DNA of 64,000 bases. It comes from Roseitranquillus sediminis (lineage in GTDB: Bacteria; Pseudomonadota; Alphaproteobacteria; Rhodobacterales; Rhodobacteraceae). The notes below the pieces were generated by a model. The model did no database searches and was not told the DNA's origin. It saw nothing but the letters and a program-made list of their open reading frames with translations. Both the position numbers and the translations under genes were made by a program. This document shows, in pieces, positions 1 to 64,000 of the stretch; positions within the stretch are counted from its first letter, which is position 1, and each line of letters starts with the position of its first letter. Where the stretch lies: positions 206,330 to 270,329 of the forward strand of contig NZ_JAFFOB010000025.1 of NCBI RefSeq assembly GCF_016918935.1, read 5' to 3'.

Positions 1-431
1 ACCGGCACGCCGGCCTCGGCGATCGTGCGGGCGGCGACGATCAAGTGGTCGACATGTCCGTGAACGCCACCATCCGAGGCCATCCCCATCAGGTGCGCGC
101 TTCCGCCCGACCGCTTCAGCGCCGCGATGAAGTCCCTCAGGACAGCGTTCTCGAAGAACGAGCCATCCTCGATCGCCAGGTCGATCTGGCCGAGGTCCAT
201 GGCTACCACCCGGCCGGCGCCGATGTTGGTGTGGCCGACTTCCGAATTGCCCATCTGACCCTTCGGCAGACCCGAGTCCGGTCCGTGCGTGATCAGCGTC
301 GCTTTCGGGCAGGTCGCCATGAGGCGGTCGAACGTCGGCGTCTCGGCCAACGCGACCGCGTTGGCCTCGCGCTCCTCGCGCAGGCCCCAGCCATCGAGAA
401 TGCAGAGAACGACGGGCTTTGGTATGCTCAT
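1..431 (-). CDS. gpmI: 2,3-bisphosphoglycerate-independent phosphoglycerate mutase, partial
   Basis: Cytosolic glycolytic enzyme interconverting 3- and 2-phosphoglycerate with two bound metal ions. Only the first 143 or so codons lie in the window; the gene runs off its left edge. The N-terminus reads MSIPKPVVLCILDGWGLR, carrying the family's metal-binding Asp in the LDGWG motif, and shortly after it the HGPDSGLPKGQMGNSEVGH block with the nucleophilic Ser of the alkaline-phosphatase-like domain. ATG at 431 is chosen because the next upstream ATG in another frame closes after four codons. It lies downstream of rlmH on the same strand, separated by 135 bases that hold a dispersed repeat. Family assignment is secure. 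Confidence 0.95.
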   Translation of the reverse strand, partial: MSIPKPVVLCILDGWGLREEREANAVALAETPTFDRLMATCPKATLITHGPDSGLPKGQMGNSEVGHTNIGAGRVVAMDLGQIDLAIEDGSFFENAVLRDFIAALKRSGGSAHLMGMASDGGVHGHVDHLIVAARTIAEAGVP

Positions 432-484
432 GCGTCGCACATAACGCGCCCGTTGGCGAAGGTCACGCGCCCTTCGCCCGCGCC

Positions 485-565
485 GACCGCAGGCGCGGCA
501 GCGCCTGCGCGGCCCAACGGGAGGAGATCGTCGCCGCAGGCGGCGTCCGACGACGGGCGGGAGCC
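485..565 (+). repeat. Dispersed intergenic repeat, copy 1
   Basis: A palindromic intergenic element just downstream of rlmH. It starts with a perfect 8-bp hairpin (489-496 with 501-508, loop GGCA), then CGGCCCAACGGGA (510-522), GCAGGCGGCG (536-545) and GACGGGCGGGAG (552-563). The last three blocks recur in the same order and orientation between leuC and leuD (17392-17438). It looks like a REP-type dispersed repeat; similar intergenic elements are, from memory, common in Rhodobacteraceae. Confidence 0.7.
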
Positions 566-566
566 A

Positions 567-1037
567 CTAGTCGCGGTGATAGGGAGTGCCCGCCAAGATC
601 GACGCCGCACGATAGAGCTGCTCGCTGAGCATCGCCCGGACCAGCATGTGCGGCCAGACCATCGGGCCGAGCGAGAGCACCGCGTCCGCCGCCCGCCGCA
701 GCGCCGGGTCGATCCCGTCCGCGCCGCCGATCAGAAGGGCCGCCTCCGGGCGGCCAGCGTCGCGCCAGCCGGCGAGCAGGTCGGCGAGCTGAGGGGAAGT
801 GAGGCTGCGTCCCCGTTCGTCCAACACGCAGACGGCAGCCCCGTCCGGGACAACGCGGCGGAGCAGGTCCGCCTCTGCCGTCATTCCGCCGCCCTTGCGG
901 GCCTCGACCTCGTGAACGGTCAGCGGTCCCAGACCCAGCTGCCGCCCCGTCCGGTCAAACCGCGCGACATAATCCTCGATCAGGTTCCGCTCGGGCCCGA
1001 CGCGCAGCCGGCCGACGGCGCAGATGCGCAGGCGCAC
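567..1037 (-). CDS. rlmH: 23S rRNA (pseudouridine1915-N3)-methyltransferase RlmH
   Basis: SPOUT-class methyltransferase that methylates pseudouridine 1915 in helix 69 of 23S rRNA in the assembled 70S ribosome. The protein has 156 residues, the usual length for the family. The knotted SAM-binding loop reads LLIGGADG (residues 101-108), followed by LSLGPMVWPHMLVRAMLSEQ (121-140), and the protein ends in the characteristic YHR(D). It starts with GTG, placed directly after the TGA of rsfS with no spacer, so translation is probably coupled. The rsfS-rlmH pair is a conserved ribosome-maturation unit. No oddities seen. Confidence 0.96.
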   Translation of the reverse strand: MRLRICAVGRLRVGPERNLIEDYVARFDRTGRQLGLGPLTVHEVEARKGGGMTAEADLLRRVVPDGAAVCVLDERGRSLTSPQLADLLAGWRDAGRPEAALLIGGADGIDPALRRAADAVLSLGPMVWPHMLVRAMLSEQLYRAASILAGTPYHRD

Positions 1038-1403
1038 TCAGCCGCGGGCGGCAGCCTGCGCCGGGCTCAGCCACATCTTCTCGAGCTGGTAGAACTCACG
1101 GACCTCGGGCCGGAAGACATGGATGATCACGTCGCCTGCGTCGATCAGCACCCAGTCGCCGGCATCTTTGCCCTCAACCTTGGCGCCGCGGCCGGTGGCG
1201 TCCTTCAGCCGCTCGACGAGGTGGTCCGAGATCGCACCGACCTGTCGCGACGAGCGGCCCGACGCGATGACCATCCAGTCGGCCATCTCGGATTTGCCGC
1301 GCAGGTCGATCTCGACCACATCCTCGGCCTTGTCGTCGTCGAGTGATTTGAGGATAAGGGCCAGCAGTTCGTCGCTGGCGGGCTCGGTGGGAAGCCCGGT
1401 CAT
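1038..1403 (-). CDS. rsfS: Ribosome silencing factor RsfS
   Basis: Binds ribosomal protein uL14 and blocks joining of the 50S and 30S subunits in starvation. The protein has 121 residues; the core SLDDDKAEDVVEIDLRGKSE, then MADWMVIASGRSSRQV and DAGDVIIHVFRPEVREFYQLE are typical of the family. Its TGA abuts the GTG of rlmH. The start is not obvious: ATG 1403 has no good ribosome site of its own, whereas a strong AGGAGGAC lies about 60 bases upstream in front of an 18-codon ORF in another frame whose TAA overlaps this ATG (TAATGA). Either rsfS is translated by coupling to that short ORF, or the true N-terminus is longer and a frameshift is present; the rsfS frame stays open for about 20 codons upstream. 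Confidence 0.93.
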   Translation of the reverse strand: MTGLPTEPASDELLALILKSLDDDKAEDVVEIDLRGKSEMADWMVIASGRSSRQVGAISDHLVERLKDATGRGAKVEGKDAGDWVLIDAGDVIIHVFRPEVREFYQLEKMWLSPAQAAARG

Positions 1404-1632
1404 TACCGGCTTCGCGGCGGTCTGCTCACGGACCGCATCGTGGACTTGGGACAGGACATCGTCCTCCTACGCTGCGCGCCGAACTTCGCCCCGGCGCCGG
1501 GCGTGCCTTGAAGGTAACATCTCGCCACCGAATTCTCAATGCGCGCGCCCGATTCTTCGTGCCTCCAAGCGCCTGCTGCCGTCGCGCGAGCCGCAGCCGT
1601 TGCCTTGACTGCGAGGAGCAGCAAGTATCCGT

Positions 1633-2574
1633 GTGACGCCGCGGTCGCCGGGAGGTCTGGGACAGTTGGCAGACACGATCGAAGGCGAAAGCCCGCGGTG
1701 GCGCGACTTGTGGGTTGCGTTCGAGCGGGCGTTGATCGAGCTCAACCAGCGCAACATCGGGCTGATCGCGGCGGGCGTGGCCTTCTGGTCGATGCTCGCC
1801 ATCTTCCCGGGGATGGCCGCACTCATCGCGCTCTGGGGCTTCTTCGCCGACCCGCTCGTAATCGACGACATGCTGGAACTTGGCGCCGACTTCCTGCCGC
1901 CCGAGGCGTTCCGGCTGATCGACCGCCAGGCGCTTCAGCTAGCAAATGCCAATGACAGCACGCTTGGCTGGACCACGCTCCTCTCCATCGTGCTCGCGCT
2001 CTGGTGGTCACGCACGGGTGTGGAGGCGCTGATCCGGGGTTTGAACGCGGTACACCGCCGCTCGAACCGCATGGGGATGCGCCAGATGGTGACGCCGATC
2101 GTCCTGACGCTGACGCTCGTCGCCGTCTCGCTGGTCGCGCTGGCAAGCGTCGTCATCACCCCGATCATCCTCGCCTTCCTGCCGGTCGACACGATGCAGG
2201 GTATTTTGCTTTCCTACTCGCGATGGGCCATCGCGGCGGTGGTCATCGTCTTCGGGCTGAGCCTGCTCTACCGCTACGGGCCCAACCGCGACGGTGAGCA
2301 TCGACGCGGCCCGTGGCTGACCCCCGGCATCTTCGTCGCTCTGGCCGTGTGGGCGGCGGCGTCATGGCTGTTTTCGCTCTATATCCAGAACTTTGCGCGC
2401 TACAACGAGATCTACGGCACGCTCGGCGCCGCCGTGATCCTGCTTCTGTGGTTCTACATCGGCGCTTACGCGGTGCTGCTCGGCGCTTCGCTTAACGCCA
2501 AGCTTGACCGCAACCAGAAGCGACGGCGCGAGCGGGAGAGCCGCCCGGCGCCGCCGATCCCGGACGACATGTGA
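1633..2574 (+). CDS. YihY/BrkB-family inner membrane protein
   Basis: Integral membrane protein of the YihY/virulence factor BrkB family (313 residues), members of which were once called RNase BN. Its molecular function is not established. About six hydrophobic segments are visible, the first around NIGLIAAGVAFWSMLAIFPGM and the last around GAAVILLLWFYIGAYAVLLGA, with the conserved YGPN after the fourth and NEIYGTLGA before the last. The C-terminus is a basic cytoplasmic tail (RNQKRRRERESR). The start used is GTG 1633; a TTG at 1669 would shorten it by 12 residues and cannot be excluded. It is a single gene, convergent with phyR. Confidence 0.85.
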   Translation: MTPRSPGGLGQLADTIEGESPRWRDLWVAFERALIELNQRNIGLIAAGVAFWSMLAIFPGMAALIALWGFFADPLVIDDMLELGADFLPPEAFRLIDRQALQLANANDSTLGWTTLLSIVLALWWSRTGVEALIRGLNAVHRRSNRMGMRQMVTPIVLTLTLVAVSLVALASVVITPIILAFLPVDTMQGILLSYSRWAIAAVVIVFGLSLLYRYGPNRDGEHRRGPWLTPGIFVALAVWAAASWLFSLYIQNFARYNEIYGTLGAAVILLLWFYIGAYAVLLGASLNAKLDRNQKRRRERESRPAPPIPDDM

Positions 2575-2593
2575 GCCGTCCGGGCGTGCCTCC

Positions 2594-3424
2594 TCAACCA
2601 GCCTGACGTAGCGTCTCGGTCGATGAGAAGAACATCGCCTGACCGACCGCGGTGCGAACCTCTTCCTCGGTGTAGGGCTTCGAGATCAGGAACGCCGGCT
2701 CCGGCCGGTCGCCGGTCAGCAGCCGCTCGGGGAACGCCGTGATGAAGATCACCGGGATCTCGCCGAAGTGCTTCAACAGGTCGTTGACAGCGTCAATCCC
2801 GGACGACTTGTCCGCGAGCTGGATGTCGGCGAGGATCAGGTCCGGCTGGTCCTTCAGCCCCATTTCCACCGCCGCGTCGCGCGTGCGTGCGATGCCGGTA
2901 ATCTCATGACCCATCTCGGAGACAATCGAGTGGATGTCCATTGCGATGATCGCCTCGTCCTCGATGATCATCACCTTGCCGCGGACGCTCTGCTCCATCT
3001 CCCGCATCGCGATCTCCACCAGTTCCTCGGCTTCCGTGGGCTCGATCTGCATGATCGCCCCGACTTCCTCGGCGCTGAATGCTTCGATCGTGTTCAGCAG
3101 GAGCGCCTCGCGCGCGTTCGGCGTCAGCGCCGACATGTGATCCTGCGCCGCCGCCTCGAGGCGCGGCAGATCCTCGCCCAGGGTCTTTGTCGGCTGGCCG
3201 GCACTGGCCCAGATGACGTGGAACGCCTTGAAAAGCGCCACCCGCGGCGCCAGCGAGCCGTCAAATATGCTGCGATCCTGCAACACTGCTTCGAGCGTTG
3301 CCGCGGCAAAGCTGTCTCCGCTGGCCTGATTGCCCGTCAGTGCGCGAGCGTAGCGCCTCAGGTATGGCAAATGCGTGGCGATCGACCCTGACAGGTCGTC
3401 ACGCCTCACTGCTCTTTCGGTCAT
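2594..3424 (-). CDS. phyR: General stress response anti-anti-sigma response regulator PhyR
   Basis: Master switch of the alphaproteobacterial general stress response. When phosphorylated it exposes its sigma-like domain, binds the anti-sigma factor NepR and so frees EcfG. The protein has 276 residues: an EcfG-like sigma domain (about 5-145), then a receiver domain (about 150-270) with the acidic pocket at E155/D156, the phospho-acceptor Asp at 200 (LILADIQL) and the conserved Lys at 249. The FITAFPERLLTG stretch (227-238) fits the FATGUY signature of this receiver class. ATG 3424 fits the family N-terminus; an in-frame extension to 3556 would run back through the promoter region. It is divergent from nepR-ecfG. 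Confidence 0.96.
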   Translation of the reverse strand: MTERAVRRDDLSGSIATHLPYLRRYARALTGNQASGDSFAAATLEAVLQDRSIFDGSLAPRVALFKAFHVIWASAGQPTKTLGEDLPRLEAAAQDHMSALTPNAREALLLNTIEAFSAEEVGAIMQIEPTEAEELVEIAMREMEQSVRGKVMIIEDEAIIAMDIHSIVSEMGHEITGIARTRDAAVEMGLKDQPDLILADIQLADKSSGIDAVNDLLKHFGEIPVIFITAFPERLLTGDRPEPAFLISKPYTEEEVRTAVGQAMFFSSTETLRQAG

Positions 3425-3453
3425 TGATGTCCCCAAGAATTCGTACATTCCTC

Positions 3454-3478
3454 GGAACCAAAGCACGAAGGCGTCGTT
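3454..3478 (+). promoter_or_regulatory. EcfG-dependent promoter of nepR-ecfG
   Basis: GGAAC (3454-3458) and CGTT (3475-3478) are separated by exactly 16 bases, which matches the known EcfG consensus GGAAC-N16/17-CGTT. It lies 64 bases upstream of the nepR start, consistent with autoregulation of the stress operon. A second GGAAC on the other strand (3484-3480) points at phyR, but its -10 position reads CTTT, so a divergent promoter for phyR is only weakly suggested. Confidence 0.88.
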
Positions 3479-3542
3479 TGTTCCACTGTGACCTACACAT
3501 GCGCCGTCTTGGCGTCTCCGGCGGCTGCATAGAAATACCCGT

Positions 3543-3689
3543 ATGAACAAAGACAAGAAAAGCGCCGTCTACATGCGCCAGATCGACGAGAACCTGCGCC
3601 GTGTCTATCAGGAGGCGGCGAACGAGGATGTTCCCGACAGGTTCCAACAGCTGCTCCAGCGCCTGAAGGAACAGGACCAGAAGGGATGA
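3543..3689 (+). CDS. nepR: Anti-sigma factor NepR
   Basis: A 48-residue protein (MNKDKKSAVYMRQIDENLRR to the C-terminal KEQDQKG) that matches the NepR family: the block DENLRRVYQEAANEDVPDRF followed by QQLLQRL is the conserved two-helix core, with the VPDRF turn that contacts both sigma and PhyR. NepR holds EcfG inactive in unstressed cells. Its TGA overlaps the ATG of ecfG (ATGA), so the two are translationally coupled and their ratio is probably fixed by translation. No strong Shine-Dalgarno is seen before its ATG. Confidence 0.95.
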   Translation: MNKDKKSAVYMRQIDENLRRVYQEAANEDVPDRFQQLLQRLKEQDQKG

Positions 3690-4249
3690 GCCAAGACGTC
3701 GCCGACCCGCGCGACGAGCTGGTCGAACACCTCCCTGCTCTCCGCGCCTTCGCGCTCTCGCTGACCCGCAACTCGGCGTCGGCGGACGATCTCGTGCAAG
3801 ACACGATCGAAAAGGCATGGTCGAACTTGTCGAAGTTCCAGCCCGGGACCAACATGCGAGCGTGGCTCTTCACCATCCAGCGGAACACCTTCTACTCCGA
3901 TCGACGCAAGGCCAAATTCGAGGTTCCCGACGTTGACGGCCACTTTGCGGCCGCGCTGTCGGAAAAGCCGGCGCATGACGGCCGTCTGGCCTTCAAGGAC
4001 TTCCGCGCGGCATTCGACAAGCTTCCCGACGAACAACGTGAAGCGCTCATCCTGGTGGGCGCGTCCGGATTCTCCTACGAGGAGGCGGCCGAGACCTGCG
4101 GCTGTGCCGTCGGGACCATCAAGAGCCGCGCGAACCGCGGGCGCAAGCGCCTGGCCGAGCTGCTCGGCCTCGGAGAGGACGAAGACCTGTCCATGACCGA
4201 CAACGCCACGGTGGCGGTCATTGCGACGGGCCGACAGTCGCATACCTGA
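3686..4249 (+). CDS. ecfG: General stress response sigma factor EcfG
   Basis: ECF sigma factor of the EcfG group (187 residues) that directs RNA polymerase to GGAAC/CGTT promoters. Region 2 spans about 14-78 (DLVQDTIEKAW, RAWLFTIQRNTFYSDRRK) and region 4 about 103-158, with the helix-turn-helix FSYEEAAETCGCAVGTIKSR recognising the -35 element. ATG 3686 overlaps the nepR stop, and its own TGA overlaps the ATG of the downstream kinase. It probably controls its own operon and the bidirectional promoter at 13.9 kb. Confidence 0.96.
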   Translation: MSQDVADPRDELVEHLPALRAFALSLTRNSASADDLVQDTIEKAWSNLSKFQPGTNMRAWLFTIQRNTFYSDRRKAKFEVPDVDGHFAAALSEKPAHDGRLAFKDFRAAFDKLPDEQREALILVGASGFSYEEAAETCGCAVGTIKSRANRGRKRLAELLGLGEDEDLSMTDNATVAVIATGRQSHT

Positions 4250-5982
4250 TGCCCGCTGCGGGCCTGAGGTGGGGGCGGATGGACTCGCTCGGAACGCGGC
4301 TTGCGTCGCTCCTGACATTGGCTCTCCTTCCGCTGGGCTTGATCGCGGTAGTGCAGACCTATCGCGTGATGGGTGAGACCTCGGCACGTGTCGAAAGCGC
4401 CCTCCTGGGCGAGACGCTGCTCGTCACCCGACCCGAAAGAAGCTCGATCCAGGCGGGAATCGGCCGTGCGGAGACCGCGGCAGCGGCAGTGGACACGCTG
4501 CTCGACGATGCCGCGGCATGCAGCGCCTACCTGCGCGACCTCGTCGAGGAGTCCGAGGCGATGTTCGCGGGTGTGATTCCGCAATCCGGGCTGGTGGAGT
4601 GCGCGTCCGAAGGCGCTCCCCTCAACATGGCGGATACCGTTCACTACAGGGAAGTCTTCGCAAGTCCCGGCGTCTCGGTCCGGGTGACGGATCGCGGCAG
4701 GGTGACCGGTCGGCCGGCGACCCTGATCAGCGCGCCGATCGAGGAGGAGGGCGAGCTGCTCGCCTACGTCACGCTCTCGTTCCCGCACAAGCGCTTCTAT
4801 ACTGACGTCCGCACCAATTCCGGCTTTCAGCCACTGGAGATCGTCACCTTCAACAGCGCTGGCGACCTACTGACGACCGCCTCGTCGCGCGAGGAGGCGC
4901 TGGAGCTGCTGCCGCAGAACCGGTCCCTGAAGGCGCTGACCGGCACGTCTTCGACCGTCTTCCGCGATACCGACAGCCGCGGCGAGGGGCAGATCTACGC
5001 CGTGGCGCCACTGGTGGAAGGGACCGTCTCGGCTATGGCGATCTGGCCTGAGGCGCAGGTGCCGTCGAACCACTGGCTGCGCTGGACCATCCCGACCGTG
5101 ATCCTGCCCGCCCTGATGTGGATCACCAGCCTCTCGGTCGCCTACTTCGCCGTGCACCGCCTCGTCATCCGGCACATCCGGCGCCTGCGTCAGCGGATGC
5201 GGCTCTTCTCGCGCTTCCGCCGCGTCGAGGAACATCGCGAGGACGAGACCCTGCCGCTCGAGCTGCGCGAAGTGAGCGAGTCGTTCGTGACGATGGCGCA
5301 CACGATTCAGCGCGAGGAGGCCGAGCTGGAAAACTCGCTCCGCGAAAAGGACGCTCTCCTGCGCGAGGTCTACCACCGGGTCCGCAACAACCTGCAGCTC
5401 ATTGCCTCGATGAACAACATGCAGATGCGCGCCTCTCGCTCACCCGAGGCGCAGTACGCGCTGAAGCGGCTGCAGGACCGCATCATGGCGCTCTCGACCA
5501 TCCACGCGACGCTTTACGAGGCCCCCGCGCTGGCCAAGGTGCGCGCGGACGAAATGGTCCTCAGCCTGGCGCGCCAGGTGGCCTCCAAGGCGGACACGAA
5601 GGCGCGCATCGAGCTGCGTGCTACGGCCGAGCCTCTTCTTCTCTACCCGGATCAGGCGGTGCCACTGTCGCTGCTGGTGGTGGAGGCCGTGACAAACGCG
5701 GTCAAGCACCTTGGCAGCCCCGAAGAGACGCAGCCGCCCTACATAGATGTCGCGCTGGAGGAGGCGGAGGGCGAGGTGCATCTGCGCGTGGACAATTCCG
5801 TTACGCAACGCGGCGATTTGATCGATGGCCAGATTCCCGAAGGCAAGCTGGGGATGCAGCTGATGAACGCCTTCGTCGTCCAGCTCGGGGCGACGATGGA
5901 GATCACCGAGCGTCCGGACCGCTATCGCCTCGACGTGCGCTTCTCGGTCAGCGACTACGGCGAGGAGACGAGCATCTTCTGA
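4249..5982 (+). CDS. Membrane HWE/HisKA_2 sensor histidine kinase of the general stress response (PhyK-like)
   Basis: The 577-residue kinase has membrane segments at about 19-38 and 281-301 enclosing a periplasmic sensor domain of about 240 residues, then a cytoplasmic HAMP-like linker and coiled coil. The kinase core is of the HisKA_2 type: phospho-acceptor His376 in EVYHRVRNNLQLI, an N-box at 479-489 (EAVTNAVKH) and a G2-like GKLGMQL around 532-538. Such kinases feed PhyR in other alphaproteobacteria. Position supports this: its ATG overlaps the ecfG stop (TGATG), making it the third gene of the nepR operon. A second possible start is ATG 4279. Partner assignment to PhyR is inference from family and context. 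Confidence 0.9.
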   Translation: MPAAGLRWGRMDSLGTRLASLLTLALLPLGLIAVVQTYRVMGETSARVESALLGETLLVTRPERSSIQAGIGRAETAAAAVDTLLDDAAACSAYLRDLVEESEAMFAGVIPQSGLVECASEGAPLNMADTVHYREVFASPGVSVRVTDRGRVTGRPATLISAPIEEEGELLAYVTLSFPHKRFYTDVRTNSGFQPLEIVTFNSAGDLLTTASSREEALELLPQNRSLKALTGTSSTVFRDTDSRGEGQIYAVAPLVEGTVSAMAIWPEAQVPSNHWLRWTIPTVILPALMWITSLSVAYFAVHRLVIRHIRRLRQRMRLFSRFRRVEEHREDETLPLELREVSESFVTMAHTIQREEAELENSLREKDALLREVYHRVRNNLQLIASMNNMQMRASRSPEAQYALKRLQDRIMALSTIHATLYEAPALAKVRADEMVLSLARQVASKADTKARIELRATAEPLLLYPDQAVPLSLLVVEAVTNAVKHLGSPEETQPPYIDVALEEAEGEVHLRVDNSVTQRGDLIDGQIPEGKLGMQLMNAFVVQLGATMEITERPDRYRLDVRFSVSDYGEETSIF

Positions 5983-6024
5983 AGCACGCCTGGACGCCGC
6001 TTCGCGGATCCGGCCCGCAATGCC

Positions 6025-9000
6025 TCAGTAGTCGCGCTCGAAGAAGATGCCGAGGCTGGAGCCGCCCGCATTGTCGACGCCACCCTTGACCGTCACCGAG
6101 TCCGTGAGGTCGAGGTTGAGGTTGATCGACGTGTCACCCTCGCTGTCCACGGTCAGGTCGGTGTAGATGTTCTCGCTCAGATAGCGGCCGGCGCGAATGC
6201 CCGCAGCGCCATCCTCGGTCGTGGTCAGGTCTAGGTCGTCTAGCCCGAAATTCTGCCTCAGCCGTTCGATGACACCTGGTCCGCGACCTGCGAGCGTCGC
6301 GACCGCGGACGCGAGCTGTGCCGCCTGCAACGGCGAGATCTCCTCGATCCCGCGGCCGAAGAGCAGGCGCGCCAGCACCTCGTCCTCGGGCAGCTCCGGC
6401 TCGGACAGGAATGTGATCTCAGGCTCGTTGATCGGCCCCTCGATCACAACGAGCACGACGAACTCCCCCGTGTCGGTGCGCGCGACCAGCCGGATGTTGG
6501 GCAGGAAGTCGCCCTGCAGGCGGATCGCACCCTCGTCGAGCACGAGCCGCTCGCCCAGAATGTCGAGCCGCCCGCGGACCAGCTCGAACTGGCCCGATGG
6601 TATGAGATTCGCTGTCGTTCCGCCAATGCGGAGCGACCCGCCGAGTTCGGCGTCGAGACCCCGCCCGCGGACGAAGATCCGGTTCTCGGCCCGGATCAGG
6701 AGGTCGAGCGCGAGCGCGTTGCGCTGCCGCTCCTGCAGCGTCTCGGTCCCGTCCATGCTGCGGCGGAGGAGGCCGGCCCGCTGTCGCGTCGCGCGGACAT
6801 CCGCCGGCTCGTTCACGTGTGTGACCTCCGGGATCGGCCCGCCGCCGCCGAGACCGGTCGAGGGAATGCGGATTTCGGTCTCGCCCAGAGCAAGCTCACC
6901 GCTGATCTGGCCGCCACCGCGCAGCGGCCCGTCGACGTCGATCCGACCGCTGACGGACGTCTGGTAGAGCTCGGGATCGCGCAGCACGGCGTCGTTCAAC
7001 GTCACCGTCAGGTCGGTCGGCAGGTTTCCGGCCAGGCCCACGCTGCCTGAGGCGGCGACGCTTCCGCCCGCCTGCACCTGGCCCGTCGCGTCTATCTGGA
7101 TCCGGCTGCCGGCAAGCCGGGCGTCGAGGTCGATGCCCTCGAGCACGATGCCGAATGTCGGCGCCACGATCCGCGCATCCGAGCTGCTGATCGTGCCGGA
7201 AAGCGCCTCGAGCCCCGGGGTGCCCTGAAGGGCGAGGTCGAAGCTGACCGTGCCGGCCAAGGTGCGCGGCTGCACGAAGCGGTTCGCGGCGGCAAGCGGG
7301 GCGCTGCCCTCGATCGAGAGGTCGACGGTGGGGCCGGCCGTGTCGATCGTCCCGGCGACGGTCGCGGAGATGTCGCCGGGCCCGCCCGCCGCGAGGTCGA
7401 CGGTGAGAGTGCCGTTCGTCTGCGCCACCGTGCCATCGACCGTGGCGGGACCGGAAAACCCCGGCGCATAGGGTCCGATGTCGGCGAGGCGCAGGCTGAC
7501 GTCGAGGTCCGCGCCCGCCTCGCCGAGGCGGCCCGAGGCCTCTGCGTCGAGCCCCGGCGCGTCAAGGCGCGCGATGTCGATGACGGTCACGCCATCCGCC
7601 CGCTCGGCCTCGACCTGGAGTGTCGTGGTGCCGGCAAGCAGCCGGTCCACATCCGCCTGCCCGACACGCAGCGACTGAGCCTGCGCCTCGAGCGTCACGT
7701 CGAAGCGCGAAAGATCGGCGGCTACGAGCCCCTCGGCCGTCGCCTCGACCGCGCCGCCCAGGGAGCGGTTCGCGAACGCGCCGAACGCCGCGATGCTGTC
7801 GGCCGAAATAGATGCGCGGCCCTCGAAGACCGGCGTCGTCTCCAGGTCCGTCAGCGTGCCCGCCGCCTCCGCCGTCAGGTTGCCGCTCTCCAGCGTCGCC
7901 CGTGACAGCGTCACGGTCTCGCCCTCGCGCACCGCCGTCACGACGAGGCTCGACTGCCCGGCCAGAAGCGACTCTCCGCCTGGCAGGCCCAGATCCACGT
8001 CCGTGCCCTCGGCCTCCAGCGCCAAGTCGAGCACGCTCAGGTTCAGCGCCGCCGCGCCGTCGAGCGAGACGTTCGCCGCACCGGACAGGGAACGGCCGGC
8101 GAGACCGGAGAAGGCCGCGAGGTTCGGAAGCGCGACCTCTGCTGCGCCGTCGAAGGCCGGCGCCTCCATCAGGCCGCTCACAGTGCCGGCTCCACTTGCA
8201 GTGACCTGCGGGTTCGCGAGGCGGATGGCCTCGACCGACACGGTGTCGCCCTCGCGCCGCGCCGTCGCCGCCAGTTCCGTCCGGCCCTCGAGCGCCGCCG
8301 CCGCCCCCGGCAACCCCGGATCGAGATCGGTCGCCACCGCATCAAGCGTCAGGTCGAAACTGCTCCCGTCAAACGCGAGGCGGCCCTCTGCCTCCGCCTC
8401 GAACGCGCCCGCGAGTTCGCGCCCGGCCAGCTCCGAAAGCGGCGCGAGGTCGTTCACCCGCACCTCGGCCCGGCCGTCGAATGAGGGAACCGCATCAAGG
8501 TCCGTCAGCTCACCTGCAAGCTCCGCGAAGATCCGCTCGCCGCTCACTCGCGCCAGGTCGATCGTGACACCCTCTGGCCCGCGCGCCGCGTCCAGCGTGA
8601 CCGTCGTCGCGCCGGGGATCAGCTCCGCCACGCCCGGGAGGCCCGGGTCGAGGTCCGTCGCCACCGCCTCGACCGTCAGGTCGAAGGTCGCGAGATCGGC
8701 GGCGGCCTGCCCCGCCAGGCTCGCCGTCACCCCACCCGCCAGGTCCCGTCCGGCAAGCCGCGAGAAAGGCGCGATGTCCGCGGCGGCGAGGTCCACCGTC
8801 CCGTCGAAGACGGGCGTGCCGTCTAGGTCGACCACCTCTCCCTGCACCGAAGCCTGAAACTCCGGCGCCTCGATCCGGAACTGTCGGATCGTGGCGCCGT
8901 CCCCGGTGCGCGCGGCGTCCAGCGCCAGTTCGACCTGCCCGGCGAGCAGCGGGTCCACCTGCTGAAGTCCGAGCCGCAGGTCCCTGGCCGTCGCCTCCAT

Positions 9001-11121
9001 ACGCGCGTCCGCCACGCGCAGATCGAAACTTGCACGCCCCTCCGCCGTCACGTCCGCGCTGCCGCCGAGGTTCCGCCCGGCGAGCTCGGAGAACGGCGCG
9101 AGGTCGTCGATCGACGCGCTCAGCTCGGCGATCACCACCGGCGTCTCCGCCAGGTCCTCGACACGGCCGTCCGCCAGCAATTCTGCGCCGGCGCCGTCGG
9201 CGGCCAGGTCGAAGGTCCAGCCGGCCGCATCCTCCTGCGCCGTCAGCCGCAGCTCCGCCGGGCCGCTAAGGCTGTCGACAACAACCGACGTGTCCGCGAT
9301 GGAGGCGGTGAGCGCGAGCTCGCTCGCGCCCGTCGCGAGAGTGCCGTCCGCCTGCGCCGTTACTTCCGGCGTCTGGATCCGGAACTCCTCGATCTCGGTG
9401 CCGGTAGCCGTCCGCTCGGTGCGCAGCGACAGGACCGTCTCGCCGTCCAGCAGCGGGTCGATCCGCGGATCTCCGATAGACAGATCCTGCGCCACCGCAT
9501 CGAGCGCCAGGTCGAATGCGCCTTCCAGCACGGCACCTTCGCCCGCAAGCGTCATTTCGGCCGACCCGCCCAGCGGGCGGCCGGCGAGGCCGGAGAAGAC
9601 GGAGAGGTCCTGCGCCGACGCCGTCGCCTCGCCCGCCACCGTCAGCCCGTCCGGCTGCACGCTGCCCTCGGCCGTCAGGCCGTAGCTCTCGCCCTCCAGT
9701 CGGAGAAGCTCCACCTCCACCGGCTCGCCCTCTGTCCAGGCGATCTCGGCGCGGCCTGTGACACGCTCGCCCAGCGCCTCGGCCGCGGCCGGATCGCCAA
9801 AATCGAGCGCGTCGGCCGCGAAGTCGAAGGCTGCCGTCACCACCCTCTGTGCCGTGCCCTCCGGCCCCGCCTCCGTCGCGATCCGCCCCGAGCCCTCCAA
9901 GGCGACCCGGTCGGCGGCGAAGCCCTCGCGGGCGAGGTCGTCGATGATGATGTCCGCGCGCCAGTCCTGGCCCTCGGACGCATTGAAGGCGATGTCGAGA
10001 GTGACCCCGCCAACCCGCGTCTCCGGCCCCGCGAGCGGCAGCAACACCGGCCCGTCGCCCGCGATACGGCCCTGCAGATCGACGAGCTCCGGCAGCCTGT
10101 CGGCACCGATCACGACCTCGCCGGCGAGCGACAGGGCCTGCGCCTGCAGCTGCAGCTCGCTCAGCACGGTGCGGCCGTCGGGCCCGATCTCGCCCGCGAC
10201 GTCGAGCCGGATGTCCGGTCCGAAGAAGTCCTGGTACTGCGGCAGGAAGACCGGCGCGATGTCGCCGCCGATGTCGGCGCTGAATTGCCGCGCGGTCCCA
10301 CCCTCCACCGGCTGCTGCGAGAAGGTCACCTCGCCCGCCAGCCGCTCCTCCCCCGCCGTTTCCAGCGCGATTTCGGCGGCGAAGTCCGACAGCGGGGCGT
10401 CGCCCGTGACTGTCAGGCGCAGCGACGGGCGGTCGGGCAGGTCGATCAGGTTTGCGACGATTCCGTCCGGTCCCTCGACGAGGTCAAGGTCGATGGCGAC
10501 AACCTCCGTGGAGTTGTCGTAGGCCGCCTCCAGCGTCAGCGCGCCCTCCTCCTCGTCGATCCGCTCGATCGCGACGTCGGCCTCGCCCGCGCCATCGGCG
10601 AGCTGCACAGCGCCCTCCACGCTGACCTCGGCCTGCACGCCGAGAAGCGGCTCACCCAGCAGCATCCGCTCGACGTCGAGCGCGTCGATCCTGATAGAAA
10701 CCGGCAGCTCGGGCAGCGAGAAGCCCTGCGCCTCGGGTGAAGGCACCTCGACCGCCGGCGCGTCGGATCGCGGCAGGCGCGGCAGCAGGATCTCGCTCGC
10801 CGCCAGCTCGTCGATCTCGATACGGCCGCCGAGCAGCGCGGAGCGGTTCCAGTCCAGTACGGCATTGCGGATCGTGAGCCACACACCCTGGTCGTCGGCG
10901 ATCGTCAGCTCCTCGATCGTCGCGCGCGAGCTGAGCGCACCCTCGAAGCCCCTCACCTGCACGACACGGCCGGCGCCGGAGAGGCTGTCCTCGATCAAGC
11001 CCTCGAGAAACCCTGGCCCGTCGCCGCCGCCGAGCAGCCGTCCGAAGAAGCCGCGCTCCTCCTCCTGCGCGAGTGCCGCAGTGGGGAGGAGGAGCGTCAG
11101 GAACGCAAGCAGACGGATCAA
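6025..11121 (-). CDS. tamB: Translocation and assembly module subunit TamB
   Basis: A very long (1698 residues) inner-membrane-anchored periplasmic protein of the AsmA-like/TamB family, a beta-taco bridge thought to move lipid, and with TamA some autotransporters, to the outer membrane. The N-terminus is a signal anchor (IRLLAFLTLLLPTAALA). The middle is a chain of imperfect repeats, each with a motif like L-A-x-F-S-x-L-A-G-R-x-L-x-G near its start, recurring roughly every 95-100 residues. The C-terminal DUF490 domain ends in the hydrophobic GIFFERDY. Its start overlaps the tamA stop by 4 bases, so the order tamA-tamB is coupled. It is convergent with the stress kinase gene. Confidence 0.95.
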   Translation of the reverse strand: MIRLLAFLTLLLPTAALAQEEERGFFGRLLGGGDGPGFLEGLIEDSLSGAGRVVQVRGFEGALSSRATIEELTIADDQGVWLTIRNAVLDWNRSALLGGRIEIDELAASEILLPRLPRSDAPAVEVPSPEAQGFSLPELPVSIRIDALDVERMLLGEPLLGVQAEVSVEGAVQLADGAGEADVAIERIDEEEGALTLEAAYDNSTEVVAIDLDLVEGPDGIVANLIDLPDRPSLRLTVTGDAPLSDFAAEIALETAGEERLAGEVTFSQQPVEGGTARQFSADIGGDIAPVFLPQYQDFFGPDIRLDVAGEIGPDGRTVLSELQLQAQALSLAGEVVIGADRLPELVDLQGRIAGDGPVLLPLAGPETRVGGVTLDIAFNASEGQDWRADIIIDDLAREGFAADRVALEGSGRIATEAGPEGTAQRVVTAAFDFAADALDFGDPAAAEALGERVTGRAEIAWTEGEPVEVELLRLEGESYGLTAEGSVQPDGLTVAGEATASAQDLSVFSGLAGRPLGGSAEMTLAGEGAVLEGAFDLALDAVAQDLSIGDPRIDPLLDGETVLSLRTERTATGTEIEEFRIQTPEVTAQADGTLATGASELALTASIADTSVVVDSLSGPAELRLTAQEDAAGWTFDLAADGAGAELLADGRVEDLAETPVVIAELSASIDDLAPFSELAGRNLGGSADVTAEGRASFDLRVADARMEATARDLRLGLQQVDPLLAGQVELALDAARTGDGATIRQFRIEAPEFQASVQGEVVDLDGTPVFDGTVDLAAADIAPFSRLAGRDLAGGVTASLAGQAAADLATFDLTVEAVATDLDPGLPGVAELIPGATTVTLDAARGPEGVTIDLARVSGERIFAELAGELTDLDAVPSFDGRAEVRVNDLAPLSELAGRELAGAFEAEAEGRLAFDGSSFDLTLDAVATDLDPGLPGAAAALEGRTELAATARREGDTVSVEAIRLANPQVTASGAGTVSGLMEAPAFDGAAEVALPNLAAFSGLAGRSLSGAANVSLDGAAALNLSVLDLALEAEGTDVDLGLPGGESLLAGQSSLVVTAVREGETVTLSRATLESGNLTAEAAGTLTDLETTPVFEGRASISADSIAAFGAFANRSLGGAVEATAEGLVAADLSRFDVTLEAQAQSLRVGQADVDRLLAGTTTLQVEAERADGVTVIDIARLDAPGLDAEASGRLGEAGADLDVSLRLADIGPYAPGFSGPATVDGTVAQTNGTLTVDLAAGGPGDISATVAGTIDTAGPTVDLSIEGSAPLAAANRFVQPRTLAGTVSFDLALQGTPGLEALSGTISSSDARIVAPTFGIVLEGIDLDARLAGSRIQIDATGQVQAGGSVAASGSVGLAGNLPTDLTVTLNDAVLRDPELYQTSVSGRIDVDGPLRGGGQISGELALGETEIRIPSTGLGGGGPIPEVTHVNEPADVRATRQRAGLLRRSMDGTETLQERQRNALALDLLIRAENRIFVRGRGLDAELGGSLRIGGTTANLIPSGQFELVRGRLDILGERLVLDEGAIRLQGDFLPNIRLVARTDTGEFVVLVVIEGPINEPEITFLSEPELPEDEVLARLLFGRGIEEISPLQAAQLASAVATLAGRGPGVIERLRQNFGLDDLDLTTTEDGAAGIRAGRYLSENIYTDLTVDSEGDTSINLNLDLTDSVTVKGGVDNAGGSSLGIFFERDY

Positions 11122-12926
11122 AACGCTTGTCCTATGCCGACATAGACCTGGATGGAGCCGCCGGCGTCGTCGCCGGTGACGGGAGTCGCGACGTCGAGGC
11201 GGATTGGGCCGATCGGGGTGATGTAGCGCAGGCCGAGGCCCGCCCCGACATGGTCGTCGCCCTCGCCTCCGAGAAACGACTCGTCGCTGACAAAGCCATA
11301 GTCGGCGAACGTAACGAGCTGCAGGTTCTCGCGCACCCCGATCCGGGCCTCGGCCGAGAGGCCGAGGAAGCTCGCGCCACCGGTCTCGGTTCCGTCGTCG
11401 AGCGTCACGCCGAGCGACTGGTAATCAAGGCCGCGCACCGTCCCGCCGCCGCCGGAGTAGAAGCGAAAGGCGTTGGGCACGTCCGTCAGCTCGGCTCCGA
11501 CGATCGAGCCGAACTGGAAACGCCCCGCGAGGATCAGCCGATCTTCTTCGCCGAAGCCGCGATAGACCCGCCCGTCGAAGGTCAGCCGCGCGCCGCTGCC
11601 CGCGGCGTCGTTGAGGCCCAGGAACGGCGTCACCTCGGCCTCGGCGTACCAGCCCGTCGTGGGGTTCAGCTGCACGTCGCGCCGATCGGCCATCGCCTCG
11701 ATCGGAAAGGTCAGCAGGCTGTACTCGGTGGTCTCGCCGCTCTCGTCCTCATCATGGTCGAAGCGGTAGCCGACGCCGGCGCTGAGGGTGAAGGTGTCGC
11801 CGATCCGCCTGTTGATGCCGGCGCCGAAGGTCACGTTGTTCGAGATGAAGGATGGCTCCTCCAGCCGCTCGACCTGCGCGCGGACGTAGAGGTCGTTATT
11901 GACGTTGAACGTGGCTGGCCGGTTGAAGTTTGCCGAGAAGGTGTAGTCGACGCCGCCGGTGCCGCCACCGAGGCCGCTGACCTCGCCGTCGACCCTGAAC
12001 CGCTCGGCGCCGCCGAAGAGGTTGCGGTGCAGCCAGAAGGCCGTCAGCGTCACGCCCTCGGTGGTGCTCACCTCGGCGCCGAAGCCGAAGCGCCGCGGCC
12101 GCTCCTCGACCAGTCGGACGGTGATGTCGAGCGTGTCGTCGGGGTCGAGCGTATCGGCCTCGACCAGCGCGACCGAACGAAATGCACCAGACCGGCGCAG
12201 CCGCTCCGCCGAGCGCTCCAGCCGCTCGGGCGAGAAGGTGTCGCCGTCAGGAAAGCCGGCGATGCGGCGGATCGCTCGCTCGCGCACGTTCTCGTTGCCC
12301 GCGATGATGAAGTCTCCGAACCGCGCCTGAGGTCCGGGACGTATGCCGATCCGCGCCTCGACCCGCTCCTGCGCATGGCGCGCAACGATGTCCTGATCGC
12401 CCGCCTCGGCCTTTGGATGGCCCTCCTCGCGCCAGCCCTCCACAGCAGCGTCCACCGCGTCGCGGATCACGGGCGTCCGCGCCGGCTCGCCCACGGCAAA
12501 CTCGGAAGGCAGCTCGGTGCCCGGCGCCAGCGGCACGACCCGCGCGTCCGAGAAGAGATAGGTCGGCCCCGGCTGGACGCGGACCTCGATCTGGCCGATC
12601 TCTCTCGGCGGGCTCAGCGGCGAGATCGCGGCCGCCTCTTGGCCGTCCACCAGCACGTTGATGACGCCGCCGAAATGTCCCTGCGAGTAGAGCACCCCGA
12701 GGAGGCGGCCATATTCGGCCCGCGCCGCCGCGAGGACTTCCTGCGGATCGTCGACCTCGTCCTCGATCTCGAGCAGGAGCGACGCGCTCTCCAGCCGCCG
12801 CTCAAGCTCCTCGGATGCGCCGGGCGTCCGGAAACGCACGTCCCTCAGCGCGTCGACCGGCGCTGCCGCCAGCACCGCGCCGGCTGCCAGGATCACCCCG
12901 GCGCCTCGCACCCTCAAACCGCTCAA
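11118..12926 (-). CDS. tamA: Outer membrane assembly protein TamA
   Basis: Omp85-family outer membrane protein (602 residues). After a signal sequence (about 1-26, GVILAAGAVLAAAPVDA) come POTRA-type domains to about residue 280, then a 16-strand type beta-barrel ending in the typical aromatic terminus (VYVGIGQAF). With TamB it forms the TAM complex, here encoded by the next gene with a 4-base overlap. The start appears to be TTG at 12926; a GTG a few codons in is an alternative, so the exact N-terminus is uncertain by 5 residues. The Bac_surface_Ag barrel hallmark G-G-G-G-T-V-R-G is present. Confidence 0.93.
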   Translation of the reverse strand: MSGLRVRGAGVILAAGAVLAAAPVDALRDVRFRTPGASEELERRLESASLLLEIEDEVDDPQEVLAAARAEYGRLLGVLYSQGHFGGVINVLVDGQEAAAISPLSPPREIGQIEVRVQPGPTYLFSDARVVPLAPGTELPSEFAVGEPARTPVIRDAVDAAVEGWREEGHPKAEAGDQDIVARHAQERVEARIGIRPGPQARFGDFIIAGNENVRERAIRRIAGFPDGDTFSPERLERSAERLRRSGAFRSVALVEADTLDPDDTLDITVRLVEERPRRFGFGAEVSTTEGVTLTAFWLHRNLFGGAERFRVDGEVSGLGGGTGGVDYTFSANFNRPATFNVNNDLYVRAQVERLEEPSFISNNVTFGAGINRRIGDTFTLSAGVGYRFDHDEDESGETTEYSLLTFPIEAMADRRDVQLNPTTGWYAEAEVTPFLGLNDAAGSGARLTFDGRVYRGFGEEDRLILAGRFQFGSIVGAELTDVPNAFRFYSGGGGTVRGLDYQSLGVTLDDGTETGGASFLGLSAEARIGVRENLQLVTFADYGFVSDESFLGGEGDDHVGAGLGLRYITPIGPIRLDVATPVTGDDAGGSIQVYVGIGQAF

Positions 12927-13009
12927 CCGGCTGCCCTCTGCTCTGCCTTCGGTATTATGCTTAACGGGTCAATCTGAGGCGCGCCAGCGGCGTGTAAAGG
13001 GTTGCCTGC

Positions 13010-13897
13010 TTATCCGCGCCGACCGTTGACTTCGTTCATCACCTGCGCCCACGCCATCATGGTGAAGACCATGGTGCCGCCCACGATGTTGCCCAGCAGG
13101 ACCGGCAGGAAGAAGCCGACGAAGCCGCGCATCACGCCGATGTCACCGCCGAGCATCAGGTAGGCCATCTCCACCGAGCCGGCGATGATGTGGGCGAAGT
13201 CGCCGGCCGCGATCAGCCAGGTGAAGATGACAACGACTAAGGTGATGTTCGGGGTAGTTGGCAGGATCCAGACGAGCGCCGCGATCAGCACGCCGGCCGG
13301 CATCGCGTGGAAGAAGCCCTCCACGATGCTCATATCGAGCGCATGGAGCGAGATATCGCGCATCGCGACCTGAAGTTGGTCCGGGAATGCGCCGGTCCAG
13401 AGCATGAAACCCGCCGCGACAAAGGCACCGACGACGTTGGCCGCGAGCACCGTCGTCCAGAGCCTGATCGTCGCGCGGATCCGCTCCCGGCAGAACCGCG
13501 CCATGAGCGGCAGCACGGTGGTGATCGTGTTCTCGGTGAAGAGCTGCATCCGGCCGTGGATCACCAGAAGGAAACCCAGCGTGTACCCGAGATTGTCAAC
13601 CAGCGGTCGCCAGTTCGTGGGTGGCAGATGGGCACGGAACACCGCCTCGCCGATCAGGGAGAAGCTGATGAGCACGCCGGCGGTGAAGCCGGACCAGACG
13701 AGCGACGAGATGGGCCGCGACAGCTCTTCCTTGCCGTCGCGGCGGATCACCTCGTAGATCAGCCGCGCCGAGAGCCGGGCGGCCTTCTCCACGGACTGCT
13801 CCTCGGCCTCCTGCTCGACCCCGGACCCCTCGTCGCGCCTCGGGTCGTCGGTTGCCAGATCCTCGGCGAATGGTGCATCGGCCTTCGTCACGCTGAA
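13010..13897 (-). CDS. Formate/nitrite transporter (FNT) family protein, EcfG-controlled
   Basis: Inner membrane protein of the formate/nitrite transporter superfamily (295 residues), closest in layout to the YfdC-like branch with a charged cytoplasmic N-terminal extension of about 60 residues before the first membrane helix. About six hydrophobic segments follow (SLVWSGFTAGVLISFSLIGE, LGYTLGFLLVIHG, and on to FVGFFLPVLLGNIVGGT). GTG 13897 is chosen because it has a GAGGAC ribosome site and begins about 27 bases after the expected start of transcription from the promoter at 13931-13956; the frame stays open upstream to 14020, but that would cross the promoter. The substrate is unknown; members of this branch are not proven formate channels. 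Confidence 0.85.
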   Translation of the reverse strand, partial: FSVTKADAPFAEDLATDDPRRDEGSGVEQEAEEQSVEKAARLSARLIYEVIRRDGKEELSRPISSLVWSGFTAGVLISFSLIGEAVFRAHLPPTNWRPLVDNLGYTLGFLLVIHGRMQLFTENTITTVLPLMARFCRERIRATIRLWTTVLAANVVGAFVAAGFMLWTGAFPDQLQVAMRDISLHALDMSIVEGFFHAMPAGVLIAALVWILPTTPNITLVVVIFTWLIAAGDFAHIIAGSVEMAYLMLGGDIGVMRGFVGFFLPVLLGNIVGGTMVFTMMAWAQVMNEVNGRRG

Positions 13898-13928
13898 GTG
13901 GTCCTCGGGGTGGCGTGGGTAGGCATTC

Positions 13929-13956
13929 GGAACGTGCCCTGCACGACCAACGTTCC
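13929..13956. promoter_or_regulatory. Mirror-symmetric bidirectional EcfG promoter
   Basis: Plus strand: GGAAC at 13929-13933, 17 bases, CGTT at 13951-13954. Minus strand: GGAAC at 13956-13952, 17 bases, CGTT at 13934-13931. Both match GGAAC-N16/17-CGTT perfectly, so one 28-bp palindromic segment can fire both ways. Rightward it serves the 87-residue stress protein gene starting at 13992, leftward the transporter gene starting at 13897. This ties both genes to the phyR-nepR-ecfG locus 10 kb away. Confidence 0.87.
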
Positions 13957-13991
13957 GATCGAGGCGAAACACCCGAGGAAGGAGCGCTGCC

Positions 13992-14255
13992 ATGGCCAAG
14001 AACCACGGCAACCAGATCAAGGACGACGAGACCTACGAGGCGCTGCGCGACCAGGGCGCGAGCAAGGAGAAGGCGGCGCGCATTGCGAACGCCAAGGCGA
14101 ACCCGGACCAACACCCGTCGAAGAAGGGCGGCAAGTCGCCTGCCTACGAGGACTGGAGCAAGGACGACCTCTACGGAAGGGCGCAGGAGCTCGAGATCGA
14201 GGGCCGGTCGGAGATGACGAAGGACGAGCTGATCGACGCGCTCAGGAACCATTGA
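13992..14255 (+). CDS. Small Rho-N/SAP-like stress protein
   Basis: An 87-residue charged soluble protein. The first half (MAKNHGNQIKDDETYEALRD, then QGASKEKAARIANA and PSKKGGKSPAYEDW) resembles small conserved proteins of unknown function found with general stress regulons. The second half (WSKDDLYGRAQELEIEGRSE to ELIDALRNH) is a Rho-termination-factor N-terminal/SAP-type helix-extended loop-helix that often binds nucleic acid. ATG 13992 follows GGAAGGAG. It lies 38 bases after the -10 of a perfect EcfG promoter, so induction by stress is expected. Function beyond possible nucleic-acid binding is unknown. Confidence 0.8.
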   Translation: MAKNHGNQIKDDETYEALRDQGASKEKAARIANAKANPDQHPSKKGGKSPAYEDWSKDDLYGRAQELEIEGRSEMTKDELIDALRNH

Positions 14256-14302
14256 GCCGCCGCTGACGCCGGGCATGGTCGCCAGGACCGTGCGCGCCCA
14301 CG

Positions 14303-15652
14303 TCACTCTGCCGCTTCGCCGCGCAGGCTGTCGGCCCGCAGGGTCTCGAGGCGGCTGCCGTCCAGCACCCTCACCTCGCGCTGCGGGAACGGGATTTGGA
14401 TGCCGTTTTCCTTGAACGCGTCCCACAGCGCCAGAAAGACGTTGCCGCGAATGTTGGTGAGCCCGCCGGTCGGGTCGTCGATCCAGAATCGCAGGATGTA
14501 GTTCACCGAGGAGTCCCCGAACTCGACGATGTGGCAGACCGGCGCCCGGTGCGTCAGCACGCGGTCTACGCCCTTGGCCGCCTCGACCGCGACGCGCCGG
14601 ACGAGGTGCGGGTCGTCGCCGTAGGAGGTGCCGAAGTAGATGTCGAGCCGCACGAAGCGGTTCGAGTGCGACCAGTTCACCACCTGTCCGGTGATCAGGT
14701 CCTCGTTCGGGATCAGGTATTCCTTGCCGTCGCGCGTGACGACGCCGACGTAGCGGGCGCGGAGCTCGGTGATCCAGCCGAAGGTGTCGCCGAGCGAGAT
14801 CACGTCCCCCGGCTTGATCGACTTGTCGAAGAGCAGGATCAGGCCCGAGACGAGGTTCGAGACCACCTTCTGCAGACCAAATCCGAGGCCGAGGCCGATG
14901 GCGCCCGACATGAAGGCGAAGGCCGTGAGGTCCACGCCCACGACCCGCAGCCCCACGAGGATGGCGATCGAGTAGAAGGCGAGCTGCAGCAGCTGCACCG
15001 ACAGCACCTGCATCGTGGGCGAGATGCCCTCGTTGCGGTGGATCCGGTCGGCGGCGACCTGGATGACGAAGCGCGCCAGGGCGAACAGCAGGCCCACGAC
15101 CACCAGCGCCTCGATCAGCGTCAGCGCCGAGAGCCGGAACTCCCCGAATTCCAGCGCCGCACGGTCGAGCAGGCGCGAGACCTCGCCCGTCAGGCCGAGG
15201 AAGTAGAGCGTCATCCAGATGCCTAGGCTCCAGACCACCACGCGGCGGAGCGCCCGATTGCGGATGATGCGCGCGGCGAAGGTGATCGCCAGCCAGACCG
15301 ACGCGATCGTCGCGACCAGTTCCAGGATGTAGCTGCGCGAGGTCCAGATCGTGGTCTGCTGCATCGCCAGCGTCGCCGCCCAGCTCAAGAGGACGAAGAG
15401 CATGAGCTGCAGCCGGCGCTCGAAGATCACCAGCAGCCGCAGCCGCCAGCGCGGCCATCCCTCCCGCGTATGCGCCCAGTTGCGAAGCCTGCGGCGACCG
15501 ATGACGGCGAGCAAGACCGAAACCGCGAAGCAGCCGACAAGAATGCCGATCTGCCAGAGCCGCGACGGAAGGGTCAGCAGCCAGAACTGCGTCTCGAGAT
15601 AGGACCAGAGGCCGACGAGCCCCTGCCAGATGCCTTCCAGCGCGGTCTCCAT
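14303..15652 (-). CDS. MscS-family mechanosensitive ion channel
   Basis: A 449-residue inner membrane protein. Several hydrophobic helices occupy about the first 250 residues, followed by the pore helix and beta domain typical of MscS: FAFMSGAIGLGLGFGLQKVV, then NLVSGLILLFDKSIKPGDVI with the hallmark PGD, and the C-terminal alpha/beta vestibule to the end. It is longer than E. coli MscS (286 residues), having extra N-terminal helices as in the YbdG/YnaI-like subgroup. The role would be relief of hypo-osmotic pressure. It is convergent with the small stress gene; no terminator was seen in the 47-base gap. Confidence 0.9.
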   Translation of the reverse strand: METALEGIWQGLVGLWSYLETQFWLLTLPSRLWQIGILVGCFAVSVLLAVIGRRRLRNWAHTREGWPRWRLRLLVIFERRLQLMLFVLLSWAATLAMQQTTIWTSRSYILELVATIASVWLAITFAARIIRNRALRRVVVWSLGIWMTLYFLGLTGEVSRLLDRAALEFGEFRLSALTLIEALVVVGLLFALARFVIQVAADRIHRNEGISPTMQVLSVQLLQLAFYSIAILVGLRVVGVDLTAFAFMSGAIGLGLGFGLQKVVSNLVSGLILLFDKSIKPGDVISLGDTFGWITELRARYVGVVTRDGKEYLIPNEDLITGQVVNWSHSNRFVRLDIYFGTSYGDDPHLVRRVAVEAAKGVDRVLTHRAPVCHIVEFGDSSVNYILRFWIDDPTGGLTNIRGNVFLALWDAFKENGIQIPFPQREVRVLDGSRLETLRADSLRGEAAE

Positions 15653-15924
15653 GTCGTTTTGTGGCAGGGCGGGTCAGGCGCCGCAAGTTCCGGCGCCGGA
15701 GGCGCGGCTCCGGCACTTGTCGTGCCGCTTGTCCGGACGCTGCGTTCGCGTTAGGAACTTGCGCGATGCAACGCGTCTTCGACATAGCCGACCGCAGCCG
15801 CCTGCCGTGGCGCTTCTTCGGCGCGCGCCGCACCGTGCTCGCCCGACTCTGAGGCGACCGTGACTGCCGCCGGCGCTGCGCGCCGGACCCGCCTTTGTTC
15901 GCACATCACATTCGGGAGAGGACC

Positions 15925-17361
<1,437 letters not shown>

Positions 17362-17368
17362 TCCCGCC

Positions 17369-17438
17369 GCGCGCCGCGCCAGCGGCGCGCCCGGCCCAAC
17401 GGGAAGAGCCGCCGGCAGGCGGCGATGACGGGCGGGAG
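17369..17438 (+). repeat. Dispersed intergenic repeat, copy 2
   Basis: Second copy of the element at 485-565, here between leuC and leuD. It has an 8-bp hairpin (17369-17376 with 17383-17390), then CGGCCCAACGGGA (17392-17404), GCAGGCGGCG (17415-17424) and GACGGGCGGGAG (17427-17438). The copies differ in the hairpin sequence and by a few bases between blocks. It lies within a transcription unit, so it would be transcribed. Confidence 0.7.
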
Positions 17439-17463
17439 ACCCCCGTCGACGAAAGGACCACAG

Positions 17464-18069
17464 ATGGAAAAGTTCACCCAGCTCACCGGCATCGCGGCCC
17501 CCCTGCCGATGATGAACGTCGACACCGACATGATCATCCCCAAGCAGTTTCTGAAGACGATCAGGCGCGAGGGGCTCGGACGCAACCTCTTCGACGAGAT
17601 GCGCTACGAAGACGACGGGAAGGAGAACCCCGACTTCGTGCTCAACAGGCCGGCGTACCGCGAGGCGAAGATCCTCGTCTCGGGCGAGAACTTCGGCTGC
17701 GGCTCGAGCCGCGAGCACGCGCCCTGGGCGCTCCTCGATTTCGGCATCCGCTGCGTCATCGCGCCGAGCTACGCCGACATCTTCTACAACAACTGCTTCA
17801 AGAACGGCATCCTGCCCATCGTCCTGCCGCAGGAGGACGTGGACAAGCTGATGGAGGACGCCGAGCGGGGCGCCAACGCCACCGTCACCGTCGACCTCGA
17901 GAAGCAGGAGATCACCGGCCCCGACGGCGGCAGCATCCACTTTGACATCGACCCGTTCCGCAAGCACTGCCTGCTGAATGGCCTCGACGACATCGGCCTG
18001 ACCCTCGAGCGTGCCGCCACCATCGACACGTTCGAGGCCGAGGCGGCGCAGGCGCGGCCTTGGGTCTGA
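17464..18069 (+). CDS. leuD: 3-isopropylmalate dehydratase small subunit
   Basis: Swivelling-domain partner of LeuC (201 residues), completing the isopropylmalate isomerase active site. The motifs [14 protein letters not shown] (20-33) and [20 protein letters not shown] are diagnostic. ATG 17464 is preceded by GAAAGGACC. The frame stays open upstream to 17425, but family alignment supports [15 protein letters not shown] as the N-terminus. It is the second gene of the leu cluster; leuB follows 1.6 kb downstream after two unrelated genes. Confidence 0.98.
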
Positions 18070-18111
18070 CGTTAACCGCGCCTTAACCACGCGCGCCGAG
18101 GAGTGCGGCGC

Positions 18112-19224
18112 ATGTTCCGCGCCGCGCTCCTCTCTCTCGCCCTTCTCTCACCCCTCCCGGCTGCGGCCGACAGCCTCCGCGTCGCGACGTGGAACGTGGA
18201 GCTTGCCCGGCGCGGCCCCGGCCTCCTCCTCCGCGACATCCTGGGCGGCGATCCACAGGTCGAGGCGGTCGCGCAGGTCGTGGCCAAGGTCGCGCCCGAC
18301 ATCCTGCTGCTGACCGGCGTCGACTGGGATTTTCACGGCGCTGCCCTCGCCGCGCTCGCCCAACGTTTCGCCGAGGCCGGCATCGATTACCCACACCGCT
18401 ACGCGCCGAGGCCTAACACCGGCCTCGCGACCGGCCTCGACATGGACGGCGACGGCTACCTCGGCGACGGCAGCGATGCGCAGGGCTTCGGCCGCTTCGC
18501 GGGCGACGGCGGCATGGCCCTCCTCTCGCGCTTCCCGATCGGCGCGGACCCCCGCGACTTCTCCGACCTGCTCTGGCGCGACCTGCCCGGCGCCACCCTG
18601 CCGCACCAGGACGGCGCCCCCTTCCCTTCGGAGGAGGCACAGGCGGTCCAGCGCCTCTCCTCCAGCGGCCACTGGGACGTGCCCGTCATCCTGCCCTCCG
18701 GGCGGGAGATCCGGACCTGGGCCTTCCATGCCACGCCGCCGGTCTTCGACGGCCCGGAGGATCGCAACGGCCTGCGCAACCGCGACGAGGCGGCCTTCTG
18801 GCTCCGCTACCTCGACGGAGCGCTCGGCGACCGCCCCGAGGCGCCCTTCGTCCTCATGGGCGACGCGAACCTCGACCCGCTCGACGGCGACGGCCTGCCG
18901 GACGCAATGGAGGCGCTGCTCTCCCATCCCCGACTGCAGGACCCGCGCCCGGCAAGCGAAGGCGGCGCGGTGGCCGCCGAGGCGCAGGGCGGCGTCAATG
19001 CCGGCCATCGCGGCGATCCCGCACTCGACACTGCCGACTGGGACGATGACGGGCCAGGCAACCTGCGGGTCGACTACATCCTGCCGTCGTCCGAGTGGCA
19101 GGTCCTCGACGCCGGCGTGTTCTGGCCGGCGCCCGGCGCCCGGGACGCCGACCTGCTCTCGTCCGAGGGGACGGCGGCCTCGCGCCACCGCCTCGTCTGG
19201 GCGGACCTGGCCCTGCCGGACTGA
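18112..19224 (+). CDS. Secreted endonuclease/exonuclease/phosphatase-family protein
   Basis: A 370-residue protein with a signal peptide (MFRAALLSLALLSPLPAAAD) and an EEP-fold catalytic domain like that of DNase I and exonuclease III. Visible motifs are ATWNVELA (catalytic Asn, residues 26-33), GMALLSRFPI, FVLMGDANLDPLDGDGLP with the metal/active-site Asp and Asn, and a terminal ASRHRLVWADL with the catalytic His. Family members cleave nucleic acids or phosphate esters; the substrate here is unknown. ATG 18112 has GAGGAG eight bases upstream, better than the GTG at 18103. It sits between leuD and leuB on the same strand, an arrangement recalled from other Rhodobacteraceae. Confidence 0.85.
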   Translation: MFRAALLSLALLSPLPAAADSLRVATWNVELARRGPGLLLRDILGGDPQVEAVAQVVAKVAPDILLLTGVDWDFHGAALAALAQRFAEAGIDYPHRYAPRPNTGLATGLDMDGDGYLGDGSDAQGFGRFAGDGGMALLSRFPIGADPRDFSDLLWRDLPGATLPHQDGAPFPSEEAQAVQRLSSSGHWDVPVILPSGREIRTWAFHATPPVFDGPEDRNGLRNRDEAAFWLRYLDGALGDRPEAPFVLMGDANLDPLDGDGLPDAMEALLSHPRLQDPRPASEGGAVAAEAQGGVNAGHRGDPALDTADWDDDGPGNLRVDYILPSSEWQVLDAGVFWPAPGARDADLLSSEGTAASRHRLVWADLALPD

Positions 19225-19226
19225 AC

Positions 19227-19571
19227 TCAGGCGCCGTGCCGCTGCGCCATCACCACCGAGTTGCCGTCAGGGTCGTCCAGCCGCACGATCGCGGTGTTGT
19301 CCGCCTCCTCGACCGCACCGGGCGCAAGACCGGCGCGCTCCAGCCGTTCATGCTCGTGACGGATATTGCCGACGATCAGGGTCAGCGCACAACGGCCGGC
19401 GCGTGCCGGATCCTCTAAGAGCTGCAGCCCCACCGCCCGACCATGATGCCATTCGACCAGCCCGGCCATTGGCGCGGCATCCGGAGCGGGCCCCAGCAGC
19501 CGCCCGAACCAGGCCGCACTCAGTTGGAGCTTCGAGCACCCCACGTTCGCGTAGATCTCGATCAGGTCCAT
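19227..19571 (-). CDS. VOC (glyoxalase/bleomycin resistance) superfamily protein
   Basis: A 114-residue single vicinal-oxygen-chelate domain: [20 protein letters not shown] with the paired strand, [15 protein letters not shown], and the C-terminal [17 protein letters not shown] that closes the metal site in glyoxalase-like proteins. Substrate unknown. ATG 19571 is chosen on the family N-terminus; the frame is open for hundreds of codons upstream only because it lies antisense to leuB. It is the only minus-strand gene between leuD and leuB and ends 2 bases from the upstream nuclease gene. Confidence 0.82.
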
Positions 19572-19700
19572 GCCGGCGCCACCTATTCGCCCCTCTTTGC
19601 CAGCGCCTGCCGACCTCGCCAGTTCCCGTCGCTGGCGCGCTTCTTGACCGCATCCGGAGTGCGGGCTACGCCCCCGGCGGATCCAAGGAGGTTTTTCGAC

Positions 19701-20798
19701 ATGGCGCACTCGCTTCTCATTCTGCCGGGCGACGGCATCGGGCCCGAGGTGATGGCCGAGGTGCGCAAGGTCATCGCCTGGTTCAATCGGAACGGCATGA
19801 GCTTCGAGGTCAGCGAGGACCTGATCGGCGGCGCCGCCTACGACGTCCATGGCACGCCGCTGACGGACGAGACAATGGCCAGCGCGCAGGCGGTCGACGC
19901 GGTCCTGCTCGGCGCGGTGGGCGGCCCCGCCTACGACTCCCTCGACTTCAGCGTGAAGCCCGAGCGCGGGCTGCTCCGGATCCGCAAGGAGATGGACCTC
20001 TACGCCAACCTGCGCCCCGCCCAGTGCTTCGAGGCGCTGGCGGACTTCTCGTCGCTGAAGCGCGAGGTGGTCTCCGGCCTCGACATCATGATCATCCGCG
20101 AGCTGACCTCGGGCGTCTATTTCGGCGAGCCGCGCGGCATCTTCCCCGACAACGAGGGCGGCCGCGTCGGGATCAACACGCAGCGCTACACCACCGATGA
20201 GATCCGCCGCGTCGCCCGCTCGGCCTTCGAGCTGGCGCGGCGTCGGTCGAACAGGGTCTGCTCGATGGAGAAGGCCAACGTCATGGAATCCGGCGTCCTC
20301 TGGCGTGAGGAGGTCCAGACGGTCCACGACGAGGAGTACCCCGACGTCGAGCTCAGCCACATGTACGCCGACGCGGGCGCGATGCAGCTCGTCCGCTGGC
20401 CGCGCCAGTTCGATGTCATTGTTACCGACAACCTCTTCGGCGACATCCTCTCCGACGCGGCGGCGATGCTGACCGGCAGCCTCGGGATGCTGCCCTCGGC
20501 CAGCCTCGGCGCGCCGGGGCCGAACGGCCGGCCGAAGGCGCTCTACGAGCCGGTGCACGGCAGCGCACCCGACATCGCCGGCCAGGGTAAGGCCAATCCG
20601 ATCGCCTGCATCCTGAGCTTCGCAATGGCGCTGCGCTATTCCTTCGACGCCGGTGATCAGGCCGACCGTCTCGAGCGCGCGGTGAGCGACGTGCTGGCGA
20701 GCGGGTTGCGCACCGCCGACCTGATGGGGCCGGAGGGCGGCACGCCGGTGTCGACCGCCGAAATGGGCGACGCCATCGTGGCTCGGCTGGAGTCCTGA
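19701..20798 (+). CDS. leuB: 3-isopropylmalate dehydrogenase
   Basis: NAD-dependent oxidative decarboxylase of 3-isopropylmalate in leucine biosynthesis (365 residues). The motifs [17 protein letters not shown] at the N-terminus, the [14 protein letters not shown] substrate loop, [10 protein letters not shown], and [20 protein letters not shown] (signature of isocitrate/isopropylmalate dehydrogenases) are all present. ATG 19701 follows a near-perfect AAGGAGG; the frame is open upstream but the family N-terminus and ribosome site fix the start. It is downstream of leuCD with two genes between, so it may have its own promoter. Confidence 0.98.
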
Positions 20799-20888
20799 CC
20801 ACCGCCGCAGGCTCGCGCGAAGGGGGGAGTTGACCGCGCCGCCGGATCGGCTTGAGTTGCGCACGAAGCAGTCCCGAGGTTCCGAAAG

Positions 20889-21881
20889 ATGGCGGCCGGC
20901 CACAGCTCCAACGCCCGCGGCGCGGTCCTCGCGCTCGCCGCCTACGGCGTCTTCGCCACACACGACGTCTTCGTGAAGGCGCTTGGCGCGCACTACGCCC
21001 CGTTCCAGATCATCTTCTTCAGCGTGCTCTTCAGCTTCCCCCTGGTGACCTTCATGCTGATGCGCGACCCGACCTCAGGCAACCTCAGGCCACGGCACCC
21101 GTGGTGGACGGCGCTCCGGACGCTCGCGGGCGTCGTGACCGGCGTCACCGCCTTCTACGCGTTTTCGGTCCTGCCGCTGGCGCAGGTCTACGCGATCCTG
21201 TTCGCCGCGCCCCTCCTCATCACCGTGCTCGCCATCCCGATCTTGGGCGAGCGGGTGGGCGCGTGGCGCAGCGGCGCCGTGATCGTGGGCCTCTTCGGCG
21301 TGCTCGTGGTGCTGCGGCCGGGCGCCACCGATCTCTCCCTCGGGCATCTCGCGGCCCTGGCCGCGGCCGTCTGCGGCGCGCTCGGCTCGGTCGTCGTGCG
21401 CAAGATCGGCCGGGACGAACGCGACGCTGTGCTCCTGCTCTACCCGATGGTGGCGAACTTCGTGCTGATGTCGTTCCTGCTTCCCTTCGTCTACGAACCG
21501 ATGCCCTTCGCTCATGTCGGAATGCTGGGTATCATTGCGGCTCTGGGCTTCGCCGGCGGTCTCCTGGTGATCGGCGCCTACCGCGCGGGCGACGCGGCAA
21601 TCGTCGCACCGATGCAGTACTCCCAGATCATCTGGGCCGCCGCCTACGGCATGCTCCTGTTCAGCGAGCAGCCGGACGCGATGACCGTGCTCGGCGCGCT
21701 GATCATCATCGGCAGCGGCGTCTTCATCGTCATGCGCGAGAGCCGCGGCGCCTCATCGACCTCGCCTGTTCTGCAGAGCCGCCTGCGCCCCGAGACCGCC
21801 ACCGGCCCGCGGTTCACGCAGTTGCGCGGCCTGCCTGGACGAGCTCACGCGCCTCTTGCAAAGGACGGGGCTTCCCGATAG
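20889..21881 (+). CDS. EamA/DMT-family permease
   Basis: A 330-residue inner membrane protein with ten predicted helices in two EamA repeats (about 10-140 and 150-285), each repeat ending in a helix of the form LGALIIIGSGVFIV. This is the drug/metabolite transporter superfamily; the substrate cannot be told. The last 40 residues are a hydrophilic tail. ATG 20889 lies 90 bases after leuB. tRNA-Pro follows 16 bases downstream. Confidence 0.88.
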   Translation: MAAGHSSNARGAVLALAAYGVFATHDVFVKALGAHYAPFQIIFFSVLFSFPLVTFMLMRDPTSGNLRPRHPWWTALRTLAGVVTGVTAFYAFSVLPLAQVYAILFAAPLLITVLAIPILGERVGAWRSGAVIVGLFGVLVVLRPGATDLSLGHLAALAAAVCGALGSVVVRKIGRDERDAVLLLYPMVANFVLMSFLLPFVYEPMPFAHVGMLGIIAALGFAGGLLVIGAYRAGDAAIVAPMQYSQIIWAAAYGMLLFSEQPDAMTVLGALIIIGSGVFIVMRESRGASSTSPVLQSRLRPETATGPRFTQLRGLPGRAHAPLAKDGASR

Positions 21882-21896
21882 ATCGCGCGTCACGGT

Positions 21897-21973
21897 CGGA
21901 GTGTAGCTCAGCCTGGTAGAGCACTGTCTTCGGGAGGCAGGGGTCGTAGGTTCGAATCCTGCCACTCCGACCA
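21897..21973 (+). tRNA. tRNA-Pro (anticodon CGG)
   Basis: A complete 77-base cloverleaf: acceptor CGGAGTG (21897-21903) pairs with CACTCCG (21963-21969), followed by A and an encoded CCA (21971-21973). The D-arm reads AGCTCAGCCTGGTAGAGC, the anticodon stem-loop CTGTC-TTCGGGA-GGCAG gives CGG at the anticodon, and the T-arm has GGTTCGAATCC. No integrase or attachment-site duplicate is seen beside it. Confidence 0.96.
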
Positions 21974-21980
21974 ATAAAGC

Positions 21981-22004
21981 AAGGGCCCTGCGGGGCCCTT
22001 CTTC
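21981..22004 (+). terminator. Rho-independent terminator after tRNA-Pro
   Basis: Perfect 8-bp stem AAGGGCCC (21981-21988) with GGGCCCTT (21993-22000), loop TGCG, followed by CTTC. It lies 8 bases after the tRNA and abuts the stop codon of the convergent MFS gene. The T-tract is short. Confidence 0.8.
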
Positions 22005-23184
22005 ATGTCCCGGCGGAGGCGCGGGCATCCGGCGGGCGCTCGCTCACGTAGCGGGGGCGGACCGCCGCAGCGGTCACCGCAGACAAGGCAGCCGCGCCCA
22101 GAAACATCGGCCCGCCTCCGGCCGCGCCCGAGACGATTCCGGCCCCGAGCGGCCCGAGCACGCTGCCCGCGGCGACGGCCAAGAGCGTGATCGTGAAGCT
22201 GAGCGACGGAAGCTCGGGGAACAGGCGCTCGGACCAGAAGGCGAGGACCGCGCTCGTCATCATCACATAGACGCCCTGCAGGCCGGCCGAAAGCACGAAA
22301 CCCGGCCACGATCGCGGCGCCAGCGCGACGAGGAGCAGCGAGAGCGTCGAGGCGATCAGCAGCAGCCGGATCAGCGAAGGCAGCCCCGCTGCCGCCTTGG
22401 CGCGCCCTGTCGCAAGACCCGCGAGCCCGAGCGTCCCGAAGCTGAGGAACATCACCGCCGGCGACAGGCCCTCGGGCAACCCCGGCAGGCCGCCTGCCTG
22501 CTGGACCCGGTCCGCGGCGAACGAGATGTAGACGGCCGTGGTCACCCCGAACGACAGCGCGATGCCGTAGAGCGGGATCGCTCGCGCCCTGAGGAGCACC
22601 CGCCACGGCTCGTCCGATGCCGGGCCGCCGCTGCCCGCCACGTCACGAAGAGCCATCCAGTTCGCCAGCAGCGCGAGGGCGCTGGCAACCGCGAAGGCGG
22701 CCCATCCCACGCGCCACGACATGCCGCCGAGACCCAAGACGAGCGCGATCGCCCCGGCCGCCGCGATGCCGAGGCTCGTGCCGGTGCTGACGATCGAGAG
22801 GGCACTCGGCCTCCGTTCGTCCGCCACCACGCGATGGACGGCATTGTTGAACGGCGCCCACGCGAATCCTGCGCTCGACATTGCAAGGAAGACGCCGGCA
22901 CTGAGCAACGCGAGGCTCGGCGCCAGCGCCACGAGAGCGGTGCCAAGCGTTGCGGCGCAGAGGCCGATCACCACCGGCAGCCTCGGCCCCCGCCGCGCGA
23001 TCATCGCGTAGGCCGCCAGCAGGCCGAGGAAGCCCAGGGCCGAGACGAGCCCCGCCTGCCCCGAAGACATCGAAAAGGCCGACCGAAACTCGGGCAAGAA
23101 CAGCCCGAATTCCATCCGGGCGGGCCCGTAGGTGATTGCGGTCGCGGCAAAGCCGGCGGCGGAGAACTTTACGAACGGCGTCAT
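22003..23184 (-). CDS. MFS transporter, YbfB/YjiJ-like
   Basis: A 393-residue inner membrane protein of the major facilitator superfamily with about twelve helices. The N-terminal block FSAAGFAATAITYGPARMEF, LPEFRSAFSMSSGQAGLVSA and the loop between helices 2 and 3 fit small-molecule exporters of the YbfB type. ATG 23184 is chosen because it starts just before the first membrane helix; the frame is open upstream but that stretch is low-quality Arg-rich translation. Substrate unknown. Divergent from the PhnB-like gene. Confidence 0.83.
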   Translation of the reverse strand: MTPFVKFSAAGFAATAITYGPARMEFGLFLPEFRSAFSMSSGQAGLVSALGFLGLLAAYAMIARRGPRLPVVIGLCAATLGTALVALAPSLALLSAGVFLAMSSAGFAWAPFNNAVHRVVADERRPSALSIVSTGTSLGIAAAGAIALVLGLGGMSWRVGWAAFAVASALALLANWMALRDVAGSGGPASDEPWRVLLRARAIPLYGIALSFGVTTAVYISFAADRVQQAGGLPGLPEGLSPAVMFLSFGTLGLAGLATGRAKAAAGLPSLIRLLLIASTLSLLLVALAPRSWPGFVLSAGLQGVYVMMTSAVLAFWSERLFPELPSLSFTITLLAVAAGSVLGPLGAGIVSGAAGGGPMFLGAAALSAVTAAAVRPRYVSERPPDARASAGT

Positions 23185-23344
23185 GTCGATGCCCGACGGA
23201 AACCGCGCCGAGGCGTCAGCGATCCGTCGCTCGAACGAAAAATGATGCTTGGGCCGCGACCGGCTCGGGCGCATCCTGCCGCCCGATCGCTGGGGGGCGC
23301 GGTTCCACGTTGCCCGCCGGCCTGCAACGGGTGGAGGAACTCGC

Positions 23345-23836
23345 ATGGCCATCGCCAAGAACACGGTTTGCATCTGGTACGACAAGGACGCCGAGGATGC
23401 GGCTCGCTTCTACGCCAAGACGTTCCCCGACAGCTCGGTCGATGCCGTCCATCGCGCGCCGAGCGACTATCCGGCCGGTAAGGCGGGCGTTGTCCTGCTC
23501 GTCCAATTCACAGTCGCCGGCGTCCCCTGCATCGGCCTGAACGGCGGGCCGGACGTCACGCACGGCATCGCCTTCTCGTTCCAGATCGCCACCGACGACC
23601 AGGAGGAGACCGACCGCTACTGGAACGCCATCGTCGGCAACGGCGGACGGGAAAGCGAGTGCGGCTGGTGTCAGGACAGGTGGGGCATCTCGTGGCAGAT
23701 CACGCCGCGCGTCCTGACCGAGGCGCTTGCGGCCGGCGGCGCCGAGGCGAAGCGCGCCTTCGAGGCGATGATGACGATGAAGAAGATCGACGTGGCCGCG
23801 ATCGAGGCGGCCCGGCGCGGCGGAGGCCCCGCCTAG
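23345..23836 (+). CDS. PhnB-like VOC-fold protein
   Basis: A 163-residue protein of the 3-demethylubiquinone-9 methyltransferase-like/PhnB branch of the VOC superfamily: NTVCIWYDKDAEDAARFYAK, then a strand block VLLVQFTVAGVPCIGLNGGP, ATDDQEETDRYWNAI and the signature CGWCQDRWGISWQITPRVL. Members are not methyltransferases as far as known and usually have no assigned function. ATG 23345 follows GGAGGAAC. It is divergent from the MFS gene and convergent, 3 bases apart, with the isomerase-like gene. Confidence 0.88.
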   Translation: MAIAKNTVCIWYDKDAEDAARFYAKTFPDSSVDAVHRAPSDYPAGKAGVVLLVQFTVAGVPCIGLNGGPDVTHGIAFSFQIATDDQEETDRYWNAIVGNGGRESECGWCQDRWGISWQITPRVLTEALAAGGAEAKRAFEAMMTMKKIDVAAIEAARRGGGPA

Positions 23837-23839
23837 GGT

Positions 23840-24505
23840 TCAGTAGTCCGAGACCAGCAGATGCGTCGGCGCCGCGTCCTCATCGATCTGGGAGAACCGG
23901 CCGACCGGGTCGGCGAAGATGTTGTCGGTCTTGTCGTCGTTGACCGTCGAAACCTCGCCGATCAAGCAGTCGCCCCCTTCGGCCCAGAACGAGTGCCAGA
24001 CCCCCGGCATCAGCGTCACGCTCTCGCCCGGCGCGATGCGGAGATGGGCGCCCGGCGTGAGCGTACGCTCGACGCCGTCGCAGGGCACGGTCACGTCGGC
24101 CTGTCGATCAATGCCCCCTTGCGCGTCCGACGCGAAGAGTTCGATGACGAGATCGCCGCCGCCCCGATTTATGATGTCCTCCGCCTTCAGGTCGTGGCGG
24201 TGCATGGGCGTCATCTGCCGCTCGCGCGAGATCATGATCTTTTCGGCATAGAGCATCCCCCGCCCTGACGAGAGGTCGGCAAGGCTGCCATTGCGCGTGG
24301 TGAAGAGGATGAGGCCTAGCTCGTCGAAGCGCCCCTTCCCGAAGTCAGTGATGTCCCAGCCCATGCCGCGCTCGCGGATCGTCGCGGCCTCAGCCCCCCC
24401 GATTCGCTCGGGCGACCAGTAGGCGAAGGGCGGCAGGGCGTAGCCGAAGCTGCGCATGAAGGCCTCGCTGGCGGCGATGATGTCGTTGACGTCCGAGCGT
24501 TTCAC
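23840..24505 (-). CDS. D-lyxose/D-mannose ketol-isomerase family protein
   Basis: A 221-residue cupin of the D-lyxose isomerase family. The metal-binding face is visible in [20 protein letters not shown] and a further His in [14 protein letters not shown]; the ending [13 protein letters not shown] is typical. Enzymes of this family interconvert D-lyxose and D-xylulose or D-mannose and D-fructose. GTG 24505 is preferred because GGAGGG lies 8 bases upstream; an ATG at 24538 would add 11 residues. No sugar kinase or transporter is adjacent, so the physiological substrate is open. Confidence 0.85.
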
Positions 24506-24697
24506 GTCTGGCACCCTCCGGTCTGCGGGCCCGTGCACGGGATCCCGGTACGGGTCTATGCCTTAGGCGGAAGGTCCTGCAAGGCCGTGCATCCCGGTCA
24601 CGGCGCACGGCAGGCGGCGCGGGGGGCTGCAATCGCGACATCGGCTGGCTGCGGCGACAGCTCACGCGGTGAGCTTGCACTTCGCGTGAGCGCGGGT

Positions 24698-25540
24698 GGC
24701 GTCGCCTTCGGCGAGGCGGTGCGGTTCAGGGCGTGGGTGGCGCACCTGTCGTTCGGCGGACCGGCGGGGCAGATCGCGGTGACGCACCGCATCCTCCTCG
24801 ACAATAGGCGCTTCCTGCGCGCCCTCAACTTCTGCATCCTGCTGCCTTGGGCTCGAGCCGCAGCAGCTCGCCGTTTATCTCGGCTGCCTGATGCACCGGA
24901 CTTGGGGCGGCTTCCTGCCGTTCCCAGCCGTCATCCTCGGCGCGGCGGTTGTCACCTGCGTCGCGTCACGTTCGGGTTCGACCGACTTCGCGACGACGCG
25001 TCATGACTCCGGCGCCACAGAGGCGGAAGCGTCAGAACCGCCCACCCGCGGCGAACGCCGTCCGCTCGCCTTTCTCGTCCTCTGGCTCGGGCCGGTGGCG
25101 GCGCTCCTGCTGGTTCTCCGGCCGGACGAGGTCGTTGCGCAACTTACCGTCCTCTCCAGCAGATGGCGGTTGTCACGTTCGGCGGCGCCTACCTCGCGCA
25201 GGCCGCGATCGAGATCCGTCGCTGGCTCGCGCCCGAGGAGATGCTGGACGGCCTCGGCTTGGCCGAGACGACGCCCTTCCGCTGATCCATGTGGTGCAGT
25301 TCGCCGCCTACCGCACCCCCGGACCGCTCGAGCCCTAACCAGCGGCGCTCCTCGCCGCGTTACCGATGAGGTGCGCGACTTTCTGCCCCTCGTTCCTCTG
25401 GATTTCCCTCGGCTCCCCTTGATCCAGGGGCTGCGCGGCGGCCGGTGCCGAGCCTCGGCCTAGAGGTGCCGATATGGTCGAGCATCAAGCCCGCCGCCGC
25501 CCTTTCGGTGGCGCTGGCGATTGCGCGTGTCCGGCTTAAG
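24698..25540 (+). pseudogene. Degraded chromate transporter gene (chrA remnant)
   Basis: The 1 kb between the isomerase and the rRNA methyltransferase gene has no intact ORF, but its translations in all three plus frames line up in order with a ChrA chromate-efflux protein. Pieces: [22 protein letters not shown] and ALNFCILLP (24698-24847); after one extra base, [20 protein letters not shown] (from 24849), joined by a large deletion to [12 protein letters not shown] and running on to VAQLTVLS; a frame change at about 25158 gives QMAVVTFGGAYLAQAAIEIR and EEMLDGLGLAETTP ending in a stop at 25283; then LIHVVQFAAYRTPG (25282-25338, stop), TFCPSFLWISLGSP (stop 25420), LIQGLRG (stop 25461) and a C-terminal AAALSVALAIARVRLK up to 25540. 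At least four frame changes, several stops and an internal deletion of about 100 codons: clearly dead. Confidence 0.86.
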
Positions 25541-26644
25541 TCAGAGGGCACCGGTCCGGAAAAGCTGCACCCGTAGCCCGCCGTGCGCGATGGGCGCCGC
25601 TGGCGGAGCGAACGGCAGCCGCGTCGCGGCGGCGAGGCCCGCCTCGCTGGTGACGAGCCCCACGCGCCAGCCGCCGAAGCGCGCGCGCAGGACATCGCCC
25701 AGCGCGGCGTAGAGCCCGTAGAGTGGCTTCTTGTTGCCGACCCGCCCGCCATAGGGCGGGTTGACAATGACGAGGCCCGGCGGCCCCTCCGGCGGCATCG
25801 CGTCGCTCACCGCATGGCAGGCGAAGTCGCAGAGCTGCGCCACCCCCGCTCGCTCGGCGTTCGCGCTGCTCATCCGCACCGCCCCCGCGTCCCGGTCGGA
25901 GCCGACGAATCGATGCGCGACCTCGGCCGGCTCCGCCTCCCGCCGCATCCCGGCCCAGGCGGCCGGATCGAACGTCGCCAGCCGCTCGAAGGCGAAGCTC
26001 CGCGCGCGGCCCGGCGCCAGGCCCGCCGCGATCTCCGCCGCCTCGATCACGAAGGTGCCCGAGCCGCACATCGGATCGACCACCGGCTCGTCCCCGCGAT
26101 AGCCGCAGCGCCAGAGCATCAGCGCCGCCAGCGTCTCGCGCATCGGCGCCTTGCCCACCGCCTCCTTGAAGCCGCGCCGGTGCAGCGGCGCGCCGGAGGT
26201 GTCGACGCTCAGCGTCACCTCGTTCGCCTCGATCCGCACCCGGACCACCAGCTCCGCCTCCGCCAAGACCGGCGCGCCCAGCTTCTCGCGGATCGCCGTC
26301 TCGACCCGCTGCGCCGCCGCCCCGGCATGGTAGATCTTCGAGCGCTTGCAGGTCGCCTCGACCCGGACCGGCACGTCCGGCCGCAGCACCTCCGCCCACG
26401 GGAACCGCCGCGCGCGCTTGTCGAGCTGCGCCAGGTGAAAGGCCATGAACGAGCCCAGCCGCGCCAGCACCCGCCCCGCCCCGCGCAGCTCCAGGTTCGC
26501 GCGCCAGACCTCGGGCCAGCCGCCCTGCACCGTCACGCCGCCCGGCACGGCCACGGGGGCGTCGAACCCCCGCGCGCCCGCCTCCTCGGTCAGAACCGCC
26601 TCCAGCCCCGGCGGCGCGACCAGAAATATCTCGAACCTCTCCAC
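25541..26644 (-). CDS. THUMP-domain RNA methyltransferase (RlmL N-terminal/YcbY-like)
   Basis: A 367-residue SAM-dependent RNA methyltransferase with an N-terminal ferredoxin-like/THUMP region (about 1-150) and a Rossmann-fold N2-guanine methyltransferase domain. Motif I is VDPMCGSGTFVIEAA and motif IV VIVNPPYGGRVGNKK, typical of enzymes making m2G in rRNA, such as the RlmL half that modifies G2445. The last codon abuts the chrA remnant. The exact target position is inferred from the family only. Confidence 0.9.
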   Translation of the reverse strand: MERFEIFLVAPPGLEAVLTEEAGARGFDAPVAVPGGVTVQGGWPEVWRANLELRGAGRVLARLGSFMAFHLAQLDKRARRFPWAEVLRPDVPVRVEATCKRSKIYHAGAAAQRVETAIREKLGAPVLAEAELVVRVRIEANEVTLSVDTSGAPLHRRGFKEAVGKAPMRETLAALMLWRCGYRGDEPVVDPMCGSGTFVIEAAEIAAGLAPGRARSFAFERLATFDPAAWAGMRREAEPAEVAHRFVGSDRDAGAVRMSSANAERAGVAQLCDFACHAVSDAMPPEGPPGLVIVNPPYGGRVGNKKPLYGLYAALGDVLRARFGGWRVGLVTSEAGLAAATRLPFAPPAAPIAHGGLRVQLFRTGAL

Positions 26645-26690
26645 CGCGCCTGCCTAGCGGCACTCGCCCGCGGCGACGAGCGCTTTCGCC

Positions 26691-27662
26691 TCAGCCGGGC
26701 AACTGCACGTCCTCAAACGTCGGTGCATGGTGGCAGCGCACCCCTGCCGCCTCGATCTCGGCGATGGCGGCGCGGCTCGACGGCGGCGACCCAACCGCCG
26801 GCTCCCGCAGCGCGACGAGTCGAATACGCCCCGGATCCCGCAGGACCGCGTCACGGTAGACGAAGGCGTCCTTCTGGCCCGTGTCGCCCAGCAGCACGAA
26901 GTCCAGTTCCGGGTTCGCTTCCAGTATGGCCGCGATCGCCTCGGTCTTGTGGTCCTGGTGCCCCGCCGTCCCGCCGAGACCGAAGTCGCGCAGGAACATC
27001 GGCCCTGAACCCAGGCCCGCCTGCGCGAAGAGGTGGTCGAGAAAGTGGTGCAGGTTCCACGGCGACGAGCTGACGTAGTAGGCAGGGTTGCGCCCGCCCT
27101 CTGTGAGCGCCGCCATCAACCGCACGCTGTCGTCGAAGACCCGGCGCGTCAGCGCGCTGCCGGTGAAGGTGGTCCAGAGGTTCCGCGCCAGCGAATAGGA
27201 GCCGGTCTCAATCATCGTGTCGTCGATGTCGCTGATGATGCCGAGCCGCGCGTCGAGCCGCGGGATCAGCACCGGGAATGCCGTCCGCGTCTCCGGCTGC
27301 CCCGCGATTTCCACTGCGACCTGGTGCCAGCCGGGCGCTTGATCGCCGCGCGGCATTTCGAGGCGGACGTAGCCCTCGGGATCGCTGCGGCCCCTCACGC
27401 CGCTCTTGGGCGCCACCACCTCCACGCCCGCCACTTCGGCGGTGAAGAAGAGCGACATCATCTGCTTGAGGTTCGTCCACCTGCTCTGCTCGGGTTCCGG
27501 CTCGCTCCGCCTGAGCGCGCTCAGGACCCGGCCACGCACCACCAGCCGGTCCGGCGTCGCAAAGCCGCGGTAGGGCTCGAGCAGCGGGTCGTCGCCATGC
27601 CCCGGCATCCGCCGCTCCAGCCGCCGCTCGACCAGTCGCCCCACCCGTCTTAGCGGACTCAC
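26691..27662 (-). CDS. App1-family phosphatase (DUF2183)
   Basis: A 323-residue protein whose C-terminal half is the conserved App1/DUF2183 domain, a HAD-like fold: [14 protein letters not shown] carries the DxDxT motif, [18 protein letters not shown] motif II, and [11 protein letters not shown] the metal-binding Asp. Yeast App1 is a phosphatidate phosphatase; bacterial members are untested. GTG 27662 overlaps the queG stop by 4 bases (GTGA), so translation is coupled to queG. No signal peptide is seen. Confidence 0.87.
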
Positions 27663-28696
27663 ACCAGACGTTCCGCCGCCCAGCGTGCTGCGTCGGCGAC
27701 GGTAGTGTCGGCGTCGTCGCAAAGTCGCTGCGCCACGGGGCGCAGCGCCGGGTCGTCCGAGTTGCCGATCGCGTAGGCCACGTTCCGCACGAACCGGTCG
27801 CGGCCGATCCGCTTGACCGGGCTGCCCGAGAACGTCTCGCGAAATCCGGCATTGTCGAGTGCCGCGAGATCCGCGAGCCGCGGCGCCAACAGGTCGGGCC
27901 GCGCCGCGTACTTCGCCTCGCGCGCCGCCACCGCGAACTTGTTCCACGGACAGACCGCGAGGCAGTCGTCGCAGCCATAGATCCGGTTGCCAAGCCCCGG
28001 CCTCAGCTCCGGGTCGACCGGCCCGTGATGCTCGATCGTCAGATAGCTGATGCAGCGCCGGGCATCGAGCTGGAACGGCGCCGGAAACGCGTCGGTCGGG
28101 CAGATGTCGAGGCACCGCGTGCAGGTGCCGCAGTGCTCCTCCCCCGGCGGATCGGGCGGCAGCTCCGCCGTTGTGAAGATCGCCCCGAGAAAGAACCAGT
28201 TGCCAAGATCCCGCGCCAGCAGGTTGGTGTGCTTGCCCTGCCATCCCAGCCCCGCCGCCTCGGCCAGCGGCTTCTCCATCACCGGCGCGGTGTCGACGAA
28301 GACCTTGATCGCCTCTCCCGCCTCCTGCTCCAGCAGCCAGCGTCCGACCCGCTTCAGCCGCTTCTTCAGCACATCATGGTAGTCGCGGTTCTGCGCATAG
28401 ACGCTGATCGCCCCCCGGTCCCGCCGCGCCAGCACGTCCGTCGGATCGTGCGCGGGCGTGTAGGGCTCGACCAGCATCACCACCGAGCGCGCCTCGGGCC
28501 AGAGCGCGCCCGGCTCGCTCCGCCAGCCGCTCCGCCGCTCCATCCAGCCCATCTGGCCGTGGCGTCCCTTCGACAAGAACGCCGCCAGCCGTTCCGCCGC
28601 CTGCGGGATCGCGTCGGGTCGGCAGACACCCATCTTGGCGAAGCCCTCATCGAGCGCCGCCTGCCGCAGAGCCTCCTTCAGCTCCCGCCCGCCCAT
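27659..28696 (-). CDS. queG: Epoxyqueuosine reductase QueG
   Basis: Cobalamin- and iron-sulfur-dependent enzyme for the last step of queuosine synthesis in tRNA (345 residues). Two 4Fe-4S clusters are evident: [17 protein letters not shown] and [15 protein letters not shown]. The C-terminus has HEAT-like repeats (about 270-345). ATG 28696 is chosen with GAGGAGAAG just upstream; an in-frame ATG at 28714 would add six residues. Other que genes are not in the window. Confidence 0.96.
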
Positions 28697-29007
28697 TCTC
28701 TTCTCCTCGAACATCTGGCCTTTTTCGCGCGCGCACCTAGGCGACGATGGCGTTGTCTGACCTGTACCTAACTGGTGCCGCCCCGCCGCCTAGCGTTCTG
28801 CAGGCGGGAGTTCCAGATTCGCGTTCCTGAAAAGGCGCGCTACTCATGGGACAGGTCAACCTGCACGGGGCACATTCTCATCGGACAATGTCTTGTCGCC
28901 TCAAGGGTGCCGCTGCGTCGCCATCCGCTACGACAGGAGCCGACACTGTCCTGTCGTCTATGCCCATCGGGGTGACCGTCGCCAGATGGCTAAATAGAGG
29001 CCCGGCC
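28697..29007. other. Intergenic region with inverted repeats upstream of queG and downstream of parB
   Basis: No gene is supported in these 311 bases. They contain a perfect 9-bp inverted repeat ACGACAGGA (28930-28938) / TCCTGTCGT (28949-28957) with a 10-base spacer, and further GACA/TGTC elements nearby: GGGACAGG (about 28850), GGACAATGTCTTGTCG (28883-28898). The 9-mer TGTCTTGTC (28889-28897) also occurs in the candidate oriC (36383-36391). No T-tract follows the hairpin, so it is more like a protein-binding cluster than a terminator. Function unknown. Confidence 0.5.
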
Positions 29008-29886
29008 CTAATCGCCGCCGAGCCTGCGACAAAGCTCGTCGAGCTGTTCCAGGGTGCGGTAGCGCAGGGTCAGGCGACCCCCATCATGCCCATCGTGTTC
29101 GATCGTGACCTTTAGACGGAGCGCGGCCGAAAGGTCCGCCTCGAGCGCCTTCGTGTCGGCGTCCTTGTCGGTCGCCTTCGCTTGCGGCGCCGACTTCCGC
29201 TCCATCGCGCCCTTCGCCAGCCGCTCCGTCTCGCGGACCGAGAGCCCCTTCGCAACCACCACTCGCGCCAGCGCGTCGGCGTCCGGTGAGGTGATCAGTG
29301 CGCGCGCGTGCCCGGCACTCAGTTCGCCATCACGAAGCAGCACTTGCACGCCTTCCGGCAACTGCAACAGCCGCAGGAGGTTGGCAATATGGCTGCGGCT
29401 CTTGCCGAGAGCCTCGGCCAGCCGCTCCTGGGTGTGGCCGAAGCTGTCCATCAGCTGACGGTAACCTGCCGCCTCCTCCACCGGGTTGAGGTCGGCGCGC
29501 TGGACGTTCTCGATGATCGCCACCTCCAGCACCTCGGTGTCGTCTAAGTCCCGGATGATTGCGGGCACGTCGTGCTGGCGCGCGAGCTGCGCAGCCCGCC
29601 ACCGGCGCTCGCCCGCGACGATCTGGAAGCTGCCGCGCCGCTCCGGGTGGGGCCGCAGGATCAGCGGCTGGACGACTCCCTTCTGGCGGATCGACGCCGC
29701 GAGATCGGCAAGCGCCTCCTCGGCGAAGTGGCGACGGGGCTGCCGCGGGTTCGGTTCGATCTGCTCGACCGGCACCCGGCGCACATCACGAGCATCCGTC
29801 GCATCGCTCTCGGGAGCGAGCGCGACGTCGGCCATCAGGGCGGACAAGCCGCGCCCGAGGCCACGCTGTTTCGGCTGTTCTGTCAT
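29008..29886 (-). CDS. parB: Chromosome partitioning protein ParB
   Basis: CTP-dependent DNA clamp (292 residues) that loads at parS and spreads, working with ParA to segregate the origin. The N-terminus RGLGRGLSALMADVA is the ParA-contacting tail; the CTPase region includes NPRQPRRHF and AGERRWRAAQLA; the helix-turn-helix is HTQERLAEALGKSRSHIANL; the C-terminal dimerisation domain ends RTLEQLDELCRRLGGD. It follows parA by 7 bases. Two perfect parS sites lie 1.4 and 3.3 kb upstream. Confidence 0.98.
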   Translation of the reverse strand: MTEQPKQRGLGRGLSALMADVALAPESDATDARDVRRVPVEQIEPNPRQPRRHFAEEALADLAASIRQKGVVQPLILRPHPERRGSFQIVAGERRWRAAQLARQHDVPAIIRDLDDTEVLEVAIIENVQRADLNPVEEAAGYRQLMDSFGHTQERLAEALGKSRSHIANLLRLLQLPEGVQVLLRDGELSAGHARALITSPDADALARVVVAKGLSVRETERLAKGAMERKSAPQAKATDKDADTKALEADLSAALRLKVTIEHDGHDGGRLTLRYRTLEQLDELCRRLGGD

Positions 29887-29893
29887 GCTCTTC

Positions 29894-30733
29894 TCATGAG
29901 GTTACGGGAACTTCTCGATGGACCAGTTCGCGCGCCAGCTCCCGATAGGCCGCGCTGCCTTTCGAGGCCGAGTCGTAGGTCAGGATAGGCATGGCAAAGG
30001 ACGGCGCTTCGCTGAGGCGGACGGTGCGGGGCACGACGGTGCGGAACACGAGCTCACCCAGATTCTCCCGCGCATCGCGTTCGACCTGCTGCGAAAGATT
30101 GTTGCGGCCGTCGAACATCGTCAGCAGCACCCCCTCGATCCGAAGGTCTGGATTGGCCCCTTGCCGCACCTCGCGCACCGTCAACATGAGCTGCGACAGC
30201 CCCTCAAGTGCGAAGAACTCGCTCTGGAGCGGGACGAGCACGGAATGTGCGGCTACGAGGGCGTTGATGGTGAGAAGGCTCAGCGATGGCGGGCAGTCGA
30301 TCAGGATGTAGTCGAGCCGGTAGCGCTCCATCGAGGACTGGCGCAGGGCGCGCTGGAGCAGAAACGATCGTTTCGCGTCCGCTGCCATATCGATGTCGGC
30401 GGAGCTGAGGTCGGTTGTGGACGGCGCGATAAGCAGGCCCTCCACCGATGATTCGACCACTATATTTTGTAGCGCTACTTGCCCAAACAACAATTCGTAG
30501 GTCGTCTGCGCCCGCTGGCCCAGCTCAATCCCAAGTCCGGTGGAAGCGTTACCTTGGGGATCGAGGTCCACGAGAAGGACGCGTCGACCGCTCTCGGCAA
30601 GCGCGGCACCGAGATTTATTGCAGTCGTCGTCTTCCCGACGCCGCCCTTTTGATTGGCGATCGCGATGATCCTCGGCCCGGGGCGCAAGCCCTCAGCGTC
30701 GGCGTAGCTCTCCGATCTCGAGAATGACGGCAT
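29894..30733 (-). CDS. parA: Chromosome partitioning ATPase ParA
   Basis: Deviant Walker-A ATPase (279 residues) forming the nucleoid-bound gradient that moves ParB-parS complexes. The motif IANQKGGVGKTTTAINLGAA holds the two Lys of the deviant P-loop; LLVDLDPQGNAS and YILIDCPPSLSLLTINAL follow. Its start overlaps the end of rsmG by 41 bases, so the pair is co-transcribed. It has the short N-terminal lead usual for chromosomal ParA, unlike the longer plasmid proteins. Confidence 0.98.
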   Translation of the reverse strand: MPSFSRSESYADAEGLRPGPRIIAIANQKGGVGKTTTAINLGAALAESGRRVLLVDLDPQGNASTGLGIELGQRAQTTYELLFGQVALQNIVVESSVEGLLIAPSTTDLSSADIDMAADAKRSFLLQRALRQSSMERYRLDYILIDCPPSLSLLTINALVAAHSVLVPLQSEFFALEGLSQLMLTVREVRQGANPDLRIEGVLLTMFDGRNNLSQQVERDARENLGELVFRTVVPRTVRLSEAPSFAMPILTYDSASKGSAAYRELARELVHREVPVTS

Positions 30734-31301
30734 CTGTGTTTGTTCTGCTCGGTACTGCCTCGATTAAAAGGTGCCACTCTTTGCGGGCGACCTCAACCTC
30801 TTCCCGCCATCCCGCTCCCTTCATCAGCAACGCTGTGCCGTTTTGCGCCAAGTGTCGCGATACGAGACCCAGAAGCCGCGGCAGGGGCGCCAGTGCGCGT
30901 GCCGATACGATGTCCGCCCCCTGGGGCGGCGCGGCCTCGATGCGATTGCAGATGATTTGGATCGGCAGATCTATTGCGCGCTGGACCGAACGCAGAAATT
31001 CTGCCTTCCGTCCGTCGCTCTCGATGCAGGTGACCTCGCGTGGCAATCCGTGTTCCTTCGCTAGGATTGCAACGACGATGCCAGGAAGGCCGCCGCCCGA
31101 GCCTAGATCAGTCCATCGACTCGCCTGCGGCAACCACGGTGCGAGCTGCACGCAGTCGGCCACGTGCCTCGTCCAGACCTGGCTAGACGTGATCGGCCGA
31201 CCAACGAGGTTTATCGCTGCATTCCACTTCAGGAGGTGGCGGACGTACAGGTCAAGGCGCTCAGATGTTTCACGTGAAACACCAAGCTCGTCAGGCCGCA
31301 T
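30693..31301 (-). CDS. rsmG: 16S rRNA (guanine527-N7)-methyltransferase
   Basis: SAM-dependent enzyme (202 residues) making m7G527 in 16S rRNA. The SAM-binding motif is [19 protein letters not shown]; the N-terminus has [19 protein letters not shown], typical of RsmG/GidB. ATG 31301 overlaps the mnmG end by 11 bases. Codons 8-12 (V-S-R-E-T) are part of a perfect parS palindrome, so the protein's N-terminal sequence is constrained by ParB binding. Confidence 0.97.
31266..31281. promoter_or_regulatory. parS centromere site 1
   Basis: A perfect 16-bp parS palindrome, TGTTTCACGTGAAACA, lying within the 5' end of rsmG and 10 bases from the end of mnmG. ParB is encoded 1.4 kb away. It matches the canonical bacterial parS exactly. 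Confidence 0.97.
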
Positions 31302-33162
31302 CGCGCCTCGACCGACGCAGGTGTCCCAAGATCAGCGTGAGCGCCGCGGGAGTGACACCTTCGATCCGCGCGGCTTGGGCGATGCTTGCTGGCCGGTGCG
31401 CGAGGAGCTTGTTGCGGATCTCGTTCGACAAGCCACCAAGCGCGGCGAAATCGAAGCCTTTCGGGATCAACATGGCTTCGTCGCGGCGAAGTATCTCCGC
31501 GTCCCGCGCCTGACGCTCGACATAGTTGCTGTAGATCGCTTCTCGCTTGAGCTGCTGTCGCGTTTCGGGATCGACCTCATTGAGCGACTGCTCCGCCTCT
31601 ACGAGTACTTCCCACTGGCATCCTGGTAGTGACAGGACCTGCAAGCCATTGCGCCGACTCCCGTCACTCGACATCATCAGTCCGGCTTCGGAGAGTTGGT
31701 TTGAGGTCAGACTCATCGCCTCTAGGCGTTCGCGCGCCCTCACCAACCGCTCCGACTTCGTGTCGAACGCGCGACGGCGGCTGTCAGACACGCAACCCAG
31801 TTCCACGGCAAGCGGTGTGAGGCGCTGATCGGCGTTGTCCGCTCGCAGCGAGAGACGGAATTCGGCGCGGGAAGTAAACATGCGATACGGCTCGGTCACG
31901 CCTCGCGCCGTCAGGTCGTCAATCATGACGCCGATGTAGCTGGTTGTCCTGCTGAAGCGCTGCTCCTCTCGACCCTGAGCGAAGAGCGCCGCATTCAGCC
32001 CGGCAACCAGACCTTGCGCGGCGGCCTCCTCATATCCCGTGGTCCCGTTGATCTGCCCCGCCAGATAAAGGCCGTTGACGCCTTTCAGCGACAACGTCAG
32101 GTCGAGACACCGAGGATCGACGTAATCGTACTCGATAGCGTAGCCGGGCCGCAGCACCTCCACCGTCTCAAGTCCGCAGATGGTCCTTAGGAACTCCAGC
32201 TGCACATCCTGCGGCAGTGAAGTGGAAATGCCGTTCGGATACACCGTATCATCATCAAGACCTTCTGGCTCCAAGAATATCTGGTGGGAGTCCTTGTCCG
32301 CGAAGCGGACGACCTTGTCCTCGATCGACGGACAGTATCGGGGTCCGGTGCCGCTGATGCGGCCGGCGTACATCGCCGATCTCGCCAGATTTTCTTGGAT
32401 GATCTGGTGCGTTAGAGCGTTGGTACTCGTGATCCCGCAGGACACCTGCCGGCACGATGTCGCCCGTGTCGCAAATGAGAGGAACTCCGGCTCCGCATCG
32501 CCTTCCTGCTCCACCACAGCCATCCAATCAATTGTCCGTCCGTCGAGGCGCGGAGGGGTCCCCGTCTTCAGTCGCCCGATTGCGCCGGCGACTTCACGGA
32601 CCTGCTGCGAAAGGCGGTTGGAAGCGGCCTCGCCCATGCGACCTCCGGCGATCGTCCTGTCGCCAATATGGATGACGCCTCCGAGGAAGGTGCCGGTCGT
32701 CAAGACGCAGCTCCGCCCGAACAGCTCGCGGCCGTCGGCGAGGCGAACCCCTCTGATTGCCGCATCGGTCAGCAGGAACTCCGTAACTTCGCCCTCGATG
32801 ACATCAATGTTTTGTCGGTTCGCGATCGCCTCCTGAATGGCCCTGGCATAGCGCTTGCGGTCCGACTGCGCTCGCGGACCCTGCACGGCGGGACCCTTGG
32901 AACGGTTCAACAGGCGAAAGTGGATCCCGGCATGGTCGGCGGCTCGCGCCATCACTCCATCCAGTGCGTCGATCTCTCGGACCAAGTGGCCCTTGCCCAG
33001 CCCGCCGATGGCAGGATTGCAGGACATCGCACCAAGCGCGCCGCGCTTCATCGTTACGAGAGCAACGGAGGCCCCAAGGCGCGCAGCCGCGTCCGCCGCC
33101 TCAACGCCCGCATGGCCGCCACCCACCACAATCGTGTCGTACGAGTGTTTCACGTGAAACAT
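31291..33162 (-). CDS. mnmG: tRNA uridine 5-carboxymethylaminomethyl modification enzyme MnmG
   Basis: FAD-binding partner of MnmE (623 residues) in synthesis of cmnm5U at the wobble position of several tRNAs. The FAD motif is [32 protein letters not shown] and the two conserved cysteine regions (for example [15 protein letters not shown]) are present, and the C-terminal helical domain ends with [19 protein letters not shown] 33162 overlaps the mnmE stop (TGATG); a GTG one codon earlier is possible. Its first codons, MFHVKH, are written in a parS site. Confidence 0.98.
33146..33161. promoter_or_regulatory. parS centromere site 2
   Basis: A second perfect parS, TGTTTCACGTGAAACA, forming the first codons of mnmG. 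It lies 1.9 kb from site 1 and about 3.2 kb from the candidate oriC, as expected for an origin-proximal centromere. Confidence 0.97.
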
Positions 33163-34445
33163 CACTTCCCGATGCAGAAACTTGCGAAAATATGGCCGAG
33201 GATGTCCTCCACGTCCACCCTCCCCACCAAAACGTCCAAGCGATGGACCGCCGCGCGAAGATCAGCGGCAGCGATATCCAGCGCGTCTGCAGCGAGGTTG
33301 TTCTCCGCGGACCGAAGATCCGCCGCTGCTCCGCGTAGCGCGTCGGCGTGACGCGCACGGGTTGCCGTCGCACTCGCGGGCATGCGGCGCGCCAACTCCA
33401 TCTCGATCGCCCCCAGCATCTCCGGCACACCGGCACCCGTCAGTCCCGAAACCCCGGCTTGAGGCTGGCCGCGAAGATCTGCTTTTCCTTCCAGCCGGAG
33501 ATCGCCCTCGACATATAGCGCCTCCAGTTCCTCTTCCGTCGCCGAAAGGAAAACCCGCAGGTCCGCCGCCGCTGCCCGCTTTCGACTACGCTCGACCCCG
33601 ATGACCTCGATGGCATCGCGGCCTTGGCGAAGACCTGCCGTGTCGAGGAGCGTGACCGGCAGGCCACCCAGATCCATGCGCACCTCGAGAATGTCTCGCG
33701 TCGTACCGGCCAACTCGGACGTTATTGCCACATCCCTGCCGGCGATCCGGTTGAGCAACGTCGACTTCCCGGCATTCGGCGGGCCTATGATCGCGACTTC
33801 GAAACCGTCACGAATCATCTCGGCGGCGCCAACGCCGGCGATCTCGCGCTCCCAGTCGTCTCGCAGCACACTAATGCCGCGAAGTACCGCAGATGACAGG
33901 TCGTCCGGGATCTCCTCATCCGAGAAGTCTATGCTCGCCTCTAGCAACGCCGACGCTTCGAGAAGCCGCTGACGCCATTCCTCCACACGCCGCGCGAGCG
34001 CCCCTGACATCATACGCTGTGCCAGGCGCCTCTGAGCCTCGGTCTCGGCATCTATTAGGTCGGCCAAGCCTTCCACGCGGGTCAAGTCGAGACGCCCGTT
34101 CAGCAGAGCGCGCCGCGTGAACTCACCTGCGTCCGCCTGTCGCAAGCCTTCCATGCCCGCAATTTCGGCCAGGACCACGCGAACAACCGCGACACTGCCA
34201 TGCAAATGCAATTCCGAGACCTGCTCGCCGGTGAAACTCGCGCCCTCGGCGAATGTCAGGACCAAGGCCTCGTCAAGGATGTCGCCTGACGCGCCTCGCA
34301 GCACGCGAAGGCCAGCTTGCCTCGGCTGCGGAAGCGAACCGCACAGGCGAGACGCGGCTTCGTGTGCGAGCGGTCCCGATAGGCGCACGACGGAAACGCC
34401 CGCCTTGCCGCGCGCGGTAGCGAGGGCGAAGATCGTATCGTTCAA
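33162..34445 (-). CDS. mnmE: tRNA uridine-5-carboxymethylaminomethyl synthesis GTPase MnmE
   Basis: GTPase (427 residues) acting in a complex with MnmG. It has the N-terminal folate-binding domain ([20 protein letters not shown]), a helical domain, and an inserted G domain with [18 protein letters not shown], the switch [12 protein letters not shown], and DTAG. The C-terminus is FCIGK, with the conserved Cys of the family C(I/L/V)GK motif. The order mnmE-mnmG-rsmG-parA-parB, all overlapping or nearly so, is a single operon-like unit. Confidence 0.98.
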
Positions 34446-34462
34446 ACCAGCACGCCAGCCCG

Positions 34463-35734
34463 TCAGGCGTTCATCGACTCAAAGAAATCCGCGTTCGTCT
34501 TCGTCTGCTTGAGCTTCGAGATCAGGAATTCGATCGCGTCCGTCGTGCCCATCGGGTTCAGGATACGCCGTAGGACGTAGGTCTTCTGAAGATCGGCCTT
34601 GTCAACGAGCAGTTCTTCCTTCCTGGTGCCGGACTTCAGGATGTCCATAGCCGGAAAGACACGCTTGTCGGCCACCTTCCGGTCGAGAACGAGCTCGGAG
34701 TTGCCAGTCCCCTTGAACTCCTCGAAGATTACCTCGTCCATCCGGCTACCAGTGTCGATCAGCGCCGTCGCAATGATCGTAAGGCTGCCGCCCTCCTCGA
34801 TGTTGCGAGCCGCACCGAAAAAGCGCTTCGGCCGCTGCAGCGCATTCGCATCGACGCCGCCGGTAAGCACCTTGCCCGACGACGGCACGACCGTGTTAAA
34901 CGCTCTACCAAGTCTAGTAATGGAATCAAGAAGTATCACAACATCTCGCTTGTGCTCAACGAGGCGCTTCGCCTTCTCGATTACCATCTCACTCACCGCA
35001 ACGTGCCGCGTCGCCGGCTCATCAAAGGTCGAGGAAATGACCTCGCCCTTCACCGATCGCTGCATGTCCGTGACTTCCTCCGGCCGCTCGTCTATGAGCA
35101 GCACGATCAGATAAGCGTCGGGGTGGTTCACCTCGATCGAATGGGCGATGTTCTGCAGCAGAACCGTCTTTCCGGTGCGTGGCGGCGCCACAATCAGGCT
35201 CCGCTGACCCTTCCCGATCGGCGCCACCAGGTCGATGATGCGCGCCGAGCGATCCCGGATTGTCGGATCCTCGATCTCCATTTTCAGCCGCTCGTCCGGG
35301 TAGAGCGGCGTGAGGTTGTCGAACGCCACCTTGTGACGCGCCCTCTCCGGCTCCTCGAAGTTGATCCGCTCGACCTTCGTCAATGCGAAGTACCGTTCGT
35401 TCTCCCCCGGCTCCCGGATTACGCCCTCGACGGTATCGCCTGTCCTGAGCGAGTGCTGCCGGATCATGTCCGGTGAGACGTAGATGTCATCAGGCCCCGG
35501 CAGGTAGTTCGCTTCGGGGCTTCGTAGAAAGCCGAAACCGTCCTGCAGGACCTCCAGCACGCCATCGCCGCCGATGTCCCACCCTTCATCGGCCCGCTCC
35601 TTGAGGATGGAGAACATCATGTCGCCCTTGCGCATGGTCGAGGCGTTCTCGATCTCGAGCTCCTCGGCCAGGGCAAGCAGGTCCTTGGGGCTCTGGGCCT
35701 TCAGCTCGGCCAGGTTCAGTCGGTCAGCGTTCAT
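34463..35734 (-). CDS. rho: Transcription termination factor Rho
   Basis: Hexameric RNA-dependent ATPase (423 residues) ending transcription at rut sites. N-terminal Rho-N domain ([20 protein letters not shown]), cold-shock RNA-binding domain ([20 protein letters not shown]), then the RecA-like core with Walker [18 protein letters not shown] and Walker [20 protein letters not shown] 35734 is selected on the Rho-N start; the frame is open to 35809 but has no family similarity there. It lies 17 bases upstream of mnmE. Confidence 0.98.
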
Positions 35735-35844
35735 GAAAATGTCCCGAGGCGGAAACCGCCGGCTGGATTTGATATAGCAGGAGAACTTCGATCGGACGAT
35801 CGACCTCAAAGCGCATAATCGATCGGCCGCCGTGGGTCAACGCC

Positions 35845-36294
35845 TCAGAACTTCACGATAACCGACACCACGATGACCACGAGGAAGACCGTGGGGACCT
35901 CGTTCATGATACGATACCCCCGACCGCTCACCTTGTTCGCGCCCTGGGCCAAGTCACGGCGCCGCCAACCAAGCCAATGGTGAAACCAGGTCAGCGACAG
36001 CACGCCAGTCGCCTTCGTCCACGGCCAGAGCGAGCCCCAGTCGACGACTCCCGGCGTCAGGACCAGCATCAGCCCGAAGAACCAGGTCGCGATCATGGCG
36101 GGGTTCATGATCAGGCGGAGCAGTTTCCGCTCCATCGTCTCGAATAGATCCGCAGTCGGACCGGACTGCCCGGCCGCCTCTACGTGATAAACGAAGAGCC
36201 GTGGCAGATAGAACAGCCCCGCCATCCAGGTCACCATCGAGATCACGTGCAGGGCCTTGGTCCACGGATAGAGCCAAGAGAGAAGATCGTACAC
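35845..36294 (-). CDS. hemJ: Protoporphyrinogen IX oxidase HemJ
   Basis: Four-helix haem-b membrane protein (149 residues) oxidising protoporphyrinogen IX in haem biosynthesis. Features are the N-terminal YPWTKALHVISMVTWMAGLF with the conserved His, LPRLFVYHVEA, LRLIMNPAMIATWFFGLML, and WFHHWLGWRRR. GTG 36294 has GGAGG 8 bases upstream. It is the last leftward gene before the candidate oriC; hemJ/hemE-type genes flank the origin in several alphaproteobacteria. Confidence 0.94.
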   Translation of the reverse strand: MYDLLSWLYPWTKALHVISMVTWMAGLFYLPRLFVYHVEAAGQSGPTADLFETMERKLLRLIMNPAMIATWFFGLMLVLTPGVVDWGSLWPWTKATGVLSLTWFHHWLGWRRRDLAQGANKVSGRGYRIMNEVPTVFLVVIVVSVIVKF

Positions 36295-36688
36295 GCGGCT
36301 GCCTCCAGACGGGTTCTCTGTTACAAGACAATGAGAGAGAAGGAGATGATGATGTTTAAGAACGGTGGACGATGTGGATCATTGTCTTGTCCCGCGTCTC
36401 GTCCACAAGAGGCGCGGCGTTGAGAAGTTGGGCGTTCCGTCCCGCGGAAAATAGGATTATCAAGTATCCTCAGAGCGTTGCAAGGCAAAGTGCTGTGGAT
36501 AATCATGTGGACAGTAACGGCCTCAGCCGAGAGTGCCGCACTGTCCACATGATCCGGTGCGACATTGCACACGGTGGAGATCACCAGTGCGCGACACGGT
36601 CGGCTGCTCGGTTTTTCCCGCTGGTCCCGGCGGGGCTCGCGTTTCGGCAAGTGCTGCAGCGCCTGTTCGACTGGTTGTCCACAGAACC
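36295..36688. other. Candidate chromosomal replication origin (oriC)
   Basis: A 394-base non-coding gap where gene direction switches from leftward to rightward. DnaA boxes: a perfect TTATCCACA (minus strand, 36494-36502); TTGTCCACA (plus, 36675-36683) and TGATCCACA (minus, 36373-36381), each one base off; CTGTCCACA twice (minus 36506-36514, plus 36541-36549); TCGTCCACA (plus, 36399-36407). Two long perfect inverted repeats frame them: 12 bp ACAAGACAATGA (36323-36334) / TCATTGTCTTGT (36379-36390), and 13 bp ATCATGTGGACAG (36502-36514) / CTGTCCACATGAT (36541-36553). The most AT-rich tract is about 36447-36470. Neighbourhood (parAB, parS, hemJ, maf) fits alphaproteobacterial origins. No GANTC methylation site was seen in it. 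Confidence 0.8.
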
Positions 36689-37291
36689 ATGCAGATGAGC
36701 CCCGTGATCCTTGCCTCGGGTTCCGTCGCACGCGCTCGCCTGCTGCGGGATGCAGGGGTACAATTCGAGGTTGAGCGGCCGCGCGTGGATGAGGAGGCAA
36801 TCCGTCGCTCGCTCTCGGCCGGCGGCACCTCGCCGCGCGACATCGCCGATGCCCTTGCCGAGGCGAAGGCCCTGAAGGTCACGTCGCGGCGGCCCGACGC
36901 CTTGGTCGTCGGATCGGATCAGCTCCTTGAGTTCAATGGCGCGCTTCTCTCGAAGCCGCGCCATCCGAAAGACGCGCTGGCGCAGCTGCACGCGCTGGCG
37001 GGCGGGCGACACACGCTCTACACCGCCGCTGTCGTCTGCGAGGCGGGGACGCCGGTCTGGCGATACGTCTCGGAAGTCCGCCTGCAGATGCGACCGGCGT
37101 CGGAGGCGTATCTCGCCTCTTACGTCGAGCGCCTGTGGGACGAAATCCGCGACTGCGTCGGCTGCTACCGCATCGAGGGCGAGGGAGTGCGGCTTTTCGA
37201 CCGCATCGACGGAGATCTTTTTGCGGTTCAGGGGCTTCCGCTGATCCAGCTGTTGTCGTGGCTGTCGCTTCGCGGCAGCCTTCCGGCATGA
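36689..37291 (+). CDS. maf: Maf-family nucleotide pyrophosphatase
   Basis: House-cleaning nucleoside triphosphate pyrophosphatase (200 residues) of the Maf/YhdE/YceF group. The signature VILASGSVARARLLRDAG is a variant of ASxSPRR, and the catalytic region DALVVGSDQLLEFNG and LSKPRHPKDALAQL follow, with WDEIRDCVGCYRIEGEGVRL near the end. No good ribosome site precedes ATG 36689 or the alternative ATG 36695; a DnaA-box-like TTGTCCACA ends 5 bases before the start. First of four rightward genes leaving the origin; its stop overlaps aroE (ATGA). Confidence 0.93.
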   Translation: MQMSPVILASGSVARARLLRDAGVQFEVERPRVDEEAIRRSLSAGGTSPRDIADALAEAKALKVTSRRPDALVVGSDQLLEFNGALLSKPRHPKDALAQLHALAGGRHTLYTAAVVCEAGTPVWRYVSEVRLQMRPASEAYLASYVERLWDEIRDCVGCYRIEGEGVRLFDRIDGDLFAVQGLPLIQLLSWLSLRGSLPA

Positions 37292-38121
37292 CATCCGATC
37301 GAATACCACTGGCCGGCGTCATCGGGTCGCCGGTCGCCCACTCCCGCTCGCCCGCGCTGCACAATCATTGGCTGCGAAGGCTCGGTCTTCCGGGCCACTA
37401 CGTTCCGCTCGATGTCAACCAGGCCAACCTCCGGCAGGTCCTAGCAGCGATGCCCAAGATGGGGTTCGTCGGTTGCAATGTCACGATTCCGCACAAGGAG
37501 ACGGTGCTGGGCCTCGCGGATCTCGTGACGGATCGCGCGGCGCTCATAGGAGCGGCGAACACCCTGATCTTCCGGACGGACGGCCGGATTCACGCGGACA
37601 ACACAGACGGTTACGGCTTCGTTGAGAACCTGCGGCACGGCGCGCCGGACTGGGATCCTTCGGCAGGCCCGGCGGCAGTCATCGGCGCCGGCGGCGCGGC
37701 CCGCGCCGTGATCGCATCGCTGATCAACCTGAGGGTGCCCGAGCTCAGGATTGCGAACCGTACCCGTGCCCGCGCGGACGCGCTGAGGTCGGAATTCGGC
37801 TCGCGCCTCACCATCTACGACTGGAACGAGGCAGGCGCCATGCTATCCGGCGCTTCGACGGTGGTGAACGCCTCGTCGCTCGGGATGGCGGGCAAAACCG
37901 AGATGCGCATCCCGCTCGATCAGCTACGCTCCGGCATGGTGGTTACCGACCTCGTCTACACCCCCCTGAGAACCCGCTTCCTCGAGATTGCGCGCGCCGC
38001 AGGCTGCACCACGGTCGACGGTCTCGGCATGCTGATCTGGCAGGCGGCTCCCGGCTTCGAGCGCTGGTTTGGGATGCGACCGCCCATCGACGAACAGGCG
38101 CGGCTGGTCGTCGGCGGATGA
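37288..38121 (+). CDS. aroE: Shikimate dehydrogenase
   Basis: NADPH-dependent reduction of 3-dehydroshikimate to shikimate (277 residues). Substrate motifs are GVIGSPVAHSRSPALHN and GCNVTIPHKET (catalytic Lys), ADNTDGYGF, and the cofactor loop VIGAGGAARAVIASL. ATG 37288 overlaps the maf stop by 4 bases, and its TGA overlaps coaE by 4 bases, so maf-aroE-coaE are coupled. Confidence 0.98.
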   Translation: MTSDRIPLAGVIGSPVAHSRSPALHNHWLRRLGLPGHYVPLDVNQANLRQVLAAMPKMGFVGCNVTIPHKETVLGLADLVTDRAALIGAANTLIFRTDGRIHADNTDGYGFVENLRHGAPDWDPSAGPAAVIGAGGAARAVIASLINLRVPELRIANRTRARADALRSEFGSRLTIYDWNEAGAMLSGASTVVNASSLGMAGKTEMRIPLDQLRSGMVVTDLVYTPLRTRFLEIARAAGCTTVDGLGMLIWQAAPGFERWFGMRPPIDEQARLVVGG

Positions 38122-38708
38122 CCTTCAAGCTGGGCCTGACCGGCTCGATCGGGATGGGCAAGACGACCACTGCGCGCATCTTCGCGGACCAGGGGGTGCC
38201 GGTGTGGGATGCCGACGCTGCCGTCCACCGGCTCTACGAACGCGGGGGCGCTGCGGTCCTCCCGATCCGGGAGATCCGGGCCGATGCCGTTGTCGATGGC
38301 GCCGTGGATCGGGGTGCGCTCAGGCAATGGATCGCCGAGGATCCTGACGCGCTTGCTCGGATCGAGGCGGTGGTGCATCCATTGGTCGGCGCCGACCGCG
38401 CCGCCTTCCTCGCCACCAGCGAAAGCGATGTTGTGGTGCTCGACATCCCGCTCCTCTATGAAACGGGCGCCGAGGTGGGTCTCGACGGCGTCGCTGTGGT
38501 GTCGGCGCCCGCCGATATCCAACGCGAACGCGTGCTGCAGCGACCCGGAATGACCGCAGAGGCTCTGGAGGCGCTGCTGTCCAAGCAGATGCCTGATGAC
38601 GATAAGCGCAAGCGGGCGGACTGGATCATCGACACCACTACCCTTGATGCCGCGCAAGAAGCCGTGCACAAGATATTGACGGAGGTGCGGAACCAAGACC
38701 ATGCGTGA
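38118..38708 (+). CDS. coaE: Dephospho-CoA kinase
   Basis: Last enzyme of coenzyme A synthesis (196 residues): ATP-dependent phosphorylation of the 3'-hydroxyl of dephospho-CoA. The P-loop is LGLTGSIGMGKTTTARIFAD; VWDADAAVHRLY and VVLDIPLLYETG follow. Overlaps aroE by 4 bases and dnaQ by 8. Confidence 0.98.
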   Translation: MTFKLGLTGSIGMGKTTTARIFADQGVPVWDADAAVHRLYERGGAAVLPIREIRADAVVDGAVDRGALRQWIAEDPDALARIEAVVHPLVGADRAAFLATSESDVVVLDIPLLYETGAEVGLDGVAVVSAPADIQRERVLQRPGMTAEALEALLSKQMPDDDKRKRADWIIDTTTLDAAQEAVHKILTEVRNQDHA

Positions 38709-39384
38709 GATCGTCATGGATACCGAGACGACAGGCTTCGACCCAGACTCCGGCGATCGCATCGTCGAGATCGGGGCGGTTGAGCTCCTCAACCACGTGC
38801 CAACCGGTCAGACCTACCACCAGTATATAAACCCCGAGCGCGCGATGCCGCAGGAGGCGTTCGAGGTTCATGGGCTCGGCGATGACTTCCTTCGCGACAA
38901 GCCCTGTTTCCGCGACTGCTGCCACGCATTTGTCGAGTTCGTGGGCGATGCGCGGCTGGTCATCCACAATGCCGCCTTTGACATGCGCTTCCTCAACGCC
39001 GAGTTCGGGTGGGTCAAGCTTCCGCTCCTGCCGCTCGACCGTGCCATCGATACGGTGGCGATTGCGCGCAAGAAATATCCCGGAGCGCCCGCGTCGCTCG
39101 ATGCGTTATGTCGGCGGTTCGGCATCGACAACTCGGCGCGGACGCTGCACGGCGCCCTGCTCGACGCGGAGATCCTGGCGGAAGTCTATCTGGAGCTGAT
39201 CGGCGGCCGTCAGCCGGATTTCCAGCTCGGCGTCGAGACCAGCGGGACACAGGCAGACAGTGCGTGGCGACCATTTCCGCGGCCCCGACGTCTTGCGCCG
39301 CGACTGACGGAAGAAGAGGCGGCCGCCCATTCCGCCTTCGTGGGCGAGCTGGGCGACGGCGCTCTCTGGGCGCGATTCAGCTGA
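38701..39384 (+). CDS. dnaQ: DNA polymerase III epsilon subunit (proofreading exonuclease)
   Basis: DEDDh 3'-5' exonuclease (227 residues). Exo I is MDTETTGFDPDSGDRIVEIG (DxE), Exo II VIHNAAFDMRFLNAEF, and Exo III HGALLDAEILAEVYLEL (HxAxxD). The C-terminal 45 residues are the linker that binds the alpha subunit. Its end overlaps the convergent secB gene by 8 bases, so the two stops are interlocked. Confidence 0.97.
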   Translation: MREIVMDTETTGFDPDSGDRIVEIGAVELLNHVPTGQTYHQYINPERAMPQEAFEVHGLGDDFLRDKPCFRDCCHAFVEFVGDARLVIHNAAFDMRFLNAEFGWVKLPLLPLDRAIDTVAIARKKYPGAPASLDALCRRFGIDNSARTLHGALLDAEILAEVYLELIGGRQPDFQLGVETSGTQADSAWRPFPRPRRLAPRLTEEEAAAHSAFVGELGDGALWARFS

Positions 39385-39889
39385 CGCGCGTCTCGTCGGG
39401 CTTCTCCGCGGCAGCCGCCTGGCGCTGCGCCAGCGTCTGCCGGTAGAGCTGGATGAAGTCGATATTGTCGAGATTCAGCGGCGGGAAGCCCCCGTCGCGG
39501 GTCATGTCGCTAACGATCCGCCGTACGAAGGGGAACAGCATCCGCGGACACTCGATCAGCAGGAAAGGATGCAGCTGCTCGGCAGGAACGCCTTCAATCG
39601 AGAAGACCCCGCCATAGTCGAGCTCCATCAGGAAGAGCGTCTCGCCGCCTTCCTTGTTCTTCGACGTGATCTTGAACTTCGTCACCACCTCGTACTGAGG
39701 CTCGGTGCGCTTCTTCGCGTCGATGCTTACCTGGACTTGGATATCCGGCTGGACCTGGCCCTGCACCGGCTTCTGCGACAGGATGTTCTCGAAGGACATG
39801 TCCCTGATGAACTGCCCGAGGATCTGCATCTTGACCTGAGGCGTCGGATTTGGCGTGCCGGTATCGGCGCCGTTTTCTGTGTCGGCCAT
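39377..39889 (-). CDS. secB: Protein-export chaperone SecB
   Basis: Tetrameric cytosolic chaperone (170 residues) delivering unfolded preproteins to SecA. The core motifs VKMQILGQFIRDMSFENIL, TKFKITSKNKEGGETLFLME and CPRMLFPFVRRIVSDMTRDG then FPPLNLDNIDFIQLY are diagnostic. Convergent with dnaQ. Confidence 0.98.
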   Translation of the reverse strand: MADTENGADTGTPNPTPQVKMQILGQFIRDMSFENILSQKPVQGQVQPDIQVQVSIDAKKRTEPQYEVVTKFKITSKNKEGGETLFLMELDYGGVFSIEGVPAEQLHPFLLIECPRMLFPFVRRIVSDMTRDGGFPPLNLDNIDFIQLYRQTLAQRQAAAAEKPDETRVS

Positions 39890-39944
39890 CTGGCTCTCCC
39901 TTGTCTGAATTCGCCGCGTGTCTAGCAGAGCGCTGAGCAGCTTC

Positions 39945-40415
39945 TCAATGCCGCGTCCAGCCTGAAGGACGGTGCGTCGGCCGCTTTTCGTCCGTCACGT
40001 CGATATAGTCGCCGTCGATCACGTCCGGCCGGTGCGGGCGCCGAGGCTCGCCGTAGCGGAAGGTCTCGACCTTAACACGGGACCGCACCCAGCGCAGCGC
40101 GGCGTCGCGGAAAGCTGGCACCAGCAGCGCGAAACCTACCGCATCGGTGAAGAATCCCGGCGTGAGGAGGAGCGCTCCCGCGATCAGGATCATCGCGCCG
40201 TGCGCCAGAGGCTCAGTCGGATCCCGCAGCTCGTTGATCGTCCCGCGCAGCCTTCTTATCGCTTGCGCGCCTTGTTGCCGCACCAGCCAAGTTCCCAGGA
40301 GCGCCGTAAGGACCACGATCCCCAGCGTCGGCCACAGACCGATCAGGCCGCCTACCTGAATGAAAAGCGCGATCTCGACCAGCGGGACCAGGACGAACGG
40401 CACGAACAGCCACAT
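39945..40415 (-). CDS. fxsA: FxsA-family membrane protein
   Basis: A 156-residue inner membrane protein, related to the E. coli protein that lets phage T7 exclusion by F plasmid be suppressed when overproduced. Four hydrophobic segments start with LFVPFVLVPLVEIALFIQVG; the LTPGFFTDAVGFALLVPAFR block is characteristic. The C-terminal tail carries VIDGDYIDV, common in alphaproteobacterial members. ATG 40415 is chosen to begin at the first helix; the frame is open to 40499. Cellular role unknown. Confidence 0.9.
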   Translation of the reverse strand: MWLFVPFVLVPLVEIALFIQVGGLIGLWPTLGIVVLTALLGTWLVRQQGAQAIRRLRGTINELRDPTEPLAHGAMILIAGALLLTPGFFTDAVGFALLVPAFRDAALRWVRSRVKVETFRYGEPRRPHRPDVIDGDYIDVTDEKRPTHRPSGWTRH

Positions 40416-40527
40416 GAGGCAACCTCCCGACGTGCCCGTGGTGCGGTGGACTTGGCCCCGGGCCGGCCTTACATAGGGGTCCGACAAGTGCTCCATCAAC
40501 CGGAGTCACTCGACACCAGAGGATTTC

Positions 40528-41190
40528 ATGAGTTCAGCCGTCATCCAACTCCTCGTTCTGGCTGGAATCGCCGTATTCCTCATCCTGCGCCTGCGCAGTG
40601 TTCTTGGGACGCGCGAGGGGTTCGAGAAGCCGCCGGTATCCGTGCAGAGCGACCGCCGGCGTAACGATCGGCCGGAGTTCGAAGTCATCGAGGGTGGCCC
40701 CGATCGCGATATCGTCGATCACGTGCCAGACGGCAGCGAAAGCGCGCGGGATCTCGCCGCGATGAAGCTGGCGGAGCCCGGCTTTGGTGTGGGCGAGTTC
40801 CTGGAAGGCGCGCGCGGGGCCTACGAGATGATCCTGATGGCGTTCGAGAACGGCGATCTGAGCGACGTTCGCCAGTTCCTCGCGCCGGACGTCGCCGAGG
40901 CCTTTCAGGAGGTCATCGATGCGAGGCGCGAGCAGGGTCTGACGGTCCATGCGAGCTTCGTCGGCCTGCGGGAGCTGGACCTAGCCGAGGCGCGGTACGA
41001 CCGCGAGAGCAGCCGGGGCGAAATGACGGTCCGCTACGTCAGCGAGCTCACCTCGGTGGTCAAGGACAGCGAGGGCCGGATCGTCGAAGGCGATCCCAAC
41101 GAGATCAGGCGCCAGAAGGATGTCTGGACCTTCAGCCGGATCATGGGCTCGGATGACCCCAACTGGCAGCTGGCCGCCACCGGCGGCTAG
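40528..41190 (+). CDS. Tim44-like domain membrane-anchored protein (TimA-like)
   Basis: A 220-residue protein with an N-terminal membrane anchor (SSAVIQLLVLAGIAVFLILR) and a Tim44-like C-terminal domain (about 85-215: GEFLEGARGAYEMILMAFEN and so on). In mitochondria Tim44 tethers the import motor; bacterial members are found next to secB and origin-side genes, with proposed roles at the membrane. Here it is divergent from fxsA. Family is clear, function inferred. Confidence 0.9.
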   Translation: MSSAVIQLLVLAGIAVFLILRLRSVLGTREGFEKPPVSVQSDRRRNDRPEFEVIEGGPDRDIVDHVPDGSESARDLAAMKLAEPGFGVGEFLEGARGAYEMILMAFENGDLSDVRQFLAPDVAEAFQEVIDARREQGLTVHASFVGLRELDLAEARYDRESSRGEMTVRYVSELTSVVKDSEGRIVEGDPNEIRRQKDVWTFSRIMGSDDPNWQLAATGG

Positions 41191-41196
41191 CCGTCG

Positions 41197-41775
41197 GTGG
41201 CCCGTCGCCTGAGACCCGACGAGGAAGCCCTCTGGCGCCTCGTTGCGCAGCGCACGAAGCCGCTGCATCCGCCCTCGCAGCCGGGCAAGCGTTCAGTCAC
41301 GTCCCGCACCTCTGCACCTCCCGTGACCGAGCCGCCTATCGCGCCATTCAGCGTCGGCGCGTCGGCCGCCTCGACCGCGACGCGCCTTCCGGCATCACAG
41401 GACCTTGCCGAGGAACTGCGGCGCTCTCCGCTCCGGATGGACCGCAAGACCCACACGCGGATGACCCGCGGCCGGATCGAGCCGCAGTCGCGGATCGACC
41501 TGCACGGGATGACTCTTGCGCGCGCTCACCCGGTCCTCGTGCGATTCATCCTCTCTGCGCAAGCGAAGGGACACCGCCTGGTTCTGGTCATCACGGGCAA
41601 GGGTCGCGACTCCCGCGACAACGGCCCGATTCCGGAGCGGCGGGGCCTCCTCAGGCATCAGGTGCCGGAGTGGCTCTGGGCACCGCCACTCGACTCTGCG
41701 GTTCAGCAGATAGCGCCGGCGCATCGCCGTCACGGCGGGTCGGGTGCGTACTACGTCTGGCTCCGTCGGCGCTGA
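41197..41775 (+). CDS. Smr-domain protein
   Basis: A 192-residue protein with a C-terminal Smr (MutS2-type) nuclease/RNA-binding domain: RIDLHGMTLARAHPVLVRFI with the DLHG motif, VLVITGKGRD with the TGKG motif, and GGSGAYYVWLRRR. The first 90 residues are low-complexity and probably disordered. It starts at GTG 41197, 6 bases after the Tim44-like gene. In related genomes a murein transglycosylase gene (mltA) is recalled between these two; it is absent here. Confidence 0.9.
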   Translation: MARRLRPDEEALWRLVAQRTKPLHPPSQPGKRSVTSRTSAPPVTEPPIAPFSVGASAASTATRLPASQDLAEELRRSPLRMDRKTHTRMTRGRIEPQSRIDLHGMTLARAHPVLVRFILSAQAKGHRLVLVITGKGRDSRDNGPIPERRGLLRHQVPEWLWAPPLDSAVQQIAPAHRRHGGSGAYYVWLRRR

Positions 41776-41874
41776 CCGACGTGGCACGTCGGCGCGGGAT
41801 TATGCTCGCAGCGTCTGGCCAACCAGCGGCGAGGCTGATCTTACTGGCGCGGGGCGCCGGTCGAGAGAGGGAAG

Positions 41875-42606
41875 ATGGCGGACAGGACGGCACTGGTGAT
41901 CAGCGCGCATTCGGCGGACTTCGTGTGGCGCTGCGGCGGGGCGATCGCACTGCATCAGGAAAAGGGCTACGACGTGACGGTCGTCTGCCTCAGCTACGGC
42001 GAGCGCGGCGAGAGCGCCAAGCTCTGGAAGCAGGAGGGTATGACGCTCGACAAGGTGAAGTCGGCCCGCCGGCAGGAGGCCGAGAACGCCGCCGCGGCCC
42101 TCGGGGTTCACGATATTCAGTTCTTCGACTTCGGCGACTACCCGCTCGAGCTTGACCGCGAGGCAAAGTACCGGCTGGTCGACGTGATCCGCAAGGTGCG
42201 GCCGGCGTTCATGCTGAGCCACTCCAAGTACGACCCTTACAATACCGATCACATGTACGCGACGCAGGTGGCGCTGGAGTGCCGGATGATCGCCCAGGCG
42301 TGGGGTCACAATCCGGGCGAAAAGATACTGGGCGCGCCACAACTCTACCTCTTCGAGCCGCACCAGACCGAACAGATGGGTTGGAAGCCCGACGTCTTCC
42401 TCGACATCTCATCGGTCTGGGAGAAGAAGCGCGCCGCAATCGAGTGCATGGAGGGGCAGGAGCATCTCTGGCACTACTACGAGAACGTGGCAGAGAATCG
42501 CGGCAACCACTTCCGTCGCAATTCCGGCGGCCAGGCGGGCGGACGCGCCGCGACCCACGCCGAGGGTTTCCAGTCAGTCTTTCCGCGGACGGTGGACGAG
42601 CTTTGA
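41875..42606 (+). CDS. galB: 4-oxalomesaconate hydratase, PIG-L fold (GalB-like)
   Basis: A 243-residue LmbE/PIG-L-fold zinc enzyme. The N-terminus MADRTALVISAHSADFVWRC and GGAIALHQEKGY, then CLSYGERGESAKLW, PYNTDH and GQEHLWHYYENVAENRG closely match Pseudomonas putida GalB, which hydrates 4-oxalomesaconate to 4-carboxy-4-hydroxy-2-oxoadipate in gallate degradation; GalB uses the fold for hydration, not deacetylation. The ordinary PIG-L motif HPDD is replaced by HSAD, as in GalB. The galD homolog follows 54 bases downstream, supporting the call. Similarity is judged from memory. Confidence 0.87.
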   Translation: MADRTALVISAHSADFVWRCGGAIALHQEKGYDVTVVCLSYGERGESAKLWKQEGMTLDKVKSARRQEAENAAAALGVHDIQFFDFGDYPLELDREAKYRLVDVIRKVRPAFMLSHSKYDPYNTDHMYATQVALECRMIAQAWGHNPGEKILGAPQLYLFEPHQTEQMGWKPDVFLDISSVWEKKRAAIECMEGQEHLWHYYENVAENRGNHFRRNSGGQAGGRAATHAEGFQSVFPRTVDEL

Positions 42607-42660
42607 TCGGTGCCGTGGTGCACGTATCCGTCTCGCGAGCCGAAGGAAGAGCGCAGAGTC

Positions 42661-43704
42661 ATGAGTGACGGTGTACCCTGCATGTGGATGCGCGGCGGCA
42701 CGTCCAAGGGCGGCTACTTCCTCGCCGAGGACCTGCCGCCGGACCGCGATGCATTCCTGCTGAGGATGATGGGGTCGCCCGACCCGCGACAGATCGACGG
42801 AATGGGCGGTGCCGACCCCCTGACCTCAAAGGTCGCGGTGGTGCGCCGCTCGCAAAGGCCGAAGGCGGACGTCGACTACCTGTTCCTGCAGGTCTTCGTC
42901 GACCAGCCGGTGGTGACCGACGCGCAAAACTGCGGCAACATCCTTGCCGGCGTGGGGCCCTTCGCGATCGAGCGGGGGCTGGTCGCGCCGACGGGGGACA
43001 GGACCGACGTTCGCATCTTCATGGAAAACACCGGGCAACTCGCCGTCGCTTCCGTCGAGACGCCTAACGGGCGGGTGAATTACAAGGGCGAGGCGCGGAT
43101 CGACGGCGTGCCGGGAGGCTCGGCCCCGATTCCGATCGCCTTCAGCGATACCGCTGGCTCGTCGTGCGGTGCCCTTCTGCCGACCGGCAATGGGGCTGAT
43201 CGGATCGACGGCATAGCCTGCACGTTGATCGACAATGGAATGCCCTCTGTAGTGCTCCGGGCTTCTGACCTGGGGATAGGCGGCGACGAGAGTCCCGCGG
43301 ACTTGGAGCGGAACCAGGAGCTTCGCGCGCGGCTCGAGGCAATCCGCCTCCAGGCCGGCCCGTTGATGAACCTCGGCGACGTCGAACGGAAGTCCGTGCC
43401 CAAGATGGCGATGGTTTCGCTCCCACGCGCGGGCGGCGCGATCTCGACCCGGACCTTCATCCCGCATCGCTGCCATTCGTCGATCGGCGTGCTGGGCGCC
43501 GTCACCGTCGCGACAGCCTGTCTGCTGAAGGAAGGAGCCGCCGCCGGCCTCGCCCAAGTGCCGGCTGGTGAGGAGAAGCGCCTCTCGATCGAACATCCGA
43601 CCGGCGAAGTCACGGTGATCGCCAGCGTCGAGTTCGAGGAGGTGAAGCGCACCGCCGTTCTGCGAACCGCCCGCAAGCTCTTCGACGGTCTGGTCTACGC
43701 CTGA
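42661..43704 (+). CDS. galD: 4-oxalomesaconate tautomerase (PrpF family)
   Basis: A 347-residue protein of the PrpF/diaminopimelate-epimerase-like fold. The N-terminus VPCMWMRGGTSKGGYFLAED is the family signature; NCGNILAGVGPFAIERGL and HRCHSSIGVLGAVTVATACL follow. GalD isomerises 4-oxalomesaconate between keto and enol forms before hydration by GalB, which the preceding gene encodes. ATG 42661 follows GGAAGAGCG. No gallate dioxygenase (galA), aldolase (galC) or transporter (galT) lies nearby. Its end overlaps the convergent methyltransferase gene by 10 bases. Confidence 0.87.
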   Translation: MSDGVPCMWMRGGTSKGGYFLAEDLPPDRDAFLLRMMGSPDPRQIDGMGGADPLTSKVAVVRRSQRPKADVDYLFLQVFVDQPVVTDAQNCGNILAGVGPFAIERGLVAPTGDRTDVRIFMENTGQLAVASVETPNGRVNYKGEARIDGVPGGSAPIPIAFSDTAGSSCGALLPTGNGADRIDGIACTLIDNGMPSVVLRASDLGIGGDESPADLERNQELRARLEAIRLQAGPLMNLGDVERKSVPKMAMVSLPRAGGAISTRTFIPHRCHSSIGVLGAVTVATACLLKEGAAAGLAQVPAGEEKRLSIEHPTGEVTVIASVEFEEVKRTAVLRTARKLFDGLVYA

Positions 43705-44276
43705 CCAGATCCGGCGCGGTCCAGCACGTCGAGGATGTAGCCTTCGTTCCTCTCCCGCCGGAGCCGCCAGTGCGGCAGGCCACAGCAAAGAAGGTCCGCC
43801 GCCTCGACACCGGAGATCGCGTGTCCCGTGGGGCCGGTCCAGTTCACTGAGACGACGCGGCAAGCGGGGAGCGCGGCGTTCTCGACCCAACGCGCCACCG
43901 CCTCTACCTCGTCCGCAGTGAGGAAGTAGAGCACCTCCGAAAGGACGATCAGGTCGAAGCATCCGTCTGGCAGACCTTGCGGCGCGGCCGCCTCCACGAA
44001 TCGCACGGTCTCGCCCGGAACCCGCGCGCGCGCCCGGTCGATTGCGGCCGGAACGCAATCGAGCGCAACTACCCGCTCGCAGACATCTACAAGCCCGGCG
44101 GTCAGCGGCCCGGTGCCGCACCCGATCTCGGCGGCGGACCGATAGGGACCACGTCCAATCGCGGCGAGCGTGCGGCGGTGCTTCGCGCGCTCGTAAAGGC
44201 TGCTGTCGTGCCGCCAAGGGTCACGTTCGGCTGCGTAAAGGGCGGTGAGATGCGCCAGTGTCTCCTCATTCGGCAA
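43695..44276 (-). CDS. NodS-like SAM-dependent methyltransferase
   Basis: A 193-residue class I methyltransferase similar to NodS, the N-methyltransferase of rhizobial Nod factors. Shared features are the N-terminal YAAERDPWRHDSSLYERAKH and RRTL, the SAM motif AAEIGCGTGPLTAGL, LDCVPAAIDRARAR and the FDLIVLSEVLYFLTADEVEA stretch. It is the last gene of a four-gene overlapping operon (glycosyltransferase, flavoprotein, deacetylase, methyltransferase), overlapping the deacetylase gene by 11 bases. An amino-sugar acceptor is plausible from context but not shown. Confidence 0.82.
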   Translation of the reverse strand: MPNEETLAHLTALYAAERDPWRHDSSLYERAKHRRTLAAIGRGPYRSAAEIGCGTGPLTAGLVDVCERVVALDCVPAAIDRARARVPGETVRFVEAAAPQGLPDGCFDLIVLSEVLYFLTADEVEAVARWVENAALPACRVVSVNWTGPTGHAISGVEAADLLCCGLPHWRLRRERNEGYILDVLDRAGSGQA

Positions 44277-44961
44277 TGAAGATCTCCGGGTGATCGAGGA
44301 AGTGCGCCTGATGCTCGGCCTGCATCACGAATCCGCCGGGATCGTCGGAGATGAGGTCGGCCATCTGTGTGCGGTGACAGGCGAGCGCCCGCCGCTTCGC
44401 CTGCCGCGCCGCCTCGCTCGCCGCCAGCCTTACCGCGGGACCGGGCGTCGCCTCGGAGAAGCGCCCCCAGATCGGATACCAGAGGAGAGCCAGGTCAGCA
44501 CGCCTAGCCAACGCGCGCCGGACCAGCGCGGCACAACGTTGATGGTCCACATGCGGATCGCGTTCCCATGCCGCCAGGACGAGCGCACCGGGCGGCAGCG
44601 TCGCGCGCAGCCGTGCCACCGCCTCATCCGCCTCCGGTGGGCGCGTTGGCGTCTCGCAGTCGCGGTAGCCGAGGTGCCTCACGCTGGCATCAGGCGCGAG
44701 GATTTCCACCGCCGCCTCAATCTCGCGCCGCCGGGTATCGGCCAGCCGCTCTTGGCTCCAGGTCGGCGAGTTCGGGTGCGAACGCGAGCCGTCAGTGACG
44801 CAGACGACCGTGCAGTCGATTCCGGCTACCCAGGCGTCGTGCAGCAGCGAACCGCACCCAAGGGTCTCGTCGTCCGGGTGCGGCGCCACGACGGCAAGGG
44901 CCAAGCGGTCGGCGAGGAGCGTCCGTGCGTCCACGAAAGGCGCTTGCGCGGCGGCTTGCAA
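44266..44961 (-). CDS. PIG-L/LmbE-family deacetylase
   Basis: A 231-residue zinc-dependent N-deacetylase of the PIG-L family, which removes acetyl groups from GlcNAc-containing glycosides or lipids. The zinc motif is VVAPHPDDETLGCG, and the third ligand is in HVDHQRCAALVRR; SYNW-type residues WYPIWG follow. It lies third in the operon, 8 bases after the flavoprotein gene and overlapping the methyltransferase gene by 11 bases. Unlike GalB next door it keeps the full HPDD motif, so hydrolytic activity is expected. Confidence 0.86.
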   Translation of the reverse strand: MQAAAQAPFVDARTLLADRLALAVVAPHPDDETLGCGSLLHDAWVAGIDCTVVCVTDGSRSHPNSPTWSQERLADTRRREIEAAVEILAPDASVRHLGYRDCETPTRPPEADEAVARLRATLPPGALVLAAWERDPHVDHQRCAALVRRALARRADLALLWYPIWGRFSEATPGPAVRLAASEAARQAKRRALACHRTQMADLISDDPGGFVMQAEHQAHFLDHPEIFIAE

Positions 44962-44969
44962 TAGCGGTG

Positions 44970-46046
44970 TCAGGCGAGCCTCCAGCGCCGTGCAAGGCAG
45001 TCATCCCCCAGCAGCGTCGCCATCGCGGCGCTCTCCAACGCGTCCGGATTGGCTTGGCGCAGATAGACGAGGAGGTCGCGCCGCACCCGCTCGACCGGAT
45101 GCGACGTCGAGAACGAGGCCGCGCCCAGAGCCGCGTCGGCCGCGGCAAGCAGCGCCGTCGCCTCGTCCGCCACGACGAGACGCGCCAGGATCGACGCCGC
45201 GGCGGCTGACGGCGGCGCGCCGGGCTGCTCCACCTCCCGCGCGGCCGAAGTCAGCCAGAGCCGGGCCGTCTCGCACGCCACTGTCATCCGCCGCAGCCGT
45301 GCCACTTGGAGCGGCGCTGCCTCGTGTCCGCGACGGCGAAGCTGGTCCACGGCCGCGCCGAGGATTGTCCGCATAGCGCCCAGCTGCACCGCTGCATAGC
45401 GCCACACGCCGCCTTGGAAATGAGGCTCCCGCAGGTAGTCGCCCGGCGCCCCGAGCCGGTCGCACGCATTCACTTCGACCCCCTCGAGATCGCAGCGGCC
45501 TGATGCGGTGGCCTGCATTCCGGTCATTGACCATTCGCCCGGATGCAGCCGTCCCTGCAGTCGCTCTGCCGGCAGGACAATCAGCACCACCTCGCCCGCC
45601 GGGTCACGCGCCGTAACGACGGCGCGGTCGAGCAGGTCTGCGCCCGAGGCGTAGAGCTTCTGGCCCCGAAGCCGCTCCCCTTCCAGCGTGACCGGAACGG
45701 GACCGTCGGCACCCCAGACCCCGAAGAGCCGTCCGTTCGCCGCGTCCGTCAACCAGCGCCGACGCGCCGGACCGGTGGCGAGAAGCGCAACGAGCTTCAC
45801 GGCGTTGACGTGACCTTCGAAGAGCCGACCCACTGAAAGATTAGCGCCCCCCACGGCCGCCAGTGCCTCGAGCAGCACGTGCGGTTCGTCCGGGTGATGA
45901 GCGAGTCCCTGCCCACCCGCGTCGGATGGTGCACAGGACTGCAGCAGCCCCTCGCCCCGCAGAACCGCAATGAGCGGCGCCATCGGCGGCTCGTCCTCGC
46001 CTGGCGGAGAGAGTTCGGCAACGCGAGCGGCCGCGCTCTCTATCAC
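44970..46046 (-). CDS. Acyl-CoA dehydrogenase-like flavoprotein
   Basis: A 358-residue protein with the acyl-CoA dehydrogenase fold: an N-terminal helical domain (GEGLLQSCAPSDAGGQGLAH), a middle beta domain (LFGVWGADGP to GRCDLEGVEV), and a C-terminal helical bundle (AVQLGAMRTILGAAVDQLRR). The sequence is divergent from housekeeping enzymes, and I cannot point to a catalytic Glu. This subgroup includes flavin-dependent oxygenases acting on amino groups, so desaturation of an acyl chain or N-oxidation are both possible. GTG 46046 overlaps the glycosyltransferase stop (GTGA). The reading frame upstream is antisense noise. Confidence 0.75.
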   Translation of the reverse strand: MIESAAARVAELSPPGEDEPPMAPLIAVLRGEGLLQSCAPSDAGGQGLAHHPDEPHVLLEALAAVGGANLSVGRLFEGHVNAVKLVALLATGPARRRWLTDAANGRLFGVWGADGPVPVTLEGERLRGQKLYASGADLLDRAVVTARDPAGEVVLIVLPAERLQGRLHPGEWSMTGMQATASGRCDLEGVEVNACDRLGAPGDYLREPHFQGGVWRYAAVQLGAMRTILGAAVDQLRRRGHEAAPLQVARLRRMTVACETARLWLTSAAREVEQPGAPPSAAAASILARLVVADEATALLAAADAALGAASFSTSHPVERVRRDLLVYLRQANPDALESAAMATLLGDDCLARRWRLA

Positions 46047-47038
46047 GCGCTGCACGACACGCTCCCGCGTTCGATAACCGCGAGGTCGGGCCGGACCACC
46101 TCTTCGACGAACCTGCGGAGCGACGGCAGATCCCGCTCGAGGTCGCTGGCCCGAAGTTGAGGTTCGGCCTCGCGGACCACGGGCCTCCGGTCGTTGCCGA
46201 GCGCCGCGATCGCGTCCGCCCAGTCGCGCTGGATATCTTCGCAGCTTAGCAGTGCCTCGTCCGCAAGCGGGTCTGGGTCCCGCAGACGGCTCCGAATCGC
46301 GTCGGCCATCCCGCCGACCGCGCGTCCGACGAGACGAGGCGAAACCAGTGCGCCGGCGCGGTCGGCATAGACGACCCGGCCGTTGAACATCTCGGCGCGG
46401 CGCAGCAGTGCCCGATCCTCGCCGTGCGGCACGTCCGGAATGCCCCCAATGCGCCGCAGGAAGTCGGTCCGCACCGCGACGCAGGCGCCGGCCTCGACGT
46501 AGTGCGGGCAAGGGCCGGGCGGTTGCAGTCCGAAGATGCGGTCGATGGCGTGGCGCACCTCGAACGCGCTGCGCCTGTAGTCGGACGTGATTCCGTCGAT
46601 GCGGCGGATGGAGGGAGCGAAGCTGATATCCGGCGGAAGCTCGGTGTCGATCGTGCCGCAGACTAGATCGGCACCCTGCGCCATGGCGCACTCGACTTCG
46701 CCCAGCGTGCCCTCATTAAGCGTGGCGTCGGCATCCGTGCTCAGGATCAGCCCCCCGGCCCGGGTCAAGGCCGCCGCCGCTTCCATCGCCAAAAGTCGCG
46801 CCCTTCCCGCGTCAGACCGCTCGGCTGGAAGATCGCACTCGATCAGACCGACATGGGTAGGCGCGCGTCGTGCGAAGCGGCCGACGAAGTCGGCGGTACC
46901 GTCGGTGCAGCAGTTCGCAAGGACGACGATGCCGATTGACCCTTGCGTTTCACCCGCTCCGGCGACGATGGCGGTCAGCGCCGCCTCGATCGTCTCCGCC
47001 TCGTCTTGCGCCGGAATGGCGACCGTAATGTCGAACAC
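46043..47038 (-). CDS. Family 2 glycosyltransferase
   Basis: A 331-residue inverting GT-A glycosyltransferase: DITVAIPAQDEAETIEAALT at the N-terminus, VVLANCCTDGTADFV, the metal-binding LILSTDADATLNEG, the acceptor region HYVEAGACVAVRTDFLRRIG and a PHGEDRALLRR catalytic loop. No membrane segment is evident, so it acts in the cytosol. First gene of the four-gene operon 43695-47038. Donor and acceptor sugars cannot be told. Divergent in orientation from nothing upstream: fahA ends 98 bases before it on the same strand. Confidence 0.85.
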   Translation of the reverse strand: MFDITVAIPAQDEAETIEAALTAIVAGAGETQGSIGIVVLANCCTDGTADFVGRFARRAPTHVGLIECDLPAERSDAGRARLLAMEAAAALTRAGGLILSTDADATLNEGTLGEVECAMAQGADLVCGTIDTELPPDISFAPSIRRIDGITSDYRRSAFEVRHAIDRIFGLQPPGPCPHYVEAGACVAVRTDFLRRIGGIPDVPHGEDRALLRRAEMFNGRVVYADRAGALVSPRLVGRAVGGMADAIRSRLRDPDPLADEALLSCEDIQRDWADAIAALGNDRRPVVREAEPQLRASDLERDLPSLRRFVEEVVRPDLAVIERGSVSCSA

Positions 47039-47136
47039 CTGCCAATCACCGCTCGTACCGTTGAACCGCCTTTTAACGCACGCCGAGCGGCATCAGGTCC
47101 GCCGGTCCAGCCGAAAGCGGGCGCATGGTATTGGGA

Positions 47137-48390
47137 TCAGGGAAAGCTGACCGCCGGCAGGATCCGCCCGGAACAGGCGCCGAACCCGACGCGAAAGCCG
47201 TCGCCCTGCGCATGGCCCCTCAGCGTCAGCACGTCGCCATCCTCTATGAAGGTGCGCTTGACGCCGTTGGTGAACTGCAGCGGCCGCTCGCCGCCCCAGG
47301 TGAGTTCCATCAGGGAGCCGAAATTCTCCGGCTCCGGCCCAGAGATCGTGCCGGAGCCCAGCAGGTCGCCCGTCCGCATCGCGCAGCCTGAGCTGGCATG
47401 GTGCGCAAGTTGCTGCGCTGCCGAGTAGTAGAGCTCGCGGTGGTTCGTGCGGCTGATGATCCGCGCCGCCGCGCCCTCGGGATGCATCTCGACGCTGAGG
47501 TCTATGTCGTAGAGGCCCGGCGCCTCCTCCTGCAGGTAGGGCAGTAGCGGCACCTCAGGCGGCGGCGCATCGACCGCGAACTCCGCCAGCGCGGCGGCGG
47601 TGACGATCCACGAGCCGATGGTTGTGGCGAACGCCTTTGACTGGAACGGGCCGAGCGGCTGGTACTCCCACGCCTGAATGTCACGCGCCGACCAGTCATT
47701 GAGGAGTACATAGCCGAAGATCATCCGCTGCGCCTCGGCCACGCTCAGTGGCCGGCCCATCTCGGAGGGCGTGCCAACGACGGCACCCACCTCGAGCTCG
47801 ATGTCGAGCCGCCGACTAGGTCCGAATACCGGCTTGTCGGCGTCCTTCGCCCTGGTCTGGCCGAGCGGGCGGCGGATCTCGGTGCCGGAGACCACCACGG
47901 TCGAGGCCCGCCCGTTGTAGCCGATGGGGATGTGCAGCCAGTTCGGCGGCAGCGCGTTCTCCGGCCCGCGAAGCATGGTGCCGACGTTGAAGGCGTGCTG
48001 TCGCCCGGCGTAGAAATCAGTGTACTCGGCAACCTGCAACGGCAAGTGGAGACGCGCCTCCGCCATGGGGATGAGCAGCGGTTCGACGTGATCCCGCTCG
48101 GCCGCACCCTCGGCGAGAAGCGCCGTAAGCCGCGCGCGAAGCGCGGACCAGACCTCCGGACCAGCCGCCATCAACCTGTTCCACGACAGCTCTGCAAATA
48201 GCGGCCCCGCTGGCAGGAAAAGCAGCCCCGCCTCCTCGGCGCGCCGGCAGTCGAGGATCATCTCGCCGATGGCGACGCCGCAGCGTGCGTCCTGCCGGTG
48301 GGTCGAGAAGACGCCGCATGGCAGGTTGTTCAGGGGAAAGTCGGTCTCGGCCGAGTTGGCCGAGGCGACCCAGCTCCGCTTCAGGGGCAT
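47137..48390 (-). CDS. fahA: Fumarylacetoacetase
   Basis: Last enzyme of tyrosine/homogentisate catabolism, splitting fumarylacetoacetate to fumarate and acetoacetate (417 residues). Typical blocks are DFPLNNLPCGVF, DFYAGRQHAFNVGTMLRGPE with the catalytic His, LNDWSARDIQAWEYQPLGPF and MRTGDLLGSGTISGPEPENF. It follows hmgA by 42 bases on the same strand. The maleylacetoacetate isomerase (maiA) that would supply its substrate is not adjacent. Confidence 0.97.
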   Translation of the reverse strand: MPLKRSWVASANSAETDFPLNNLPCGVFSTHRQDARCGVAIGEMILDCRRAEEAGLLFLPAGPLFAELSWNRLMAAGPEVWSALRARLTALLAEGAAERDHVEPLLIPMAEARLHLPLQVAEYTDFYAGRQHAFNVGTMLRGPENALPPNWLHIPIGYNGRASTVVVSGTEIRRPLGQTRAKDADKPVFGPSRRLDIELEVGAVVGTPSEMGRPLSVAEAQRMIFGYVLLNDWSARDIQAWEYQPLGPFQSKAFATTIGSWIVTAAALAEFAVDAPPPEVPLLPYLQEEAPGLYDIDLSVEMHPEGAAARIISRTNHRELYYSAAQQLAHHASSGCAMRTGDLLGSGTISGPEPENFGSLMELTWGGERPLQFTNGVKRTFIEDGDVLTLRGHAQGDGFRVGFGACSGRILPAVSFP

Positions 48391-48432
48391 GAGACTCCTG
48401 CGGATCGTTACGCTGCGATCATGCGACGTGCC

Positions 48433-49794
48433 CTACTTGAGGCCGGGCGTGCCGTCGAACTTCTTCTCGATGCCGTCCCAGCAATGGACGTAATCGTCCT
48501 GCAGCGGGGCCTCGCGCGCGGCGAATTCGGTCAGGTGCTGTGGAAAGCGAGTCTCGAACATGAACGACATCGTGTCCTCCAGCTTGTGCGGCGCAAGTTT
48601 CGCGTTCGACGCGCCCTCGAACGCCTCACGGTCGGGGCCGTGCGGCAGCATCATGTTGTGCAGGCTCATTCCGCCCGGAACGAAGCCCTGCGGCTTGGCG
48701 TCGTACTGGCCCATGATGTTGCCCATCAGCTCTGACATGACGTTCTTGTGGTACCATGGCGGGCGGAAGGTGTCCTCCGCCACCATCCAGCGGTCGCGAA
48801 AGAGCACGAAGTCGATGTTCGCTGTCCCCTCCACACCCGACGGCGCGGTCAGCACCGTGAAGATCGATGGGTCCGGATGGTCGAAGAGGATCGCGCCGAC
48901 GGGGCAGTAGGTGTTGAGGTCGTACTTCACCGGCGCGTAGTTGCCGTGCCAGGCCACCACGTCGAGCGGGCTGTGTCCGATCTCGGTCACATGGAACTGG
49001 CCGCACCACTTGATGGTCAGTGTCGAGAGCACCTCGCGGTCCTCGTAGGCCGCAACCGGCGTCTTGAAGTCGCGGCGGTTGGCCATGCAGTTCGCCCCGA
49101 TCGGACCCCGGCCCGGCAGCATGAACTTCTGCCCGTAATTCTCGCAGACGAAGCCGCGCGCCGGCCCTTCCAGAACCTCGACGCGGTAGACCATGCCGCG
49201 CGGAATGATCGCGATCTCCTGCGGGGCGAGGTCGATGATGCCGAGCTCGGTCGCGAAGCGCAGCCGCCCCTCCTGCGGTACGACGAGGATCTCGCTGTCG
49301 GCGGAATAGAAGTAGGCGTCCCGCATGGACTCGGTGACGAGGTAGATGTGGCTTGCCATGCCCACCTGCGTGTTCACGTCGCCCGCCGTGGTCATCGTGC
49401 GCATTCCGGTCAGCCAGGTCAGCCGCTCGTCGGTGTGCGGCACCGGGTCCCAGCGGTACTGGCCGAGGCTGGTGACGTTCTCCACGACGTGTGGCGCGGT
49501 CTTCCAGTAAGGCAGCTCGATCCGATCATAGCGGCCCGAGTGCTTCACTGACGGGCGGATCCGGTAGCACCAGGTCCGCTCGTTCTGGTGGCTGGGCGCG
49601 GTGAACGCGGTGCCGGAGAGCTGCTCGCCGTAGAGGCCGTAGTTCACCTTCTGCGGGCTGTTCATCCCCTGCGGCAGCGCGCCCGGCAGCGCCTCGGTCT
49701 CGAAGTCGTTGCCGAAGCCCGGCATGTAGCCCTCGACCGTGCCGACCGGCGTCGCCGCGCTCCGCAGTCCCGAAGAGGAAGCCTGTTCATTCAT
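48433..49794 (-). CDS. hmgA: Homogentisate 1,2-dioxygenase
   Basis: Iron-dependent ring-cleavage enzyme converting homogentisate to maleylacetoacetate (453 residues). Landmarks are [35 protein letters not shown], and near the C-terminus the iron-ligand region [20 protein letters not shown] and [15 protein letters not shown] 49794 has AAGGAGG upstream. A MarR-type gene is divergent from it, with a palindromic operator between the two starts. Confidence 0.98.
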
Positions 49795-49826
49795 CGCGAT
49801 ATCCTCCTTGAGCTGGCGCAGGCATA

Positions 49827-49846
49827 TTGGTTGTATTTGTAACCAA
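49827..49846. promoter_or_regulatory. Probable operator for the MarR-type regulator
   Basis: TTGGTTGTATTTGTAACCAA contains perfect 6-bp arms TTGGTT (49827-49832) and AACCAA (49841-49846) around an 8-base AT-rich centre. It is centred between the divergent hmgA and marR-type starts (32 and 15 bases away), the position expected for a MarR dimer repressing both. Confidence 0.72.
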
Positions 49847-49861
49847 CAAGGAGAAAGCGGC

Positions 49862-50293
49862 GTGACTGAGGCGGATTTCGAGCTGAGGGACTTCCTGCCG
49901 TTCCTGCTGAACCAGGCGGCCGAGGAGGTAAGCCTCGGCTTTGCGCAGGTCTACAAGGCGCGGTACGGGATGCTCCGGACGGAATGGCGGGTGCTCGCCC
50001 ACCTTGGCAGTCGTGGCCCAATGACCGCCAGCGATATCGCCGCCTCGGCAAAGGTGCACAAGACCAAGATCTCCCGCGCTGTGAGCGCCCTCGAGACACG
50101 GCGGTTCCTCAGCCGCACCACGGTCGAGACCGATCGGCGCCGCGAGCTGCTGCGGCTGACCGACATGGGAAAGGCGGCATTCGACGATCTGGTGGCGACG
50201 GCGCGGGCCTACGACCGAGATGTGGCGAGGCAATTCACCACGGAAGAGCAGGCGGTCCTGCGCCGCTGCCTCGCCCGCTTGGCGGGACTCTGA
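49862..50293 (+). CDS. MarR-family transcriptional regulator, probably of hmgA-fahA
   Basis: A 143-residue winged-helix protein: N-terminal dimerisation helix ([20 protein letters not shown]), then [20 protein letters not shown], the recognition region [20 protein letters not shown] and the wing [23 protein letters not shown] 49862 follows AAGGAGAAAG. Divergence from hmgA and the shared palindrome suggest it represses homogentisate degradation until an aromatic ligand binds; that is inference from position. Confidence 0.88.
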
Positions 50294-50374
50294 CGAGCGC
50301 CGATTGTCGCGGGTGCAGAAACAACTGCTGCGTTGGCGCGTTGCCATCTCCGCGACCTCAACAACAGGCACCCG

Positions 50375-51331
50375 ATGAACGCCGTGATCCAGCATCCGAA
50401 CACCGACGCCGGCGCCGCGAGGCCGCACCCGGACATCTGCGTCATTCTCAACCGGTCCTCGGGCAAGAAGAAGGACAAGACGCTGGAGAACCGCCTGAAA
50501 GATGCCTTCGCACGGCATCCCGGGCGCTTCGAGCTGCGCACGGTGCAGAAGGGCGGCGATCTCGCGGAGGCGGCGCGGCGGGCGGTTGGCGAGGGTTTTC
50601 CCGTGATCGTCGCGGCCGGCGGCGACGGCACGATCTGCGCTGTCGCGGCGCATCTGGTGAACAGCGACAGTGCGCTCGCCGTGCTGCCGCTCGGCACCTT
50701 CAATTTCTTCGCCCGCGGCCTCGGCCTGCCGGAGGACGTCGAGGAGGCAGTCGAACTCGCTGCCACCGGCCGTCCGCAAGCGGTCTCGGTCGGCGAAGTC
50801 AACGGACAGATCTTCCTCAACAACGCGAGCCTCGGAATTTATCCCGCGATCCTGCAGCAGCGCGAGGGCACCTATCGCCGCTGGGGCCGCTCGCGCCTCG
50901 CGGCACACTGGTCGGTGCTCGTAACGTTCTTTCGATTCCACCAGTCGCTCTGGCTTCGGGTCAGCATCGACGGCGTGCCGCAGCGCAAGAAGACGCCGCT
51001 CGCCTTTCTCGCGCGCAGCGCCTACCAGCTGGAGCAGTACGGGCTGGACGGTGGCGACTGCATCCGCGATGGCAGGTTTGCGCTGTTCCTGGCCAAGGAC
51101 AGCAACCGCTGGCACCTCCTTCTCTACGCGATCCGACTGCTCTGGGGCCGTATGGTGCCGGGGCGCGACTTCGACATGTTTTGCGGCGAGGACATCGTGA
51201 TCGAGACGCGCCGTCATCGCAGGCTCGTCGCGCGCGATGGCGAGCGGGAGCGGATGCGGTCGCCATTCCACTTCCGCATCCTGAGGGAATCGCTGCGGGT
51301 GATCGCTCCGGAGCCAAGGGATCCGGGTTGA
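50375..51331 (+). CDS. Diacylglycerol kinase-like lipid kinase
   Basis: A 318-residue protein with the DAGK catalytic fold: DICVILNRSSGKKK (strand 1), VIVAAGGDGTICAVAAHLV with the GGDGT nucleotide motif, and VLPLGTFNFFARGLGL, a variant of the usual GTxNDFAR. It would phosphorylate a lipid such as diacylglycerol or a sphingoid base; substrate not known. ATG 50375 chosen as start of the folded region. Its stop overlaps the start of the metallophosphoesterase (TGATG), implying linked function. Confidence 0.85.
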   Translation: MNAVIQHPNTDAGAARPHPDICVILNRSSGKKKDKTLENRLKDAFARHPGRFELRTVQKGGDLAEAARRAVGEGFPVIVAAGGDGTICAVAAHLVNSDSALAVLPLGTFNFFARGLGLPEDVEEAVELAATGRPQAVSVGEVNGQIFLNNASLGIYPAILQQREGTYRRWGRSRLAAHWSVLVTFFRFHQSLWLRVSIDGVPQRKKTPLAFLARSAYQLEQYGLDGGDCIRDGRFALFLAKDSNRWHLLLYAIRLLWGRMVPGRDFDMFCGEDIVIETRRHRRLVARDGERERMRSPFHFRILRESLRVIAPEPRDPG

Positions 51332-52128
51332 TGCGGCGTATCCTGCACGTCTCCGACCTCCATTTCGGCCGCGACCGGGCCGAGCTCCTGCGGCCGCTGA
51401 TCGACACGATCAACCGCCTCTCGCCGGATCTCGTCGCGATCTCCGGCGACTTCACCCAACGCGCCCGGCTCGGCCAGTACCGGGCGGCGCGCACGTTCCT
51501 GAGCCATCTCGAGCCGCCGACGATCTCTGTGCCGGGCAACCACGACACGCCGCTCGACAACCTCTTCGAGCGGCTCGTCCGGCCCTGGCACCGCTACCGC
51601 CGGTACATCGACCGCAACCTCGAGCCGAGCTTCGAGGACGAGGAGATCTCGCTGGCAGGCGTCAACACCGTGAACCAGTATTCATGGCAGCGCGGCTTGT
51701 TCCGCAGCCGGGCCATACGGCGGGTCTGCGCCGCCTTCGGCCGCAAGCATGAGCGGCGACGGATGCACATCGTGATGGTGCACCACCCGCTGGAGCACAC
51801 ACCGGGGGTGGACAAGCGCCTGATGCGCGGCGCGCGCGATGCACTCGACGAGCTGCACGAGTGCGGCGCGGACATCGTGCTTTCGGGCCACCTGCACACC
51901 TGGCGCGCCGAGCCCTTCGCCGACCGCAGTGGCCTGCTCCTCGTACAGGCCGGGACCAGCCTCTCCACCCGTGTCCGGGGAGAGCCGAACGACTTCAACC
52001 TGCTCAGCATCGAGGGCCGCCGGGTCACGGTGGAGCGATACTGCGCCGCATCGGACGCGACGCATTTCGACCTCGGCCATGCGGCGACCTTCGAGAAGGT
52101 CGGCGACGGCTGGGCTCAGAGCACGTAG
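51331..52128 (+). CDS. Calcineurin-like metallophosphoesterase
   Basis: A 265-residue cytosolic phosphoesterase with the full set of metal motifs: [12 protein letters not shown] (DxH), [11 protein letters not shown] (GD), [13 protein letters not shown] (GNHD), [10 protein letters not shown] and [12 protein letters not shown] (GHxH). Coupled by TGATG to the lipid kinase gene, so it may act on a phospholipid-type product, but no direct evidence. Its 3' end overlaps the convergent hslU by 13 bases. Confidence 0.9.
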
Positions 52129-53417
52129 CGGCTGGTGTCGGCGCTTCGGGTGAGTTCGCCGAGGTTCGCCTCCACGAAATCCGCGTCGACCGTGACGTTC
52201 TCGCCTCCGCGATCAGGCGCGTTGAAGCTTAGTTCCTCGAATACGCGCTCCATCACCGTATATAGCCGCCGTGCGCCGATGTTCTCGACCGACTGGTTCA
52301 CGTCGGCCGCGATCTTTGCAAGTGCCGCGATGCCCTCGTCGGTGAAGGTGACGGAGACGCCCTCGGTCTGCATCAGCGCCGCGTACTGACGGGTCAGCGC
52401 ATTGTCCGTCTCGGTCAGGATGCGCACGAAGTCCCCCTCGGTCAGTGCGCGCAGCGTCACCCGGATCGGAAGCCGGCCCTGCAGCTCGGGCAGGAGGTCC
52501 GAGGGCTTGGCAACGTGGAACGCGCCCGAAGCGATGAAGAGGATATGGTCGGTCCGCACCGGCCCGTACTTGGTCGAGACCGTCGTCCCCTCGATCAGCG
52601 GGAGCAGGTCGCGCTGCACCCCCTCGCGGCTGACGTCGGCGCCCTTGGCGTCGGATCGGGCGGTAACCTTGTCGATCTCGTCGAGGAACACGATCCCGTT
52701 CTGCTCGACCGCGTCCACGGCCGCCTTCTGCACCGTCTCGTCGTCGAGCAGTTTGTCCGCCTCCTCGCCGAGCAGCACGTCGTAGCTTTCGGCCACGGTC
52801 ATCCGCTTGCGCACGGTCCGGCCCGAGAACGCCTTGCCGAAGAGGTCTCCGAGGTTCATGCCCTGCATCGCGCCGCCGCCCGGAAGCTCGATCTGCGGGA
52901 AAGGCGACGACGTGTCGGCGACATCGAGCTCGATCACCTTGTCGTCGAGTTCGCCGCGCTTGAGCTTGTCGCGGAACATGTCGAGCGTCTGGCCACGCGC
53001 GTTCTCGCCCGCGATGGCATGCAGCACGCGGTCCTCGGCGTTCTTTTGAGCACGGGTCTTCACGTCCTCGCGCATGTGCTCGCGGGTCATCGTGATCGAT
53101 TGCTCGACGAGGTCGCGGACGATGCTCTCCACGTCGCGGCCGACATAGCCCACCTCGGTAAACTTCGTCGCCTCCACCTTGAGAAACGGCGCCCGCGCGA
53201 GGCGCGCCAGCCGCCGGCTGATCTCGGTCTTGCCGACGCCGGTGGGGCCGATCATCAGGATGTTCTTGGGGAACACCTCCTCGCGCATCTCCGGGTCGAG
53301 CTGCTTGCGGCGCCAGCGGTTGCGCAGCGCCACGGCCACGGCGCGCTTGGCGTCCTTCTGGCCGATGATGAAGCGGTCGAGCTCGCTGACGATCTCGCGC
53401 GGTGTCAGGTCGGTCAT
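52116..53417 (-). CDS. hslU: ATP-dependent protease ATPase subunit HslU
   Basis: AAA+ unfoldase (433 residues) that feeds HslV. Walker A is [20 protein letters not shown], Walker [12 protein letters not shown], and pore loop [14 protein letters not shown] follows Walker A. The C-terminal tail ends in YVL, which docks into HslV. ATG 53417 fits the family start [20 protein letters not shown]. It follows hslV by 72 bases. Confidence 0.98.
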
Positions 53418-53489
53418 CGCGGTTTCCTCTCCGGGCGCCGAAGCCCGCCTTCTTTGCTCTTCAAGTATCCCCGCCGGAGGCACCGCGCG

Positions 53490-54044
53490 TCAGCGCGGCC
53501 CGATCCGCTCGACGGTGAGCGAGCCGTTCGTGTAGACGCATATGTCAGCGGCGATGGCCATGGCGCGGCGGGCGATGTCCTCGGCCGACAGATCCTGGTC
53601 GATGAGGGCGCGCGCGGCCGCGAGCGCATAGTTGCCGCCCGAGCCGATGGCCGTGACGTCGTGCTCGGGCTCCAGAACGTCGCCTGCGCCGGTCACGACG
53701 TAGAGCTCCGCGCCATCGGTCACGATCAGCATCGCCTCGAGTTTCTGCAGGTACTTGTCGGTGCGCCAGTCCTTGGCCAACTCGACGCAGGCGCGTTGGA
53801 GCTGTCCCGGCGTCGCCTCCAGCTTCGCCTCCAGCCGCTCAAGCAGGGTGAACGCATCAGCGGTAGAACCGGCGAACCCCGCGACAATCTCGGCGCCGCC
53901 GGGCTGGAGCCTGCGCACCTTGCGCGCAGTGCCCTTGATGACGGTCTGGCCGAGACTGACCTGTCCGTCGCCCGCCACGACGACCTCGCCGCCCTTTCGG
54001 ACCGCAACGATGGTGGTGCCGTGCCAGCCGGGAAACTCGCTCAT
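53490..54044 (-). CDS. hslV: ATP-dependent protease proteolytic subunit HslV
   Basis: Proteasome-like threonine peptidase (184 residues). The sequence [20 protein letters not shown] contains the Thr that becomes the mature N-terminus and catalytic nucleophile after removal of about nine residues. [20 protein letters not shown] and [16 protein letters not shown] follow. ATG 54044 has GAGGAGGCG upstream. Pairs with hslU next door. Confidence 0.98.
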
Positions 54045-54192
54045 CCTACGCCTCCTCGCTTCCGGGGCGATATGCACCCGCGAACGCGCGGCGACAACCG
54101 CTGCTGACCAAGCGTCACCTCGATACGTCTCCCGGTTTCGGACCCGACATGCTATCGTGCATAGGTATCCGTTGGAGCGCGGGAGTCACGCC

Positions 54193-54858
54193 ATGCCCGA
54201 TCCCACCGCGTCGCTGAAGAACATCGTCGATGCCGCCGATGTCGCGCTACGTATCGTGGATGAGCTTGTCGGGCGGGCATCTCGCCTGAAGCTGCTCTTT
54301 GCCGGCGTCGTCTCGATGCCCGCCGAAGCGGAAAGCGCCATCGAGGAGATCCTTGAGGAGGTCGAGAAGTCGCTGAAAGCGGTCGATGCCGCGACGCGGG
54401 AGTTTCTGGCGGCGGTGCAGAGCCCCGGCACGCTCCTCGACAACGAGGACAGGCTTCACGAACTTTCCGGCTCGTTCCTGCCCAAGCTGGTCGAGGACAA
54501 GCGCGGCCATTGCGACCGTATCAGGGAGCTCGACTGGCGCTATCTGAACGGCGCGCTCAACCGTTTCTTCTCGGGCAGCAAGCGCGGCGAGGACGAGGCG
54601 CGTCAGATCCTCAATGAACTGTCGGAAGCGGACAACGACATGTTTCGGGGTCTGGCAGAAGCGGCCGTGACCATGCGGAACGTCGCGCGCGAAGGATATC
54701 GCCTCAAGCTGTCCGACCAGCGGAAGGACGCGGAGACGTTGCTGCGCGAGGCGGGTCTGCGGTTGCTGAACCTGCGCGACGGATTCAATGACGCTTTGGT
54801 CCGGATGGCGGAACTGAAGCGCGAGTTCGTGAAGGAGAGGATGTCGCGGAGGAAGTGA
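54193..54858 (+). CDS. Unrecognised helical protein
   Basis: A 221-residue, highly charged, almost entirely helical protein with likely coiled-coil stretches (AESAIEEILEEVEKSLKAVD; QRKDAETLLREAGLRLLNLR). No signal peptide, membrane segment or catalytic motif. I do not recognise the family. ATG 54193 has a GGAG about 9 bases upstream, and codon use looks like that of its neighbours. It stands alone on the plus strand between hslV and trxA, both minus strand. Confidence 0.7.
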   Translation: MPDPTASLKNIVDAADVALRIVDELVGRASRLKLLFAGVVSMPAEAESAIEEILEEVEKSLKAVDAATREFLAAVQSPGTLLDNEDRLHELSGSFLPKLVEDKRGHCDRIRELDWRYLNGALNRFFSGSKRGEDEARQILNELSEADNDMFRGLAEAAVTMRNVAREGYRLKLSDQRKDAETLLREAGLRLLNLRDGFNDALVRMAELKREFVKERMSRRK

Positions 54859-54900
54859 GGCCGCCAGTGCCGGGCCGCCTCACCCGCTGCGACCGGCGAC

Positions 54901-54931
54901 ACAAAAGGGCCGCCGCGTGCGCGACGGCCCT
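54901..54931 (-). terminator. Rho-independent terminator after trxA
   Basis: Read on the minus strand, a 10-bp stem (54930-54921 with 54916-54907, one G-T pair) with loop GCAC is followed by TTTT (54906-54903). It ends the addB-addA-trxA transcript 25 bases after the trxA stop. Confidence 0.85.
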
Positions 54932-54955
54932 CGAGAAACGCTCATCGCCAGAGGG

Positions 54956-55276
54956 TCAGAGCGCTTCCTTGATCCAGTTCTCGAGTGCGGCTTTGGGCGC
55001 GGCGCCAACCTTGTTCGAGACGACCTCGCCGTCCTTGAACATGAAGAGCGCCGGGATGCCGCGGACGCCGAGTTGCGCCGGAGCATTCGGGCTCTCGTCC
55101 ACGTTGACCTTCACGATCTTGACTTGGCCGTCATACTGCTCGCTCAGTTCCTCGAGCGCCGGGCCGATCTGGCGGCAGGGCCCGCACCACTCGGCCCAGA
55201 AGTCGACGATGACCGGGATGTCGGCCTGCTTCACTTCCTGATCGAAGGTGGTGTCCGTGACGGCGACGGTAGCCAT
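54956..55276 (-). CDS. trxA: Thioredoxin
   Basis: A 106-residue thioredoxin with the redox-active WCGPC (residues 30-34) in [19 protein letters not shown], the cis-Pro loop [14 protein letters not shown] and the family length. Cytosolic disulfide reductase for ribonucleotide reductase and others. It follows addA by 32 bases, and a hairpin terminator lies after it. The addA-trxA order recurs in alphaproteobacteria. Confidence 0.98.
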
Positions 55277-55308
55277 GATGGTCTCCTGACTGTGCTGAGG
55301 CGCAACAC

Positions 55309-58300
55309 CTATGGAGCGGCACTGAGGGCGTCAAGCAGCGCCGCCGTCGTCAGCTCCGGCGGCAGGGGCATCAGGGTGGCAGTGCGCGTCCAGAGGATCG
55401 CGGTATCGATCCGGCGGTCCGGGTAGATCTGCGTCAGCGCCGCGGCATAGGCGCCCATCTGCCGCAGAAGCCCGTTCGGTGTGTTCTCGGCCCGGTTCGG
55501 CACCGTTCGATTTGTCTTGAAGTCGATGCAGAGCACGGCGTCGGGGCCAACGATCAGCCGGTCGATCACACCGCGCAACGTTCGCGCGCCGAAGTTGGGC
55601 GGTGCCGCCGCGAACGGCACCTCGGCCAGAGCGTCTGGCGCGAAGACGAACGCCAGCGCCGGCGACTCCAGTACCGCCGCCGCCTCGGCCAGCAGATCCG
55701 GGTCCGGTCCGTCGAGGAGCGTGGCGGCGGTCTCTGGCCACGCCGCGCGCGGAGCGTTCGGCAGATGCTCGAGCAGGAGATGAAGCCGCGTGCCGCGCAG
55801 CAGGGCCGCCGCCTCGTCCAGCCCCTCGCCCGGCAGCGCCTTCGCGCCGCCGAGGTTCGAGGCGACGAGCGGCTGTGGTCGCGCCGGCGGGGGCGGCGCC
55901 GCGACGTCGGGCACTTGCGGCGGCGGCGGTCGCGCGGCTTCCGGTTCGCGTGCCTGCGGCGCGGCGCTCCAGTCGCCGTGCTCGTCGCGCAGCCCCTGCC
56001 CCGTCGGATGGTCGCACGCAACCGCGCCGCAGCGGGCGAGGCCGGCCGCGACCAGGTCGTACCAGGTGTCTCCGCCCGGCTTGTGCTGCCCAGCGCCGCA
56101 GACGATGAGCCAGGTGCGGGCCCGCGTCGCGGCGACGTAGAGGAGGCGCCGGCGCTCCGCCGCCTCGGCGGCCTCGCTCGCCGCACGGGCGGCGGCGAGC
56201 AGTGGCGGCTCCTCACCGCTGCGCATCTTCCACAGCGGCAGGCCATCCTCGCCCGGCAGGATCTCGTTGCGGTGCTGTGCCTTGCCCCGCAGCGTGTCTG
56301 GCAGGATCACCAGCGGCGACTCGAGCCCCTTGGCGCCGTGCACCGTCATCACGCGGATGCGGTTGCCGGCGCTGCCGGCGTCGCGCCGCACCTCGATGTC
56401 CTCGGCCTCGATCCACGACAGGAAGCCGGTGAGGCTCGGCGTGTCCGTCCGCTCGTAGGCGATCGCCTGATTCAAGAGCTCGTCGATGCCGTCCTCCGCC
56501 TCCTCGCCGAGCCGCGCGAGCAGACGTCCGCGGCCGTCGTGCCGGATCAGGATGCGCTCGATCAGCTCGTAGGGACGCAGGAAGTCGGCCGCGTCGAGCA
56601 GGTCGCGCAGCACGGCGAGCGTCTCCGCCTCGCCGCTGCCGCGAAGCGCCTGCCAGATATGCCCGGATCGGCCGTGCGCCAGGTCGTAGAAACGGCCTTC
56701 GCTCCAGCCGAAGAGCGGCGAGCGCAGCGCCTCGGCCAGCGACAGGTCGTCCTCCGGCAGCGCCAGGAACTTGCAGAGCGACAGGATGTCCCGCACCGCC
56801 AGTTCCGAGGTGAGGCGCATCCGGTCGGCGCCCGCCACCTCCAGCCGCTGCTCCTTGAGCGCGCGGATCAGACCGTGAAAGAGCTCGTTGCGCCGCTGCA
56901 TCAGGATCAGCACATCGCCTGGACGGATCGGGCGCAGGACGCCCTGCTCGTCCGGGATCGCGACGCCTGCGTCGATCATGCGCCGCAACTCGGCCGCGAT
57001 CTGCCGCGCAAGGGTGGTGTGGGCGGCATTCGGTGTCGGCTTGTCGACCGGATCGTACCACGCACCCTCCTCCTCCTCGTCCGGCGGCGGCACCACCGGC
57101 CAGAGGTCTACGCGGCCCGGCAGATGTTCGTGGAAGGCGTTGTGGCGCACATCGGGCTCGAGGCCAGTGCCGTCCTCGAAGCAGGCATCGACCGTTTGCA
57201 GGATCGCGCGCGACGAACGGAACGAGTGCAGCAGTTCCAGCCGCTGGATGCCCGCCGCAAGGCGGCTGCGGAAATGTCCGTACATCCTGTCGAAGCCCGC
57301 CGGATCGGCACCTTGAAACGAATAGATCGACTGCTTCTTGTCCCCCACGACGAAGAGCGTTCGCTCGACCTCGCGCGCGCCGCGGCCGGAAGCGAACTCC
57401 CGCGCCAGTCGCTCGATCACCTCCCACTGGAGCGGGCTCGTGTCCTGCGCCTCGTCGATCAGGATGTGATCGATGCCGCCGTCGAGGCGGAAGAGCACCC
57501 AGTCCGCGACCGACGGGTCGTCGAGCAGGCGCCGTGCCTTGAGGATCAGGTCGTCGTAGTCGAGCCGCCCCGTCCGCGCCTTGCGCCCCTCGTAGAGCGG
57601 CAGGAAGGCGGCCGCGAAGCCATGCAATGCCGCCGTCCGCTCGGCCGCCTCGATGGCGCAGCGGGTGCGCCGCGCGTCCGCCACCCGCTCCATCAGGTCG
57701 TCGAGTGCGGCGGCGTCTATGATCGCCCGCGTCGGCTTGGTCGGGAACCGGCTGCTTGGCGAGAACGGAGTTGCGCCTGATTTCGTCAGGAGGACGTCCT
57801 CCAGGATCAGGAGGTCCGCCAGCGCCGGCGCGTCGAGGTCGAGGCGGCGCAGCTTCTGACACGCGTCGACGTCAAGCGTGGAGCCACGGCTGCAGGCCTC
57901 CGTGACCTCGCGGAGAAGCGGCGCGGCACCGTCGAAGACGTCGGCGACGAGGCGCTCCATGCTGAGGCCGGGCGGCAGGCCGAGCAGGCCCCGCGCGCCC
58001 GCCAAGTCGAGCGGTGTGCCGAAGCCGTCGCGGTGCCGCGCGATCTCCGCCGTCAGCGCGTCGAAGTCGGCGCCGGTGAAGTGCCGCGCCAGCGCGTCCA
58101 CTACCCCCGCCTGCGAACCGTCCGCCATCTCGTCCACGATGGCGGTCCGCAGCGCGGCGGCCGCGTTATCGTCCATTTCGGCGAAATGCGGCGTGACGCC
58201 CGCCTCCAGCGGGAAACGCCGCAGGATCGCGGCGCAAAAGGCGTGGATCGTCTGGATCCTGAGCCCGCCCGGCGTCTCGATCGCGCGCGCGAAGAGCGTG

Positions 58301-58614
58301 CGCGCCCGCGCCAGCGCCTCGGGCGGCAGCGCCTCGGTGACGCCCAGGCTGCGCAGCCGCTCGGTCAGGTCCGCGTCGTCCCGCATCGCCCAATCTCCGA
58401 GCGTCCGGAAGAGGCGGTTCTGCATCTCGCTCGCCGCCGCGCGCGTGTAGGTCAGGCAGAGCACATGCGCCGGCGGCACCCGCTCCAGCAGGAGCCGCGC
58501 CACCCGGTCGGTCAGCACCCGCGTCTTGCCGGACCCCGCGTTGGCGGAGAGCCAGGTCGAGATGCGCGGCTCGGCGGCCTGGTGCTGGCGCAGGGTCGCC
58601 TCGTCGAAGCTCAT
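55309..58614 (-). CDS. addA: Double-strand break repair helicase-nuclease subunit AddA
   Basis: UvrD-like helicase with C-terminal nuclease (1101 residues); with AddB it processes DNA double-strand ends for RecA. Walker A is [40 protein letters not shown] is Walker B with motif [21 protein letters not shown] is motif III. The nuclease motif near the end is [10 protein letters not shown] (D and K of the RecB-type PD-(D/E)xK site). ATG 58614 overlaps the addB stop by 4 bases; the frame is open to 58740 but that lies inside addB. Confidence 0.97.
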
Positions 58615-61490
58615 CGTGGCGTCTCCGGCGCGTCGCTGTCCTCCCACTCGCCGAAGCGGGCGAGGTGGTCGTAGTCGCCAGCGTAGTCGCGGCGCTCGAC
58701 CGCGCGGCGCGAGGTATAGCCGCGGCCGGGTTCGTCCCACGATCCGATCAGTCGCCGGAACTCGGCCGCGATACCGGCGCTCTCGCCGGGTTCGAGCGGG
58801 ATCGGCTTGTAGCTCCCGCTGCCGCCGACGGCGATGTAGCCGACCTCTGCCACCCTCGCGGCCGGTACACCGGGAAAGGCTCCGGCCTCGGCCATGACCG
58901 CCTCCAGCAGGAGCTGCTTGTCGTACTTGCGCACCTGCTTCGGCGTCGGTGGCGCTCCGGTCTTGTAGTCGTAGATGGCCAGCGTGCCGTCCGACAGGCG
59001 GTCGATCCGATCGGCGACGCCGGTCAGCGTGAAGTCAGGAGCGGTCATGGACCACTCGCCCCGCTCCTCGGTGATGAGCGGCGTCCCGCGGGCGCGCCGG
59101 TCCCGCTCAGTCGCGGCGAACCAAGGCGCGACACGGTCGAGGCGGGCGCGCCAGAGGCGCCGGGCGAGCGGCCAGGGCACCTCGGCCGCCAGCACCTCGT
59201 CGGCGATGCGGCCCAGCCGCGCCACCGCCGCCGCCACGTCCGCGTCCGGCCCCTCCCGCACGAAGCGGTCGAAGACGAGGTGCAGGACCGAACCCCTCAG
59301 CGGGGCGTCGGCCTCGTGCCGGAGCGGGTCGAGCGGGCGGAGCCGCAGGACGTGGCGCGCGTAGATTTCGTAGGGGTCGCGGATCAGCCGCGAGATCTGC
59401 GTGACCGACAGCCGGCGCGGACGCGCCGCGACCGGCGGTCGCGGAGACGGACGCGCGACGCGGGGCACCTTCGGCATCCGCCCGTGCGCCTCGGCCGCGG
59501 CGACCCAGGCGTCGCCGCGGGCGCGCATCGCCGCCAGCGCCTCCGGCCCGCCCTGCCCCGGAAGCCCGTCGAGCAGGTTCGTCAGCCGGTTCAGCCAGCG
59601 CGACGGCACCGTCTCGGCTTCGGTGTCGCGCAGGGTGCGGGCCAGCACGACCTCGGGCGCAGCGGCGGCCTGCTGGAAGTCGTGCGCCGCAAGGCCGATC
59701 TGCCGCTCGGGTGAGGTCAGGCCTGTAGCGGCCCGCATCGCGCGGTTGAGCCACGGGTCGGGTGCCGGAATCGCGGGCCAGACGCCCTCGTCGAGCCCGG
59801 CGAGGATCGTCAGGCCGGCGCCGCCCGATCGGGCCTCGAGCGTACCCCAGAACATGACGTCGGGATGCGGACCGGTGGCCTCGCGCACCTCGCCGGTCAG
59901 GTGCATAGCGATGAGCTGCTCGTAGTCTGCGGCGTCCATTTCGCCGCCATGCGTGGCCTCGCTGGCCAACTCGGCCATTGCCTCTGCCGCCTTCCTGCCC
60001 GGCTCCTCGTCCCAAAGACCGCCGGATCCGGCGTCGTTCGGCCCCGCGGCCAATGCCTCGGCCATCGCAAGGTGGCGCTCCACGTGGCGGCTGAGCAGCG
60101 CAGTTCCACCCGCATGCGGCGCAAAAACCGTCTTGGCGATCCACCGGGTCCAGTCGTCGTCGCGCCAGCCGGCGAGATCCGCAGCCGTCGGGAAAGCTGG
60201 CCCGTGGCGTCGCAGGTGCAGCTCGAGCTCGCGGGTGGCGAGAAGGTGCGCGCCTCGGTCCCCGCCGCTGGCCACGAGCGGGTGCTTGAGGAGGACGAGC
60301 AGCGCCTCGACCGTCAGCCTCCGGCCCATGAACGCCGCGACGTGGCGCAGCAGGCGACCCGGCGCCGACTGCGCCAGCGGGCGCCCGGCACTGTCGTCGG
60401 GCTCGATTCCCCAGCGGTCGAGCGCGGCGGCGACCCGCCGGGACAGCGTTCGATCGGGCGTGATCAGGGCCGCAGTCGCCCCGTCCTCGACTGCACGCCT
60501 TAGCCGCAGCGCGAGGGAGAGCGCGAGCAGGCGCGGCGACGGCGCCTCGATCAGCGTCACCGCTTGCGTGGCCTCGGCGATGTCGTGGAGCGCCGACCCC
60601 TCGCTGCGCCACTGGTCCGTCACCGGCGCTGGACGCAAGGCAAGCGAGATCAGGCGGTTGCGGGAGGGCACCGGCGCATCGCCCCACCGCTGCACCTGGC
60701 TCGGCGCAAGGTGCAGCCGCTCGAGAAGTGCCGCGATGCGGAACTGCGGGTGGTCTTCGGCGGTCGCGGTCTCCTTGAGGCGCTCCCAGACACCCTTGGG
60801 CATGTCGAAGTCGAAGCCCGGCAGCACAATCGCACCCTGCGGCAGTCGGGCGATGGCGGCGAGAAGCTCTGCCGAAGCGCCACGCGAGCCGGTCGAGCCG
60901 ACGGCGAGCACGGGCGCGGCCGGGGGCGCGGCCTGCCACGCCGCGATCAGCCGCTCGATCCCATGCCGCCGCAGCCGTGCCGCGTCGGGCTCGGCGGCGT
61001 CCGCGACATAGTCGAGGGCGATGCGCAGGAAGCGGGCGCTCCGCGACCAGTGCGCGGCGTGATCGCCGAGCTCCAGCGTCTCCAGTGCCTCGGGCAGAAC
61101 GCCCTCCGTCGTGATCTCGTCCATCAACTGCGCAAGGCTGTCGGCGAGGTCGAACGCTGCCGAGCGCGGCGCCAGCTCCGGCTGCCGGTCGAGCAACGCC
61201 GCAATCAGCCGCGCGAGTTCCAGCCGCCGGCGGAGCGGCGGCGATGCCACCCCCGCCTCGAGCCCGATCCCGTCGATCAGGCGGAGGCGCGGCATCAGGC
61301 GCGGGCCGGCGGCCTCGAGCGCCTCCTGAAGGCGGCGGCGCATCCGGCCCGAATTCGCGTAGAGGGTCGTCCGCGCCAGCGCCTCGGGCGTTGTGCCGAA
61401 CGTCCGGTCCAGCCCGCGCGCGACGACGGCCGCGAAATCCGCGCCGGGCGGCACGCCGATTACGCGGGGCAGGTCCGAAGGCTCAAACAT
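58611..61490 (-). CDS. addB: Double-strand break repair protein AddB
   Basis: Partner of AddA (959 residues). The first two thirds are an inactivated helicase-like region; the C-terminal RecB-type nuclease has LAIYDYKTGAPPTPKQVRKY with the catalytic D and K, plus LLLEAVMAEAG. The alphaproteobacterial form lacks a recognisable P-loop, as is usual for this group. It overlaps the upstream nucleotidyltransferase gene by 8 bases and addA by 4. Confidence 0.96.
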   Translation of the reverse strand: MFEPSDLPRVIGVPPGADFAAVVARGLDRTFGTTPEALARTTLYANSGRMRRRLQEALEAAGPRLMPRLRLIDGIGLEAGVASPPLRRRLELARLIAALLDRQPELAPRSAAFDLADSLAQLMDEITTEGVLPEALETLELGDHAAHWSRSARFLRIALDYVADAAEPDAARLRRHGIERLIAAWQAAPPAAPVLAVGSTGSRGASAELLAAIARLPQGAIVLPGFDFDMPKGVWERLKETATAEDHPQFRIAALLERLHLAPSQVQRWGDAPVPSRNRLISLALRPAPVTDQWRSEGSALHDIAEATQAVTLIEAPSPRLLALSLALRLRRAVEDGATAALITPDRTLSRRVAAALDRWGIEPDDSAGRPLAQSAPGRLLRHVAAFMGRRLTVEALLVLLKHPLVASGGDRGAHLLATRELELHLRRHGPAFPTAADLAGWRDDDWTRWIAKTVFAPHAGGTALLSRHVERHLAMAEALAAGPNDAGSGGLWDEEPGRKAAEAMAELASEATHGGEMDAADYEQLIAMHLTGEVREATGPHPDVMFWGTLEARSGGAGLTILAGLDEGVWPAIPAPDPWLNRAMRAATGLTSPERQIGLAAHDFQQAAAAPEVVLARTLRDTEAETVPSRWLNRLTNLLDGLPGQGGPEALAAMRARGDAWVAAAEAHGRMPKVPRVARPSPRPPVAARPRRLSVTQISRLIRDPYEIYARHVLRLRPLDPLRHEADAPLRGSVLHLVFDRFVREGPDADVAAAVARLGRIADEVLAAEVPWPLARRLWRARLDRVAPWFAATERDRRARGTPLITEERGEWSMTAPDFTLTGVADRIDRLSDGTLAIYDYKTGAPPTPKQVRKYDKQLLLEAVMAEAGAFPGVPAARVAEVGYIAVGGSGSYKPIPLEPGESAGIAAEFRRLIGSWDEPGRGYTSRRAVERRDYAGDYDHLARFGEWEDSDAPETPR

Positions 61491-62154
61491 CGTGGCGGGC
61501 CAGCACGGCCTCGGCGGCGGCGATGCCCGCCGGGTGCCCGACGTCGCACCAGCCGCCGCGGTGGATCAGGCCGTAGAGCCGCCCTTCGTCCGCAAGCCGG
61601 TCCCAGACGCGGTTAAGCGAGAAGACGCGGTCCTCGATCCCGTCGAGGGCGTCAGCGCGGATGATCTGCGCCCCGGTGTAGGTGAGCGGCCCGCCGCGCT
61701 GCAGCCGCCTGTCCTCCAGCCGGAAGTCGCCCCGCCCCGGCACCTCGGTGCAGAGCAGGAGCGCGCCCATCTGCTCACCGTCCCAGTCCGCCGCCAGCGA
61801 TTCGAAGGGGTTCGCGCCGGTCCAGATGGCGTCAGAGTTCGCGGTGAAGACGGTGCCGGCGCCGAGCATCGGCAGCGCCTGCCTGAGGCCGCCGCCGGTG
61901 TCGAGGATCTCCGGCGCCTCGTGGGAGACGGCGACGTCGAGCGGCGCGAGATGCCGCGCAAGCATTTCCGCCCGGTAGTGAGCGTTGGCGGCGATCCGGC
62001 CGATCCCCGCGTCGCCGGCGAGCCGCAGGACGTGGTCGATCAGCGGCCGGCCGGCCACCTCAATCAAGGGTTTCGGCCGGTCGGCGGTGAGCGCGCCCAT
62101 GCGCGTCCCGAACCCCGCGGCGAAGATCATCAGCGCGTCGGGGCGGTCAGACAT
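61483..62154 (-). CDS. murU: N-acetylmuramate-1-phosphate uridylyltransferase (MurU-like)
   Basis: A 223-residue nucleotidyltransferase. The GT-A-like nucleotide motif LMIFAAGFGTRMGALTADRP with KPLIEVAGRPLIDHVLRLAG is typical of sugar-1-phosphate nucleotidyltransferases. Next to an AmgK homolog, it fits MurU, which makes UDP-MurNAc from MurNAc-1-P in peptidoglycan recycling independent of de novo synthesis. It overlaps the kinase gene by 25 bases and addB by 8. Enzyme specificity is inferred from this pairing. Confidence 0.85.
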   Translation of the reverse strand: MSDRPDALMIFAAGFGTRMGALTADRPKPLIEVAGRPLIDHVLRLAGDAGIGRIAANAHYRAEMLARHLAPLDVAVSHEAPEILDTGGGLRQALPMLGAGTVFTANSDAIWTGANPFESLAADWDGEQMGALLLCTEVPGRGDFRLEDRRLQRGGPLTYTGAQIIRADALDGIEDRVFSLNRVWDRLADEGRLYGLIHRGGWCDVGHPAGIAAAEAVLARHDV

Positions 62155-63140
62155 GCACTCCTCAGGCGGTCCAGGACGGGCGAGTCGGGCGGCGGCAGGT
62201 CCCGCCGCACGCGGCGCGCGAGCGACGTCAGCGCGGGGTGGTCGAGGTCCGCCTGCAAAAGGTTCCAGACCCGTGGCAGCAGGTCCAGATACCGCGGCTT
62301 ACCGTCGCGCAGGCAGAGCCGGGCGAAGGTCCCGAGGATGCGCAGGTTGCGCTGAACGCCGAGCAGGGCCGCGGCGAGGTCGACATGCGCGCGCTCCATT
62401 CCGCATGACTCGGAATAGCGCGCCAGCATCGCCCTATGGACGGACAGCGACACGTCGCGCCGCACGTCGGCCACGAGCGACACGAGGTCGTAGATCGGGT
62501 GCCCCGCGGCGGCGTCCTGAAAGTCGAGCAGGCCGACCCGCGCCACGCCCACCCGCTGCGGCAGCCAGATCAGGTTCTCGGCGTGGAAGTCCCGCAGGAC
62601 GAGGACCGACGTATCCGGTACGTGCAGGCGCAGGAGCGCCCGGATCTCTTGGTGAAACGCGTCCTCGCCTTCTGCATCGCCGATTGCGCCGTTGCGGTAC
62701 CAGGTCCAGGCGAGCCGTGCGGCCGCTGCCATCTCCTCCGGCCCATAGCGCGGATCTTCGGGCGGCGGGTGGGCGTGGAGATGAGCCAGAACGTCTACTG
62801 CGGCCGAGTAGAGCTGCTTCTCCGCCCCCCGATCCCGCGCGATGACGCGGGCGAAGAGATCGTCGCCCAGATCCTCGAGCAGCAGGAAGCCGTTCTCCGG
62901 GTCCGCAGCGATGATCTCCGGCGCCGAGAGGCCGATGCTGGTGAGGTGGCGCGCGACACGGATGAAGGGTGCCACGCTCTCGCCCCGCTCGGGCGGTGCA
63001 TCCATCAGCACCGCCTGATGCGGTCCCGAGAGGCGCAGGTAATGGCGGTTTGACGCGTCTCCAGCCAGCGCCGTCCGCACCGCCGCGCCCCACCCGGCGC
63101 GGTCGAGGAAGGCGGTCATCCGCTCGGTCCGGTCAGTCAT
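62130..63140 (-). CDS. amgK: Anomeric MurNAc/GlcNAc kinase (AmgK-like)
   Basis: A 336-residue aminoglycoside-phosphotransferase-fold kinase: ATP-lobe motif GFLLLEDLGDDLFARV, catalytic loop LVLRDFHAENLIWLPQ and LLDFQDAAAGHPIYDLVSLV with the metal-binding Asp. AmgK phosphorylates MurNAc at C1, which MurU then uridylylates; the next gene is the MurU homolog. ATG 63140 is within tsaE's last codons (overlap 8). Substrate is inferred from the pairing. Confidence 0.86.
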   Translation of the reverse strand: MTDRTERMTAFLDRAGWGAAVRTALAGDASNRHYLRLSGPHQAVLMDAPPERGESVAPFIRVARHLTSIGLSAPEIIAADPENGFLLLEDLGDDLFARVIARDRGAEKQLYSAAVDVLAHLHAHPPPEDPRYGPEEMAAAARLAWTWYRNGAIGDAEGEDAFHQEIRALLRLHVPDTSVLVLRDFHAENLIWLPQRVGVARVGLLDFQDAAAGHPIYDLVSLVADVRRDVSLSVHRAMLARYSESCGMERAHVDLAAALLGVQRNLRILGTFARLCLRDGKPRYLDLLPRVWNLLQADLDHPALTSLARRVRRDLPPPDSPVLDRLRSACLTAPTR

Positions 63141-63603
63141 GCGCGGCTGTCGCCAGCGGAACGCGCTTTGCCCAGCGGCCATCCTCGGCGTGCACCCTCA
63201 GCCGGCGGCCCGGCCGGTCGAGCATGGCGAAGTCGAGGCGGAGCGCGTCCGCCGGGACGTGTGTCCCGAGACGGTCCGGCCACTCGACGAGGCAGATCGC
63301 CGTGGCGAAGGCTTCGTCGAGGCCGAGCTCGAACGCTTCGTCGGGACCGCTCAGGCGGTAGAGGTCTGCATGCCAGATCTCGGCCCGCCCGTCGTCGTAG
63401 GTCTGCACCAGCGTGTAGGTTGGCGACGGCACGTCCTCGTCGCGGCCGAGGCGGGCGCGGATCAGCGCGCGGGCGAAATGCGTCTTTCCCGCGCCGATTT
63501 CGCCGCCGAGCAGCAGCACGTCGCCCGGCCGGAGCTCAGGCGCCAGCCGTCTAGCGAGCGCGGCGCTGGCGTCGGCGTCGGAAAGGTGAAGCGTCGCGTC
63601 CAT
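63133..63603 (-). CDS. tsaE: tRNA threonylcarbamoyladenosine biosynthesis ATPase TsaE
   Basis: P-loop ATPase of the TsaBDE complex making t6A37 in tRNA (156 residues). Walker A LLLGGEIGAGKTHFARALIR, the conserved VPSPTYTLVQTYDDG, and EIWHADLYRLSGPDEAFELG. First gene of the overlapping chain tsaE-amgK-murU-addB-addA. It follows the PAS-protein gene by 64 bases. Confidence 0.96.
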   Translation of the reverse strand: MDATLHLSDADASAALARRLAPELRPGDVLLLGGEIGAGKTHFARALIRARLGRDEDVPSPTYTLVQTYDDGRAEIWHADLYRLSGPDEAFELGLDEAFATAICLVEWPDRLGTHVPADALRLDFAMLDRPGRRLRVHAEDGRWAKRVPLATAAHD

Positions 63604-63667
63604 GGCCGCCGATCTTGGCCGCGGCGCCGCCCGGCCGCAAGCGGCTGCAGGCAGGTCTGCCGGAGGG

Positions 63668-64000
63668 TCAGGCTCCTGCGAGGGCCGTGCGCCCGGCCGG
63701 CGCGAAGCGCTCTTGCGTCCGGCGGAAGCCGATCAGGGTCGCGCCTGCCGCGAGCGGTACGACGCGGCAGGCGAGCGCGCCGCCATCCTGCAGCCTGACC
63801 TGCGCCTGCCAGGTCGTGCGGTCCCTCACCCTGTCGGCGAAGTCGCGGATGTCGCCCCAGACTGGCGAGGGCACCGAGCGGTCGAGCCAGGTGCGCATCG
63901 CCTCGGTGATGCCGATGTCCTTGAGCGACGTACCCGGGTCGACACCCCAGAGCGCGATGTAGGCCTTGTTGGTCATTGTTAGCACGCCGTCGGCGGAGAA
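63668..64000 (-). CDS. PAS-domain protein, C-terminal part
   Basis: The last 110 codons of a gene that continues past the right edge. The visible part is a PAS fold ending (TNKAYIALWGVDPGTSLKDI, WLDRSVPSPVWGDIRDFADR, LQDGGALACRVVPLAAGATL) followed by a short tail ERFAPAGRTALAGA. No kinase domain lies after this PAS, so if the protein is a sensor its catalytic part must be N-terminal or missing. DivL-type genes precede tsaE in some alphaproteobacteria; whether this is a reduced DivL cannot be judged here. Confidence 0.7.
   Translation of the reverse strand, partial: FSADGVLTMTNKAYIALWGVDPGTSLKDIGITEAMRTWLDRSVPSPVWGDIRDFADRVRDRTTWQAQVRLQDGGALACRVVPLAAGATLIGFRRTQERFAPAGRTALAGA

Follow-up and report, generated by a model that had tools for sequence, protein, structure and literature searches.

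A very probable chromosomal origin between hemJ and maf in Roseitranquillus sediminis, with a candidate deviant DnaA-trio array

The window analysed here, a stretch of 64,000 nucleotides from the Rhodobacteraceae bacterium Roseitranquillus sediminis, lies within a 322-kb contig of a draft assembly (3.73 Mb, 37 contigs) and includes a gap of 394 bp from which hemJ and maf are transcribed divergently (Table 1). The neighbouring genes run rho-mnmE-mnmG-rsmG-parA-parB on one side and maf-aroE on the other; dnaA itself is 98 kb from the gap, and a dnaA gene far from oriC is usual for alphaproteobacteria. A sequence-only reading of this DNA had described diverging transcription around the gap, one perfect DnaA box, two sites with a single mismatch and further near matches within it, and parAB with two parS sites 3-7 kb away. 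Each of these observations was confirmed, the boxes by a mismatch scan and the partition genes by their position at 29008-30733 beside two perfect copies of parS. These copies are the only two parS sites in the whole genome, and they lie left of the gap, at distances of 3.1 and 5.0 kb. Rfam gave no match to an RNA element within the gap.

On every count used, the gap is the densest cluster of DnaA boxes in the 322-kb contig. It contains three sites with at most one mismatch, seven with at most two and six TCCACA cores, compared with one, four and two in the next-best 394-bp stretch, and the whole 3.73-Mb draft has only two copies of the exact 9-mer TTATCCACA. In 125 of the 127 distinct Rhodobacteraceae relatives the same divergent gene pair encloses a gap of 354-477 bp, and box cores recur across these gaps at shared aligned positions, corresponding to 36373 (-), 36402 (+), 36495 (-), 36544 (+) and 36678 (+). 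Read from the hemJ side, the gap presents first an A-rich stretch and then a trinucleotide array, followed by two left-pointing boxes (the first of them degenerate in R. sediminis), a right-pointing box, an IHF-like site, two central boxes in inverted orientation and a last box right before maf. The A-rich unwinding stretch, clear in the family, is weak here, at 59% AT against a family median of 82%, making it the third lowest of 125. At the IHF-like position, 49 sites in the family match WATCAANNNNTTR with at most one mismatch at a single aligned column, with the unwinding module on one side of it and the central boxes on the other. GANTC (CcrM) sites are absent from the gap of R. sediminis, and at least one is present in 66% of the relatives.

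Table 1. Positions of the genes and sequence features at and near the hemJ-maf gap, numbered from the first letter of the window.
Feature	Position	Strand	Basis or remark
parB	29008-29886	-	profile search
parA	29894-30733	-	ParA-type ATPase models, none above cut-off; adjoins parB
parS TGTTTCACGTGAAACA, perfect	31266-31281		motif scan
parS TGTTTCACGTGAAACA, perfect	33146-33161		motif scan
hemJ	35845-36294	-	TIGR00701 above cut-off
oriC (very probable), intergenic gap between divergent hemJ and maf	36295-36688		394 bp
A-rich unwinding stretch of the family	36317-36345		family alignment
12-bp perfect inverted repeat, left arm	36323-36334	+	inside unwinding stretch; loop 44
Trinucleotide array GAG-ATG-ATG-ATG-TTT-AAG	36343-36360	+	DnaA-trio position; family alignment
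DnaA box TGATCCACA, one mismatch (T to G at base 2)	36373-36381	-	family-conserved position
12-bp perfect inverted repeat, right arm	36379-36390	-	overlaps end of TGATCCACA box
DnaA box TCGTCCACA, two mismatches	36399-36407	+	core in 54/125 relatives, position conserved
DnaA box, two mismatches	36464	+	mismatch scan
IHF-like site position, family-wide (WATCAANNNNTTR)	36468-36480	+	degenerate here, 3 mismatches
DnaA box TTATCCACA, perfect	36494-36502	-	consensus match
14-bp perfect inverted repeat, left arm	36502-36515	+	loop 24
DnaA box CTGTCCACA, two mismatches, in left arm of 14-bp repeat	36506-36514	-	rare, about 10/125 relatives
14-bp perfect inverted repeat, right arm	36540-36553	-	loop 24
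DnaA box CTGTCCACA, two mismatches, in right arm of 14-bp repeat	36541-36549	+	core in 41/125 relatives
DnaA box TTGTCCACA, one mismatch, just before maf	36675-36683	+	core in 49/125 relatives
maf	36689-37291	+	TIGR00172 above cut-off

The trinucleotide array was not among the observations of the sequence-only reading, and it is present family-wide in a fixed register with the consensus AAG-ATG-ATG-WTG-WTG-TAG. When the register is set by the box-proximal TAG and counts are taken from the alignment of the 125 relatives, the third base of the five box-adjacent trios is G in 87, 98, 56, 77 and 90% of cases; T occupies the middle position in 74, 89, 74 and 76% for the first four trios, and the last, which is mostly TAG, has A there in 77%. 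Across the same alignment ATG, TTG, TGG, TAG and AAG interchange in register, mostly without frame shifts. In this register the R. sediminis array has a middle T in its three ATG trios and in TTT, and a spacer of 12 bp (36361-36372) separates it from the first good box, within the 0-16 bp of the trio-to-box criterion. The DnaA-trio has been described with the consensus 3'-GAT-5' (5'-TAG-3'), a middle adenine and a spacer length peaking at 10-13 bp; trios are missing in 15% of genomes, and the authors suspected that deviant motifs without the middle adenine exist (PMC8287927). The present array occupies the position of DnaA-trios at their usual spacing, and its T-middle trios fit the 'deviant trio' suspected by the discoverers of the system.

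The DnaA protein bears upon how such an array might be read. In Bacillus subtilis the middle base is A, C also works and T is poor, giving weaker opening both in vitro and in vivo, and it is Asn187 that contacts the middle base (PMC10721633). Conservation of the trio-reading residues is not universal (PMC10721633). In an alignment with the B. subtilis protein of 8BTG, the DnaA of R. sediminis has Tyr187, Val190, Leu193, Lys196 and Lys202 and keeps Glu183, Lys222 and Glu228, such that the trio-reading set of Asn187, Arg202 and Glu228 is represented by Tyr, Lys and Glu. Among 57 DnaAs, nearly every one from a different alphaproteobacterial family, 46 have Tyr187 and the other 11 have N, F, H, R, S or T at this position. 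From this comparative evidence we infer that the array would be bound by DnaA, in the register that the box-proximal TAG suggests. We would put at a little short of an even chance, and so offer tentatively, the broader notion of a deviant DnaA-trio at alphaproteobacterial origins, 5'-NTG-3' and capped by TAG, which DnaA would read through a Tyr in place of Asn187, the two having coevolved as a single-strand opening code. Together, the family-wide T-middle array and a DnaA without that Asn offer a concrete, testable case in which base and residue are both named, and the array is the part of this locus that is worth an experiment.

A possible alternative, though less likely than not, is that the array is simply a tract rich in purines or easily bent, or that it should be read as GAT-GAT-GAT with a middle A, and that it is not a DnaA-binding element of the kind considered above. 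The GAT register yields three NAN trios in R. sediminis, and the published (NAN)x3 rule is satisfied in some register by 44 of the 125 relatives; at least three middle-A trios (3'-NAN-5') beside a box, which is the canonical criterion, occur here only in a shifted register and not in the one set by TAG. Against this alternative stand the TAG-anchored preference for G at the third base (56-98%) and for T in the middle of the first four trios (74-89%), and the swapping of trio variants in place, mostly without a shift in frame. The occurrence of such arrays elsewhere also speaks against it: among 53 maf-upstream regions of other alphaproteobacterial families, in which arrays were chosen only by a G at the third base, AT-rich sequence to the left and a box coming after, 12 contain one, compared with 0.6 in shuffles, and the strand is the same in 11 of the 12. 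The middle bases outside the Rhodobacteraceae (T 30, G 22, A 21, C 1) are such that this position looks relaxed there, and not fixed to T. Two loci from these other families, L259 (G360) and L276 (G340), carry very regular arrays, AAG-(ATG)x5-TAG and (TTG)x6, beside DnaA-box-like sites. In the open-access literature searched, a single paper combines the DnaA-trio, alphaproteobacteria and oriC, and it concerns epsilonproteobacteria.

The gap also contains two long inverted repeats. One, previously given as a 13-bp repeat, is indeed perfect and does embed paired boxes, but its arms are 14 bp long. For the other, of 12 bp, the coordinates proved exact, whereas the claim that it brackets a box is not clean, as the final 3 bases of the TGATCCACA box fall within the right arm; the repeat surrounds the trinucleotide array and the first boxes. 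When the gap is shuffled, arms of at least 12 bp arise in 7 of 3000 cases and arms of at least 14 bp in 0 of 3000, and the 14-bp repeat ranks second in length across the contig. Relatives have inverted boxes in the centre without this perfect 14-bp match, which exists here because of an additional box at 36506 that only about 10 of 125 share.

Given their rarity in shuffles, one might consider these palindromes to be regulator-binding sites or cruciform elements with a function of their own, but we regard this as unlikely. Among 125 homologous stretches, the central one of R. sediminis folds into the most stable hairpin (z -6.4), yet the family mean z is only -0.8, and among the relatives the arms score little better in their own pairing than when swapped between species. 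For the 12-bp arms these values are 4.77 vs 4.65 (p 0.06, relatives without this genome and its near-duplicates; p 0.007 with this genome included), and for the central-box arms 5.32 vs 5.08 (p 0.02, relatives without this genome), a difference which the inverted DnaA boxes account for. Control stretches gave no signal in this test, and so the weak p value for the 12-bp bracket was not counted as evidence. Neither the 12-bp nor the 14-mer arm sequence has another exact occurrence in the genome. We rejected the palindromes as conserved family elements, given that arm-swapping, folding and alignment find that the relatives do not keep them, and likewise the 12-bp arms as a reused operator, given that they do not recur exactly in the genome. 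The proposal of additional initiator or regulator sites at the palindromes stands to the extent that the 14-bp repeat adds a DnaA box and forms an inverted pair; since the 12-bp arms are unique in the genome and relatives do not retain them, there is no sign of a dedicated regulator. The 14-bp palindrome consists of two inverted DnaA boxes, a pair specific to this lineage, and, at a guess made with low confidence, the 12-bp palindrome could help to open, or to keep open, an unusually GC-rich unwinding stretch. Both palindromes are real and beyond chance, and they are lineage-specific and probably minor.

The suggestion that oriC lies between hemJ and maf is supported by the density of boxes, the position of parS, the synteny of the 125 relatives and, in a relative with a complete genome, the skew minimum. 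In that relative (G003), with cumulative GC skew sampled every 90 kb, the minimum falls between the 3.42 and 3.51 Mb samples, with hemJ at 3.477 Mb, and the maximum is at about 1.5 Mb, about half a genome away; the skew of the R. sediminis 322-kb contig itself is noisy and weakly consistent with oriC, with its minimum about 17.5 kb from the gap. We conclude that the hemJ-maf gap is almost certainly the chromosomal origin of this Rhodobacteraceae bacterium. That the boxes instead form a DnaA-controlled divergent hemJ/maf promoter or a DnaA-titrating cluster, with the origin elsewhere, is very improbable: divergent genes do border the gap and DnaA boxes are known in promoters, but gap length and box layout are conserved in 125 relatives, a promoter needs neither the A-rich stretch nor the trinucleotide array, and both parS sites and the relative's skew minimum adjoin or coincide with the gap. 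As an oriC the locus is ordinary in position and in box layout, the layout being common to the family, and it is mainly of use for anchoring the draft genome.

A sequence of events can be proposed for this origin. DnaA-ATP would bind first to the strong central box at 36494 and to the weaker boxes to its right, at 36541 and 36675, and next to the pair by the A-rich stretch, which consists of the box at 36373 and the degenerate box preceding it. From this pair a DnaA filament might extend along one strand of the array (36343-36360), and the duplex would open towards hemJ, into the A-rich stretch. IHF bending at 36468 would probably assist in the relatives, and less so in R. sediminis, and ParB at both parS sites would then separate the new origins.

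Among known systems, the origins predicted by Ori-Finder for Rhodobacteraceae (PMC6699656) and for other alphaproteobacteria (PMC3794950) are likewise described, in the sections considered here, as DnaA-box clusters in an intergenic or low-GC region, and one was also noted to have two palindromic repeats (PMC3794950). The same sections give gidA, hemE and maf as indicator genes for such predictions (PMC3794950); they locate the origin, mostly via E. coli-type boxes, and give no description of the family's box layout or of the array. One of three 'DnaA box' motifs listed there for Rhodobacteraceae is TGTTTCACG (PMC6699656), which matches exactly a part of the parS palindrome TGTTTCACGTGAAACA, and searches with this motif may be picking up parS and not DnaA boxes. 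The box TGATCCACA carries the T-to-G change that defines the G-boxes of Caulobacter crescentus Cori (PMC4468827). Unlike Cori, the hemJ-maf gap has a perfect consensus box and lacks a CtrA site, and a Caulobacter-type, CtrA-regulated origin was rejected given that TTAA-N7-TTAA is absent from the gap. The gap is also similar in plan to the basal unwinding system of B. subtilis, with its boxes, spacer of about 12 bp, G-ended trinucleotide repeat and AT-rich stretch (PMC8287927, PMC10721633), the last of these being weak in R. sediminis, and the box-proximal trio of the Rhodobacteraceae is TAG, as in B. subtilis. In contrast with that system, a middle T replaces A in four of the five trios, and DnaA has Tyr for Asn187 and Lys for Arg202.
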